Origin: Candidatus Omnitrophota bacterium
Lineage (GTDB): Bacteria; Omnitrophota; Omnitrophia; Omnitrophales; Aquincolibacteriaceae
Length of the DNA: 50,600 nt
Assembly: GCA_023247035.1 (NCBI GenBank)
Contig: JAHFHG010000010.1
Coordinates: forward strand, 1 to 50,600
Direction of reading: 5' to 3'
Shown here: piece after piece, positions 1 to 50,600 of the stretch
Layout of the letters: every line of letters begins with the position of its first letter
Numbering within the stretch: position 1 is the stretch's first letter
Notes under the pieces: model-generated
The model's input: only the letters and a program-made list of their open reading frames with translations
Database searches by the model: none
Told to the model about the DNA's origin: nothing
Made by a program: the position numbers and the translations under genes

Positions 1-205
1 ATCACCGTTGTTTACGGGCCTCATGCCATTGGAAAGTTTAATCCTGACGGAACCTCTCTAACCAAAACATCAAAACCTAAATCAATAAAACAACTTATCC
101 TCACAACCTAAAAGCGGACAATTCACGTGCTACAAATACCGGACATCTTGACGTGCTATCAACAGCTGAAATAAAGTAATGGGGTGCATGACCGTAGCTA
201 CGGAC

Positions 206-373
206 TCATGCAACGGGGTTAAGATTAGGCCGCAGGCGATTCTGACCGACGGCTCTTCCGAGCGATTTGCGATTTTTCCAGAATTCTGCGGCGCGTTGAT
301 CTTGACCCAAGTGAGCCGCCCGGCTTTGAAGAATGGCCTCAACCCGGCCTGGCTGCCAAAATTTCTCCGTCCC
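206..373 (-). pseudogene. C-terminal fragment of an interrupted transposase (ISKra4-like)
   Basis: The minus strand encodes a stretch reading GTEKFW, then VEAILQSRAAHLGQDQRAAEFW, which resembles the C-terminal end of DDE transposases of the ISKra4 type. It is the missing continuation of the fragment at 932-1437: that piece breaks off after VESLIQQFNQ and this one resumes at GTEKFW, the order I expect in intact relatives. The reading frame stops at 206-208. The two pieces are separated by the IS200-like element at about 374-931. The family name comes from motif memory, not a search; that the pieces belong together is strongly supported by the sequence. Confidence 0.7.
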
Positions 374-382
374 TGTAGATTC

Positions 383-400
383 CCCCGCGCATGCGCGGGG
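383..400. repeat. 18 bp perfect palindrome, right-end hairpin of the IS200-like element
   Basis: The sequence ccccgcgcatgcgcgggg is fully self-complementary. It recurs exactly at 883-900 in the same orientation, with related flanks (attc before, an act-aaa-like string after). It lies just inside the inferred right tip of the insertion and would be the structure recognised by the transposase. Confidence 0.8.
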
Positions 401-410
401 CACTAAAACC

Positions 411-842
411 TTAAAAGAATTCAAGCTTCGCTTGACCTGAATCCTGGCGTTGCTGCCATTTTACGTATTGGATGATTCTTCCCTCATCCACACCTACGGT
501 GGAAACAAAATATCCCGGTGACCATACGATATTCTCTGCCCAGTACACTTTCCCAAGCCACGCAAACTTTTCCCTCAGCTGGCTTGCGGTCTGACATTTT
601 AACTTCCCTACCACCTCGCTGACCGCATACTTCGGTGGAATGATCATCACCGTATGAATGTGATCAATCTGAATATTCTGCTCGACGATTTCGCATCCCG
701 GCATCCGCCTCAACAGCTTCGGGAAAACTTTGCTCAAGTATTCCGCAACCCCAGCATTCAGGATGCGGCGGCGATACTTCGGGATCCATACAATGTGGTA
801 CTCGGTCCGATAGACGCTGTGATTGGATACTCGGGTTTCCAT
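411..842 (-). CDS. tnpA: IS200/IS605-family transposase TnpA (Y1 HUH type)
   Basis: A 143-residue protein, the usual size for a TnpA that cuts and rejoins single-stranded DNA at hairpin ends. The N-terminus (SVYRTEYHIVWIPKYRRRIL) is characteristic of the family. The metal-binding HUH motif is seen as H-I-H in IDHIHTVMIIPPKY near residues 60-65, and the likely catalytic tyrosine lies in RIIQYVKWQQ near residue 126. The frame is intact from ATG to stop, so the enzyme may still be active. It sits between two identical hairpins and has no TnpB/IscB partner here, so it is an IS200-type single-gene element. A REP-associated relative (RAYT) is the main alternative. Confidence 0.9.
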   Translation of the reverse strand: METRVSNHSVYRTEYHIVWIPKYRRRILNAGVAEYLSKVFPKLLRRMPGCEIVEQNIQIDHIHTVMIIPPKYAVSEVVGKLKCQTASQLREKFAWLGKVYWAENIVWSPGYFVSTVGVDEGRIIQYVKWQQRQDSGQAKLEFF

Positions 843-882
843 TCACGCATTCTACCTCGCATCGCCTCCGCACGCCATTCAC

Positions 883-900
883 CCCCGCGCATGCGCGGGG
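883..900. repeat. 18 bp perfect palindrome, left-end hairpin of the IS200-like element
   Basis: Exact second copy of ccccgcgcatgcgcgggg, starting exactly 500 bp after the first. It lies upstream of the tnpA start on the minus strand. Read on that strand, the hairpin and its flank (gagttccccgcgc...) closely resemble a type I-E CRISPR repeat, but there is no array. Confidence 0.8.
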
Positions 901-931
901 AACTCAAAGCAGCGATTAGATACTGAAGATG

Positions 932-1437
932 CTGATTGAATTGCTGGATCAGCGATTCAACAGGCGCGCTTGAGACCGGCAGTCCCCACTGCCGGTGCTG
1001 CGGATCATTCATGCGCTTTGCATCATTCAACACATAATCCAGCGTCGAAGCGACAATCTTTCGAGGATCATCTTTGGCGGTTTTCTCCGTGGGGTTACCA
1101 ATCCTTTTGCTCTGTGTCTCCAGCACATCTTGATCAGACTTCCCACTTCTCCGCTCCACGCCCGCCGGACCAACTTCTTGTAAAACTCCCAGGCCTCTTT
1201 CCGCTCCTTGCCAAAGGCCGCCTGCGCGGCTCCGTATAAATGGGCCGCCAAATGCAGAAAATCCAAGATCCTGTGCCCATCCGGGAAAGTGTAAATCTCC
1301 AACCGGCTCAATCCAATTGCCGCCGTCTCTCAATAAAGCCTTCCGCGCCGCTTCCGGCTCCGGGTCCTTGTCATACTCGACGCCTGGATACGCCCCTACA
1401 AAAAGAAAATCAAACGCAAAAATTTGTGTGAATGGAT
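932..1437 (-). pseudogene. Central part of a frameshifted transposase (ISKra4-like), split by the IS200-like element
   Basis: Homology-like segments run through two minus-strand frames. One frame gives FAFDFLFVGAYPGVEYDKD and RDGGNWIEP. The reading then has to move near 1307 to another frame giving ILDFLHLAAHLYGAAQAAFG and EAWEFYKKLVRRAW. It moves back near 1130 to give KIVASTLDYVLNDAKRM and GLPVSSAPVESLIQQFNQ. These blocks match the order of an ISKra4-like transposase: an acid-rich core, a DFLH-type motif, then a GLP-S-S-VES motif. Two frameshifts and the insertion at 374-931 make it inactive. The N-terminal part is missing or unrecognisable. Confidence 0.7.
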
Positions 1438-1474
1438 AAGCTGGGGCGCGGCGACCTCGGCCTGATCTAAATAG

Positions 1475-1491
1475 GGCGGGACAATCCCGCC
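1475..1491. repeat. Short palindrome ggcggga-caa-tcccgcc
   Basis: A 7 bp perfect stem with a 3-base loop lies just beyond the rluD stop codon. Only a short T-run follows on the minus strand, so it is a poor intrinsic terminator and more like a dispersed REP-type hairpin. It could also be the worn end of the older transposon. Confidence 0.5.
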
Positions 1492-1528
1492 GCTCCACAA
1501 TCGCCGTCATTAAAAATACGAAGCAGCT

Positions 1529-2449
1529 TTATCCCTTCTCCTTCTCAAGCTGTTGAAGAAGCGTCTGCATATCCCCGGGCATCGGGCATTCAAAATATTT
1601 TTTCTCCCGGCTCACCGGATGAATGAATCCCAACGCAAACGCGTGAACTGCCTGCCGGGCAATCCACGGTGAAGAGACCCCATAAAAAGCATCTCCCAGC
1701 ACAGGATGCCCTAAATGGGCCATATGAACCCTGATTTGGTGAGTCCTTCCGGTCTGCGGACGGACCTCCAAAAGACTAGCCTTGGCAAACCTCTTGATCA
1801 CCCGGAAATAAGTCGTCGCGTCCTTGCCTCCGGAAGGCTTCACAATAACCTTTTTGCGATTTAAAAAAGAGCGCCCGACCGCCTCTTCACAGATCCCTTC
1901 CTCGTGCTGGACAACGCCTTTGACCGCGACACGGTAAACGCGTTCCATCGTCTGATTTTTAAACTGCCTGGCCAGAAAAGCGTGGGCCCGGTCACTTTTT
2001 GCGACAATGATAATCCCGGAGGTGTCTTTATCGAGCCGGTGAACAATCCCGGGCCGGATCACTCCCCCGATTCCGGAAAGTTTCCTGCAATAAAAAAGAA
2101 GGGCATTGACAAGCGTGTGGGAAGGGTTGCCGTGCGCGGGATGGACCACCATTCCCGGTGGTTTGTTGACCAGGATGACGGCCTCGTCCTCTGCGATAAT
2201 TTCTAAAGAAATATCCTCAGCCTCAAGATCGCCCGCGTCTTTTTCCGGCCATTCGACGCAAACCTTCTCCCCGGATTTCACGGGATAATGAGCCGAGACC
2301 GTCCGGCCTTCAATCCGGACACTCCCCTGCTCAATCATTTTCTTAAATTGAGAGCGGGAGACCTCCGCAAAAATTCCGGCCAGATAAAAATCCAGCCTTT
2401 TGCCTTCATCTTCGCCTGCAACCTGGACCTCCCGAATCGCCGTCATCAT
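1529..2449 (-). CDS. rluD: RluA/RluD-family 23S rRNA pseudouridine synthase
   Basis: Isomerises specific uridines to pseudouridine in large-subunit rRNA. An N-terminal S4 RNA-binding domain (about residues 1-75, with KRLDFYLAG and SRSQFKKMIEQGSVRIEG) precedes the synthase domain. The catalytic aspartate lies in HRLDKDTSG, and the family motif GRTHQIRVH follows near the C-terminus. The open frame extends further upstream, but the ATG at 2449 overlaps the lgt stop by four bases (ATGA), which indicates translational coupling and is the start chosen. It is the last gene of the dksA-lspA-lgt-rluD run. RluD (helix 69) is the most likely specificity, but RluA-family members are hard to tell apart. 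Confidence 0.9.
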   Translation of the reverse strand: MMTAIREVQVAGEDEGKRLDFYLAGIFAEVSRSQFKKMIEQGSVRIEGRTVSAHYPVKSGEKVCVEWPEKDAGDLEAEDISLEIIAEDEAVILVNKPPGMVVHPAHGNPSHTLVNALLFYCRKLSGIGGVIRPGIVHRLDKDTSGIIIVAKSDRAHAFLARQFKNQTMERVYRVAVKGVVQHEEGICEEAVGRSFLNRKKVIVKPSGGKDATTYFRVIKRFAKASLLEVRPQTGRTHQIRVHMAHLGHPVLGDAFYGVSSPWIARQAVHAFALGFIHPVSREKKYFECPMPGDMQTLLQQLEKEKG

Positions 2450-3198
2450 CGCGCAGAGCCGGGTGAATTGAATTTCAAATAACGGTAGGCGGCGAAGCCG
2501 AGAAGAAAAATCCCGATGCTGATCCACTGATTATAAGTGAGGAAGAAAACCGACGGATTATCCGCCCTCAAAAACTCAAGCATAAACCGCCCGGCCGGGT
2601 AAAGGCAAAAATAGTAGGCCAGGATTTGGCCGTCAAATTTTTTCCGCAGAGAACCCTTCGCGAGGAAAAAGAAAAGCGCAAAATCGAAAAAGGCCTCGTA
2701 AAGCTGCGCCGGATGAACGCTCTGAAAAGATCCCGGAAAACGCACGGCCCAAGGCAGATCGCAAGCCTTGCCGGAGCAGCAGCCGTTCAAGAAACAGCCG
2801 ATCCTTCCAAACCCCTGAGTCAAGGCCACGTAGGGAAGCAGAAAATCCAGGGACTTTATAAAAGAAATTTTTCTTATCCGGCAAAGTAGGTAGAGAGAGA
2901 AGAAGGAAGCGATCACGCCCCCGTAAAAGATCAATCCTCCCTCCCAAACCGCAAAAATTTTGAGCGGGTATCGGAGGTACGCGTCCCCATTTTGGGCGAT
3001 ATAGAGAATCCGGGCGCCCAGAAATCCTGCCAGCACCGCCACAAAAACCAAATCAAAACCGTCTTGGAGTGACGGCGGGAAGCCTGTTTTGCAGGTACGG
3101 CGCGAGATTCCGTAAAGAGAGGTGAAGATTCCCAGGACAACCATAACCCCAAAAGAATAAACGGCCAGCGGCCCGATGGAAAATAAGACAGGTCTCAT
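2446..3198 (-). CDS. lgt: Prolipoprotein diacylglyceryl transferase
   Basis: Inner-membrane enzyme that moves diacylglycerol from phosphatidylglycerol to the lipobox cysteine of prelipoproteins, the first step of lipoprotein maturation. At 250 residues it is near the normal length and has about seven hydrophobic segments. The Lgt signature is clear: GFGRIGCFLNGCCSG followed by VHPAQLYEA, and GRFMLEFLRAD near the end. The start overlaps the lspA stop by four bases, so lspA and lgt, consecutive enzymes of one pathway, are coupled. The stop overlaps the rluD start in the same way. Confidence 0.95.
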   Translation of the reverse strand: MRPVLFSIGPLAVYSFGVMVVLGIFTSLYGISRRTCKTGFPPSLQDGFDLVFVAVLAGFLGARILYIAQNGDAYLRYPLKIFAVWEGGLIFYGGVIASFFSLYLLCRIRKISFIKSLDFLLPYVALTQGFGRIGCFLNGCCSGKACDLPWAVRFPGSFQSVHPAQLYEAFFDFALFFFLAKGSLRKKFDGQILAYYFCLYPAGRFMLEFLRADNPSVFFLTYNQWISIGIFLLGFAAYRYLKFNSPGSAR

Positions 3199-3743
3199 GC
3201 CGCCTTCTTTTTAAAAAGCGCCGCGACGTAGAAGAATACGCCTATCGTGATCGCGGAATCGGCCAAATTAAAAACCGGCCAGATACGGAAATCCAGAAAA
3301 TCAATCACCGCCCCAAAACGGATCCGGTCGATCCAATTTCCAAGCGCTCCTCCCAAAATCAGAGCGAGCGCCCAATCCAGAGGCCTTTTGCTGGAATGAA
3401 CCCGCCGGCCCCCAAAAAACAAAAAGGCCAGGCTGATCGAGATTAAAATCAAAAGCAAATTTTGATGGCCGCGGAAAAACCCGAAGGCTATCCCTGCGTT
3501 GTAAACCAAGGTGAGATGCAAAATGCCGCGGACAAGGACAAAACTTTCGCGGGAGGGCAAAAAAGAAACCGCCCAAAATTTCGTAAGCTGATCAAAGATA
3601 AGGACGGCAAGGATAAGGAGATAAAAACCCGCTACGCGCGCCGTTTCTTTTTCTCCTCGAGTTCCTGGCACTTGATGCAGAGGCGGGCGTGCGGCATTGC
3701 CGTAAGCCTTTTTTGGGAAATCGGCTTTTTGCATTCCTCGCAA
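3195..3743 (-). CDS. lspA: Lipoprotein signal peptidase II
   Basis: Aspartyl protease of the inner membrane that removes the signal peptide from diacylglyceryl-prolipoproteins made by Lgt. Four hydrophobic segments are visible. The two catalytic aspartates sit in GNWIDRIRFGAVIDF and FNLADSAI. The open frame starts inside dksA; its first 25-40 residues are polar and poorly matched to the family, so the real start is uncertain. A GTG at 3671 would give a normal-length protein of about 158 residues that still overlaps dksA by about 40 bases. No in-frame ATG lies close to the first membrane segment. Expression is probably coupled to dksA. Confidence 0.93.
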   Translation of the reverse strand: MRGMQKADFPKKAYGNAARPPLHQVPGTRGEKETARVAGFYLLILAVLIFDQLTKFWAVSFLPSRESFVLVRGILHLTLVYNAGIAFGFFRGHQNLLLILISISLAFLFFGGRRVHSSKRPLDWALALILGGALGNWIDRIRFGAVIDFLDFRIWPVFNLADSAITIGVFFYVAALFKKKAA

Positions 3744-4024
3744 ATCCCGTAATTTCCTTCTTCAATTTTACGCAGCGCCTGATCGATCAGATTAAGGCTC
3801 TGCTGCTCGTTGGAAGCGAGCCCAAGTGTAAATTCCCTGTCAAAGTTGTCGGTCGCCATATCCGCCATATGGTAAGAATATCCGGAAAGGTCGCCGGAAG
3901 CGTCGCGCTGGCTGGTGTTCAGAGAATCGCCTTCCAAATGCTGGAGATCTCTGGCAAACTTCTGGCGGGCTTCCTGCAAAATTTTTTTAAACCGCTCTAA
4001 ATCCTTTTTAGTCAATGAATTCAT
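3632..4024 (-). CDS. DksA/TraR-family zinc-finger protein
   Basis: A 130-residue protein with an N-terminal helical region and a C-terminal four-cysteine zinc finger (GICEECKKPI, then LCIKCQ), the hallmark of the DksA/TraR family. The family acts in the RNA polymerase secondary channel. The coiled-coil tip here (DASGDLSGYSYHMADMATDN) carries acidic residues, but the exact DksA Asp-x-x-Asp-Ala arrangement is not obvious, so function as a ppGpp co-regulator is unproven. A strong promoter lies upstream (4054-4082) and an AGAGGT ribosome binding site precedes the ATG. It heads the lspA-lgt-rluD run, which it may co-regulate only by position. Confidence 0.85.
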   Translation of the reverse strand: MNSLTKKDLERFKKILQEARQKFARDLQHLEGDSLNTSQRDASGDLSGYSYHMADMATDNFDREFTLGLASNEQQSLNLIDQALRKIEEGNYGICEECKKPISQKRLTAMPHARLCIKCQELEEKKKRRA

Positions 4025-4053
4025 TCGCCGACCTCTTTAAAAATTGAGGCCTC

Positions 4054-4082
4054 ATTATACTGATCGATCTTAGAAGGCGCAA
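4054..4082 (-). promoter_or_regulatory. Sigma-70-type promoter for dksA-lspA-lgt-rluD
   Basis: On the minus strand TTGCGC (4077-4082) is followed after 17 bases by a perfect TATAAT (4054-4059), about 30 bases ahead of the dksA ATG with its own Shine-Dalgarno. It separates this operon from the regulator pair upstream. Confidence 0.7.
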
Positions 4083-4172
4083 CATTTTTCCAGAGGGCAG
4101 TTTTATTAGTTTTAATGCCGATTTAAGGCGTTTGGGAGGAATGATGACTATGAAAAGGCTGATGTCCGCGAC

Positions 4173-4538
4173 TTAGGTCAATTGAGCGATTTTTTCCTGA
4201 ACGTCTTTTTCAAGATACTCCAAGCTTAAAGGCTTAGTAATATAATTATCCGCCCCGAGACGCATCGCTTCTTCGATTTTCTCTCTCGTCTCTAAGGCCG
4301 TCACCATAATGACTTTGACTTTGGGATATTTTTCTTTAATCCACTTCAGGGCATTGATGCCGTCCATTCCGGGCATATGGATATCGAGCAAAACAAGCTG
4401 GGGTGTCAGCTCCTGGATATATTTAATGGCCGAGACGCCCGAGTTAGCCGTATAGACTTCAAAATTCCGCTCTTCGAAAAAGGCCTTTAGGAATTCGCAA
4501 ATTTCCTTCTCGTCATCCACGATAAGTAGTTTTTTCAT
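4173..4538 (-). CDS. Single-domain response regulator (CheY-like receiver)
   Basis: A 121-residue receiver domain with no output domain. The acidic pair Asp8-Asp9, the phospho-acceptor Asp52 (LVLLDIHMPGMDG), Thr80 and Lys102 (the K of TKP) are all present, so it should be phosphorylatable. A strong ribosome binding site (GAGGAGG) precedes the ATG. The gene lies 76 bases downstream of a soluble-sensing histidine kinase on the same strand and is its likely partner. With no DNA-binding domain, it must signal through protein contact or a further phosphorelay. Confidence 0.93.
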   Translation of the reverse strand: MKKLLIVDDEKEICEFLKAFFEERNFEVYTANSGVSAIKYIQELTPQLVLLDIHMPGMDGINALKWIKEKYPKVKVIMVTALETREKIEEAMRLGADNYITKPLSLEYLEKDVQEKIAQLT

Positions 4539-4614
4539 TGCTGCAGCCTCCTCTTGAGATATTTTCTCGACTTGCCTCTCCGCGCCGAACCGTTCATGAA
4601 AAATGAACTTCCCC

Positions 4615-6144
4615 CTAAGCGTTCGGGAAAAGGGAAAGCGTTTCGGCTTTCTGATCGGCCATTGGGGAGGACTCCAAATAAGGCCATTGAATAGTAAAAA
4701 GGCTCCCCTCCCCCGTCCGGCTTTCCACGCGGATAGATCCGGCGTAACGGTGAATAATCTGCTTCGTAACGAAAAGTCCTAACCCCACGGCTTCCGGCCG
4801 CGTCGTAAAGAAAGGATTAAAAAGTTTGTCGATATGTTCCGGAGGGATGCCGCGTCCCGTATCGGAAATCCTGACCTCTACAATTTGGTCTTTGATCCGG
4901 TCGCGGATCTCGCAGTGGATTTTTCCCTGCGAGCCGATGGATTGCACGGCGTTCAAGAGCAAGTTAAAAAAAACTTCGCGCATCTCCTGGACGTTCGCAT
5001 AAAGCGGCGGTATAGGGCGGGTGATCGCGCGCGAGATTCTGATCCCTTCCAGTGAAGTTTGATAAGAGACAAGGGAAATCGTATCTTCCAAAATCTGTTC
5101 CAACTGAAGCCTTTCCTTGGGCAAACCTGAACTCTGCGAAAACATAAGGAGTTTTCTCGTTATATCGGCCGCGCGTTTGGTCTGCTTCACTATCGTCTTT
5201 AAGACTTCCTCCACTTTTTTATCGATTTGATTGCGGTCCTTTTGTAAAAGAAGAACCTGCGCCTTGCCGGAGATGATCGTCAAAGGATTATGAATTTCAT
5301 GCGCCAGCCCGGTCGCAAGCTGCTCAATTGCCGTCAATTTCGTAGCCTGCAAGAGCTGGGATTGAATGTCCTGCAATTCTCCGTTGGCCGTCTTAAGCTC
5401 CGAGACGCTCAAGGCGTTACGCAAACTCTTTGCCGCCGAACGGGCAAATTCCCTGAAGACCTGGAAATCCGCTTCATCGAACAGGCCGTGAGCGCTAAAA
5501 GCCCCCAGGCCGACGGCGCCGAGCAACTCCTCTTTGACGAAAAGCGGGAAGATCCAGCTTGCCCGGAGGCAGTCGAAATCATGGGCCAGCGCGTTGGCCT
5601 CTTGCCACGAAAATGTCCGGATCGCCCGGTCGCGCACTAAAATAGGGCCGCCCGTTGAATGGATCAGTTTGATCAACAAAGAATCTTTCGAGAACCGTAC
5701 CCTGTAGCAGTCGGAGATATTCCAGCCGTAAGCCGAGGCAATCTCAAAATCCCCGCGGACGCGGTTAGGAATAAGAAGGGCCGCGGTTTTCAAATGAAAG
5801 ACTTCGCCGAACGTATTGACAATCAGGTTGGAGAGTTCTTGGAGATCCAAAACAAGGGCCAGCTCCTCGGCCAGTTCCATCAAAGTCATGTGAGCGAATG
5901 TTTTCTTTTTGAAAAGATAATTCTTAAAAAGCTGCGTGAAGGCGATATCCAGGGGTTTGTAGGCCGCAATGGAAATGACGCTCATTAAAAAAACGAAAAG
6001 GAGAGGGTGGGCCTGGCTTCGGGAAAAAAGATTTTTAAAAACAATTGAAAAAACGAAAAAACCTGCGGATCCGAAAAAAAAGAGGCTTGTTCCGACGCAC
6101 AACTTCTTAAGAAGCTTTTTTCTCTTCTTAAGGTACAGGCTCAT
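4615..6144 (-). CDS. Membrane-anchored GAF-domain sensor histidine kinase
   Basis: A 509-residue kinase. Two hydrophobic segments (about residues 17-37 and 47-63) anchor it in the inner membrane with almost no periplasmic loop. A GAF-like sensor region spans about residues 90-245, then comes a short coiled coil. The HisKA box contains the phospho-accepting His in GLAHEIHNPLTIISGKAQ. The ATPase domain shows the N box (VFFNLLLNAVQSI), the G1 box (DTGRGIPPEH) and the F/G2 region (FNPFFTTRPEAVGLGLFV). This resembles NtrB/AtoS-type kinases. It is followed by the receiver gene at 4173-4538, with which it likely forms a two-component system. The cue is unknown; the GAF domain and minimal periplasmic part suggest a cytoplasmic or membrane signal. 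Confidence 0.92.
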   Translation of the reverse strand: MSLYLKKRKKLLKKLCVGTSLFFFGSAGFFVFSIVFKNLFSRSQAHPLLFVFLMSVISIAAYKPLDIAFTQLFKNYLFKKKTFAHMTLMELAEELALVLDLQELSNLIVNTFGEVFHLKTAALLIPNRVRGDFEIASAYGWNISDCYRVRFSKDSLLIKLIHSTGGPILVRDRAIRTFSWQEANALAHDFDCLRASWIFPLFVKEELLGAVGLGAFSAHGLFDEADFQVFREFARSAAKSLRNALSVSELKTANGELQDIQSQLLQATKLTAIEQLATGLAHEIHNPLTIISGKAQVLLLQKDRNQIDKKVEEVLKTIVKQTKRAADITRKLLMFSQSSGLPKERLQLEQILEDTISLVSYQTSLEGIRISRAITRPIPPLYANVQEMREVFFNLLLNAVQSIGSQGKIHCEIRDRIKDQIVEVRISDTGRGIPPEHIDKLFNPFFTTRPEAVGLGLFVTKQIIHRYAGSIRVESRTGEGSLFTIQWPYLESSPMADQKAETLSLFPNA

Positions 6145-6220
6145 GAAATGTGAGCATAGGTTGTGTCAATTTTGGGTTAGATTTAAAACTTGAACCGACT
6201 CACCGTCCTGATTTAATCGT

Positions 6221-9067
6221 TCAGCTCACCGCTTCCAAACATTTTTCACACAGCGCCGGATGTCTGGCGTCCGTTCCTACCACCTTGGAATAATTCCAGC
6301 AGCGGGAACATTTCAACCCTTCCGCTTTGTCGACGATGACCCACAATATTACTCCTCGAGACAGATGAAGGGAAGAAATATCCGCTTCGGTCATTTCTTG
6401 CCGCGTTTCACTTTTCCATTCCACCTGTGAGGCGATAAAAACGCGCGGCAGCTCTTTTAAATTTTTTTGAATGATGCGCGCGAGTTCTTCGTGATCCGTG
6501 TCGAGATGAATTTTTGAATCCAGGCTGGAACCGATAAGCCCCGCCTCCCGTTTTTTCTCGAGGAACGGCGTGACGGCGTTGCGCAAATCATAAATAATAT
6601 CCCATTCGCGGCAGACCTCTCCGCTCCGTTCAGCGGAGGCAAATAAATTTGCGGCGTGAACCGAGCCCTGCGCGTCAAGGGCAAAAGAATTCCAAATCTC
6701 CTCGGCGGTGAAAGGCAAAATAGGCGCAATCAGCCTCACGAGTGAATTAAGAATATGAAATAATCCCGTTTGCGCAGAGCGCCTCAGAGGGGAATCTTTT
6801 GGGGCCGTGTAGAGCGTATCCTTGAGAATGTCAAAATAGTAAGCGCTCAAGAGTCCGGAACAAAATTGGTGGATTTGGCTGTAGATCTCGTGAAACTCAA
6901 AAGCCTCGTAAGCCTTGTCCAATTGCTGAACGAGCCGGGCCACCTGCTGAATCGCCCACAAGTCCAAAGGGTGAAGGTTTTCGAAAGGAAGGCTGTCTTT
7001 CTTCGGATTAAAATCGTAAAGGTTGGCCAGCAAGTATCGAAAAGTATTCCGGATCTTCCGGTACTGGTCGGCCATCTGTTTCAAAATTTCTTTGGAAAGC
7101 CGCACGTCGAATGGATAATCGCAGGAAGAAACCCACAGCCGCAAAATATCCGCGCCGAATTCCTTCATGACTTCCTGAGGGGAAACCACATTGCCGGCCG
7201 ATTTCGACATTTTCTTGCCTTCTCCGTCGACCACAAATCCGTGCGTCAAGACTCCGGTAAAAGGCGAGGCGTTTTCCAAGGCCATACTCGTCGTTAAAGA
7301 ACTTTGAAACCAGCCCCGGTGCTGGTCCGATCCTTCCAGATAAAGATCCGCGGGATATTTAAGATTCTCCGGCTGCTGCTTGAGCACGGCCTGATGACTG
7401 ACCCCGGAATCAAACCAAACGTCGATAATATCCTTTTCTTTTTCAAACTCCTTGCTGCCGCAAACACACGCAAATCCTTCGGGAAGGAACGCCTCTGCGG
7501 ATTGAGTGAACCAGGAGTCCGCGCCTTCTTTTTGAAAAATCTCGAGGATTTTTTTACGGATCGCAGGAATTTCCGGCGGAACGGGGCGCGTGGCGCGGCC
7601 GAAAAACCGGCGGCATTTTTTGCAATAAAGAATGGGAATCGGAACGCCCCAATACCTTTGCCTGGAAAGGCACCAGTCCGGCCGGGTCTCGACCATCGCA
7701 CCGATGCGGGTTTTCCCCCAATCCGGCGTAAAGCGGATTTTTTTATCGATCGCCTCTTTCATCCGGCGCCGTAAATCTTCGTGATCGATTTTCATGAACC
7801 ACTGCGGCGTGGCGCGGAAAATAATCGGCTTTTTGCAGCGCCAGCAGTGCGGGTAAGAATGCGGGTGATCTTCCTGATGAAGCAGAGACTGTTTTTCTTT
7901 GAGATGCTCGATGATTTTTTCGTTGGCCTTGAAAACATGAACGCCTTCGCAAAGTTTGAATTCCCGCGTGAACCGGCCTTTTTCATCGACCGGCGAAAGG
8001 ATCGGAAGCGCATTTTCCAGATGCCCGAACTGATAGTCTTCCTCTCCGTGCCCAGGCGCGATATGGACGAATCCGGTTCCGTCCGTGCTGGAAACGTAAG
8101 GCGCGCTGATCATTTTCGCATTCCGTTCGAGGAAGGGATGCCGCGTCCAGCCGAAAGGAATCTGCCCGCCGCGGAATCTGTGAAGAATCTCGAGCGTTTT
8201 CCATCCGAATTTCTGTTGAAGCGCGCCGGCGAGGTCTTGGGCAAAAATGTAAATTCCCGTTTCCGTATTCGCAACCACGTACCACAAATCCGGATGGCAG
8301 GCGATGCCCGCGTTCGCGGGAAGCGTCCACGGAGTGGTTGTCCAAATCAAAACATCGGCCGGCCTGCCGCCTAAGAGTTTCAGAAATTCCGGCCCTGCCG
8401 GGTCGCTCAATACGCGGAATCTGACGTAGACCGACTTCGAAATTTTATCTTCGTACTCAAGTTCCGCGTCGGCAAGGGCGGTCTCGCAGTCCCAGCACCA
8501 AGGGACGGGCTTCAGCCGCTGCTCGATAAAATCTTTTTCGTAAAGCCGCAGAAAGGAACCGGCAATCGCGGCTTGATACGTGTAATCCATCGTGAGGTAA
8601 GGCCGTTCCCATTCCCCGAAAATGCCGAGCCTTTTGAATTCCTCGCGCTGAATCTGAATGAATTTCTGCGCGTACTGGCGGGCGTGCCTGCGGAATTCAA
8701 TCCGGTCCACTTCTTCCTTGCGCTTGCCCATTTCTTTTAAAGCCTGGCGCTCGATCGGCAGGCCGTGGCAGTCCCAGCCGGGCACGTAAAGCGCGTCCAA
8801 GCCGCGCATTGTTTTATATTTCACAATAATATCTTTTAGGATTTTATTGAGGGCGTGTCCGATGTGAATGTGGCCGTTGGCATACGGAGGGCCGTCGTGC
8901 AGAATGTATTTCGTCCGGCCGGCGGATTTCTTTCGGATCGCTTCGTAGACGCGGCCGGCTTCCCATTTTTGCAACATTTCCGGCTCCCGGCGCGCGAGGT
9001 CGGCCTTCATCGGGAACGAAGTCTGCGGCAAATTTAAAGTCTCTTTATAACTTTTTTCCTGAGTCAT
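6221..9067 (-). CDS. ileS: Isoleucyl-tRNA synthetase
   Basis: Charges tRNA-Ile with isoleucine. At 948 residues it is the normal bacterial length. The HIGH motif appears as [12 protein letters not shown] near residue 70 and KMSKS in [14 protein letters not shown] near residue 610. An editing (CP1) domain lies between them, and the C-terminus ends in a zinc-binding motif ([10 protein letters not shown], then [10 protein letters not shown]). The start is supported by the conserved N-terminus [21 protein letters not shown]. The first 23 bases overlap the 3' end of a small accessory gene, an unusual coupling. A 7 bp stem at 6619-6638 lies within the coding sequence near the C-terminal region; I could not show that it is inserted. 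Confidence 0.97.
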
Positions 9068-9338
9068 TGGCCTTTGCGTTACACGGAGGGTTTTCAGATA
9101 AATACTGAATGATTTTCCGCTGCTGGCTTAAATCAAAGTCCTTCCCATAAAATCTTAAAAACAATTGCCGCCGGAGGTCCGCGGAAGAAATTTTCGGATC
9201 ATTGCCAAGAATCGAATTCTTCACCAGCTGCCGGGATAAATCAAACATCGAACAACCGAACCTGAGCCGTTCTGCGGAGGACTTCCGGCCAATCATCTCC
9301 TGCATCTTAGTTGCAATTCGAGAAGGCGTATCATTCAT
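9045..9338 (-). CDS. Small conserved protein paired with a nucleotidyltransferase
   Basis: A 97-residue soluble, mostly helical protein without a membrane segment or cysteine cluster beyond single residues. The pattern of a [22 protein letters not shown] block followed by [17 protein letters not shown] resembles a family of about 100 residues often found beside AbiEii/DUF6036-like nucleotidyltransferase genes; this is from memory and unverified. Its ATG overlaps the upstream nucleotidyltransferase stop by four bases (ATGA), so the two form one unit. Its 3' end overlaps the ileS start by 23 bases. A role as partner, antitoxin or regulator of the nucleotidyltransferase is an inference. Confidence 0.75.
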
Positions 9339-9880
9339 GGATTCACTTTTTTATAAATCTCATCAAGGCCAAGCATCTCGACCCATTTTTTTAGATAAGC
9401 GAGATCGACATCTTTAACCATTGCCAGAAGATTTTTGACGTCCCCTTGCTGCATTTCAGAAAAGCTGTCTTTTGCCCAGAAAAGTTTCGACAGGATCAGG
9501 TCTTCAGGGCTTACAATCCACATTTTGAATCCCTTGACCTGGACCTCACGCCGCCTCTTAAATTCAAGCTCACGGTATTCAGAATCTTTTTTGACAATAA
9601 AATCGATTTTGACCACGTAGTCATTGTGAATAAGGTTAAACATTCCCTTCTGTTCAACAGCTTCAGCAAGGGAGTTGCGGTCAAGATAAAAATCCTTGCC
9701 GAAAATTTTGAAAAGGCGCTCAACGTCCGGGGGTTGAATCTCAATCACAATGTCAATATCTCTTGTCATTCGAGGCGCGGCATAAAAATTGGCCGCAATC
9801 GAGCCTGTAATCATATACGGAATGCGGGCTTTCTCCAATCGTTGTGTCACAATTTCTAAAACCTCTAATTCTTCATTCAT
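9335..9880 (-). CDS. Nucleotidyltransferase-fold protein (AbiEii/DUF6036-like)
   Basis: A 181-residue protein with the minimal nucleotidyltransferase core: ITGSIAANFYAAPRMTRDIDIVIE (residues 23-47) holds the Gly-Ser motif and the Asp-x-Asp metal pair. A strand with a further acidic residue (VVKIDFIV) and a helical C-terminal region (VSPEDLILSKLFWAKD, with ...QQGDVKNLLAMV) follow. The SPEDLI-L-KL and D-----L motifs recur in toxin-like nucleotidyltransferases of the AbiEii group and in domain-only relatives. It is translationally coupled to the 97-residue gene, and together they precede ileS. Toxin, defence or housekeeping roles cannot be told apart from sequence alone. Confidence 0.8.
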   Translation of the reverse strand: MNEELEVLEIVTQRLEKARIPYMITGSIAANFYAAPRMTRDIDIVIEIQPPDVERLFKIFGKDFYLDRNSLAEAVEQKGMFNLIHNDYVVKIDFIVKKDSEYRELEFKRRREVQVKGFKMWIVSPEDLILSKLFWAKDSFSEMQQGDVKNLLAMVKDVDLAYLKKWVEMLGLDEIYKKVNP

Positions 9881-10044
9881 TACAATCTTTGCCTTACAGG
9901 GGCAATTCTGGGGGGAAACTCTCCAATGTCTGGCTGGCGGTTTGAAAGGTATTTGATGTTTTGGGGTTCAAAAAATACGTCCCTATACAAAAGCATCCTT
10001 GTTATACCGCTTCCATAAAAATCAAAATACGCCGTTATCCCCTG

Positions 10045-10893
10045 CTAGAATTTTCCAATCGCGGCGGCGAGGAGCTGGTCGAGCTTGGGGCCGGCCGCGT
10101 TGGCAGTCTTGATGATTTCCTTGATGTCGACCGGCTCCAAATGGTCAGGGTCGCAGACATCCGTGACAATGCTTACGCCTAAGATCTCCATTCCCATATG
10201 AACCCCCACAATGACTTCAGGGATCGTCGACATGCCTACCAAATCCGCTCCCCACGAACGCATCATCCGGTACTCCGCCCGCGTTTCCAGATTGGGGCCC
10301 GCGACGCCGATATAAACGCCGCGGCGGACCGGAATCTTTTCCTGCTTGGAGGCCTCTTCGGCCAGCCGGATCAAACGTGCTGAATAAGGAGACGACATAT
10401 CCGGAAATCTCGGCCCCAGCCGGTCGTCATTCGGGCCGATCAGCGGATTGATCCCCATAAAATTAATGTGGTCTTCGATCAAAATAATCTCGCCTTTCCG
10501 GTAATTTAAATTCAGCCCGCCGGCCGCATTCGAGACGATCAAGATCTTGGCCCCGAGCTCCCGGAGGACGCGGACGGGAAATGTGACTTCTTGAGGAGAA
10601 TATCCTTCGTAGCAATGAAACCGGCCTTCCATGACTGCCGCTTTTTTTCCGGAGAGCGTTCCTAAAAGAAGTTTTCCCGCGTGAGACTCGACGGTCGACA
10701 CCGGAAAACGCGGAATATCCTGGTAGTTGATCTCCGCTTCTATTTTTATTTTCTTGACGATATTCCCAAGGCCTGTGCCGAGGATCAGCGCGATATCGGG
10801 AACCATCGGACAGCGCTCGCGGATCGCAAGTTTCGACTCCTGAATGCGCTCAAGCAGATCAGCCTTGCCGCGCCGAATCATTTTTGCTCCCAT
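10045..10893 (-). CDS. punA: Purine nucleoside phosphorylase (trimeric type)
   Basis: Cleaves purine nucleosides with phosphate to the base and ribose-1-phosphate, in purine salvage. At 282 residues it is the usual length of the trimeric PNP class. Class motifs visible are ALILGTGLG, the segment VSTVESHAGKLLLG, MEGRFHCYEGYS, VSNAAGGLN, GVYIGVAGPNLETRAEYRMM and GMSTIPEVIVG. An Asn often used to choose guanine or hypoxanthine is replaced in this region by an Asp (IVTDVCDPD), so base preference (including methylthioadenosine) is not certain. Ribosome binding sites precede both in-frame ATGs (10893 and 10881). It is the last gene of the run that starts with tyrS. Confidence 0.92.
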   Translation of the reverse strand: MGAKMIRRGKADLLERIQESKLAIRERCPMVPDIALILGTGLGNIVKKIKIEAEINYQDIPRFPVSTVESHAGKLLLGTLSGKKAAVMEGRFHCYEGYSPQEVTFPVRVLRELGAKILIVSNAAGGLNLNYRKGEIILIEDHINFMGINPLIGPNDDRLGPRFPDMSSPYSARLIRLAEEASKQEKIPVRRGVYIGVAGPNLETRAEYRMMRSWGADLVGMSTIPEVIVGVHMGMEILGVSIVTDVCDPDHLEPVDIKEIIKTANAAGPKLDQLLAAAIGKF

Positions 10894-10962
10894 GTTATGC
10901 TCCCGTTTTCAAAGAATTCATTTCGGATCAAAATTGCAACGTATAAAACCGCCGGAAACTTT

Positions 10963-11274
10963 TTAATTCGCCGCGCCGCCGGCGAATTGATAAGCGGCCA
11001 AGAGCAGAAGACGTACGGCCACGCGATTGACAAAATACAACGCTACAAAGGCTAAAAGAGGCGTCAGATCGAGCATTCCGATTTGAAGGGGAATCCTTCT
11101 CAAAGGAAGCAGGATCGGATCCGTAACCTGAACCAGGAACTGCACGACCTGATGATAAGGATCCACTGGAAACCACGAGACAATAATCCTCGCCATAAGA
11201 AGCCAGTAAAGTATTTTGCAAATGCCGTCCACCAATAACGCCAGGCTTTGAAATAGTTCTCCAAGAATAAACAT
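10963..11274 (-). CDS. YggT-family integral membrane protein
   Basis: A 103-residue protein with two YggT-type hydrophobic halves. MARIIVSWFPVDPYHQVVQFLVQVTDPILLPLRRIPL carries the family signature (W-P, then TDP-L-P-RR--P), followed by a membrane segment near the C-terminus. The family sits beside proC and yggS in many bacteria, as here. It is linked in the literature to membrane or division functions and osmotic stress, without a settled mechanism. A GGGAG ribosome binding site lies before the ATG. Gene order yggS-proC-yggT is conserved. Confidence 0.9.
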   Translation of the reverse strand: MFILGELFQSLALLVDGICKILYWLLMARIIVSWFPVDPYHQVVQFLVQVTDPILLPLRRIPLQIGMLDLTPLLAFVALYFVNRVAVRLLLLAAYQFAGGAAN

Positions 11275-11298
11275 AATTTCTCCCCGTTCTCTTTGTGT

Positions 11299-12108
11299 TT
11301 AGCTGTTTTTGCTAAGCTCTTTTCCTCTTTGGCGTGCAGCTTCAACGGCCTCGTGAAATATTTCAGAAAAATTCTTGGCTTCCAAAATTTTGAGCGCAGC
11401 CTCCGTGGTCCCGCCTTTGGAAGTCACCTGCTTGCGAAGCTCCTCGGGCGATTCCTTGGCCTGGCTTGCAAGCAGCGCGGCCCCCAGCGCCGTCTGAACC
11501 GCGAGAAGCTTTGCCTTTTCTTCAGGCAATCCGCCGCGGACACCTTCTTTTGTCAAAAGTTCCATCACATAAAAAAAATAGGCAGGGCCGCTTCCGCTGA
11601 CGGCCGTTACAAGATCAAAATATTTTTCATCCAGTTCAAGGACTTTTCCGCAGGCGGAAAAAATTTGACAGGCAAGCGCAATCGGCTTTGCTTCAGAACC
11701 CGCAATCGCGGTCACAGACTCCCCCACTTTTGCGCCGAGGTTGGGCATCGCCCGGACGGCTTTGACTTCCCGGCCGAAATGCTCGTGAATTTTCGAGATG
11801 GGCGTGCCGGCCAGAATGGAAAGCACGATCGGAAACGGCCTGGCCTTGCGAAGCTCGTCACCTGTCGCTTTTAGATCCTGAGGCTTGACGGCCAGTAAAA
11901 TCAAATCAACACCGCTGGCAAGGGTTGAATTAGAAGAGGCCGTGTTGACCTTCCAGCGGCGGGCAAAGTCCTCGACCTTTTCCTGGATTTTGTCATAGAT
12001 CCAAATTTGTGAAGGAAGAATCATCTCTTTTCTAAGGAGGCCTTCCAGAATGGCCGTCCCCATATTGCCGACGCCGATCAAGCCTATTTTTTCTTTCAGC
12101 ATTTCCAT
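11299..12108 (-). CDS. proC: Pyrroline-5-carboxylate reductase
   Basis: Reduces pyrroline-5-carboxylate to proline with NAD(P)H. The N-terminal Rossmann motif is GLIGVGNMGTAILEGLL. The C-terminal family signature is seen in VTAVSGSGPAYFFYVMELL followed by TSKGGTTEAALKILE. The open frame begins at a TTG at 12132, but the ATG at 12108 lies behind an AAGGAG at a workable distance and gives 269 residues, the usual length. Another ATG at 12102 is possible. It follows yggS and precedes yggT in the conserved order. Confidence 0.94.
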   Translation of the reverse strand: MEMLKEKIGLIGVGNMGTAILEGLLRKEMILPSQIWIYDKIQEKVEDFARRWKVNTASSNSTLASGVDLILLAVKPQDLKATGDELRKARPFPIVLSILAGTPISKIHEHFGREVKAVRAMPNLGAKVGESVTAIAGSEAKPIALACQIFSACGKVLELDEKYFDLVTAVSGSGPAYFFYVMELLTKEGVRGGLPEEKAKLLAVQTALGAALLASQAKESPEELRKQVTSKGGTTEAALKILEAKNFSEIFHEAVEAARQRGKELSKNS

Positions 12109-12203
12109 CGTTTCATTCAACTCCTTCGGCAATGAAAAATTTTTCTTCCTTCACCATTTTTCATTTTCCGATTCCTTCGCCATTTGGATTTCCTCAAATA
12201 AAA

Positions 12204-12881
12204 TTATCCTCTCGGGCCGAAAACGGCGGAGCCGATCCGCACGAGCGTGGCGCCTTCCTCAATCGCGATTTGATAATCGCCCGACATGCCCATCGAGAGA
12301 ATACCCCAATCGATATCAGGAAACCGGGCATTCAGCCTTTCCCGCAAAAACCTCACGCTCCGGAAAGATTGGCGGATCTTTTCCCCGTCTTCCGTGAGCG
12401 GGCCTATCGTCATAAGGCCCCGAAATCGAATCGCGGGCTGCCTCATCTGAGCCGCAAAATCTTCGACTGCGTCCGGGCGTAACCCGTGCTTTGTCGGCTC
12501 CCCCGTGCTGTTGACCTGGATCAGGCAGTCCACCGCCGCGAGCCCTTTTTTCTCCGCCTGTTTTTGTATTTCCGAAGCCAATTCTAAACGGTCCAGGGAA
12601 TGAATCAACACCGTTTTTCCGATCAGGTCTTTCACTTTATTGATTTGCAAATGCCCAATCATATGCCACTTGATGTCTTCCGGCAGCCTTTTTCTTTTTT
12701 CTTCGAATTCCTGGACGCGGTTCTCGGCGAACTCCCGGAATCCCGCTTCATAGGCTTCAAGAATGCGCTCGCACGATACGGCTTTTGTAACCAGCACAAC
12801 TTGAATGGCTTCGGGATTCCGCCCGCACCGTAACGCGGCCTCGCGAACGGACTCCCTGAGCCGGACAATGTTTCGTATCAC
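12204..12881 (-). CDS. yggS: YggS/PLPBP-family pyridoxal-phosphate homeostasis protein
   Basis: Single-domain alanine-racemase-like TIM-barrel protein that binds PLP and helps balance vitamin B6 and amino/keto acids; no catalytic activity is established for the family. The Schiff-base lysine is in VVLVTKAVS near residue 33. Other family motifs are FAENRVQEF, WHMIGHLQINKV, SLDRLELA, VNSTGEPTKHG, GLMTIGPL and LSMGMSGDYQIAIEEGATLVRIGSAVFG. It starts with GTG at 12881, behind a GAGG. Length 225 residues is normal. It lies between the DUF4340 gene and proC. Confidence 0.94.
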   Translation of the reverse strand: MIRNIVRLRESVREAALRCGRNPEAIQVVLVTKAVSCERILEAYEAGFREFAENRVQEFEEKRKRLPEDIKWHMIGHLQINKVKDLIGKTVLIHSLDRLELASEIQKQAEKKGLAAVDCLIQVNSTGEPTKHGLRPDAVEDFAAQMRQPAIRFRGLMTIGPLTEDGEKIRQSFRSVRFLRERLNARFPDIDWGILSMGMSGDYQIAIEEGATLVRIGSAVFGPRG

Positions 12882-12905
12882 CTCACCCCTCGCAAAAGCA
12901 GGCCT

Positions 12906-13898
12906 TCATTTTTCGGAAGGCGGCGGCTGGGACTCCTCATGAAACAGCGAAAAAAAATCCTGGATTCTTTCTTTGGATACTAAAAGAACAGGCCCTGCGC
13001 CGGCCGCGCTGCTTTCTTGTTTTGCGTAATGCGCATCCCGGTTAGGCAGCTCCAGCCCCACCCTCAGCCCTTCCTGAGCCCCGTTTTCGGCAAACATCGT
13101 GATCGAAGCCGGCGTCTCAGGAAAGGCCTTTGCGTCGTCCGCCGGTTCTCCGTCCAGAAAATCCTTAACGTACAAGCCTTCGCGCAAGGATAAAATTTTG
13201 CGGATTTTTTTTTCGGGGATCCGGGTCCCCAAAAGCGCAATGGGCTGCATCCAAAACCAATCCGTTCCCCGTTTTTCCAATTCGAATTCCTGGGAAAAAG
13301 TCCTCACCTTGATCTTTGAAATATCCTTTAAAGGCAAGGTGAAGAGGCGTTTCATCCGCAGCGAATAAAGGCTCACATTAAAGGCGTTTTTGAGCTGGCT
13401 CTGGATTAAAAAATATTCCTTTTCGCCTTCCCAGCGGGCAAAGACAAACGCCCCCACAGGCGCGGGATCCCCCAAATAGAGATACTTCCTTTTTTCCCCG
13501 CCGCGCTCGCCGCGCTCGCTGCGCTCGGTTTCAACCCCGATTTTTAAAGAAGGCCGCCAAAGCCCGTATTCCTCCCAATTCCTTTGGGCCGGCATCCGCC
13601 GCGCTTTTTTCGAGTATTTCAACGCGGCCGCCAAACCTTCGGCCATCATAGGATCGGCCGGATAACGGACCGGATAACGGATCATCCACGTATTTCCTGA
13701 GCGTTCCATCGTGATGATTTTATGGTTATCCAAATTCTGAATCTGGATGAGGCGTATGTCACCCTCCTCCCGGGAAAGAAGCTCCATTCCGGCGGAAGGC
13801 AACTCCAAGGGCTTCGGGGCGGAAGGATTAAGATAAATATAAGAAATCCCTACCCCGATAAAAAGCAAGATGAAAGTAAAGGTTACGGAAGTTTTCAT
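12906..13898 (-). CDS. DUF4340-domain membrane-anchored protein of an ABC-2 operon
   Basis: A 330-residue protein with one N-terminal membrane segment (residues 6-24) and a large extracytoplasmic part. The DUF4340 pattern is present: a lipid-facing start, an MERSGNTWMIRYPVRYPAD block (compare W-L--P---PAD) and a later repeat of the same fold (FELEKRGTDWFWMQP). Its ATG overlaps the GldG-like stop by four bases, so it belongs to the transporter operon, where this family is usually last. Residues 128-143 are rich in Arg and Glu (ERSERGERGGEKR), encoded by a 9 bp tandem repeat at 13503-13528. Molecular role unknown. Confidence 0.88.
   Translation of the reverse strand: MKTSVTFTFILLFIGVGISYIYLNPSAPKPLELPSAGMELLSREEGDIRLIQIQNLDNHKIITMERSGNTWMIRYPVRYPADPMMAEGLAAALKYSKKARRMPAQRNWEEYGLWRPSLKIGVETERSERGERGGEKRKYLYLGDPAPVGAFVFARWEGEKEYFLIQSQLKNAFNVSLYSLRMKRLFTLPLKDISKIKVRTFSQEFELEKRGTDWFWMQPIALLGTRIPEKKIRKILSLREGLYVKDFLDGEPADDAKAFPETPASITMFAENGAQEGLRVGLELPNRDAHYAKQESSAAGAGPVLLVSKERIQDFFSLFHEESQPPPSEK
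13503..13528. repeat. 9 bp tandem repeat inside the DUF4340 gene
   Basis: Almost three copies of gcgctcgc(c/t) lie head to tail in frame, adding an Arg/Ser/Glu-rich stretch to the protein. Because the unit is a multiple of three, gain or loss of copies would not break the frame. Confidence 0.7.
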
Positions 13899-15313
13899 GC
13901 CGCCTTCTTCCTCGAAAGCACTCCTGCAGAACCCAGAAAAAGAAAAGACAGCGGCAGAACCGCCAGCGTGACGAAGAGGATCATCCCACGTTTCCGTGAA
14001 GTGATGAAAAGAGGTTTAAATTCCGGCTTCCTGGGATGAATGGAAAGAAAGCGGTCATCTTGAGTCAGCCACCGAATGATGTTAAGCGCCAGGTCGCTGT
14101 TGCCGGACAATGAAAAATAAGCGTTGGTGATAAAATCGCTGTCCCCCACCACAACCATTCGACCTTGATTCTGCTTAGGACTTTGCGCTCCTTCAGGCTG
14201 CGGCGATTTTTTCTCCTCCGTATTTCGATCGGAACCCGCCGGCAGCATTTCGGCCGCGACGGCAATCGGCACAGGCCCCATCAAATCCCCCTGACGATCA
14301 AAAGAAGCCTCCCCTTTTTCAAGCAATGCCAGATTGGTTTCCGCCCAGCTTCCCGAGCTCGTCAAGGCCAGAGGCACAACCTCGATTTCTTTGGCGGGTT
14401 CGGTCGAGGGCTGCACGCTGCGGGCAACCGGAAAGAAGCTCGGGCGCTCAAAATTTTCGGTGATCGGATGGCCTTCGACATATTGGCTGACAAGCGGAAC
14501 AAGGAAATCCCCGCCTGCCAAGCGGCTCATCTTATCGACGATCACGTCCTCACCCAATAAAATGCCGAACTCTTTCATAAAGTCGCGGAAGGATTTCCCC
14601 GCTCCGGGATCCATCGGATCAATCGTAAAAAAAATCCCCTTCCCTTCCCGAAAGGCCTTCTTGAGAACGCCGAACTCCTCCGCGTCGAAATCCCTGTGCG
14701 GGCCGGCCACGACAACCACTTCACACACCGGAGGAATGCCGTCGCGCGCAAGGATGATTTCATGAAGATCATCATTACTTTCCGTAAGGCTCTGCGCAAA
14801 AAGCTTAAGCCCGGGCCGTTCCTCCGAGCCTAGCGACGCTTCCCCGTGTCCGATGGGAAAACATATTCCAAACCGCTTCGGCTGCGCAAGCCGCAGAAGG
14901 GCATTGACGAAGCTCTCTTCGCTGGGCGAGGCCATCTTTTCCTTTCGCTTGCCTTGGATAAGGATCACATTATAAAAATCCTTAACATTGAATTTTTTTG
15001 CCAGACTCGGAACGCGGTCAGGGTCATAGAAACCGTATTTCAAACCGGAGTGGTGAAGCTGCGCTTCTTTTAAGAAAGATTCGAATTTTTTCCGGTTGGC
15101 GTCATCGTGGGGGTAGAAGGCCAGGACCTCGATCTTGTCGGAGGCCAGCTTTTCAAGCAGCCGGCGCGTGCTGTCGGATAAGGAGAAAAGCTTTTCTCTT
15201 GTGAAATCCCAGCGCGAGTTGTAGCGCGTCACAAGGCCCATCATCATGACCATCGTCGCCAAGAGGATCGCCGAAACAAAAATGATCTGAAATCGTATCA
15301 GGAGGTGTTTCAT
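13895..15313 (-). CDS. GldG-like extracytoplasmic component of an ABC-2 transporter
   Basis: About 472 residues from the chosen ATG at 15313, which directly precedes a membrane segment (FQIIFVSAILLATMVMMMG). The mark of the family follows: YNSRWDFTREKLFSLSDSTRRLL, then EVLAFYPHDD. A second membrane segment lies near the C-terminus (ILFVTLAVLPLSFLFLGSAG). The region between them is the ABC-type transport auxiliary domain, including VVVAGPHRDFDAEE, FFTIDPMDP and VVVGDSDFITNAYF. The open frame extends upstream into the permease gene, but that part lacks homology-like features. It sits between the permease and the DUF4340 gene. Relatives act in gliding motility or undefined export in Bacteroidetes and other phyla; the substrate here is unknown. 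Confidence 0.88.
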   Translation of the reverse strand: MKHLLIRFQIIFVSAILLATMVMMMGLVTRYNSRWDFTREKLFSLSDSTRRLLEKLASDKIEVLAFYPHDDANRKKFESFLKEAQLHHSGLKYGFYDPDRVPSLAKKFNVKDFYNVILIQGKRKEKMASPSEESFVNALLRLAQPKRFGICFPIGHGEASLGSEERPGLKLFAQSLTESNDDLHEIILARDGIPPVCEVVVVAGPHRDFDAEEFGVLKKAFREGKGIFFTIDPMDPGAGKSFRDFMKEFGILLGEDVIVDKMSRLAGGDFLVPLVSQYVEGHPITENFERPSFFPVARSVQPSTEPAKEIEVVPLALTSSGSWAETNLALLEKGEASFDRQGDLMGPVPIAVAAEMLPAGSDRNTEEKKSPQPEGAQSPKQNQGRMVVVGDSDFITNAYFSLSGNSDLALNIIRWLTQDDRFLSIHPRKPEFKPLFITSRKRGMILFVTLAVLPLSFLFLGSAGVLSRKKAA

Positions 15314-15332
15314 TTCTCGGCTCGGCTTGGCT

Positions 15333-16109
15333 TCAACCTTTCCAATGACGCGTTTCGATGGAACGCAGGGTGAGAAAAAGAAAATAAAAATGGAAAAAAA
15401 CGAAATAGGCAATATGGCTGAGATCGAGAACCCCGAAGGTGAATTCTCGAAAATGATCCAGCGGCGAGAGCGCGGAAAAAAAATGCGCCCAAAAACCGTC
15501 GGTCACGCCGGCGACCCAGTCTAAAATCCAAAAAATCAAAAGACAGCCGAAGGTCACGATCGCGCTTACGATTTGGCTGTCTGCAAGGGATGAAATAAAA
15601 AGTCCCAGGGACAAATAAGCACTCCCCAAAAGCAAGAACCCCGCATACCCGATCGCAACCGGGCCCCAGTCCAGGTCGCCGCCGAGCTTTGAGAGGATCA
15701 AGACATAAACCAGCGTGGGCAGGAGCAGCATCTTAAGAAATCCGAGCAGGGCGAGAAATTTTCCCCACACGATCTCGAAATCGGACAAAGGATAGGTGAA
15801 AAGCAGTTCGAGGGTCTCCTGTTTTCTTTCTTCCGCAAAGGCGCGCATCGAAAGTAAAGGGACCCAAAAAATAAGGAGGCTTCCCATATTAAGGAAAAAA
15901 GAACTGAAAACAAACCGGGTAAGGCCGAGTCCCTGGACGGTCTCGTAAGCGCCCTTGGCGGCTTCGAGCGAAATTTTGGCGTACCCCAGCACGAAAAATG
16001 AAAAGAAAATGCCTGCGATCAGAAGAAAAAAAACGGAAACCAAAACCCCCGCCCAGGAATGAACGTAAGATTCAAAATCCTTGCGGGCCAGGACCAGGGC
16101 ATTCTTCAT
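15333..16109 (-). CDS. ABC-2 type transporter permease (GldF-like)
   Basis: A 258-residue integral membrane protein with six predicted hydrophobic segments. ABC-2 and GldF features include the N-terminal ALVLARKDFESYVHSWAG, the coupling segment LSMRAFAEERKQETLELLFTYPLSDFEIVWGKF, and the final segment preceding LSPLDHFREFTFGVLDL. Its ATG shares one base with the stop of the ATPase gene (TGATG), showing tight coupling. Together with the ATPase, GldG-like and DUF4340 proteins it makes a four-gene export system. Confidence 0.92.
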   Translation of the reverse strand: MKNALVLARKDFESYVHSWAGVLVSVFFLLIAGIFFSFFVLGYAKISLEAAKGAYETVQGLGLTRFVFSSFFLNMGSLLIFWVPLLSMRAFAEERKQETLELLFTYPLSDFEIVWGKFLALLGFLKMLLLPTLVYVLILSKLGGDLDWGPVAIGYAGFLLLGSAYLSLGLFISSLADSQIVSAIVTFGCLLIFWILDWVAGVTDGFWAHFFSALSPLDHFREFTFGVLDLSHIAYFVFFHFYFLFLTLRSIETRHWKG

Positions 16110-17116
16110 CAGAAATCCCTGCCGGATTTTTCGTCCAAAACGATTTTCATGAAAATTTCCTCAAGGCTCAGGCGGCCGGAACGGATCTCCAGAAGCGGGA
16201 GCTTGCGTTCCACGAAAAGGCGGCTGATGACGGGCCTCAAATCCTCATTCCGCGAGATGACCATAGAAAAGGAAACCTGGTCGTTTTTTTCTTCCGTCAC
16301 AGTGATCCGGTCAATGCCTGAAATCGACCTCAAAATATCGAGCGCCTCCTCTTTGCGGCAGCGATCGCCCATCACCACAAAAATTTCGTGGGCCTTCTTG
16401 AGGCCCGCTTCAAGCTCCTCGGTGGTTCCGCTCGCCACAACGCTCCCCCGGTTCATAATCAGCACCCGGTCGCAAACCATGCTGACCTCAGGCAGAATGT
16501 GCGTCGATAAAATCAGCGTGCGTTCCTTGCCGAGTTCACGGATCAGCGATCTTACTTCAACAATTTGTTTGGGATCCAGCCCGTTGGTCGGCTCGTCTAA
16601 AATCAAAACACCGGGGTCGCCGATTAAGGCCTGGGCAAGCCCAATGCGCTGGCGGTAGCCCTTGGAAAGCTGGCCGATCAGGCGGTTTTTCACCTCTCCC
16701 ACGCCGCAGCGCTGGAGCTTTTCTTCGATATGCGCCGCTCGTTTTCCGCGCGGCACATTTTTGATCCGGGCGACGAATCCCAGGAATTCCAAGACCTTCA
16801 TATCGCCATAAAGGCTGACCGATTCGGGCATATAACCGATGTGGCGCTTGGCCTCCTTAGGTTTCTTGAAAAGTTCGATTTCTCCGATCCAAACCCTTCC
16901 TTGGGTCGGCGGGAAAAATCCCGTAAGGATCCGCATTGCCGTTGTCTTGCCGGCGCCGTTAGGGCCCAGAAATCCCAAGACTTCCCCCTGCCGGATTTCA
17001 AAGGAAACGTGTTCAATAGCCCGGACATTGCCGAAGTTTTTGGAAATATCCTCAACCCGGACCATCACGGGGGCAACGGGAGGGGCGACTTCGAATTTCG
17101 GATCCGGGGAAGCCAT
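16109..17116 (-). CDS. ABC transporter ATP-binding protein (GldA-like)
   Basis: About 336 residues. Walker A is GPNGAGKTTAM, the Q-loop region follows, the signature is LSKGYRQRIGLAQAL, Walker B is VLILDEPTNGLDP and the switch His lies in STHILPE. The C-terminal about 90 residues (from EIFVVMGDRCRKEEA) form the regulatory extension seen in GldA and NatA-type ATPases. The ATG at 17116 shares a base with the tyrS stop (TAATG), so translation is coupled to tyrS; the longer open frame upstream only overlaps tyrS. It energises the permease encoded next. The transported substrate is not known. Confidence 0.93.
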   Translation of the reverse strand: MASPDPKFEVAPPVAPVMVRVEDISKNFGNVRAIEHVSFEIRQGEVLGFLGPNGAGKTTAMRILTGFFPPTQGRVWIGEIELFKKPKEAKRHIGYMPESVSLYGDMKVLEFLGFVARIKNVPRGKRAAHIEEKLQRCGVGEVKNRLIGQLSKGYRQRIGLAQALIGDPGVLILDEPTNGLDPKQIVEVRSLIRELGKERTLILSTHILPEVSMVCDRVLIMNRGSVVASGTTEELEAGLKKAHEIFVVMGDRCRKEEALDILRSISGIDRITVTEEKNDQVSFSMVISRNEDLRPVISRLFVERKLPLLEIRSGRLSLEEIFMKIVLDEKSGRDF

Positions 17117-18333
17117 TATTTGGAGTCCTGAAATTCCACCTTTGCAAATTTCCGTTTTCCGCACTGCACCAAAATCGGTTTGGAAAGCGTCACTGAAAAG
17201 GTCCAATCCGTGACGGTTTTTTGGTCCAGCTTGACGCCGCCCTGCTCGATCAAGCGCCTGGCCTCGTTTTTACTGGAGACAAGTCCCGTTTCTTTGAGGA
17301 GTGAAACCAGATCCATTTTTCGCGCGCTGAGTTTGATCGCCGGGATTTCATCGGGAAGCCCCTTTTCTTTAAAAATCCTGTCGAATTCGCCGCGCGCCTG
17401 CTCAGCCTCTTTTTTACCGTAATAACTCGCCACAATCGTTTCCGCGAGCTTTGCCTTCAAATTTCGCGGATCGTTTGAAAGTTTTTCCATCCACGGTTGA
17501 TAGTCCGCAGAAGGCAATCCGGAAACGTACTGAAAATATCGCGGGATTAAGTTGTCCGGGATCGACATCAGCTTGCCGAACATTTCCCTGGGCGAATCCT
17601 GGAGCGCGATCGCGTTGGCGAAGCTCTTGCTCATTTTTCGCGCGCCGTCCGTTCCTTCAAGCAAGGGAAGCGTCATCACCGTTTGAGGCTTCTGGCCCCA
17701 TATCTTCTGGAGCTCTCTTCCGACCAGAAGATTAAATTTCTGATCCGTTCCTCCCAGTTCGATATCGGCTTTCACCACCACGGAATCGTAGCCCTGAAGA
17801 AGAGGATATAAAAATTCGATGAGGGCAATGGGCCGGCCGGCTTTGTAACGCTTCTGAAAATCGTCGCGCTCCAGAAGCCGCGCTACGGTATATTGGGCCG
17901 TCAGATGGAGAAAATCCTGCGGCGTCATTTGATCCAGCCATTGACTGTTGGAGCATATCTCGGTCTTGGTGCGTTCCAAAATTTTGAAGACCTGCTCCTG
18001 ATAGGTGAGCGCATTCCGCTCCACTTCTTCAGGAGAAAGCATCGGCCGCGTTTCATTCCGCTGAGTAGGGTCTCCGATCCGCGCCGTAAAATCGCCGATG
18101 ATAAAAACGACCGTGTGCCCGAAGTCTTGAAATTGCCGGAGTTTCCGGAGCGGAACCGTGTGCCCCAAATGAAGGTCCGGGCTGGAAGGGTCGGCGCCGT
18201 ATTTAATTCTAAGAGGATTCCCCTTCTTGAGGGAAGAAGCGAGTTGAGCCTTAAATTCCTCCGGAGAAATAAGCTCTACGATACCTTCTGTCAGGACTTT
18301 AAACTGCGTTTCGAGGTCGCGCTGAGGCTGCAA
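17116..18333 (-). CDS. tyrS: Tyrosyl-tRNA synthetase
   Basis: Charges tRNA-Tyr. The class I HIGH motif appears as DLHLGHTVPLRKL and KMSKS as GARKMSKSFANAI. Substrate-binding residues lie around YGADPSSPD and the segment PLLQGYDSVVVKADIELGGTDQKFN. A C-terminal S4 RNA-binding domain (DLVSLLKETGLVSSKNEARRLIEQGGVKL) follows. At 405 residues it matches the TyrZ-type subclass. The frame opens with a TTG at 18333, and no ATG lies nearby, so the start is less certain. It leads the long run into the ABC operon. The upstream spacer carries several inverted repeats, and I see no T-box-like leader. Confidence 0.95.
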   Translation of the reverse strand: MQPQRDLETQFKVLTEGIVELISPEEFKAQLASSLKKGNPLRIKYGADPSSPDLHLGHTVPLRKLRQFQDFGHTVVFIIGDFTARIGDPTQRNETRPMLSPEEVERNALTYQEQVFKILERTKTEICSNSQWLDQMTPQDFLHLTAQYTVARLLERDDFQKRYKAGRPIALIEFLYPLLQGYDSVVVKADIELGGTDQKFNLLVGRELQKIWGQKPQTVMTLPLLEGTDGARKMSKSFANAIALQDSPREMFGKLMSIPDNLIPRYFQYVSGLPSADYQPWMEKLSNDPRNLKAKLAETIVASYYGKKEAEQARGEFDRIFKEKGLPDEIPAIKLSARKMDLVSLLKETGLVSSKNEARRLIEQGGVKLDQKTVTDWTFSVTLSKPILVQCGKRKFAKVEFQDSK

Positions 18334-18360
18334 TTTTTTCTATCTTTCTTTTTAAATGAA

Positions 18361-18410
18361 CGCGCGACGTTACGCCGACCTGCCGACCTGCCGACCGGCA
18401 GGAAAGGTAA
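18361..18410. repeat. Short direct and inverted repeats in the tyrS-lpxA spacer
   Basis: The string gacctgcc occurs twice in tandem and is followed by gaccggcagg, forming a ctgcc-gacc-ggcag hairpin. Outer arms (gacgttacg and ggtaacgcg) can also partly pair. The structure looks like a small dispersed palindromic unit rather than an operator. Confidence 0.5.
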
Positions 18411-18427
18411 CGCGCTGCGTGAATTTG

Positions 18428-18450
18428 ATCCGCCACGGGCTGTGGCGGAT
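18428..18450. repeat. Perfect 9 bp stem hairpin atccgccac-gggct-gtggcggat
   Basis: A perfect inverted repeat with a 5-base loop in the divergent spacer between tyrS and lpxA. It lacks a following T-run on either strand, so it is not an obvious terminator. It may be a dispersed repeat or a protein-binding site. Confidence 0.55.
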
Positions 18451-18548
18451 TCAACTTCGCTCAGAATTTATTTTATGACAAATTCTTGCAATTGTAGCAA
18501 GGAACAAAAACCACGTCAAACGCGGCGCGTAATTTGATTTTTTTCCTT

Positions 18549-18581
18549 TTCCACGACGGCGTGTTCCACGACGGCGTGGAA
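18549..18581. repeat. Two tandem 15 bp repeats ending in a hairpin, upstream of lpxA
   Basis: The unit ttccacgacggcgtg occurs twice head to tail (18549-18563 and 18564-18578). The second copy continues with gaa to form the inverted repeat ttccacg-acgg-cgtggaa. It sits directly ahead of the putative lpxA promoter. Confidence 0.6.
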
Positions 18582-18596
18582 CGAGGCGGCAGCTTG

Positions 18597-18605
18597 TGAT
18601 ACAAT
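18597..18605 (+). promoter_or_regulatory. Putative extended -10 promoter of lpxA
   Basis: TGATACAAT provides a TGn extension plus a TACAAT -10. Only 7 bases separate it from the lpxA ATG, so transcription would begin at or next to the start codon, giving a leaderless message. No convincing -35 lies 17 bases upstream. Confidence 0.45.
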
Positions 18606-18612
18606 TCCGCCC

Positions 18613-19458
18613 ATGTCAAAAGTTCATCCGACGGCGATCCTGGGAAAAAATGTCGCATTGGGCCCGGATAATACAATTGGCCCTCACGCGATCATTGAAG
18701 ACGGGGTAAAGTTCGGCGCGCGCAATATCCTGCACGCCGGCGCTTATGTTTGCTCAGGCACCGAGATCGGCAGCGAAAATGAAATCCATATGCACGCCGT
18801 AATCGGCCACGCGCCCCAGGATTTGGCTTATCAAGGCGCGGCGACCTTTACGAAAATCGGCGATAAAAATCAAATCCGCGAATTCGTCACCATTCACCGC
18901 GGCACCAAACCGGGAACCTCGACAGTCCTCGGCGATTGCAATTATCTGATGGCCTATTGCCACGTGGCGCACAACTGCGAGATCGGAGATCATGTCATTA
19001 TGGTCAATCAGGCGTCACTGACCGGCTACTGCATTGTCGAGGATCGCGCGTTTCTGTCCGGGATGACGGGCTTTCATCAATTCACCCGGATCGGACGCCT
19101 CGCCTTGGTCAGCGCGCTTTCGGCCTCCAATAAAGATGTCCCGCCCTATATGATTTGCGGAGGAAGGCCAGCGGTTGTGCTGGGCGTCAATGTCGTGGGC
19201 TTGAGGCGGGCGGGCGTTTCCTCCCCGGTCAGGCAGGAAATCACGCAGGCCTACAAATGGCTCTACCGCTCGGGGCTGAACGTCAGCCAAGCGCTCGAGG
19301 CGATGCGTAAGGATTTACAAAGTGAAGAAGTCCGGCACTTGATTCGTTTTATCGAGAGTTCAAAACGCGGAATTTTGGACGGTTCCGCGGAAGAAACGCT
19401 CAATCCTTCAAAAGGTAAAACTTCGCTGCAGGAAAGCTTGCCGGAATTGGAAGATTAA
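18613..19458 (+). CDS. lpxA: Acyl-ACP--UDP-N-acetylglucosamine O-acyltransferase
   Basis: First step of lipid A synthesis: transfers a 3-hydroxyacyl group to UDP-GlcNAc in the cytoplasm. At 281 residues it is a little longer than the usual 262. The N-terminal left-handed beta helix is built from hexapeptide repeats (VHPTAILGKNVALGPDNTIGP onward). His117 and His120 in CHVAHNC correspond to the His122/His125 pair of the E. coli enzyme, with the second being catalytic. The C-terminal helices carry NVVGLRRAGVSSPVRQEI. It is the only large plus-strand gene here and is separated from the other lipid A genes. It shows the organism makes an LPS-type outer membrane. Confidence 0.96.
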   Translation: MSKVHPTAILGKNVALGPDNTIGPHAIIEDGVKFGARNILHAGAYVCSGTEIGSENEIHMHAVIGHAPQDLAYQGAATFTKIGDKNQIREFVTIHRGTKPGTSTVLGDCNYLMAYCHVAHNCEIGDHVIMVNQASLTGYCIVEDRAFLSGMTGFHQFTRIGRLALVSALSASNKDVPPYMICGGRPAVVLGVNVVGLRRAGVSSPVRQEITQAYKWLYRSGLNVSQALEAMRKDLQSEEVRHLIRFIESSKRGILDGSAEETLNPSKGKTSLQESLPELED

Positions 19459-19491
19459 AAAGCGTGAAATCCGAATATCGGATTTCGCGCT
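19457..19491 (-). terminator. Intrinsic terminator between convergent lpxA and fabF
   Basis: A 14 bp stem with one G-T wobble (19461-19474 with 19478-19491, centre ata) fills the gap between the two convergent genes. On the minus strand it is followed by TTTT, making a terminator for rpsA-fabF. On the plus strand the tail is not T-rich, so it is at best a weak terminator for lpxA. Confidence 0.75.
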
Positions 19492-19506
19492 TCCGCTCTT
19501 GAGTGA

Positions 19507-20763
19507 TTAAATTTTCCCCACGATCAAAACGGAATTTTTCCCGCCGAAGCCGAAGGAATTTTTCATCGCGATTTCGATCTTCTTTTTCCGCGAGACATTG
19601 GGGACATAGTCGAGGTCGCACTCGGGATCGGGAACGCTGTAATTAAGCGTCGGCGGGATCTCTTCATTCTGCATTGCAAGTAAAGTCGCTATGAGCTCGA
19701 CGCTGCCCGCGGCGCCGATCAAATGCCCGATCATCGATTTGGTCGAACTGGCGGGAATTTGGTAAGCGGCCTCGCCGAAAACTTTTTTGATGATCAGCGT
19801 TTCGGTCTTGTCATTCAGCGACGTCGAGGTTCCGTGGGCATTTATATAATCAACGTTTTCCGGACTTATACCCGCGTCTTCCATCGCCATTTCCATCGCG
19901 CGGGCGGCCTGCGTTCCTTCCGGATCGGGCGCCGTCATGTGATAAGCGTCGCAGGTCATTCCATGGCCCAGAATTTCTCCGTAAATATGCGCCCCTCGCG
20001 CGCGCGCGTGCTCGTATTCTTCGAGAATGAGAATGCCCGCGCCCTCGCCGAGCACAAAACCGTCCCGGTCGCGGCTGAAAGGCCGTGAAGCGCCTTGCGG
20101 GTCGTCGTTTCGCGTCGAAAGCGCGCGCGCCACACAAAAAGCGGCAAGGATTCCAGGATAAATCGAGGCCTCGGCTCCTCCCATAATAAGAAAGTCCATT
20201 GCGCCGCTGCGGATCGCTTCAAAGGCGTAGCCGCCCGCATCCGAGGCGGAGGAACAGGCCGTGGCAATCGAAAAACTCGGGCCCGTAACGCCCAGCTCAA
20301 TGGAAACGTTGCTCGCGCAGGCATCCGGGAATGACGCAAGCGCGGTAAAAGGGTTGAGCCGCATCGGCCCTTTTTCCATTAAGGTAGTGTGCTGATTGAG
20401 AATATAACCGTGCCCCGCCATCGCCGTGCCGATAATGACCCCCGTTTTTTCGCGCGAGCCATTTTGACGGAAATCAAGGCGGGCATCTTCAACGGCCATC
20501 TTCGCGCAGGCCACGGCAAACTGCGAAGTGCGGTCCATTCTTTTCAAACGTTTCGGGTCAATATAGAGGGAGGGTTCGAAATTCTTGATCTCGCCCGCAA
20601 ACTGGGTAGTGAAACCGGAGGGATCAAAAGCGGTAATCGGGGAAATTCCGGAGCGGCCGTTTTTCAGGGCGTTCCAGAAGGCCTCTTTGCCAAAACCAAT
20701 CGGTGAAATGACGCCCAGCCCGGTGACGACAACGCGTCTTGCTTTGGATCTGACGTAGACCAC
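19507..20763 (-). CDS. fabF: 3-oxoacyl-[acyl-carrier-protein] synthase II
   Basis: Condenses acyl-ACP with malonyl-ACP during fatty-acid elongation. The catalytic triad is clear: Cys near residue 170 in SIATACSSASDAGGYAF, His in INAHGTSTSLND, and His in SMIGHLIGAAGSVE. At 418 residues it is the normal length. The N-terminal VVVTGLGVISPIGFGKEAFW is typical. It begins 6 bases after the rpsA stop, so the two are co-transcribed. No acpP or fabG lies alongside, which is unusual for a fabF. Other KAS II-like roles, for example in polyketide-like synthesis, are possible but less likely. Confidence 0.94.
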   Translation of the reverse strand: MVYVRSKARRVVVTGLGVISPIGFGKEAFWNALKNGRSGISPITAFDPSGFTTQFAGEIKNFEPSLYIDPKRLKRMDRTSQFAVACAKMAVEDARLDFRQNGSREKTGVIIGTAMAGHGYILNQHTTLMEKGPMRLNPFTALASFPDACASNVSIELGVTGPSFSIATACSSASDAGGYAFEAIRSGAMDFLIMGGAEASIYPGILAAFCVARALSTRNDDPQGASRPFSRDRDGFVLGEGAGILILEEYEHARARGAHIYGEILGHGMTCDAYHMTAPDPEGTQAARAMEMAMEDAGISPENVDYINAHGTSTSLNDKTETLIIKKVFGEAAYQIPASSTKSMIGHLIGAAGSVELIATLLAMQNEEIPPTLNYSVPDPECDLDYVPNVSRKKKIEIAMKNSFGFGGKNSVLIVGKI

Positions 20764-20769
20764 AAAATT

Positions 20770-22353
20770 TTAACGGGAATGCCGGCTGGAGGAAGAAATA
20801 GGCTCACCTTTGCAGGTTAAGGCAATCTTGCGCGCTTCGTGATCCACGTGGAGAATGCTCACATGAATAGGATCGCCTATTTTGTAGTTCTTCTCCAAAT
20901 CCGCGTGGGACACACTGCCGGGTATTTCGGAAATATGAACCAAACCTTCAAGCCCGTTATTGAGTTCGACAAAGAGCCCGAAATTGACAATGCGCGTGAT
21001 CTTGCCCGAAATCTGAAGCCCGGTCATGAGCTCTTGGGTGAGCTTGTCCCAAGGATCTTCCGTAAGCTGTTTCATCCCTAAGGAAATCTTTTTGGCCTCA
21101 ACGTCGACGGCAAGAATCATCACATCGACTTCGCTGCCCTTTTTGAGCAAGTCGCTCGGCCGAGTCACTTTATGAGTCCAGGAAATATCGGAAATGTGGA
21201 CAAGGCCGTCCACGCCGGGTTCCAGCTCAATAAAAGCCCCGTAATCCATGACGTTGCGGACCACGCCTTTGATCTGATCGCCGGTGCGGTATTTCTCACC
21301 GACGCGGGACCAAGGATTCTCTTGAATCTGCTTCATGCCTAAGGAAATTTTTTTGCCTTCTTTATCCAGATTCAAGATCACCACGTCGACCTCATCGCCG
21401 ACTTTCAAAAGTTCGGAAGGGTGCGTCACGCGCTTGGTCCAGGAAAGCTCGCTGATGTGCACGAGCCCCTCGATGCCGGGCTCCAATTCCACGAAAGCCC
21501 CGTAAGGCAAAATATTGACGACCTTGCCGTGAACTTGCGAACCCACCGTATATTTTTCTTCAACATCCTGCCAAGGGTTGCGCGTCTTTTGTTTTAAACC
21601 GAGGGAAATTTTTTCGTTTTGCCGGTCAATCCCGACGACAACGGCCTCAAGCTCGTCGCCGAGCTTCACGAGTTCGGAAGGATGGGAGATACGGCCCCAG
21701 CTCATGTCTGTAATATGAAGGAGCCCATCGAGGTCGCCGATGTCCATGAACACGCCGAAATCCGTAATGTTTTTGACGCGTCCTTTGACGGTCTGCCCGG
21801 CGGTGAGGGTCGAGATTTTTTTAGAGCGCGCTTCGTTTTTTTCTTTATCGAGATAATCCTTGCGGGAGACCACCACATTTTTTCGCTTGTGGTTGATTTT
21901 GACGATGATGAATTTTCCGGAAAGGCCCAGGAATTGATCCAAATTGCGCGTCGGCTTGCTGTCCACCAAAGAAGCGGGCAAAAAGGCCTCCATTCCGATG
22001 TCGACCATAAATCCGCCGCGCACTTTTTTAAATATCTTCCCCTCGACGATGCTGCCTTCTTGAGCATTGACCAGGATATCGTTCCACGTGCGCTGCCGGT
22101 CCGCCTTCTTTTTGGAAAGGACCACGATTCCTTCCTCATCCAAAAAGCTCTCAAATAAAACATCCGTCTCCGCCCCCACGCACACTTCCGAGGGATCGGG
22201 AAATTCATCCAGGCTTAAAACGCCTTCGGCCTTGTAGCCGATATCGACGATCACTTCTTTGCCGCGTATCGCCACTACTTTCCCCTTGACGACATCTCCC
22301 TCCTGGAAGATATGAATCGTTTTTTCATACAGGTCAGCGAACTGGGAACCCAT
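20770..22353 (-). CDS. rpsA: 30S ribosomal protein S1
   Basis: RNA-binding protein of the small subunit that brings structured mRNAs to the ribosome. At 527 residues it has six S1 (OB-fold) domains in a row. Domains 3-6 are the most alike, each with a G-V--I--FG-F/V-(D/E)---G--GL-H-S-(I/L)SW pattern (for example GLLHITDMSW, GLVHISELSW, GLVHISDISW, GLVHISEI). Domains 1-2 are divergent, as usual, with PDPSEVCVGAETDVLFES and AFLPASLVDSKP. The start has a strong AAGGAGG ribosome binding site, and a consensus promoter lies about 110 bases upstream. It is followed closely by fabF. Confidence 0.96.
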   Translation of the reverse strand: MGSQFADLYEKTIHIFQEGDVVKGKVVAIRGKEVIVDIGYKAEGVLSLDEFPDPSEVCVGAETDVLFESFLDEEGIVVLSKKKADRQRTWNDILVNAQEGSIVEGKIFKKVRGGFMVDIGMEAFLPASLVDSKPTRNLDQFLGLSGKFIIVKINHKRKNVVVSRKDYLDKEKNEARSKKISTLTAGQTVKGRVKNITDFGVFMDIGDLDGLLHITDMSWGRISHPSELVKLGDELEAVVVGIDRQNEKISLGLKQKTRNPWQDVEEKYTVGSQVHGKVVNILPYGAFVELEPGIEGLVHISELSWTKRVTHPSELLKVGDEVDVVILNLDKEGKKISLGMKQIQENPWSRVGEKYRTGDQIKGVVRNVMDYGAFIELEPGVDGLVHISDISWTHKVTRPSDLLKKGSEVDVMILAVDVEAKKISLGMKQLTEDPWDKLTQELMTGLQISGKITRIVNFGLFVELNNGLEGLVHISEIPGSVSHADLEKNYKIGDPIHVSILHVDHEARKIALTCKGEPISSSSRHSR

Positions 22354-22460
22354 AAAGGCAACGTCCTCCTTAAAGAAGAAAAATTTGAGATTAGACGGCG
22401 CGGCCGACTTTCCGAAAAATGCGAGTTTGTGGAATGAATCGGCTGTTTTGAAGCGAAGGG

Positions 22461-22487
22461 ATTATAACACAATAAGTTAGATTTCAA
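22461..22487 (-). promoter_or_regulatory. Sigma-70-type promoter of rpsA-fabF
   Basis: On the minus strand a perfect TATAAT (22461-22466) is preceded by TTGAAA (22482-22487, spacing 15) or the overlapping TTTGAA (spacing 16). It lies about 110 bases ahead of the rpsA ATG, leaving a leader that could host regulation of the S1 gene. Confidence 0.7.
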
Positions 22488-22531
22488 AGGGAAATTTCCG
22501 GACGCAAAATTTTTTGAAATCGAAAAAATTT

Positions 22532-22562
22532 TTGATCCTGCAGAAAAAAGCTGTGGTATAGT
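22532..22562 (+). promoter_or_regulatory. Putative extended -10 promoter for the secreted-protein gene
   Basis: TGGTATAGT (TGn plus TATAGT, 22554-22562) lies about 55 bases ahead of the ATG at 22617. A TTGATC (22532-22537) is present at a long spacing of 19. The region is divergent with the rpsA promoter. Confidence 0.45.
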
Positions 22563-22616
22563 TCTGTTTAAAATTTTTTGCAGACTTATCGTCGAACTTA
22601 GGATTTATTTAAACTT

Positions 22617-23072
22617 ATGGAAAATCCTTTTAAAACTAAAAAAATAGCCTGTGCTAACGCGGCGCTTGTGAGCGCGGCTCTTCTTTTCGCGGCTTCGTTC
22701 GCCTGGGCTGGCTGGTCTGCTTCCAGCCGTCTCAAAATCACAGAAGCTTTGATGACATCCCGAATGAACGGCGCGCGCCGCCCGGCTCAAGCGGCTTCGG
22801 AATTCGCCGCCGGAACCACTGCCGTTTACTGCTGGTTTTCGTGGAAAAATGCCAAGCCGGGATTGCAGATGACGACGCGGTGGCATTACACCTCCAGCCT
22901 TATCCCCATTCTGGATTCCTCATTGACGCTGAATCGTGTCGCCGACAACGGTGTCATCTCCTTGCGGATGCCGGCCGGGAAAACTTTCCCGACCGGGAGT
23001 TATCGATTGGACTTTGAAGTCAAAGGGGAGGTCGTTAAATCCGTCTCTTTTGCGGTTTCTTCGCAGACCTAA
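22617..23072 (+). CDS. Small exported protein of unknown function
   Basis: A 151-residue protein with a typical Sec signal peptide: basic start (NPFKTKKI), hydrophobic core (ALVSAALLFAASF) and a cleavage site after AWA near residue 31. The mature part, about 120 residues, is strand-rich and ends in FPTGSYRLDFEVKGEVVKSVSFAV, a pattern like a small beta-sandwich (Ig-like) domain. There is no lipobox and no second membrane segment, so it is probably periplasmic or released. It is convergent with the large TPS exoprotein gene. I do not recognise the family. Confidence 0.75.
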   Translation: MENPFKTKKIACANAALVSAALLFAASFAWAGWSASSRLKITEALMTSRMNGARRPAQAASEFAAGTTAVYCWFSWKNAKPGLQMTTRWHYTSSLIPILDSSLTLNRVADNGVISLRMPAGKTFPTGSYRLDFEVKGEVVKSVSFAVSSQT

Positions 23073-23171
23073 TACGGCGTTTCTTAAATTCGTATAGGAT
23101 TAATCCGAAATATTCAGGACATTGAGCGTTCGAATTTGTTTCAGATTTTTCGGCTTTCGAGATTCTAAACG

Positions 23172-26100
23172 TTATTTTTTCTTTTCTTTGCTTTCCCTGC
23201 CTTCGCCTTCCCCGTCCGCGGAATCCGTTTGAGATTCTGAAGCCGCAAGCGCGGCGCCTTGGACGCCGTTGAAACTCTCAGATCCGATCTCGGAAGTTTC
23301 GGAGCTCGCCGGAGATCCCGGTCTTGCGGAAAAATTGACCCCCTTGGACGCGTTGTCCTCAAGCCAGGCCGCAATGGGGGTGGAAGCGGAGGCGCCTTGG
23401 AAGAATTCAGAAGTAACTTCCTCAGGCAAGTCGGCTCCCATTGAAACGCCTTGGAAACTATCCGCGCTTACTCCTGAAACAAAGAAAAGAGGAGACGCCA
23501 TCATGCCCAAGCCTTCTCCCATTGGAACGAAAATAAAGTTTTCAATAGAAGGCGGAAAGAAGTTTAAAGAGATTAAACTTTCATTTAATTCGGCCAAAGA
23601 AACCGTATCCTCAGGCTCGGCTGTGGAAGGCAGGCTGAAGAGCCAGGCGAAATTATTGAGCGAATCAACGCAGCCTAAGACGCATTGGAGGCTTGTAGCA
23701 TTCGCATTGTAGCTGTCTTTGACATCAAGGTATTCAACATTGCGCGTGGTGCCTTGCGGGTCAATCCGCCATTGGGTTCCGGATGCGTCCGAACGCAAAG
23801 ACAAAACGTTTCCGCTGGAGCCTTTCAGCGTCAAAGTGCCTGCGATGGTCTGTGTCGTCGATGCGGCAAAGGTCAACGTCTGGGCTGCGCTCACCGTTTT
23901 GGTCAAATTATTAAACGTTGTGCTGCCGGAAATGGTTTGATCGCCGCCGTCGAGCGTGACCGTTCCCGAGTTATGTGTAAATGTTCCGCCGGAATGGCTG
24001 AAATTTCCGCTGACGGTCAGCGTGCCGGAAGGAGCGGTCAGCGTGCCGCCCGAGAGCGTGAGCGCGCCGTTGACATCGTTTGTGCCGGAGCTTCCCGTGA
24101 ACGTCCCGCTCGAGATCGTGAGTCCTCCGTCAAAAGTCTGCGTCGCAGTCGAGGCTGAATACGTCCCGCCATTGACCGTGGCCAATCCCGTGGCGGTCGT
24201 CGTATTGCCGTTGGCGTTGTAAGTCCCGGCAGTGACGTTGAAGGCTCCTGCGATAGATTTCGCAGCCCCGGACTGGAAGGTGTCATTGGAATCCGTGGAA
24301 TTGATCGTCAGATTGTAATAATCCGTGCTGCCTGGATCGAGAATCGTGAAGGTATCCGCCGCCCCATCTCCGTCACCCACATAAAGCCAGGTACCGGAAT
24401 CGGTGTCCTGAGTTGTGAGAGTGACTGTTTCTCCACCTTGGAGTTTGAAGGTGCCGTTATTGACGAGGGTCGAGATGGTGACGTTTTCACTATTGAGCGA
24501 GAAGGTATCGTCAGTGCCGATGGTGAGAGTAGTAAAGGTCTGGCCTGAAGAAGACCCTGCGAGTTGAATGGTTTTGGAGCTTCCGTCTATGGTGACCGCC
24601 TTGAAGTTAGTGCCGGCCGCTGTATTGTCCGTAAGTGTGGAAGTGCTGCTTCCGTCAAACGTCCAGGTGCCCGAGTAAGCCGAGTTGTCAATTGTCCCGT
24701 TGGCGCCGACGCTCATATCTCCTGCGAGATTGACATTGGGATCATTGGTGGAGATATCGAAATCTCCGTCGGTGAGGGTAAAGGTATTGTTGACGTCCAA
24801 GGCGCCCGAGATGATAAAGTCATCGGAACCGCTGGCCCCTGAGTTGTTGAGAGTCAGGTTGTAGAGCGTGATGCCGTTTGTGGTGAAGGTCTGATCCGAG
24901 TTTCCGTCGAAAGTTACGGTGCCGGAATTATGGGTGAAGGTTGGGCTGCCCGAGACCGCGAAATTTCCGCTGACGGTCAGCGTGCCGGAAGGAGCGGTGA
25001 ACGTGCCGCCCGAGAGCGTGAGCGCGCCGTTGACATCGTTTGTGCCGGAGCTTCCCGTGAACGTCCCGCTCGAGATCGTGAGTCCTCCGTCAAAAGTCTG
25101 CGTCGCAGTCGAGGCTGAATACGTCCCGCCATTGACCGTGGCCAATCCCGTGGCGGTCGTCGTATTGCCGTTGGCGTTGTAAGTCCCGGCAGTGACGTTG
25201 AAGGCTCCTGCGATAGATTTCGCAGCCCCGGACTGGAAGGTGTCATTGGAATCCGTGGAATTGATCGTCAGATTGTAATAATCCGTGCTGCCTGGATCGA
25301 GAATCGTGAAGGTATCCGCCGCCCCATCTCCGTCACCCACATAAGCAAAAGTCCCGGAATTGGTGTCTTGAGTAAGTCCTGTAACTGTTTCCGACCCTTT
25401 CAATTTGACTGTGCCGTCGTTCGAGAACGTGGCCCCCGTCATCGTCCAGTTCAATCCGTTAAGATCAAACGTGCCGGCGGAATTGGTGAAATCCGTCGTC
25501 GTAGTCAAGTTGTTAGTGGCCAGCTGCAAGGTACCGGAACCGGAATGGGTGATGTTGGCGAAACTCGTGCCGCCGCTGTTGAAGGTCTGAGTGCCGGAAC
25601 CGTCGAAGGTGACGCGGTTCGTGCCGGGCGTGAATGTGCCTCCCGTCTGGGCCCAGTTGCCGCTCACCGTGAAGGTTCCGGAAGGCGCCGTCAATGTTCC
25701 GGAAGATAAAGTAACGGCTCCGTTCACGTCTGTTGTTCCGGAGCCGCCCGTATAAGTGCCGCCTGAAACCGTCAAGCCTCCGTCAAAAGTTTGCGTTGCG
25801 GTGGAAGCGGAATAAGTGCCGCCGCTTAAAGTGGCAAGGCCTGTAAACGTTGTCGTATTTCCGTTGGCATCGTAAGTGCCCGAAGAAAGTGTCAGAGCGC
25901 CCGCCACCGCTTTGGCCGCTCCCGATTGAATCGTATCGTTGGAGTCTGTGGTATTGATTTTTAGATCGTAATAATCCGTGCCGCCGAAATCAATGAGAGT
26001 AAACGTATCTGCCGCAGAATCGCCGTCGCCGATGTATTCCACCGTCCCCGAATCCGTGTCCAGATTACTGACGTTGGTTAAGGTCTCAGAACCCCGCAGC

Positions 26101-28577
26101 TTGAATGTCCCGGAATTTGAAACCGCTGCCGAAGAAGCGAATGAAAAATTGTTGCCGGCCAGAGCAAAAGTATTGCCGGAATTGATCGTCAGAGCGGACA
26201 TCTTGACGGCACTGCCCAGCGTGGTTGTCTTGCTCGAGCCGCCGATGACGACCGCTCCCAAGTCCTGTTTAGTGGTATTGGAATCCGTCAAAGTGAGCGA
26301 GCCGTCCAGAGTAAAGGCGGAGCTATTCGAAGACTTGGTGAACGTCGTGCCGCTGCTTAAGGTAACGTTCCCCGCCGCGTTCAAGGTAGAAGTGGATTGC
26401 TTAAACGTTCCGGCCGTCAGATCAAAGGTGCCGGCTACGACCGATGCCGCACCCAACTGAAAGATGTCTGTCGTGCCATCCGTAGACCAAACCTGCAGAT
26501 TAAAGTAATCCGTTGACCCAAAATCTTTAATCGTATAGGTGTCCGCAGCGCTGTCCCCATCACCTAAATAAAGCCAGGCCCCGGAATCTATATCATTGGT
26601 TAAACCGGTGATGGTCTCGGATCCGACCAGTTGCAAAGTTCCGCTCGCCGTATTAGAAAAAGTTGCTCCCGTCATGGTCCAGTTCTGGCCGTTTAAAAGG
26701 AAAGTGCCGGCATTGGTCACAGAACTCGTTACGGTCAGGTCGGTGGTAAGGGCTATATAAGCCCCGCTGGCGACGCTGATCGCATTATAACTTCCTGTGG
26801 AGCTGAAAAGCTGGAGCGTCCCGTCCCCATCAAACGTGAGCGTCCCGCTGCGGGAGGTGAAGGTCGAGTTGCCTACAAAGTATCCAGCTACATTGATTCC
26901 ATAATTGCTCGTACTCACATCCAGATTGCAAGTCGAGAGGGTGATCGATCCATTCGCATCCATTGCCGCGCCCAACTGGAAGATATCGACCGCGTCCGAG
27001 GCGCTGAAGGTCACGTTATAATAATCCACCGTTCCGGATCCAAAATCTTTGACGGTATAGGTATCCACCGCGCCGTCATTGTCTCCTTTATAAAGAACAG
27101 TCCCGGAGTCCGTGTCCAGGTTCAAGACATTGGTAAAAGTTTCGCTGCCGATGAGCGTGAAGGTGCCGACGTTGCTTACTGCTGTGGAAGAGTCGAATCC
27201 TAAATCCTGGCCGTTGATGTCAAACGTCACGTCGGCATTGTTGATCGTCAAGCCGGTCAGTGAAGTGACGGCGTTGTTGGCCGTGTACGTGGGAGCCGAG
27301 CTGGCCGACCGGTCCAGAGTTAAAGCGGCGACATTGGTGATTGTCCTTAAAGTGGAATTCCCGGAGGTATAAATAGTCAAGTTTTTGTTGCCGCCCACGA
27401 TAGACGAACCGGAATTCATACTGAAAGTCCCCGCTCCGCTGTCGTCACTGTCGGCGTCGAATACCGTGTTTCCGGTAAGGGTAATGACCGCGTTCGTATT
27501 CACAGTGATGTCGGCTACGTCGGAGGTCGTCCCGGTATAGTTTCCAGTGTCCAGAGTGACCGCGTTATCGGCATTTTGAACATAGGCGTGTCCAGGCGCA
27601 TAAGTTCCTCCGACGTGAAAGGAAGCTCCTTTTTCATAAAGGATATCCGATTGGAGTTCCCCTGTGCTTTGGATCGCTCCGGTCTCGTTACTGATCAGCT
27701 CGATCACTCCGTCCTTGCCGGCCACGGCTTTGTCTGCGCGGATAATCCCTTCCTGATTGATGGCGCGATCGAAGAGACCGGCCGCAGCCTGGGCATTGAG
27801 GCTGACAGTCCCTCCCTGCGCCTCGATCCGGCCGGACTGTTTGATCTGATCCGAAATGGGATTTCCTTCGGCGTCAAGCACCTGGTGAGAAGTCTCCTTG
27901 TCGATTCCCACGGAAATTTGCCCTCCCGATGAAACTCCTACAGTCACCACATCGCCCGCGGCCAGGGAAACGGTTCCGAGCGGCGCCTTGATCGAACCTT
28001 CATTTGAAACAGCGCTCCCTACCAGCACCGCAAAGCCTCCTTCCCGGGTTTCGATCAATCCCTGATTCGTCACCTCCTTAAAATTTTCCTGAACGGTGTG
28101 ATCCATATTTCCGAAAACGTAATTCCCGTTCAGGAAGTGTTCATTTGAAATGTCGTGCGTGGAAGCAATCAATCCTCCCACATTGACCATTGCAGTCGGG
28201 GCAAAAAGAATTCCTGCGAGGTTGACAAGGGTGAGGTTGCCGTTTGCGGTAAGGGCGCCAAAAATTTCGGTGGGAGAGTTTCCGATCACGCGGTTTAAAA
28301 CAAAAGAATCCGACGAAGGCTGGAAAAAATTGACGATTTGATTCTGGCCAATGTCGAAGGAATGGTATTCCAGGATTGCCTGATCCGAAGCCGTGATGTT
28401 TGTGGTGTTGGCATCGGGATGTTCAACCGTCGCAGTGCCGGAAATAACTTGCGGATCTTCGAAGGCCAAAACAGGAAAAACGGGATAGAAGAAAGAGAAA
28501 ATAGTGAAGATGAATATAAAGCAAGAAGTAAAAAATCGATTCTTTCTGATTATTCTTTGATCTGTTGTAATCAGCAT
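23172..28577 (-). CDS. Very large two-partner-secretion exoprotein (TpsA-like, filamentous haemagglutinin type)
   Basis: An 1801-residue secreted protein. A long signal peptide (hydrophobic FIFIFTIFSFFYPVFPVLAF) precedes a TPS/haemagglutination-activity domain at about residues 40-300, recognised by DQAILEYHSFDIGQNQIVNFFQPSSDSFVLNRVIG, ALTANGNLTLVNLAGILF and the GGLIAS-NEG--T-G beta-helix pattern. The rest is Thr/Ser/Gly-rich beta-solenoid repeats. Five copies of a GDGDxAADTxT-type motif occur, encoded near 27060-27095, 26540-26575, 26010-26040, 25310-25344 and 24350-24384. The last two belong to an exact duplication (24042-24384 and 25002-25344). A Cys pair (QCVLGCV) lies about 150 residues before a charged C-terminus. 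It follows its presumed transporter tpsB. An adhesin or contact role is inferred. Confidence 0.9.
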   Translation of the reverse strand: MLITTDQRIIRKNRFFTSCFIFIFTIFSFFYPVFPVLAFEDPQVISGTATVEHPDANTTNITASDQAILEYHSFDIGQNQIVNFFQPSSDSFVLNRVIGNSPTEIFGALTANGNLTLVNLAGILFAPTAMVNVGGLIASTHDISNEHFLNGNYVFGNMDHTVQENFKEVTNQGLIETREGGFAVLVGSAVSNEGSIKAPLGTVSLAAGDVVTVGVSSGGQISVGIDKETSHQVLDAEGNPISDQIKQSGRIEAQGGTVSLNAQAAAGLFDRAINQEGIIRADKAVAGKDGVIELISNETGAIQSTGELQSDILYEKGASFHVGGTYAPGHAYVQNADNAVTLDTGNYTGTTSDVADITVNTNAVITLTGNTVFDADSDDSGAGTFSMNSGSSIVGGNKNLTIYTSGNSTLRTITNVAALTLDRSASSAPTYTANNAVTSLTGLTINNADVTFDINGQDLGFDSSTAVSNVGTFTLIGSETFTNVLNLDTDSGTVLYKGDNDGAVDTYTVKDFGSGTVDYYNVTFSASDAVDIFQLGAAMDANGSITLSTCNLDVSTSNYGINVAGYFVGNSTFTSRSGTLTFDGDGTLQLFSSTGSYNAISVASGAYIALTTDLTVTSSVTNAGTFLLNGQNWTMTGATFSNTASGTLQLVGSETITGLTNDIDSGAWLYLGDGDSAADTYTIKDFGSTDYFNLQVWSTDGTTDIFQLGAASVVAGTFDLTAGTFKQSTSTLNAAGNVTLSSGTTFTKSSNSSAFTLDGSLTLTDSNTTKQDLGAVVIGGSSKTTTLGSAVKMSALTINSGNTFALAGNNFSFASSAAVSNSGTFKLRGSETLTNVSNLDTDSGTVEYIGDGDSAADTFTLIDFGGTDYYDLKINTTDSNDTIQSGAAKAVAGALTLSSGTYDANGNTTTFTGLATLSGGTYSASTATQTFDGGLTVSGGTYTGGSGTTDVNGAVTLSSGTLTAPSGTFTVSGNWAQTGGTFTPGTNRVTFDGSGTQTFNSGGTSFANITHSGSGTLQLATNNLTTTTDFTNSAGTFDLNGLNWTMTGATFSNDGTVKLKGSETVTGLTQDTNSGTFAYVGDGDGAADTFTILDPGSTDYYNLTINSTDSNDTFQSGAAKSIAGAFNVTAGTYNANGNTTTATGLATVNGGTYSASTATQTFDGGLTISSGTFTGSSGTNDVNGALTLSGGTFTAPSGTLTVSGNFAVSGSPTFTHNSGTVTFDGNSDQTFTTNGITLYNLTLNNSGASGSDDFIISGALDVNNTFTLTDGDFDISTNDPNVNLAGDMSVGANGTIDNSAYSGTWTFDGSSTSTLTDNTAAGTNFKAVTIDGSSKTIQLAGSSSGQTFTTLTIGTDDTFSLNSENVTISTLVNNGTFKLQGGETVTLTTQDTDSGTWLYVGDGDGAADTFTILDPGSTDYYNLTINSTDSNDTFQSGAAKSIAGAFNVTAGTYNANGNTTTATGLATVNGGTYSASTATQTFDGGLTISSGTFTGSSGTNDVNGALTLSGGTLTAPSGTLTVSGNFSHSGGTFTHNSGTVTLDGGDQTISGSTTFNNLTKTVSAAQTLTFAASTTQTIAGTLTLKGSSGNVLSLRSDASGTQWRIDPQGTTRNVEYLDVKDSYNANATSLQCVLGCVDSLNNFAWLFSLPSTAEPEDTVSLAELNESLISLNFFPPSIENFIFVPMGEGLGMMASPLFFVSGVSADSFQGVSMGADLPEEVTSEFFQGASASTPIAAWLEDNASKGVNFSARPGSPASSETSEIGSESFNGVQGAALAASESQTDSADGEGEGRESKEKKK
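24042..24384 (-). repeat. 343 bp perfect direct repeat in the exoprotein gene, copy A
   Basis: Identical base for base to 25002-25344, offset 960 bp (320 codons), so the frame is kept. The identity stops abruptly at both ends, with near identity (two mismatches) for about 40 bases just to the left. A third, clearly diverged copy covers about 25660-26030. Confidence 0.9.
25002..25344 (-). repeat. 343 bp perfect direct repeat in the exoprotein gene, copy B
   Basis: Second exact copy of the repeat at 24042-24384. It encodes the same module of 114 residues, from the TFTAPSG-side Ser/Gly-rich strands back to GDGDGAADTFTILDPGSTDYYNL. Exact identity at synonymous sites points to recent duplication or gene conversion. 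Confidence 0.9.
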
Positions 28578-28704
28578 ATATTTTTTGCTTTCTATTTAGA
28601 TTTTAAACGTTTTATTTATAGCTTCAGCGCCCAAAATAAATTATGCTCGATCACAGGAGGAAACGCAAATTAAGGGGAAAACTCAGAGGGGAAATAAGGT
28701 GGAA

Positions 28705-30381
28705 TTACACTTCCATTTGCAGCTGGAAGTGCAGGCGCGTGTGGTCGGATTCGGTAAGAGGTTCCTGGCCGATGGCGTGGCCGATTTCGACGCGCGCGGA
28801 AAGATATTCTTTTAAACGAATCCGCAAGCCGCCTCCCAAACCCATCAGGTGGCGTTTTTTGAATTCCGCCGCAGAAGCGCCGCGAAGCCGGCCGTATCCT
28901 TCATCAAAAAAAACAACTCCTTCGAGGGCCGGGATTTTCCAAAAAGGCAGCGGGATGGGAAATAAATATTCGAAGCTGAACAGAACGGCTTGATCCGCCA
29001 AATAATCTCCTTCCGGATATCCGCGCACCGTGCCGGCGCCGCCCAAATAAAATTCTTCCTGAGACAGAAGTTTGTCCAAGGAAACTTGATAGTCCAATTT
29101 AAAACTCGTCCGGCTTCCAAAAGGCATTCTGAGAATACGGGAAATACTGCCCGTATATTTCACAAAACTGGGGTCCGCGCTGACGCGTCCCGACAAAGGA
29201 TTGCCTTCGCCTGAGGCCCCGAGCCCATTGAGGCCAAAACCAAACTGATTGGAAAGAAGAGTGTATCCCTTCGAATCGTATTCCGTCAGATCCGCCGCGG
29301 GACGCAGAACACGGAGACGTTCCCGCCGCCGGACCCCGCTAACGTCCCGGCTGCGGCTTTCTTTAAAATCAAATCCGAAGGATAAATTGGCGGCCAGCCG
29401 GTCGGTCTGCATCAAAGCCTGGCGCAGGGAAATCGAATAACTGCTGGAATCGCCGTGGACATCCGAACCTTTAAATTCCCTTTTTGGGGCGGCCTGGGAA
29501 TGGCTGAAGCCGAAAATAGCTTGAGTGCCGAACGAGGTCAAGGGGACGAGATATTGCGCATAAATCGCGCCGAAATCTTTGCCGAACACGGTGCCGATAA
29601 GAAAGATACTATCCGGGATCAAAGCGTTATTGTAGCGGGCCATAAATCCGTAGCGCCTTCTGCCCGTGGTTTTGCTTCCCTGGTTATCATATTGAAAACG
29701 CCCGTGGCCCGGAAACTTGTCTTTTATTTTCAGATAAACGTCCGTGGCTGCAGCTTCCTTGCCCGGCCGAAGCACGATTTGGGCTTGACGGTCCGGATTG
29801 CCGTTGATTCTCCGCAGGCTCTTTTGAAGCTCCTCATATTGAAGGGGCTCTCCCTCTCTGAGCGTCCAGTAGCGCCGGACGGCCTGATCGGAAAACCAGC
29901 GGCTGCCTTCGATATAGAGCTTGCCGAACTTGCCTTCGAGGACTGTAAGGGTCAGGCGGCCTGATTCCACCCGCTGAGGAGGAACAAAAACAAGCGTTGT
30001 GATATAGCCGCGGCGGCGGTGCTCCTGTTGGAGGAGTTTCGCCAATCGGTTGGCTTCCGTTAAGGTAAGTTCGCGGCCTTCGAAAGGTTTCAGAAAGGGA
30101 CGCAATTCCTCAGGGGGAATAAGCCGGCTTCCTTGAAGGACAATTTCCCGGACGAAAAATTTCAGCTCGCCTTCCGCCTTTGGCTTTTCCGGTTCCGGGG
30201 CCTTTTTAATCAATGGTTTTTTCTTGCGCTTTGTCTTCAAAACCTCTGAGCGCGACTCTTCGAAGGCCCGCTGGTCAATCACGTCCGCCTCGCTGGAGTG
30301 AGGGGGCTGCTGGGGCTCCTCCGCAAAAAGGCGGGCTGCCCCCAGGAAGATGATAAGGAATAAAGGGACAGGGACTTTCAT
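28705..30381 (-). CDS. Two-partner-secretion outer-membrane transporter (TpsB, ShlB/FhaC family)
   Basis: About 558 residues. From the ATG at 30381 there is a clean signal peptide (MKVPVPLFLIIFLGAARLFA); a longer frame opens at 30432. A proline-rich linker and two POTRA domains follow (about residues 95-240; motifs VLQGSRLIPPEELRPFLKPFEGRELT and LYIEGSRWFSDQAVRRYWTLREGEPL). The C-terminal half is a 16-strand barrel with the VRGYPEGDYLADQAVLFS motif (the conserved V-R-G-Y/F in loop 6), ending in a terminal strand rich in aromatic and charged alternation (HTRLHFQLQMEV). It would move the TpsA protein encoded directly downstream across the outer membrane. Confidence 0.93.
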   Translation of the reverse strand: MKVPVPLFLIIFLGAARLFAEEPQQPPHSSEADVIDQRAFEESRSEVLKTKRKKKPLIKKAPEPEKPKAEGELKFFVREIVLQGSRLIPPEELRPFLKPFEGRELTLTEANRLAKLLQQEHRRRGYITTLVFVPPQRVESGRLTLTVLEGKFGKLYIEGSRWFSDQAVRRYWTLREGEPLQYEELQKSLRRINGNPDRQAQIVLRPGKEAAATDVYLKIKDKFPGHGRFQYDNQGSKTTGRRRYGFMARYNNALIPDSIFLIGTVFGKDFGAIYAQYLVPLTSFGTQAIFGFSHSQAAPKREFKGSDVHGDSSSYSISLRQALMQTDRLAANLSFGFDFKESRSRDVSGVRRRERLRVLRPAADLTEYDSKGYTLLSNQFGFGLNGLGASGEGNPLSGRVSADPSFVKYTGSISRILRMPFGSRTSFKLDYQVSLDKLLSQEEFYLGGAGTVRGYPEGDYLADQAVLFSFEYLFPIPLPFWKIPALEGVVFFDEGYGRLRGASAAEFKKRHLMGLGGGLRIRLKEYLSARVEIGHAIGQEPLTESDHTRLHFQLQMEV

Positions 30382-30418
30382 ACTAAAGCTCGTTTTGCAA
30401 AAACGGACGATTCGATCT

Positions 30419-31288
30419 TTAAATAGAGGCATTCTTCGATGAAATGTTCCTGCGCCGTTTTGAGGCTTCCGCCAACATCCGCCAAAGTAAAGCGCCCTGT
30501 TTTCTGTTCAATGCTTTTTTGAATTGTTTGATCACCCTTTCGAACCGGCTTAATGATTCAAAAACCTTCCGCCGGTTCTCCAAAAAAATGGGGCCCCACA
30601 AAGAGGGATGGCCCTGGGCGATCCTCGTGGTGTCGCGGAATCCTTGGGCGGAAAAATCAAGCGATTGAGGCGGTACGGAAAGCATCAGGCACACCGCCAG
30701 CGCGTGAGGAAGGTGGCTGATCCGGCTTACAATCAAGTCGTGTTTTTCGCAAGTCACTTCAATCACGCGCCCGCCCAGGAAGCGCCAAAAGGATTTGACG
30801 CGGGCGATACTTTTCTCAGAAGTTCCGGGAGAGCGGATCACGAAAATCAAACTGTTCTGATAAAGTTTTTCACACGCCGCTTCGATTCCCCTCACGTGCG
30901 ATCCTGCCATTGGGTGGGCGCCTACAAATTGAATGTTCTTAAACTTTTTTTTGGCCGCCCACCGGACGATCTCCCCTTTAATGCTCCCGACGTCCGTGAC
31001 GATCGTGCCGGGACGGGCAGACGAATCAATCTTACCGAGAAGATATTTGAGGACATTAACGGGCGTGCAGACAATCACGATATCCGCCCGGGCCGAATCT
31101 TTAAGCTCGCGGCTTGCGGTATGAACCCATTTTTTCCGGAGGGCAATCCTTCGTGAAGAGGCGCTGCGGCTGATGCCGAGGATACGGCTTCGCGGAAACT
31201 TGGCGCGGCAAGCCGCGGCCAAGGAGCCTCCCATCAATCCGAGCCCCACAATCGCTATCGTTCGGGGTTTAAAAGAAGGCTGAGACAT
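30419..31288 (-). CDS. tyrA: Prephenate dehydrogenase
   Basis: NAD(P)-dependent oxidation of prephenate to 4-hydroxyphenylpyruvate on the tyrosine branch. A Rossmann motif lies at the start (IAIVGLGLMGGSLAAACR). Family motifs include VIVCTPVN, VTDVGSIKGEIVRWA, FVGAHPMAGSHVRGIEAA, VSRISHLPHALAV and the helical GFRDTTRIAQGHPSLWGPIFLENR. At 289 residues it is single-domain length without a chorismate mutase or ACT extension. It lies 181 bases from aroF, separated by a palindromic repeat, and runs into the TPS genes with little or no gap. Confidence 0.94.
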   Translation of the reverse strand: MSQPSFKPRTIAIVGLGLMGGSLAAACRAKFPRSRILGISRSASSRRIALRKKWVHTASRELKDSARADIVIVCTPVNVLKYLLGKIDSSARPGTIVTDVGSIKGEIVRWAAKKKFKNIQFVGAHPMAGSHVRGIEAACEKLYQNSLIFVIRSPGTSEKSIARVKSFWRFLGGRVIEVTCEKHDLIVSRISHLPHALAVCLMLSVPPQSLDFSAQGFRDTTRIAQGHPSLWGPIFLENRRKVFESLSRFERVIKQFKKALNRKQGALLWRMLAEASKRRRNISSKNASI

Positions 31289-31330
31289 TTTCCCTTGGGC
31301 TGATCAGGTGAACCAGAATTCCCGTATATT

Positions 31331-31433
31331 TTGTCATTCCTGCGGAAGCAGGAATCCAGGGTGTAGACCCCAACGAAACCCATTGATTTTGTTTATAGAT
31401 TCCGGCTCGGCCTTCGGCCGTCCGGAATGACAA
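31331..31433. repeat. 103 bp MITE-like palindromic element between aroF and tyrA
   Basis: The ends are a perfect 10 bp inverted repeat: ttgtcattcc (31331-31340) and ggaatgacaa (31424-31433). Inside are two further hairpins: attcctgc-ggaa-gcaggaat (31336-31355) and a nested structure around cggccttcggccg near 31410-31426. There is no coding potential. The layout fits a non-autonomous palindromic repeat of the kind scattered in many bacterial genomes. Confidence 0.7.
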
Positions 31434-31469
31434 GCGGATTTCAAATAACATAAACCTTTATAGGGTTAC

Positions 31470-32486
31470 TTAAATCTCTCGCCCTACAGCCTGGGCCACC
31501 AGTTTCATTTTTTCCATCAGCGTAACAAATTGCTCGGGAAGGAGAGACTGGGCGCCGTCGCTTTTGGCCTGCTCCGGATTAGGATGGACTTCAACCATAA
31601 TCCCGTCGCAGCCTGCGGCAATCGCCGCCAGCGCAATCGGAGAAACGTAGGAGCGCTTTCCCGTTCCGTGCGAAGGATCGACGAGAACCGGCAAATGGGT
31701 TTCTTCTTTGATCACGGGCACAGCGTTAATATCGACGGTATTTCTCGTTGCGGTTTCAAACGTGCGGATTCCGCGCTCGCAAAGCATCACTTTGAAATTC
31801 CCTTTGGAAAGAAGATACTCGGCGGAAAGAAGAAGCTCGCTCACCGTGGCGCTGAGGCCGCGCTTGAGAAGCGTCGGTTTTTTCGACATGCCGCACTCCT
31901 TAAGAAGGTCGAAGTTCTGCATATTCCGCGCGCCGATTTGGAGCATATCGGAATATTGGCAAACCAGATCGACATTGCGCGGATCCATGACTTCCGTAAC
32001 GACAAGCAGGCCGAAGGCGTCGGCCGCTTCGCGCAGATATTTCAGACCCTCCTCTCCCAATCCTTGAAAAGAATAAGGAGAGGTGCGCGGTTTAAAGGCC
32101 CCGCCGCGCAGAAACGCGGCGCCCGCCTTTTTGACGGCCTCCGCGGTTTTAAATAACATGTCCCGGTTCTCTACAGAACAGGGGCCGGCCATAATCACGA
32201 TTTTTTTTCCGCCTACCTTGACGCCGTGAGGCATTTCAAATTCCGAGGCTTCGGGCTTGAATTCGCGGCTGGCCAGTTTATAAGGCTTCAAAATAGGCAC
32301 GACGGACTGGACGCCGGGAAACGCCTCAAAAGGTTCGACGCGGACCTTTTCCTCTTCTCCGATCACGCCGATAATCGTGCGCTCCACTCCCCGGGACACC
32401 TGAGGCGTAAGCCCCAATTCTTTGACCTTATCGCAAATGTGACTGATCTGCTCCGGCGTTGCCGTAGATGTCATTACAATAATCAT
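31470..32486 (-). CDS. aroF: 3-deoxy-7-phosphoheptulonate synthase (DAHP synthase, type I-beta)
   Basis: First step of the shikimate pathway: condenses PEP and erythrose-4-phosphate. The N-terminal ferredoxin-like regulatory domain (about residues 1-75) is typical of the I-beta class. The barrel shows [54 protein letters not shown] and the metal/substrate motif [13 protein letters not shown]. The chosen ATG at 32486 lies 9 bases behind GGAG and just after hisC; the frame upstream is non-homologous. The I-beta domain may give feedback control by an aromatic product. Confidence 0.95.
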
Positions 32487-32491
32487 GCTGT

Positions 32492-33604
32492 TTAACTCCT
32501 TTTCTCCAAATAAGATTTTAATAACCGGTAAAATTGCGCGTTCTGGCTCCGCCGCCCAATCGTGACGCGAATCCAAGTCGAAAGCCCGTAAGCCTTCATT
32601 GAGCGGACAATCATTCCTTTGCGAAGCAGGGCCTGGAAGACCTCCTCCGCGTCGCGGCCGACGTCGACCAAAATAAAATTGGCCTGGCTTGGGATATGCC
32701 GGAGCCCCAATTTCTCAAAACGTTTGGCCAAATAGCGCCTTCCGCTGGAGACAAGATGTTTGGTCCGCCATAAAAAAAAGCGGTCATCCAAGGCGGCCGC
32801 GGCGCCGGCCTGGGCCACGGAATTGACATTAAACGGCTGTCTGATTTTGTGCAGGTATTCGATCATCGAAGGCGCGCCCAGCCCATATCCGACACGAGCC
32901 CCCGCCAGTCCGTAAGCTTTTGAAAACGTGCGCAAAATGACGATATTCGGCTTCTCGGTCTTGGCATGAAAAATCATGTGAGGAAAATCCGCGGCCTCGA
33001 CAAAATCCACATAAGCCTCGTCAAAACACACAATCACGTCTTTGGGAACGCGCGCGATAAAATCCTCAACTTCCTGGGTCGTCACATAAGTCCCCGTCGG
33101 GTTATTGGGATTGGCGATAAAAATCAACCGCGTCCGGCCTGTGATCGCATTCAGGATTCCCTGCAGGTCAAAGCGGAAATTTTTCATCGGCACGCCGACA
33201 TATTCGGCGCCCATCACCTGCGTCAAAATGGGATAAACTAAAAAAGTTGTTTCAGAGGAAATCACCCGGTCCCCTTCGCTGACAAATCCCCGCGCGAGGA
33301 GTTCGATAATTTCGTTGGAACCATTTCCGATAATAAGCTGATTTTCCCCGATGCCCAATTCCTGGCTGAGGCGCTTGACAAGATAGTGGCATTTGCTTTC
33401 CGGATAAAGGTGAACCTCGCGGAGGGCGCGGCGCATGGCACGCAGCGCTTTGCGCGAAGGCCCGAGCGGATTCTCATTGGAGGCAAGCTTAATCACGTGA
33501 TGAAGCCCGAGCTCGCGCTCCAGCTCTTTAATCGGCTTGCCCGGTTCGTAAGGACGTACGGACCGGATATAACTCTTGTAACGCTCTTCCATTTTGTGAG
33601 GCAT
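32492..33604 (-). CDS. hisC: Histidinol-phosphate/aromatic aminotransferase (HisC type)
   Basis: PLP-dependent fold-type I aminotransferase. The Schiff-base Lys is in [17 protein letters not shown]; other markers are [38 protein letters not shown] and DEAYVDF. Length 370 is normal. No other histidine genes are in the window. It lies between pheA and aroF, 11 bases after pheA, so here it may transaminate phenylpyruvate and 4-hydroxyphenylpyruvate to Phe and Tyr, as some HisC-family enzymes do. Histidine synthesis may be a second role. The symbol rests on sequence type, not proven substrate. Confidence 0.9.
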
Positions 33605-33615
33605 AAGAAGTCGCT

Positions 33616-34689
33616 TTAGGCCTCTTTCGCGTTTGAGGCAGGATAGGATCCCAGGACTTTCATAAACTTGGCCCGGCCTTCGATTTGCTTCAGCATCTTT
33701 TGAATTTTCGGCTTCTCGCAGTGGCCTTCAAAATCGATGTAGAAGTAATAATCCCACGCCTTTTTTTTGGACGGCCGCGACTCGATCTTGGTCATATTGA
33801 TCCCGGATTTCTTAAACGGATCGAGCATTTCGTAAAGAGCGCCGACCTTGTCTTTGATGGACACAAGAATCGAAGTCTTGTCCCTCCCCGACGGCGGCGG
33901 AATCTGGCGCGAGACCACCAGAAAACGCGTGACATTTTTGGAAAAATCCTGTATCCCCTCCGCGATCAGAGGGAGATTATAAAGCGTGGCGGCCAATTTG
34001 GAGCCGATTGCGGCGGCGCCGTCCTCTTTCTCGGCCCGCTGCGCCGCGGCCGTAGTACTCGCCGTTTCAATCAATTCCGTATGAGGCAGATGCGTCTCGA
34101 TCCAGTTGCGGCACTGGCCGAACACCTGCGGATTGGAATAAACCCGGCGGATGTCTTTCAGCTTGGAATGGGACATCAAGTTGTGTGAAATCTCAAAAAG
34201 GATCTCCGAGCAGATTTTGAGGTCTGAATCCATAAACATATCCAGCGAATGCGTCACGGCGCCTTCAATCGAATTCTCCACAGGGATCACGCCGTAATCC
34301 GCCTGTTTATGGTCCACTTCGTGGAAGACTTGATTGATGCTGGAAGCGGAAAAATAGCGCACGCTCGATCCGAATTTGGAGAGCGAAGCCAAATGGGTAA
34401 AAGTGGCCTGCGGGCCGAGGTAGGCAATGGTCAAAGGTTTTTCCAGCGCAAGCGCGGCCGACATAATCTCCCGGTAGATGGCTTTCAGCGCGTCCTTCGG
34501 CAAAGGGCCTTGGGCTTCCCGTTCGATTTTTTGATAAATCGCGCTTTCGCGTTCGGGAGCGTAGACTTCTTTTCCCGCTTCGGCCTTAAGCCTTCCGACC
34601 TCCAAAACTAAGGCGGTACGCTCATTCAGAAGGGAAATAATTTTTTGGTCCAACTCGTCAATTTTCGTGCGAATCTGATTCAAGTCCAT
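33616..34689 (-). CDS. pheA: Chorismate mutase / prephenate dehydratase (P-protein)
   Basis: Bifunctional enzyme that turns chorismate to prephenate and then phenylpyruvate. The N-terminal chorismate mutase domain covers about residues 1-85 (IRTKIDELDQKIISLLNER, YAPERE, IYREIMSAALALE). The dehydratase domain follows (IAYLGPQATFTHLAS, DYGVIPVENSIEGAVTHSLDMF, with NVTRFLVV). The C-terminal ACT domain (SILVSIKDKVGALYEML, NMTKIESRPSKKKAWDYYFYIDF) provides phenylalanine feedback. The ATG at 34689 has GGAG ahead of it and gives 357 residues; it overlaps the scpB end by 32 bases. Confidence 0.95.
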   Translation of the reverse strand: MDLNQIRTKIDELDQKIISLLNERTALVLEVGRLKAEAGKEVYAPERESAIYQKIEREAQGPLPKDALKAIYREIMSAALALEKPLTIAYLGPQATFTHLASLSKFGSSVRYFSASSINQVFHEVDHKQADYGVIPVENSIEGAVTHSLDMFMDSDLKICSEILFEISHNLMSHSKLKDIRRVYSNPQVFGQCRNWIETHLPHTELIETASTTAAAQRAEKEDGAAAIGSKLAATLYNLPLIAEGIQDFSKNVTRFLVVSRQIPPPSGRDKTSILVSIKDKVGALYEMLDPFKKSGINMTKIESRPSKKKAWDYYFYIDFEGHCEKPKIQKMLKQIEGRAKFMKVLGSYPASNAKEA

Positions 34690-35605
34690 CTCTCTGCTCC
34701 GCTGTTCCTTCCTGCGCCGCGCCGGTTTCTTCTTGCGAAAGTTCATCCCTTTTCATTTCTTCGCCGGCTTTCGAATCCTCTTTTGAAAGGATATTCGATA
34801 AGCCCGCCTCAGCCTTTTCGCTTTGATCTTCCTCGCGTTCCTTTTGAGCCTTTTCAGGTTCTCCGGGCTCCGCTACCGGAACGATCTTTGAAGCGCCGAT
34901 CAAATCTTCTTTTTTGACCGACGATTCCACAATCTTTTTGATCTCTTCGAGGCTCGGAAGGGCCGTAAGCGCCTTAAGCCCGAAATGCTCCAGGAATTTT
35001 TCCGTAGTTCCGTACAGGAAAGGGCGGCCCGGGACTTCTTTCCTTCCCACGATTTTAATCAAGCTGCGCTCCAGCAGAGTGGACATCACGCCGCTTACGT
35101 CCACGCCGCGCAGGTCTTCAATCTCGGCCCGCGTGATGGGCTGCTTATAAGCTAAAATGGCCAGCGTTTCAAGCGCCGATTGGGTGACCTGTTTGGCCTT
35201 CTTTTGAAGCTCCACTTTCAAGATCCAGGGCGAGTATTCTTTCTTCGTGGCGATCTCGTAGCCGCCGGCGATTTCCACAATCTCAAAGCTCCGGCCCTGC
35301 CCGGTATATTCCGCTGCAAGCTGCCGGATGATTCCTTCGATTTCTTTGACCGTGACCGATTTCAAAACCCGGCGGATTTCCGAGGGAGTCAAAGGTTTGG
35401 CGGAGGCAAAAAGCAGGGCCTCGACAACGCGCGTGCGCTGAAGAGGCTCAAGGATTTGGTTCTCGTCGATCCTCTGAATCTCAAGGGAAATCTTTTCATT
35501 TTCAAGGACCGGCAGAAGCTGCTCCTCCAGCCTTTCTTCAAGCTCTCGGCGCAAATTCTTCAACCGTTCGGATTGTTCCTTTTCTTTTTCCTTTAGGGCA
35601 GCCAA
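34658..35605 (-). CDS. scpB: Segregation and condensation protein B
   Basis: Winged-helix partner of ScpA in the SMC condensin complex. The core has VVEALLFASAKPLTPSEIRRVL, the conserved LETLAILAYKQPITRAEIEDLRGVDV and GRPFLYGTTEKFLEHFGL. At 315 residues it is longer than the usual roughly 200. An N-terminal charged helix (about 55 residues) is extra, as is a C-terminal low-complexity acidic tail rich in Glu, Lys and Gln (from about residue 240), probably disordered. A TTG start at 35605 sits 8 bases behind AAGGAG. It follows scpA by 11 bases. Confidence 0.93.
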   Translation of the reverse strand: MAALKEKEKEQSERLKNLRRELEERLEEQLLPVLENEKISLEIQRIDENQILEPLQRTRVVEALLFASAKPLTPSEIRRVLKSVTVKEIEGIIRQLAAEYTGQGRSFEIVEIAGGYEIATKKEYSPWILKVELQKKAKQVTQSALETLAILAYKQPITRAEIEDLRGVDVSGVMSTLLERSLIKIVGRKEVPGRPFLYGTTEKFLEHFGLKALTALPSLEEIKKIVESSVKKEDLIGASKIVPVAEPGEPEKAQKEREEDQSEKAEAGLSNILSKEDSKAGEEMKRDELSQEETGAAQEGTAEQRDGLESDSHEN

Positions 35606-35616
35606 AACAAAACTCC

Positions 35617-36426
35617 TTAATCGGTTTCGGTTGTCTTTTCGATCACGATTTCTCCAAAATGCTGATCTTGAAAAACCCGGGCAAAGCGCACGCGGATAAT
35701 TTCAAGCAGGGCAAGGAAGGTCGCGATCAGGATATTTTTGCCGCTGGATCCCTCAAAAAGGCTTGAAAAAACGACGCGCTTTTTTTCCAAAAGAAGGTTC
35801 CGGATTTCGGTCATTTTTTCTTCGATCGAAATGGCCTGCTCAAAAACTTCGTGCATCTCGACGTGTCCGATCCGCATCACGACATTCTGAAAAGCGGAAA
35901 GCAGGTCGTAAAGGTTGGCGCTGAACGAATCGATCTCGACGCTTTCCGTGTCCAGCTCGGAAAGGTAATAATCGGAAATCTGGCGCGTAAACATTTTGCC
36001 GCGCTCCCCTTCCAAAAGCCCGAGTTCCTTGGCGGCCCGTTTGAAGGCCTGATATTCGAGAAGTTTCCGGACCAGTTCCGAGCGCGGGTCTTCGCCGAGA
36101 TCGTCGTCTTCCTCATCTTCCTGGGGAAGCAGCGTTTTGGATTTGATGTAAATGAGCGTTGCGGCCATCACAATGTATTCGCCGGCGATCTCCAAATCGA
36201 GCTGCTTCATTTGCGCCAGAGACTCAAGGTACTGCCGGGTGATCTCCGCGATCGGGATATCATAAATATCCATTTCATTTTTTTTGATCAGGTCAAGCAG
36301 CATATCCAAGGGGCCGTCATAAACGGAAAGTTTCACATGAAGCGCAGTCTGCGCCGGCGGCAGAACGGCGGGCGCGGGAGATTGCGCTCCTGCGGCTTGA
36401 GCATTCGCGTCAGGAGGCAAGGTCAT
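35617..36426 (-). CDS. scpA: Segregation and condensation protein A
   Basis: Kleisin that bridges the SMC heads in chromosome condensation. The N-terminal domain reads VYDGPLDMLLDLIKKNEMDIYDIPIAEITRQYLE, followed by AGEYIVMAATLIYIKSKTLLP, both diagnostic. An acidic linker comes next and a C-terminal winged-helix part (LEIIRVRFARVFQDQHFGEIVIE). Length 269 residues is typical. The first 25 residues are Ala/Pro-rich. Its ATG overlaps the trpS stop by four bases. Operon order trpS-scpA-scpB is shared with many bacteria. Confidence 0.95.
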   Translation of the reverse strand: MTLPPDANAQAAGAQSPAPAVLPPAQTALHVKLSVYDGPLDMLLDLIKKNEMDIYDIPIAEITRQYLESLAQMKQLDLEIAGEYIVMAATLIYIKSKTLLPQEDEEDDDLGEDPRSELVRKLLEYQAFKRAAKELGLLEGERGKMFTRQISDYYLSELDTESVEIDSFSANLYDLLSAFQNVVMRIGHVEMHEVFEQAISIEEKMTEIRNLLLEKKRVVFSSLFEGSSGKNILIATFLALLEIIRVRFARVFQDQHFGEIVIEKTTETD

Positions 36427-37409
36427 TTCCGGATTCCCATAGCTTTCATTGTCTTTTCAAGCGTTTCACCGGCAACTTGACCGGCGCGCCGGCGGCCTCG
36501 ATCTAAAATGGCTTTGATTTCATCCGGCCTTTTCAGCCACTCTTCCCGTTTTTTGCGGATCGGTTCAAGGAATTCGTTCAGGCTTCGCGCCATTTCGGCT
36601 TTGCATTCCACGCACCCGCGCAGCGCCTGGCGGCATTCCTTAGCGACCCGCTCGACCGCGGGCAATTCTTGATAAAGCTTGTGGTGAAAATAGACCGGGC
36701 AAACCTCAGGATTCCCTTTATCTTCCCGCTTCTTGCGCGCAGGATCGGTGACCATACTTCGGACTTTTTTATCGACTACTTCCGGAGGATCTGAAAGATA
36801 GATGCAGTTGTCGTAACTCTTGCTCATCTTGCGGCCGTCCAGCCCGGGCACGCGCGGCGTCTGAGTCAAAATAGGCTGAGGTTCCGGAAAAATTTCGGTC
36901 TGATAAAGGTGCTTAAACCGCCGAACCATCTCGCGCGCCAACTCCAGATGAGGAAGCTGGTCCTCTCCGACCGGGACTTTTTCGGCCCGGTAAAGAAGAA
37001 TATCCGCAGCCTGAAGCACGGGATATCCCAAAAATCCGTAAGTCTGCAAGTCCCGCTCCTTGAGTTCACGGAGCTGGTCCTTGTAAGTCGGATTGCGTTC
37101 CAGCCAGCCGAGCGGAGTGATCATTCCCAGCAGAACCGCCATTTCCGCGTGTTCGTGGACCTCGCTTTGAACAAAAATGGCGCACGATTTAGGATCGAGC
37201 CCGCTCGCCAAATAATCGACCACGACTTCGGTGACCCGGTCGGCGATTGAGGAATGCGACCCATATTCCGTGGTCAGGGCGTGCAGATCCGCAATCATAA
37301 AAAAGGCGTCTTCGCCCTGAAGCTTCTTATAATTCTCCAAAGCTCCAAAGAGATTGCCCAGATGCAGCTTCCCCGTCGGACGGGTCCCGCTTAGAACTCG
37401 GGACGGCAT
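36423..37409 (-). CDS. trpS: Tryptophanyl-tRNA synthetase
   Basis: Charges tRNA-Trp. The class I motifs are TGKLHLGNLFGAL (HIGH equivalent) and GRKMSKSYDN (KMSKS). Tryptophan-pocket segments include MIADLHALTT, YPVLQAADILLY and PVGEDQLPHLELAREM. The ATG at 37409 has a strong AGGAGGAG ahead of it and yields 328 residues, the normal length; nine extra upstream codons are not supported. It heads the trpS-scpA-scpB-pheA-hisC-aroF run. Confidence 0.96.
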   Translation of the reverse strand: MPSRVLSGTRPTGKLHLGNLFGALENYKKLQGEDAFFMIADLHALTTEYGSHSSIADRVTEVVVDYLASGLDPKSCAIFVQSEVHEHAEMAVLLGMITPLGWLERNPTYKDQLRELKERDLQTYGFLGYPVLQAADILLYRAEKVPVGEDQLPHLELAREMVRRFKHLYQTEIFPEPQPILTQTPRVPGLDGRKMSKSYDNCIYLSDPPEVVDKKVRSMVTDPARKKREDKGNPEVCPVYFHHKLYQELPAVERVAKECRQALRGCVECKAEMARSLNEFLEPIRKKREEWLKRPDEIKAILDRGRRRAGQVAGETLEKTMKAMGIRK

Positions 37410-37476
37410 AACAGTCTCCTCCTGAGCATAGAACAATTTTTCTCTTTCTGAAAATGAGCCAATCGGGATTCGGATT

Positions 37477-38175
37477 TCAGATTTGCTTTTTGCAGAGATA
37501 AAAATCCAGGCGCTCGTAATTGCCGTTCAACCGTTCTTCAGCTTCATCTTCGGTCTTCGGCGGAGGAACGATCACCTTTTCTCCGGGTTTCCAATTCACG
37601 GGGCAGGCCACTCCTTTTGCGTCCGCGGTCTGAAGCGCGTCAAGCAGCCGGACGACTTCATCGACGTTGCGCCCGACATTCAGAGGATAATAAATGACGG
37701 CCCTCACGATCCTTTTCGGATCGATGATAAACAAGGTGCGGACCGTGACGGTTGTGCTGGCGCCGGGATGGATCATGCCGTATTTCTGAGCGACTGCGGT
37801 GGAAAGATCGGCGATGAGAGGATAAGGGATCCGCACACCCAAAATTTTTGAGAGATTCTGCGTCCAGGCCAAATGAGAATGGACACTATCGATCGAAAGG
37901 CCGATCAGTTTCGTTTTCCGGGCCCGGAATTCTTCAATGCGCCTCCCGAACTCCGTAAGTTCGGTGCTGCAGACCGGCGTGAAATCCGCAGGATGGGAAA
38001 ATAAGATCACCCACTCCCCTCCCTGCCACTTGCTGAGCGTGATTTCACCGTGAGTGGTCGGCGCCGTAAAATCCGGGGCTAGATCGCCAAGCCGGGGAAT
38101 CGGGGGCGTTTTCGATTCAATATTGGTGGTTTCAGGGCGGGCGGGAATGGACGGGCTAAGAATACCTTGGGACAT
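37477..38175 (-). CDS. Peroxiredoxin (Prx6/1-Cys-like class)
   Basis: Thiol peroxidase that reduces peroxides. The peroxidatic Cys69 lies in FSHPADFTPVCSTEL, the Prx6-class signature, followed by GLSIDSVHSHLAW, IPYPLIAD and TLFIIDPKRIVRAVIYYPLNVGRN. A later Cys (GVACPVNWKPGEKVIVPPP) sits where Prx6-type enzymes often have Ser or Thr, and another Cys lies near the end, so it may work with an internal or partner thiol. An approximately 25-residue N-terminal extension precedes the core. The start has AAGGAGG. A consensus promoter lies upstream. Confidence 0.93.
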   Translation of the reverse strand: MSQGILSPSIPARPETTNIESKTPPIPRLGDLAPDFTAPTTHGEITLSKWQGGEWVILFSHPADFTPVCSTELTEFGRRIEEFRARKTKLIGLSIDSVHSHLAWTQNLSKILGVRIPYPLIADLSTAVAQKYGMIHPGASTTVTVRTLFIIDPKRIVRAVIYYPLNVGRNVDEVVRLLDALQTADAKGVACPVNWKPGEKVIVPPPKTEDEAEERLNGNYERLDFYLCKKQI

Positions 38176-38219
38176 AAAAAATTCCTCCTTAAAAACAAGA
38201 TTCGGATTATTGTGGGGGT

Positions 38220-38248
38220 AGTATACCAAACCGCCAAAGTTTGTTCAA
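38220..38248 (-). promoter_or_regulatory. Sigma-70-type promoter of the peroxiredoxin gene
   Basis: Minus-strand TTGAAC (38243-38248) and TATACT (38220-38225) are separated by 17 bases, about 45 bases ahead of the ATG at 38175. No obvious OxyR or PerR site was recognised. Confidence 0.65.
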
Positions 38249-38279
38249 TCCTCTCAAAAAGTTAAGATGGGGTAAGACG

Positions 38280-38864
38280 TTACGAGGCGATGCTGGGCGC
38301 GGATTTGGAACGGTTCGGGTTAAGCGGCTGGCCTTCCGGCGCAAGCTGGGACGGCTGGATTGATGGGGCCTCGGAAGAAATGGCGGCCTCGACTTTTTCG
38401 ATGCTCAATCCTGATATCTTCAAATCATCTTCGGCAATCATCTTTTCCAAGGCCGTCAACTCTTCGAGCAAAACTTCACGGGCCAAACGGAATTTTCCGT
38501 CGGGAAGTTTAACCCAAATCAGATTTCCTGACGGAATGGCGGTATTGCACCAGCGCATAATCCATTCCGGAGGGGTTTCCTTGCGGTAATTTCTATTTAA
38601 AAACCAGCGCGCAACGCGGGCTACAAAAGGAGCCTTAAAATAGTGATTATCGTAAATGATTTGAACATCCGTGGTTCCGAACCGGTCGATAAGATACGCG
38701 AGTTTTGAAAAGTCAGAAATGTTTCGCAGCTTAAATTGGCGGTAAGCAGGGCTCTCACGCGCAGGCTCAAAACCGGAATAAAGAAAAAGTTTGCTGGAAA
38801 ACAGGGCGGATTCCAAAACGAAAAGGCTTATCACAACCATCACGCTGATTCGGAGTATTCTCAT
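38280..38864 (-). CDS. Membrane-anchored protein of unknown function
   Basis: About 194 residues from the ATG at 38864 (a TTG at 38894 would add 10). An N-terminal membrane segment (ISVMVVISLFVLESALF) is followed by an extracytoplasmic region. The segment KLAYLIDRFGTTDVQIIYDNHYF, then PPEWIMRWCNTAIPSGNLIWVKLPDGKFRLAREVLLEEL, loosely recalls DUF5329-type proteins, but the match is weak and unverified. The C-terminus is Pro/Ser/Ala-rich and probably disordered. It sits alone between sulfite reductase and peroxiredoxin with no clear partner. Confidence 0.65.
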   Translation of the reverse strand: MRILRISVMVVISLFVLESALFSSKLFLYSGFEPARESPAYRQFKLRNISDFSKLAYLIDRFGTTDVQIIYDNHYFKAPFVARVARWFLNRNYRKETPPEWIMRWCNTAIPSGNLIWVKLPDGKFRLAREVLLEELTALEKMIAEDDLKISGLSIEKVEAAISSEAPSIQPSQLAPEGQPLNPNRSKSAPSIAS

Positions 38865-39028
38865 TAGACCTGCAATTCCTTTCAATACGTTCAAAATTTA
38901 CCTGATCTTTTTTTTAAAATCAATACGTTTCTAAAAAAATTTTAGGCACCAAGGAGCGCCGATCAAAAACGGAAATCAAAAAGAAGACTTCTTACAACCT
39001 TATATTAAGCGATTGGTTACGACTTCGA

Positions 39029-40738
39029 TCAAAGCGGCGGACGAGAAGAAATCTCGCGGCGCAGGAATTCAACTCCGACACGGCAGCAGAAATCTCCGAA
39101 ATTTTCATCCCTGTTTTTGGCTTTTTTATAGAGCGCCAGAAGCGGATAAACACTGTCCGCCAATTGAGCCTGCGGAACCTTTTCCGCATAAAGAATATTC
39201 AAGCGATCCCCCGCCAAACTCCCTCCTACATAAATACTGTAGGTTCCCACCGTCCGGCCGACAAAGGCAATTTCCGCATTGTACGGCCGCGCGCAGCCGT
39301 TGGGGCAGCCCGTCATACGGATCATGATCCTTTGACCGCCGAGGCCGAGCATTTCGATTTTTTTCTCCAGATCATCGATGATGCCGGGCAGAACGCGTTC
39401 GGATTCGGTAATCGCCAGGCCGCAAGTCGGAAGCGCGGGGCAGGCCATCGAGTCTTTTAACACATTGGAAAGTTTGTGAGGAAGCGGGACGCCGTAAGAG
39501 CTCAGCATTCCTTCCAATTCAGCTTTTTGATTCTCGCCAAATCCGGACAAAAGAATATCCTGCTGCGCGCTAAGGTGCAAATCCGGACGGTATTTCCGGA
39601 TCACAGCCCGCAGACCAGTCTTGAGCCTGTAACTCCCCTCATCTTTGATACGCCCGTTTTCAATAAAAAGCCCGAGGAACCATTTTCCGTCCGCGCCTCG
39701 GCGCCAGCCCAGGTGATTCTCGATCCCCTTCCACCCGATCGGATGAGCAGGCTCCGTTTTCTTTCCAAACCGTTTCTCAACCTCAGCGCTGAACCACGGA
39801 AGCCCTTTTTCGTCGATCAGGTATTTCATCCGGGCGCGTTTGCGGTCGCTGCGATTGCCGTAATCCCGCTGGACGAGCACTATAGATTTCGTGAGATCAA
39901 GCAAATCTTGAGGATTGACAAAGCACAGAGGCGTCGCAAGCCGGGGATAAGTGGACGCAATCCCGTGCGTCATCCCGAATCCGCCGCCGACCAAAATGTT
40001 GAAACCGTTCAATTTGTCCTTTTCGATTTCCGGGACGATTCCGATGTCATTACTGTAAACGTCCACGCAATTGTCGTCCGGAAAAGCCAAGGCGATTTTA
40101 AATTTTCGCGGGAGGTAAGTTTTTCCGTAAATGGGTTCATCGCCCGTCGGCGCGGGAAGATGGGGCAGTTTTTCTCCGTCGAGCCAAATCTCGTGATACG
40201 CGCCGCTCCGCGACATAAACTGATCCGAGACGGCCTTGGCATATTGAAGGACTTCATATTTTTTCCGATCTGAAAAAGGCGCGGGGCAGGCCGTCACGTT
40301 GCGCACATTGTCCCCGCACGCGCCGAGCGTTGTTCCGAGGCATTGATTCACGCCGGCAATCACGGTCTTCACATTTTTTTTGAGCACGCCGTGAAACTGG
40401 AATCCCTGCCGGGTCGTAATCCGCAGGGTATTGTTCCCGTACCGCGCGGACAGATCGTCATAAACGAGGTATTGATCCGGCGTCAGTTTCCCGCCCGGGA
40501 TCTTCAACCGGACCATCATACTGTAGGCAGGCTCTTTTTTTTCCGCGAGGAGTTTTTGGCGCAGATCGCGGTCGTCCTGTTCGTACGTGCCGTGCGATTT
40601 TAGAAGCTGGATCTCGTCCTTGGAAAAATGAGTCGCGGCCTTTTCCAGGGATTCCTTGATCGTGCCCCGGAGGTAGTTGCTTTTTTCCTTAACCGCCTCG
40701 GCCAGTGAAAGTTTTTTAGATTCTTCCGGAAGGCTCAT
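39029..40738 (-). CDS. cysI: Assimilatory sulfite reductase hemoprotein subunit
   Basis: Reduces sulfite to sulfide at a coupled siroheme and [4Fe-4S] site. The four cluster Cys are 433 and 439 (CPALPTCGLA) and 478 and 482 (TGCPNGCARP). Upstream motifs fit CysI better than NirA: GTYEQDDRDLRQK, RLKIPGGKLTPDQYL, NTLRITTRQGFQFHGVLK and ACGDNVRNVTACP. At 569 residues it is normal. No flavoprotein CysJ, ATP sulfurylase or siroheme gene lies nearby, so electrons must come from a partner encoded elsewhere, possibly ferredoxin. The promoter puts the start site almost on the ATG. Confidence 0.92.
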   Translation of the reverse strand: MSLPEESKKLSLAEAVKEKSNYLRGTIKESLEKAATHFSKDEIQLLKSHGTYEQDDRDLRQKLLAEKKEPAYSMMVRLKIPGGKLTPDQYLVYDDLSARYGNNTLRITTRQGFQFHGVLKKNVKTVIAGVNQCLGTTLGACGDNVRNVTACPAPFSDRKKYEVLQYAKAVSDQFMSRSGAYHEIWLDGEKLPHLPAPTGDEPIYGKTYLPRKFKIALAFPDDNCVDVYSNDIGIVPEIEKDKLNGFNILVGGGFGMTHGIASTYPRLATPLCFVNPQDLLDLTKSIVLVQRDYGNRSDRKRARMKYLIDEKGLPWFSAEVEKRFGKKTEPAHPIGWKGIENHLGWRRGADGKWFLGLFIENGRIKDEGSYRLKTGLRAVIRKYRPDLHLSAQQDILLSGFGENQKAELEGMLSSYGVPLPHKLSNVLKDSMACPALPTCGLAITESERVLPGIIDDLEKKIEMLGLGGQRIMIRMTGCPNGCARPYNAEIAFVGRTVGTYSIYVGGSLAGDRLNILYAEKVPQAQLADSVYPLLALYKKAKNRDENFGDFCCRVGVEFLRREISSRPPL

Positions 40739-40744
40739 GACAGG

Positions 40745-40773
40745 ATTGTATCAAAGCTGATCCCTGCTTGCAA
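40745..40773 (-). promoter_or_regulatory. Sigma-70-type promoter of cysI with almost no leader
   Basis: Minus-strand TTGCAA (40768-40773) and TACAAT (40745-40750) are 17 bases apart. The ATG is at 40738, only 6 bases past the -10, so the predicted transcript begins at or just before the start codon. No ribosome binding site fits between. Confidence 0.6.
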
Positions 40774-40797
40774 AGGCCCTGCGAAACGGGATGGTTT

Positions 40798-42900
40798 TTA
40801 GCGCGGGAAGGCTTCTTTGACGCCGCCGTCAACGGTGAGGATACACCCGGTCGTCTTGGAAGACTTGCGGGAGATTAAAAAGCTCACGGCCTCAGCCACG
40901 TCTTGGGGCAGCACCGCCGTTTTCATCAGACTGCGGTTCTGGTAATACGTTTTCAATTCTTGAGAAGGTATCCCGTAGCTTTGAGCGCGGCTCGGACCGA
41001 TCGTTTCCCACAGCCCCGAATCTTCGAAAACGCCGTCCGGGTTTACCATATTGACTCTGATTCCGTGTTCTCCATTTTCAATCGCCAGGACCCGCGCGAG
41101 CTGCGCCTCGGCCGCCTTGGACGCGCTGTAAGCGCCGAAGTCCTTGCCCGGAGCCAGAACATTTTTCGTGCCGATAAAAACGAGATTGCCTCCCAGCGCT
41201 TGTCGCTTTAACAATCGAGTCACTTCCCGAGCCGCCAGAAAATGGCCTGTGGCATTGACCGCAAAACTTTTTTCCCAATCCTCGAGGTCCAGCCGGTCGA
41301 TCGGAGAAACGTGCGCCAGGCCGGCATTCGACACTAAAAAGTCAATGCCGCCGCACTGTAAAATAATTTTTTCGATCCCCTTTTTGACGGAATCCGGATT
41401 CGTAACGTCAAAATGAAGTGCAAAGGCCCGGTTTGAGCGAGTCTCGCGATTAATAAAATGGACGGCCTCATTCAAGGCGTCGTCCTGAATATCTCCCAAG
41501 AAGACGTGCGCTCCCTGCTTCACAAGCTCAAAGGCAATCGCGCGCCCGATTCCGCGCGCTGCGCCCGTGACAAGCCCAATTTGGCGGGCGAATTCGGCCT
41601 CGTCCGGAGCCAGGGAAAGTTTATAAAGTTCCATCGGCCAGTAATCCATTTCAAAGGCCTGCCGCTCGGAAAGGGATTCGTAAGTATCCAGGGTCGAGGC
41701 GTTTTTCATTACGGAAATGGAGTGCTCGTAAATCTCGGCCGTGATCTTTGCGTTTTTAAGGTCGCTTCCGCTCGTGATCATTCCGATTCCGGGGATCAGA
41801 ATCACCTTGGGATAAGGATCGAGCATCGTCTGCGCATTGGAAGGAAGCAAGCGTTTATATTTTTCAAAATATCGTTTGTGCTTTTGCGCGTAAGTTTCGA
41901 TTTGGGAGACAATTTGATTTTGAAGCAAGGGCGCGGCGTGCCGTGACCTTGCCGAAGAAACATGAACATACAACGGAATCCGCCTGGTGCGGAGCATATG
42001 ATCCGGCGTGGCCGGGCCGATTTGGGAAACCCGCGCCGCCGCGGCTGCGTTCACAAATTCCAGGACCTCGGGCGACCGGCTGACGTGGAGGATGACTTTC
42101 TGATTCGCGCTTAATTTTTTCCGGATCAACGGAAGAGATTGGATGAGCAAAGAACGTTGCTCTGCAGATGTGAGGGCGTATTGCAATACGCCCTTACGTG
42201 AAAAAATTGATGGGCTCCAAATTTTCTTTTTCTTGCGCGCCGCGTTCAAATATTTTTCGGCCCGGCTCACCATTTCAATCGTAAGGCCGTAACTGGTTTT
42301 GGCGTCCGGCCCCCAGGCAATCAGGCCGTGCTTTTCGAGGATGACCCCTTTCGCCTTGGGATTCTTCCGATACGCCTCCCCGACCCTTTTCGCCAAGGTA
42401 AAGCCGGGCTTGACGTAAGAAATCCAGAGGAGTTCGTCTCCAAAAATTTCCCGTGCAATTTTTTCCCCGTCTCTCGTGTTGGTGATTGAAAGAATGGCGT
42501 CCGCGTGGGTGTGATCAATGTCCGGCTGATCCACAAAGGCGTGCAGCAAAACTTCGATCGAAGGCCGGGGCGCCTTGGGCTCGAGAAGGCAGCGCGAGAC
42601 GAAATCGACCATTTCTTCGTCGCTCATCCGGTCGCGTTTGAAAACTTCGAGAAGCTCATCCAGCCGAACAGGCGGAAAATCTTTGACTGTCGACGACTTA
42701 AGATCCGAACCGCTTCCTTTAATGCACAGCGCCCGGCACTCGCGGCCGCAATGGTCGTTGCGAATAATTTTGGTGGAGGTATTGCCGCCTCCCCAAACGC
42801 AAAGCTTCGGCTCGCTTCCGATCAAGCGGGAACGGTAGACGAGCAGTTCCAGCTTATCCTTGCATTGGGCGGCTTCTTTAGGATTCCAGAGGGATTTCAT
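40798..42900 (-). CDS. Bifunctional class II aldolase / short-chain dehydrogenase
   Basis: A 700-residue fusion. The N-terminal class II aldolase part (about residues 1-450) has GGGNTSTK, the zinc-type His motif DIDHTHADAIL and LEKHGLIAWG. The C-terminal SDR part starts with GLVTGAARGIGRAIAFELV and carries the catalytic Ser/Tyr/Lys region (NLVFIGTKNVLAPGKDFGAYSASKAAEA). It resembles rhamnulose-1-phosphate aldolase/lactaldehyde dehydrogenase-type fusions (RhaD/YuxG-like), but the sugar substrate is not certain and no other rhamnose genes are present. A short palindrome is carried in frame near residue 240. It lies next to an acyl-CoA dehydrogenase gene with a separate start. Confidence 0.88.
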   Translation of the reverse strand: MKSLWNPKEAAQCKDKLELLVYRSRLIGSEPKLCVWGGGNTSTKIIRNDHCGRECRALCIKGSGSDLKSSTVKDFPPVRLDELLEVFKRDRMSDEEMVDFVSRCLLEPKAPRPSIEVLLHAFVDQPDIDHTHADAILSITNTRDGEKIAREIFGDELLWISYVKPGFTLAKRVGEAYRKNPKAKGVILEKHGLIAWGPDAKTSYGLTIEMVSRAEKYLNAARKKKKIWSPSIFSRKGVLQYALTSAEQRSLLIQSLPLIRKKLSANQKVILHVSRSPEVLEFVNAAAAARVSQIGPATPDHMLRTRRIPLYVHVSSARSRHAAPLLQNQIVSQIETYAQKHKRYFEKYKRLLPSNAQTMLDPYPKVILIPGIGMITSGSDLKNAKITAEIYEHSISVMKNASTLDTYESLSERQAFEMDYWPMELYKLSLAPDEAEFARQIGLVTGAARGIGRAIAFELVKQGAHVFLGDIQDDALNEAVHFINRETRSNRAFALHFDVTNPDSVKKGIEKIILQCGGIDFLVSNAGLAHVSPIDRLDLEDWEKSFAVNATGHFLAAREVTRLLKRQALGGNLVFIGTKNVLAPGKDFGAYSASKAAEAQLARVLAIENGEHGIRVNMVNPDGVFEDSGLWETIGPSRAQSYGIPSQELKTYYQNRSLMKTAVLPQDVAEAVSFLISRKSSKTTGCILTVDGGVKEAFPR
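42170..42197. repeat. Palindrome inside the aldolase/dehydrogenase coding sequence
   Basis: The core gggcgtattgcaatacgccc (42174-42193) is perfectly self-complementary and sits in a 28 bp near-palindrome with one mismatch. It is translated in frame as KGVLQYAL at the junction between two blocks of the aldolase domain. It resembles small mobile palindromes more than ordinary coding sequence. Confidence 0.75.
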
Positions 42901-42910
42901 GCCAACATGC

Positions 42911-42985
42911 TACAAGCTGCAAGCTGCAGCCTGCAAGTCTTAATTGAAATTTTAGAGTTCTGAGACCTGCGGCTTGAAGCTTGCG
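42911..42985. repeat. Heptamer-type repeats between the aldolase and acyl-CoA dehydrogenase genes
   Basis: The spacer holds aagctgc-aagctgc-agcctgc in tandem (about 42914-42934). Further on a related string, ctgcggcttgaagcttgcgg, occurs at about 42968-42987. It is a small dispersed-repeat-like patch with no coding sequence and no clear ribosome binding site for the downstream gene. Confidence 0.5.
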
Positions 42986-42992
42986 GCAATGG

Positions 42993-44855
42993 TCAGGGTT
43001 GAATAATATCATTCTCAAGCCAGGCGTATTTCGAAGCAAGGGTATTTTGGGCGATCCGGTAGGCGAATCCGTCGTCATTTCTGAACATATTCCGGAACTG
43101 TTTCTGGATCCGGGCCCGCGCCTGGCGGCAAAAGAAATCGGCAAGCTCGGCCGCGCCTTCGTTTGAATCAGAAGGTGAAACCGAAATCGCCCGCGCGCAG
43201 GAGGCTGCCATTGCCAAAAGATCCGTTCCGATATTGGCGAACCGAGTCAGCAAAAGCTGTTTGGCTTCAAGTTTCTGCTGATAGAGCATCATGGCGTGAA
43301 AAAGGCTTCGCGCCAAACGGCGGGAGGCGCAACTTGCAAATTTCATGTGGCCTCGAAGTTCTTTGGGGATCGTTATTCCCGCAGGAAGCGGATTGCTGCA
43401 GATAAATTGTTTCGGATACCAGCGGCTGTAAAATGTAACGGCTTTCCCAATCGCGGTGACGCGTTCTTTCAATTTTGTGCGCGGGGAAGCGATCGGCATA
43501 ATCATTCTGACGTGGGCGTCCATCGCCTCTCGGGCTATAAAAAGCCGCATCACCTGGCTTGTCCCTTCAATGATTGTGTTGATCCTGGCGTCACGCATCA
43601 TCCGCTCCAGCGCGTAGCCTTTTTCTCCCCGCGCGCGTAACGACGACGCCGTCTCGTAGCCCCGGCCGCCGCGGATCTGAACCGCGCCGTCAATGATCCG
43701 CCAGCTTGCTTCCGTGCAGGAAAGTTTCGCCATTGCGGCTTCAAGGCGGATATCCGTTTTCTTGCCGTCCGCCATTCGCGCCACAAGGTTGGTCAGCGAA
43801 TCCATCGCAAAAATAGTGGAAGCCATCGCCGCGATCTTCGAAGCCACGGCCTCGTGCTTGCCGATCGCCGCGCCCCATTGCACGCGTTCGTTGGCCCACA
43901 ACCGCGCAACTTTCAGGCACCACTTGGATCCGCCCGTCACCGCGGCAGGCATGGTCAGGCGCCCGGTATTGAGCGTCATCAGGGCCAGCTTCAATCCTTT
44001 GCCCTCTCCCCAGAGGATATTTCCGCGCGGGACTTTCACATCTTTGAAACGCAGAAGGCCGTTTTGAATTCCCGAAAGCCCCATAAACCGGCAGCGGTGG
44101 ACGACTTCAATGCCGGGCGTCGATCTTTCCACAATAAAAGCCGTGATCTGAGCTTTTTCCCGGCCGTTTACGATCTTCGCAGGCGTCCGGGCCATCACGA
44201 CCATAATGTCCGCGACCGGCCCGTTCGTGCACCAAAGTTTTTCGCCGCTCAGGAGAAAAAATTTACCGTCTTCAATGGGGACCGCCTTCGTCGTCATTCG
44301 CGCGGGATCACTTCCAACATCCGGTTCGGTAAGGGCAAACGCTGAAATCGCACCCTTGGCAAAGCGGGGCAAAAATTTTTCTTTTTGTTCTTCTGTTCCG
44401 AAGAGCATCAAAGGCTGGGGAACGCCGATGGATTGGTGGGCCGAAAGCCAGACCGCGGTGGAGGAGCAATAGCTCGCCACAAGATGAATCGCTCGATTGT
44501 AATTCGTCTGGGAGATCCCCAATCCTCCATACTTTTTAGGGATCTTCATTGCAAAACAGCCGAGCTGGGCAAGGGCTTTAAGCGCGCCCGGCGGAATCTC
44601 GCCCGTCCGGTCCACTTCATCCGGATCGATATGTTCCTTCAAGACTTTTTCAACCCGGGCAAGCAATTCGTCGCCGGATTTTTTATCTTCTTCGCTCTGA
44701 ACGGGGAAAGGCAAGATCAAATCCCAGCGCAATCTCCCCTGGAAAAGTTCGGCCGCAAAGCTGGGATGAGTCCACTCCTGCTCGCGGGAGTCTTCCGCAA
44801 GCTCAAGGGATTTAACTTTTTCTTCCCCAAATTTTTTCCGGTCTAGGATTTCCAC
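42993..44855 (-). CDS. Acyl-CoA dehydrogenase family flavoprotein with extended C-terminus
   Basis: A 620-residue FAD enzyme of the fatty-acyl/branched-acyl-CoA dehydrogenase type. Characteristic motifs are KIPKKYGGLGISQTNYN, SAFALTEPDVGSDPARMTT, WCTNGPVADIMVVMART, VERSTPGIEVVHRC, LMTLNTGRLTMPAA, QIRGGRGYETASSL and ERMMRDARINTIIEGTSQVMRLFIAREAM. Some 140 further residues follow, as in VLCAD/ACAD9-type enzymes. The acid after GYAL in the ALERMMRD block is a candidate for the base, but it is not certain. An AGGAG lies before the ATG. No thiolase, ETF or hydratase gene is alongside, so it is not in a beta-oxidation operon. Confidence 0.88.
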   Translation of the reverse strand: MEILDRKKFGEEKVKSLELAEDSREQEWTHPSFAAELFQGRLRWDLILPFPVQSEEDKKSGDELLARVEKVLKEHIDPDEVDRTGEIPPGALKALAQLGCFAMKIPKKYGGLGISQTNYNRAIHLVASYCSSTAVWLSAHQSIGVPQPLMLFGTEEQKEKFLPRFAKGAISAFALTEPDVGSDPARMTTKAVPIEDGKFFLLSGEKLWCTNGPVADIMVVMARTPAKIVNGREKAQITAFIVERSTPGIEVVHRCRFMGLSGIQNGLLRFKDVKVPRGNILWGEGKGLKLALMTLNTGRLTMPAAVTGGSKWCLKVARLWANERVQWGAAIGKHEAVASKIAAMASTIFAMDSLTNLVARMADGKKTDIRLEAAMAKLSCTEASWRIIDGAVQIRGGRGYETASSLRARGEKGYALERMMRDARINTIIEGTSQVMRLFIAREAMDAHVRMIMPIASPRTKLKERVTAIGKAVTFYSRWYPKQFICSNPLPAGITIPKELRGHMKFASCASRRLARSLFHAMMLYQQKLEAKQLLLTRFANIGTDLLAMAASCARAISVSPSDSNEGAAELADFFCRQARARIQKQFRNMFRNDDGFAYRIAQNTLASKYAWLENDIIQP

Positions 44856-44964
44856 AATCGACTCCTGAAGTTATGTTAAGTATACCCGATTGCCGCCGGC
44901 CTCGGGTAACCGGCAGGTTTCCGGCATACCGGATCCCTGCAAATTTAATCCCGGGGAATTACCG

Positions 44965-46143
44965 TCACACCACCTGACAAAGCAGCCCTTTAAGATATTC
45001 GCCTTCCGGGTGATAAACATTAATGGGATGATCCGGCGCGTGCGAAGTCTTGGCCACAATGCGGACATCGCGGCGCGCATCTTTAGCCGCTCCAAAAATA
45101 ATTTTCTGAAAAAGGTCGGGCGCAATATAAGAAGAACAGGAGCAGGTATAAAGGAGCCCGCCCGCGGCCGCGCGCTTCAGCGCCCAAAGGTTGATATCCT
45201 TGTACCCTCTTGCCGCCTGCTGGATTTGCTGCTTGTTTTTGCAAAAGGCCGGCGGGTCGAGCACAATCAGATCAAACTCCTGGCGGCTTGAGCGCAGGTA
45301 CTGAAAAACATCTTCCCGAATCAACGAATGAGACGCCTCCTTGAATCCATTTTTTTCGAAATTATGCCGCGCGGTATTCAAGGCCTCCTCCGAAGAATCC
45401 ACCGAGACCGTTTCCAGGGCCCCTGCCCGGGCCGCATAAACGGAAAATCCGCCCGTATAAGAAAAACAATTCAACACGCGTTTGCCTTTGCTTAATCTTC
45501 CGATCAACTTTCGGTTCTCGCGCTGATCCAGAAAAAAACCCGTCTTCTGGCCGCGGTGAATGTCCACGATAAAGCGAAGTCCGTTTTCCTGAATCTCGAC
45601 GAAATCCGGCGGCTCTTCGCCCGCGAGGCTGCCGGCCCTTTTTTCAAGGCCCTCCCAGGCCCGCCATTCCGAATCGTCCCTTTCGAAAATACCGCGCGGG
45701 TTCACGGATTCCTGAAGAATCGAAACCAAATCATCTTTCCACTTTTCGATTCCTGCGGTCAAAAACTGAACGACTAAATAATCGGCGTACCGATCCACAA
45801 TCAAACCGGGAAGGAAATCCCCCTCAGAATGGATCAGCCGGCAGGCATTGGTTTCTTTATTGATAAATTCCCGTCGCAGCGCAATCGCATCTTCAATTTT
45901 CTTTTTAAAGAGAGAAGGCCCGACAGGTTCATCCTGAAAGGTCAGCATCCGAATCGCAATTTGGGACCGGGGATTCAAGTATCCGATGCCTAAAAATTTA
46001 TTTTCGGATGAAAAAACCTTCACCAGGCTGCCGGCTTCGTGATCGTCGTCAATCCGGTCGATCGCGCCGGAAAAAATCCAGGGATGATGCCCCTCGAGCG
46101 GGCGTTCTTTATCTTTTTTGAGGAAGCAGCGAATCGTTTTCAT
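44965..46143 (-). CDS. rlmI: RlmI-type 23S rRNA (cytosine-5) methyltransferase
   Basis: SAM-dependent methyltransferase that adds a methyl group to a 23S rRNA cytosine. The N-terminal PUA-like domain (GHHPWIFSGAIDRID, SLVKVFSSENKFLGIGYLNP) is followed by the Rossmann-like core with VDIHRGQKTGFFLDQRENR, VLNCFSYTGGFSVYAARAGA, VDSSEEALNTARHNFEKNG and DLIVLDPPAFCKNK. The CSCSS block holds a candidate catalytic Cys. At about 393 residues it matches the family. The start is the second of two near Mets (46143 or 46149). Specificity for m5C1962 is inferred. Confidence 0.92.
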   Translation of the reverse strand: MKTIRCFLKKDKERPLEGHHPWIFSGAIDRIDDDHEAGSLVKVFSSENKFLGIGYLNPRSQIAIRMLTFQDEPVGPSLFKKKIEDAIALRREFINKETNACRLIHSEGDFLPGLIVDRYADYLVVQFLTAGIEKWKDDLVSILQESVNPRGIFERDDSEWRAWEGLEKRAGSLAGEEPPDFVEIQENGLRFIVDIHRGQKTGFFLDQRENRKLIGRLSKGKRVLNCFSYTGGFSVYAARAGALETVSVDSSEEALNTARHNFEKNGFKEASHSLIREDVFQYLRSSRQEFDLIVLDPPAFCKNKQQIQQAARGYKDINLWALKRAAAGGLLYTCSCSSYIAPDLFQKIIFGAAKDARRDVRIVAKTSHAPDHPINVYHPEGEYLKGLLCQVV

Positions 46144-46171
46144 CAGCAAGAAAAATAAAAATGGGGCGTTT

Positions 46172-47011
46172 TTAAATACCGCCGTTTAAAAAACTATAAA
46201 CGAGGCTAAGGATGCCTAAGATAAAACAATAGAAACCAAAAACAAAAAAGCTGCCGCGCTGAATGAGCCGCAAGAGCGCTGCGATACTGAGGTAACCGAC
46301 AATCGCAGAGGCCAGGAAGCCTGCGAGGAGCGCTCCGGAGCCAATGTGCGGCAGCAGAATCCCTCCTTTTAACTCCAGCAAAGCTGCGCCCATGATCGCC
46401 GGAATTGAAAGAAGGAATGAGAAGCGCGCGGCGGCGTTTTTCTGAATCCCCCGGAGCATACCGGCGATAATTGTGGTTCCGGATCTCGAAATCGAAGGAA
46501 TAATCGCAACCCCTTGCATGGTTCCGATCAGGAGAGCGTCCCAGGCATTCATTTGATTGAGCGCGCGGGATCCGTTTTGAATTTTCCGGCTCAGGATCAG
46601 CGCGATCCCCATTACAATCCAGCCGATTCCGACTCCGGAAAGCGAGCCGAACATGGCCTCCAGGGAATCGTGAAAAAGAAAACCGATCAAGGCCGTGGGA
46701 ATCGAAGCGACAATCACCCGCCACGAGGTCGCGGCGTAAGGATATTGGCTTAAAAGGAGGCCCGCCTTTTTCCCGGAGGCTAAATGGAATAGAAAAAGGA
46801 AAAATTCCCGGATCATATTCACGAGGTCTTCCTTGAAATAGACAAAAACCGCCAGCAGCGTTCCAAGGTGAAGGGCCACATCAAAGGCCAGCAGGGGTTC
46901 ATGAAATCCCAGCAAATACTGGACAAAGACAAGGTGCCCTGAACTTGAGACCGGCAAAAATTCAGTCAGCCCCTGGACAATTCCTAAAATAATCGCTTGA
47001 AGGATATTCAT
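46172..47011 (-). CDS. uppP: Undecaprenyl-diphosphatase (BacA-type)
   Basis: Membrane phosphatase that recycles the undecaprenyl carrier lipid for peptidoglycan and surface-glycan synthesis and confers bacitracin tolerance. The signature begins QAIILGIVQGLTEFLPVSSSGHLVF and is completed by IPSISRSGTTIIAGML with the essential Arg/Ser. Eight hydrophobic segments are visible. The ATG at 47011 shares a base with the manC stop (TAATG); extra upstream codons are not supported. It groups with manC and manB, genes for nucleotide-sugar and lipid-carrier supply. Confidence 0.95.
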   Translation of the reverse strand: MNILQAIILGIVQGLTEFLPVSSSGHLVFVQYLLGFHEPLLAFDVALHLGTLLAVFVYFKEDLVNMIREFFLFLFHLASGKKAGLLLSQYPYAATSWRVIVASIPTALIGFLFHDSLEAMFGSLSGVGIGWIVMGIALILSRKIQNGSRALNQMNAWDALLIGTMQGVAIIPSISRSGTTIIAGMLRGIQKNAAARFSFLLSIPAIMGAALLELKGGILLPHIGSGALLAGFLASAIVGYLSIAALLRLIQRGSFFVFGFYCFILGILSLVYSFLNGGI

Positions 47012-48147
47012 TATAAATACTTCTCCAGTTTTTTTTCTTTCAGCCTCCGGACCAAACCGCGAAGGGATTCCGTTTTTTCTTTGGGACAAACGAGAAGGGC
47101 ATCCGGCGTATCGGCAATCACAAAATCATGGACTCCGAGAAGCGCGACAAGTTTGTGGGAAGAGGATTTCACAACATTACCCCGGCTTTCTATAAAAAGG
47201 GTTTGCCCGTGCCCAACGTTATCTTGCGGATCCTTGGACGAGAGTTTCCAAAAGGCCTGCCAGCCCCCTAAATCGTGCCACTGCATTTCGACCGGAATGG
47301 CCAAAATTTTTCCGGATAATTTTTCCATCAGGCCGTAGTCGATTGAAATGTCCGGCATCGAAGCGTAATGACTCTTCATCCGAGCGGTAAAATGGGGCCC
47401 GGCGATTCTTTGAGCGAGTTCGTAAGCCTGAGGCAAAAATTTCCGGGCGGCTTCAAGCAGTTGATCGGCGCGCCAGACGAATATGCCGCTATTCCAAAGG
47501 AACCGCCTGGATTTCAGAAACGCGCGCGCCTTGGCCGGCGAAGGCTTTTCATGAAAACCTCTCAGCCTGAAAATGGAATTCAAATCGCGCTTCGTATACT
47601 TTTTCTCAAGTTCCAAATAACCGTATCCCGTATGAGGAAAAGTGGGAGCAATTCCGAAAGTTACGGGACAATGCTCCCGGCTTGCCGTCTGCGCCGCCAA
47701 AGCAAGCGCTTTCTTGAAAATTTTTGTTTTCCCAACGTAATGATCCGAAGGCAGGATCGCCAGCGCCGCGCTGGGATCTTTTTTCAGGATCAGGGCCGCA
47801 GCCAAAACAGCGCAAGGCGCCGTATTCCTCCCGACGGGTTCGCCGACAATTTGAGCATTCGGAAGATTAAGAAGATGACGAACTTTCGGAACATTCCGTT
47901 TCTGGGTGACAACAAGAAGGCGCTTGGAAGGGACAAGCGGTTTAAGGCGGTTTACGGTCTGCTCAAGCAGGGTTTGGGAGCCGAAGAGGTCTAGAAATTG
48001 CTTCGGAATTTTTGCGCGGCTGACCGGCCAGAAGCGCGTGCCGGATCCTCCTGCCATAATCACAGCCCAGAGTTTGGCCGCCGAAGGGTTTGTGCTTGCC
48101 CGCTTTCTGCGCGGCGAGTCGCGCCTGCCGGTTTGGGAGATGGGCAT
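47011..48147 (-). CDS. manC: Mannose-1-phosphate guanylyltransferase
   Basis: Makes GDP-mannose from mannose-1-phosphate and GTP. The pyrophosphorylase signature is WAVIMAGGSGTRFWPVSRAKIPKQFL near residues 27-53. Further motifs are VGRNTAPCAVLAAAL, LPSDHYVG, TFGIAPTFPHTGYGYLEL, GFHEKPSPAKA and WNSGIFVWRADQLL. At 378 residues it is the single-domain form without the fused isomerase. The first 25 residues, basic and Ser-rich, are extra. Its ATG shares one base with the manB stop (TGATG). Confidence 0.94.
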   Translation of the reverse strand: MPISQTGRRDSPRRKRASTNPSAAKLWAVIMAGGSGTRFWPVSRAKIPKQFLDLFGSQTLLEQTVNRLKPLVPSKRLLVVTQKRNVPKVRHLLNLPNAQIVGEPVGRNTAPCAVLAAALILKKDPSAALAILPSDHYVGKTKIFKKALALAAQTASREHCPVTFGIAPTFPHTGYGYLELEKKYTKRDLNSIFRLRGFHEKPSPAKARAFLKSRRFLWNSGIFVWRADQLLEAARKFLPQAYELAQRIAGPHFTARMKSHYASMPDISIDYGLMEKLSGKILAIPVEMQWHDLGGWQAFWKLSSKDPQDNVGHGQTLFIESRGNVVKSSSHKLVALLGVHDFVIADTPDALLVCPKEKTESLRGLVRRLKEKKLEKYL

Positions 48148-49505
48148 CAGCGGCCTTTTTGTCTCAACGCTGCGATTTTAGATTCAACAAGCCCGCGGAT
48201 CTCGGCAAGCCGTTTCTGGCTCGCGGCCTCAAAACGCATCACCAGAACGGGCTGGGTATTGGACGCGCGCACCAGCCCCCAGCCGTCTTCAAATTGAACT
48301 CGAGCGCCGTCAATATCGATCACATCATAAGATTTTTTGAATTCTTCTACGGCCCTTTGGACCAGATCGAATTTGATTTCATCCGGGCAGTCGACGCGGA
48401 TCTCCGGAGTAGAAAATACACGCGGAAGGTCGGATAAAAGCGCGGACAAAGGCTTGTCATTTTCCTGGAGGATCTCGAGCATCCGGCAGGCCGCGTAAAG
48501 GGCGTCGTCAAAACCGAACCAGCGGTCCACAAAAAACATGTGCCCGCTCATTTCGCCGGCCAAAGCCGCTCCCGTCTCTTTCATCTTCGCCTTGATCAAG
48601 GAATGCCCCGTCTTCCACATCAACGCGCGGCCGCCGCGTTTCGCAATATCGTCGTAAATGATTTTGGAACATTTGACGTCGCCGATAATCACGGCCCCCG
48701 GCCTGCGATTTAAAATCGAACGGGCATAAAGCAAAAGGATGTAATCCCCGGGAATGATTTCGCCCTTTTCATTGACCGCGCCGATGCGGTCGGCGTCTCC
48801 GTCGAAGGCGATTCCGATGTCCGCCTTGGTTTCCAAAACTTTTTTTTGGAGATCCTTCAAATTGCCCGGTTCGGAAGGATCGGGATGATGATCCGGAAAA
48901 GCGGGATCCAAATTGGAATAAAGCTCAACACGATCGTGCCCCAATCTCTTGATTAAATCCGGAGCGACAAGCCCGCCCATCCCGTGCCCCGAATCGATCA
49001 CGACTTTAAGTTTTCTGCGTTGGGTGAACAGGCTCAGCACATATTTTTTATAAGGCTCCGCAATCTCCGCTTTTTCCAAATGTCCCGCGCCCTTTAAAAA
49101 ATCCCCGGCCGCGATCATCGTCTTGAGGCGCTGAATCTCGGCCCCGAAGAAGGGCCTGTCGCTTAAGTGAAGTTTAAATCCGTTGTATTGAGGAGGGTTG
49201 TGGGAGCCGGTAATGGAAATGCCCGCGTCCAGTTTGAAATGGTTCACGGAAAAATACACCAATGGAGTGGGAACTAATCCAAGCTCAAGGATATGAATGC
49301 CCGAATCCAAAAGGCCCTTGGAAAGGGAATTGAAAATCCTCAACGAGCTCGTTCTTAAATCGTAACCTACGGAGATTTTTTTTTTGTTCTCTCTGAGAAG
49401 CGCAGTCCCGAAGGCGCGGCCGATGCCGTAAACCCCTTCGTGGGTCAGCTCGGTCTCGGCCAGACCGCGGATATCGTATTCACGAAAAATGTGGGGAGGA
49501 ATCAT
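48147..49505 (-). CDS. manB: Phosphomannomutase / phosphoglucomutase
   Basis: Interconverts hexose-6-phosphate and hexose-1-phosphate, feeding GDP-mannose and other sugar nucleotides. Starting at 49505 the N-terminus is IPPHIFREYDIRGL, the family pattern. The phosphoserine loop is ITGSHNPPQYNGFK, the Mg site is FDGDADRIGAV, the sugar loop is LAGEMSGHMFF and the phosphate-binding loop is VRASNTQPVLVMRFEA. Length 452 residues is typical. It leads into manC with a one-base overlap, so manB-manC-uppP are translated in series. Confidence 0.94.
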   Translation of the reverse strand: MIPPHIFREYDIRGLAETELTHEGVYGIGRAFGTALLRENKKKISVGYDLRTSSLRIFNSLSKGLLDSGIHILELGLVPTPLVYFSVNHFKLDAGISITGSHNPPQYNGFKLHLSDRPFFGAEIQRLKTMIAAGDFLKGAGHLEKAEIAEPYKKYVLSLFTQRRKLKVVIDSGHGMGGLVAPDLIKRLGHDRVELYSNLDPAFPDHHPDPSEPGNLKDLQKKVLETKADIGIAFDGDADRIGAVNEKGEIIPGDYILLLYARSILNRRPGAVIIGDVKCSKIIYDDIAKRGGRALMWKTGHSLIKAKMKETGAALAGEMSGHMFFVDRWFGFDDALYAACRMLEILQENDKPLSALLSDLPRVFSTPEIRVDCPDEIKFDLVQRAVEEFKKSYDVIDIDGARVQFEDGWGLVRASNTQPVLVMRFEAASQKRLAEIRGLVESKIAALRQKGR

Positions 49506-49619
49506 AACAAAAAACGCGGCAAGTGACGAGCGGCGCGTGACAAGAAAAAGTTGAAATTCAAATGATGAAACCTCCAAACACTGAGCTCTCTAAAACTTGT
49601 CTCTTGTGACTTATTTAAA

Positions 49620-49704
49620 TGGTGCGAGCGACAGGACTTGAACCTGCATGCCTTGCGGCGCCAGCCCCTCAAGCTGGTGTGTCTGCCAGTTCCACCACGC
49701 TCGC
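49620..49704 (-). tRNA. tRNA-Leu (anticodon GAG)
   Basis: The acceptor stem GCGAGCG/CGCTCGC is perfect. The anticodon arm CCAGC-TTGAGGG-GCTGG gives anticodon GAG. A long variable arm (CGCCGCAAGGC-type) fits a class II Leu tRNA, and the T-arm holds GGTTCAAGTCC. The 3' CCA is encoded. A consensus promoter lies about 30 bases upstream. Confidence 0.96.
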
Positions 49705-49734
49705 CTGCGGGTTCTCTCGTAGATCGAAAAGATC

Positions 49735-49763
49735 AGGGTATGAAAGCTCACCGGCCCTGTCAA
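49735..49763 (-). promoter_or_regulatory. Promoter of tRNA-Leu
   Basis: Minus-strand TTGACA (49758-49763) is consensus, and TACCCT (49735-49740) follows after exactly 17 bases, about 30 bases ahead of the mature tRNA 5' end. Confidence 0.65.
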
Positions 49764-50075
49764 TTTATATTTTCTCTTCAAAATTCTCCTCAACCATTTC
49801 AGAAATAAACCTGCCCGACCGCCACTCCCAGACGACCTACTTTCAGCATTGAAATCCCAATACTGCTGTGCCGCGTGGCGAAGGGCGAATGGAAACTCCA
49901 GAGAGCCGATGCCCCGTCGGCCGTTAGGGGGAGAATTTATAACGACAAAAAACACGCGCCGAAAACCGTCCGAGCGCCTTATCCAGATTCCATTCAGAGT
50001 TGAGATTGTACCAAAAAATGCCCTGTAGACGGGAAAGATTTTCTATATTTGAGGCCGAGCGTAGAGGCAAAAGGT
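49764..50075. other. Spacer with no recognised gene
   Basis: Between the tRNA-Leu promoter and the stop of the right-edge gene I see no convincing coding sequence, tRNA or array. Short open frames here have no family-like motifs. A weak gccgacggggcatcggc-like pairing (49907-49923 region) is not followed by a T-run. Confidence 0.4.
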
Positions 50076-50600
50076 CTACACTCCCGCACCTTCATATCCG
50101 CATACCCCCATTCGGGGAGAATTGACAACGGGAAGAAGCATTTCCTCGCCGCATTCATGTTTTGCTGCGCATGCGCTGCAAAAAGATGCGTCCTTTTCGT
50201 ATCCGCATTCTGTGCAAACAACTTCGGCAATCCGGCCGCAGACAGTGCGCTTAAAACCGACAGGTTCATTCCGGGAAACAATTGTAACGCCCTTCTTAAT
50301 TCAGCCGTCCTTCTCTTTCCCAGAGAACTGTGAGATCAAGATCGGTCGTACTCCCGAAATCATATTCGTAGCGGAAGGTTAATCCGCTCGAAAGCACGCC
50401 GCCGACACTCGCGTCCATCGTTTTGCTTTCTTCGTCACCAAACATTTCGGCCATGAAATCCGGAGAATCCGTTTTCAGTTCATAACGAACATCTTGAATG
50501 GTGAAGGTGCTTAAATGCCCGCAGCATTCAAGCCATGTCTCTCGAAGGAAGTGATCCAGATCTTCAAGCTTGGCACTGTGATCCATCTCAAGAAAAAGCC
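50076..50600 (-). pseudogene. pRiA4b ORF-3-like protein, frameshifted and running off the window edge
   Basis: Upstream on the minus strand (50586 down to about 50304) one frame reads DHSAKLEDLDHFLRETWLECCGHLS and TFRYEYDFGSTTDLDLTV, ending in a stop after WEREGRLN. From about 50303 the next frame continues in the same family: KKGVTIVSRNEPVGF, then CTECGYEKDASFCSACAAKHECGEEMLLPVVNSPRMGVCGYEG, stopping at 50076-50078. That is the zinc-ribbon C-terminus of the pRiA4b ORF-3-like family. One extra base near 50304 explains the break. The N-terminal part lies outside the window. It is either a pseudogene, an assembly error or, less likely, a programmed shift. Confidence 0.75.

Follow-up and report, generated by a model that had tools for sequence, protein, structure and literature searches.

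A 343-bp exact repeat in a two-partner-secretion exoprotein gene of an Omnitrophota bacterium, probably derived from gene conversion between two old modules

Sequence comparison within tpsA, the exoprotein gene in the window (the whole 50.6 kb stretch of DNA that was analysed), demonstrated that two of its three homologous modules share 343 bp without a single difference. This identity is likely to have arisen by gene conversion between two old modules and not by the recent gain of a module. The gene, its parts and its partner are listed below.

23172..28577, minus strand: tpsA, secreted exoprotein of 1801 aa (open frame; PF05860, TIGR01901)
27735..28406, minus strand: TPS secretion domain, aa 58-281 (profile match)
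25635..26129, minus strand: module C3, diverged, about aa 817-981 (repeat alignment)
24948..25442, minus strand: module C2, aa 1046-1210 (repeat alignment)
25002..25344, minus strand: identical core in C2, aa 1079-1191 (exact repeat; patch 24960-25344)
24483..24947, minus strand: linker B between C2 and C1, aa 1211-1365 (53% identical to the linker in G036:C2)
23988..24482, minus strand: module C1, aa 1366-1530 (repeat alignment)
24042..24384, minus strand: identical core in C1, aa 1399-1511 (exact repeat; patch 24000-24384)
23613..23987, minus strand: C-terminal unit after C1, aa 1531-1655 (50-66% identical in several Omnitrophota exoproteins)
28705..30432, minus strand: tpsB, outer-membrane transporter partner (POTRA_2 and ShlB above the Pfam cut-offs)

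The TpsA protein is composed of a TPS domain, a passenger of beta-helical repeats and a 147-aa tail. The gene scored 89.1 bits against PF05860 (curated cut-off, 33.5 bits) and 71.2 bits against TIGR01901 (curated cut-off, 29.1 bits), and its TPS domain matched the secretion domains of EtpA, HMW1 and HxuA by sequence. As tpsB lies directly upstream, the profile matches indicate that tpsA and tpsB are a two-partner-secretion pair. Housekeeping genes surround the pair: those for aromatic amino-acid synthesis and scpB lie on one side, and the other side carries genes for an S1-domain protein and a ketoacyl synthase. Judged by its defining domain and its partner, the gene is an ordinary tpsA. Like FHA, HMW1, EtpA and CdrA, it combines a TPS domain and an adjacent TpsB gene with long imperfect repeats that are predicted to be beta-helical. 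It differs from these TpsA proteins in that the Omnitrophota passenger modules belong to no Pfam family, in that no relatives of the 147-aa tail were found among the exoprotein loci compared, and in its NPNG-type motif, which is NLAG here. The motif site reads VNLAG (28212-28226, aa 118-122), compared with INPQG in the G034 relative, and the TIGR01901 cut-off was still passed. Our literature search for Omnitrophota together with two-partner secretion or hemagglutinin returned nothing.

Two further observations concern the history of the pair. TpsB and the TPS domain are 44-53% identical to those of some genomes from other families, compared with 28-38% (TpsB) for members of the same family, and this sequence pattern suggests a transfer of the tpsA/tpsB pair between Omnitrophota families. 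The TpsA of G034:C43 (L069 2-2521) has a TPS domain 49-51% identical to that of the window and a very different passenger with 77-aa FG-GAP-like repeats, which suggests, at the level of sequence, passenger swapping behind a common secretion domain.

The identical core sits within a longer homologous module of approximately 165 aa, and the modules show a 20-residue period. An AlphaFold2 model of aa 1040-1540 (501 aa; mean pLDDT, 92.3) consisted of regular coils with three short strands each, and the passenger is accordingly predicted to be a regular beta-helix of 20-residue coils. The beta-helix arrangement is the one expected for TpsA exoproteins (PMC5422565). A Foldseek search of the modelled region against the PDB gave no match at E ≤ 0.001, so the assignment rests on the model itself. 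Because the period is 20 residues, the distance of 320 codons between the two cores corresponds to 16 coils.

An exact 343-bp duplication at a distance of 320 codons had been claimed for this gene, and it was borne out: 24042-24384 matches 25002-25344 at every base, and the offset of 960 bp is divisible by three and keeps the frame. The 42 bp adjoining on the left contain only two mismatches (24039 and 24041), and with these included the near-identical patch extends over 385 bp (24000-24384 and 24960-25344). No other direct repeat of at least 20 bp was present in the window, and the longest exact repeat in 200 codon shuffles of the gene was at most 16 bp. The two cores encode the same peptide over 113 aa, and base-for-base identity includes the synonymous sites, with 115 of 115 third codon positions in agreement. 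The diverged third copy that had been described to the right also exists (25653-26030, 67-70% identical to the repeat); because tpsA is read from the minus strand, the right-hand side is the N-terminal one. The core is 68% identical to that of C3 overall, and 35% at third positions.

The sequence surrounding the cores carries the case for conversion. The flanks of the core in C1 and C2 are homologous and diverged (62% and 59% identical), with only 45% and 30% identity at third positions. The two modules agree at 110 polymorphic sites in succession, a run length that none of 20,000 permutations reached. An identical tract with diverged homologous sequence on both sides, in conflict with the relationships of the flanks, is the pattern by which a gene-conversion tract is recognised.

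The modules were also compared with exoproteins from 47 genomes of the order, none of them of the same genus, in which the closest TpsB was 48% identical. A contig scan of the genome collection yielded three relatives, two of which are named as Omnitrophota. The layout comparison has one clear relative, contig C2 of genome G036, which belongs to another family of the order. G036:C2 has the same module-linker-module order, with its modules 951 bp (317 codons) apart instead of 960 bp (320 codons), and no exact repeat longer than 30 bp was found between its two modules. The sequence following C2 is closest to that following module c1 of G036 (62%, compared with 39% to the sequence following C1), and the sequence following C1 is closest to that following module c0 (59%). 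The cores show a different relationship, being 96% identical to each other over the 80-aa block compared and approximately 71-72% identical to their G036 counterparts. L035 has the linker downstream of C3 at 82% identity, and several genera have the unit that follows C1; each of the three module contexts was found separately in other genera. The contexts of all three modules are therefore old, and what is new is confined to the core common to C1 and C2, a pattern that carries the signature of conversion. Since the module-linker-module layout exists with diverged cores in another family, there is no indication of a recent change in length.

In the mechanism that we infer, the three homologous modules of approximately 165 aa (C3, C2 and C1) are old, and a non-crossover homologous recombination event, presumably RecA-dependent and between sister chromosomes, would recently have replaced approximately 385 bp of one C-terminal module with the sequence of the other. 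The third-position composition of the core differs from that of both flanks and points to neither module as the donor. The copying would have erased the differences between the cores of C1 and C2 while the flanks stayed diverged, and the reading frame and protein length would have been unaffected. The mismatches at 24039 and 24041 would have to be ascribed to a mosaic edge or to a small event of their own. The common 385-bp stretch would now favour further deletions or expansions of 960 bp (16 coils), and a future in-frame event of this kind through the 343-bp homology is possible. Homogenisation of modules is a known process and part of the ordinary evolution of repeat-rich surface proteins. 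The original prediction had spoken of recent gain or conversion; conversion is supported by the data, and recent gain is not, given the diverged flanks and the two-module layout in another family. The further expectation that the event would alter the length of the fibre is not supported either, as conversion leaves the length as before.

A recent gain would mean that linker B and one module were inserted or duplicated beside an existing module, lengthening the protein by 320 residues. The offset, an exact multiple of three and equal to 16 coils, is in keeping with such an event, but a tandem duplication of 960 bp would extend the identity past the core, whereas the sequences after C1 and C2 differ and are both old. 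A simple 960-bp tandem duplication is ruled out by this difference, and with the same layout and diverged modules present in G036:C2, we regard a recent gain in any form as highly improbable. Selection on the protein, keeping the cores identical in the absence of recombination, would account for the identical peptides across 113 aa. The same peptide encoded with independent codon choice is expected to show 75% identity (maximum of 83% in 2000 draws), in contrast to the complete agreement of third positions observed, and C3, which belongs to the same gene, is free to vary. Selection on the protein alone is thereby ruled out by the synonymous sites, and we attach next to no probability to it. 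A donor located elsewhere in the genome was also considered and rejected, as no further copy of the module was found in the assembly (1.85 Mb, ~93% complete).

An assembly effect deserves closer consideration. The window's genome is metagenome-assembled (64 contigs), and a short-read metagenome assembler may have merged modules that differ or given a wrong copy number of the linker-module unit. Repeat background was sampled in 24 contig stretches covering 392 kb of this genome, which appears to be a short-read de Bruijn assembly with k of approximately 121. A 121-bp exact duplication surrounds a 100-N gap in G000:C3 (L088 1869-2210) and is a scaffolding artefact; a 121-bp repeat lies at the end of G000:C16, and the ends of C7 and C21 overlap by 120 bp. 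Relatives show similar features. In G027:C109 (L062 12875-13858), an exoprotein gene is broken into two frames by a 100-N gap flanked by 127-bp duplications, and G029:C69 starts with a 141-bp repeat. The exoprotein reading frames listed for relatives hit a contig end in 24 of 35 cases, and in G036 about 12 of ~60 contig ends fall within ~3.9% of the sequence, compared with 2.3 expected (rounded values). Frames running into contig ends were seen in G036, G029, G027, G033 and G038 (L005, L051-L064, L080). These breaks and misjoins at repeats indicate that short-read genomes tend to lose or interrupt the long repeats of the exoprotein family.

Several features of the repeat in the window speak against such an effect. 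The window contains no N, 343 bp is not the k-mer length, and the repeat is in frame with its edges inside older homology. Since the repeat is longer than k, read pairs or longer reads, probably read pairs, would have been needed to bridge it. Linker B is joined to a module at both ends, which means that the assembly graph itself implies the order module-B-module, and with both module-linker junctions in the contig, a collapse would more readily conceal further copies than create one. A merger could mask no more than a few differences, leaving the copies still recently homogenised; a few true differences between C1 and C2 could have been lost in this way, which would not affect the conclusion of recent homogenisation. 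The collapse or misjoin named as the main alternative in the original prediction thus gains some credit from the overlaps near k, the 100-N gaps elsewhere and the misjoins in relatives, and loses it at the repeat itself, which has no gap. Overall, we consider an assembly effect unlikely, and gene conversion between C1 and C2 is retained as the preferred explanation.

Two known systems offer comparisons. In meningococci, recombination of tpsA with separate tpsC cassettes exchanges the 3' end of the gene (PMC3848433). As in that system, recombination within tpsA would move sequence between homologous segments, but here both partners are in the same gene. No silent cassettes of the tpsA/tpsC type were found in the ~93% complete genome, which has one gene with a TPS domain and no module outside tpsA. 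Periscope Proteins change their length through identical repeats, and Esp and CdrA have been cited as variants in repeat number (PMC8201768). The surface location of the protein and the presence of DNA-identical modules that could recombine, altering length in frame, are similar here. Unlike the homogeneous tandem array of Periscope Proteins, two near-identical modules are separated by a different, unrelated linker of 155 aa, and the third copy is only 68% identical. By analogy, the locus may behave like the tpsA/tpsC or Periscope systems.

Exoprotein genes of other genera commonly contain exact repeats of 30-79 bp that preserve the frame. G036:C18 contains 15 of them, every offset being a multiple of three, and an exoprotein gene in G027:C135 has a frame-keeping identical patch of 118 bp between flanks of 78% and 46% identity. 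It is conceivable, as a tentative proposal that we would not yet favour, that the conserved beta-helix modules of Omnitrophota exoproteins are standing sites of recombination, at which units of the passenger become uniform, are lost or pass from one gene or lineage to another. If this is true, fibre repertoires would evolve by the shuffling of modules around a few common cores, and the window would represent one recent event.

In short-read genomes, exact in-frame repeats of these genes coincide with broken contigs and erroneous joins, so the length or copy number given for an Omnitrophota exoprotein should not be relied on without long reads. In an uncultured phylum, the locus exemplifies the homogenisation of modules within a secreted fibre; should the modules indeed serve for recombination, the diversification of giant surface proteins in Omnitrophota would be easier to understand.
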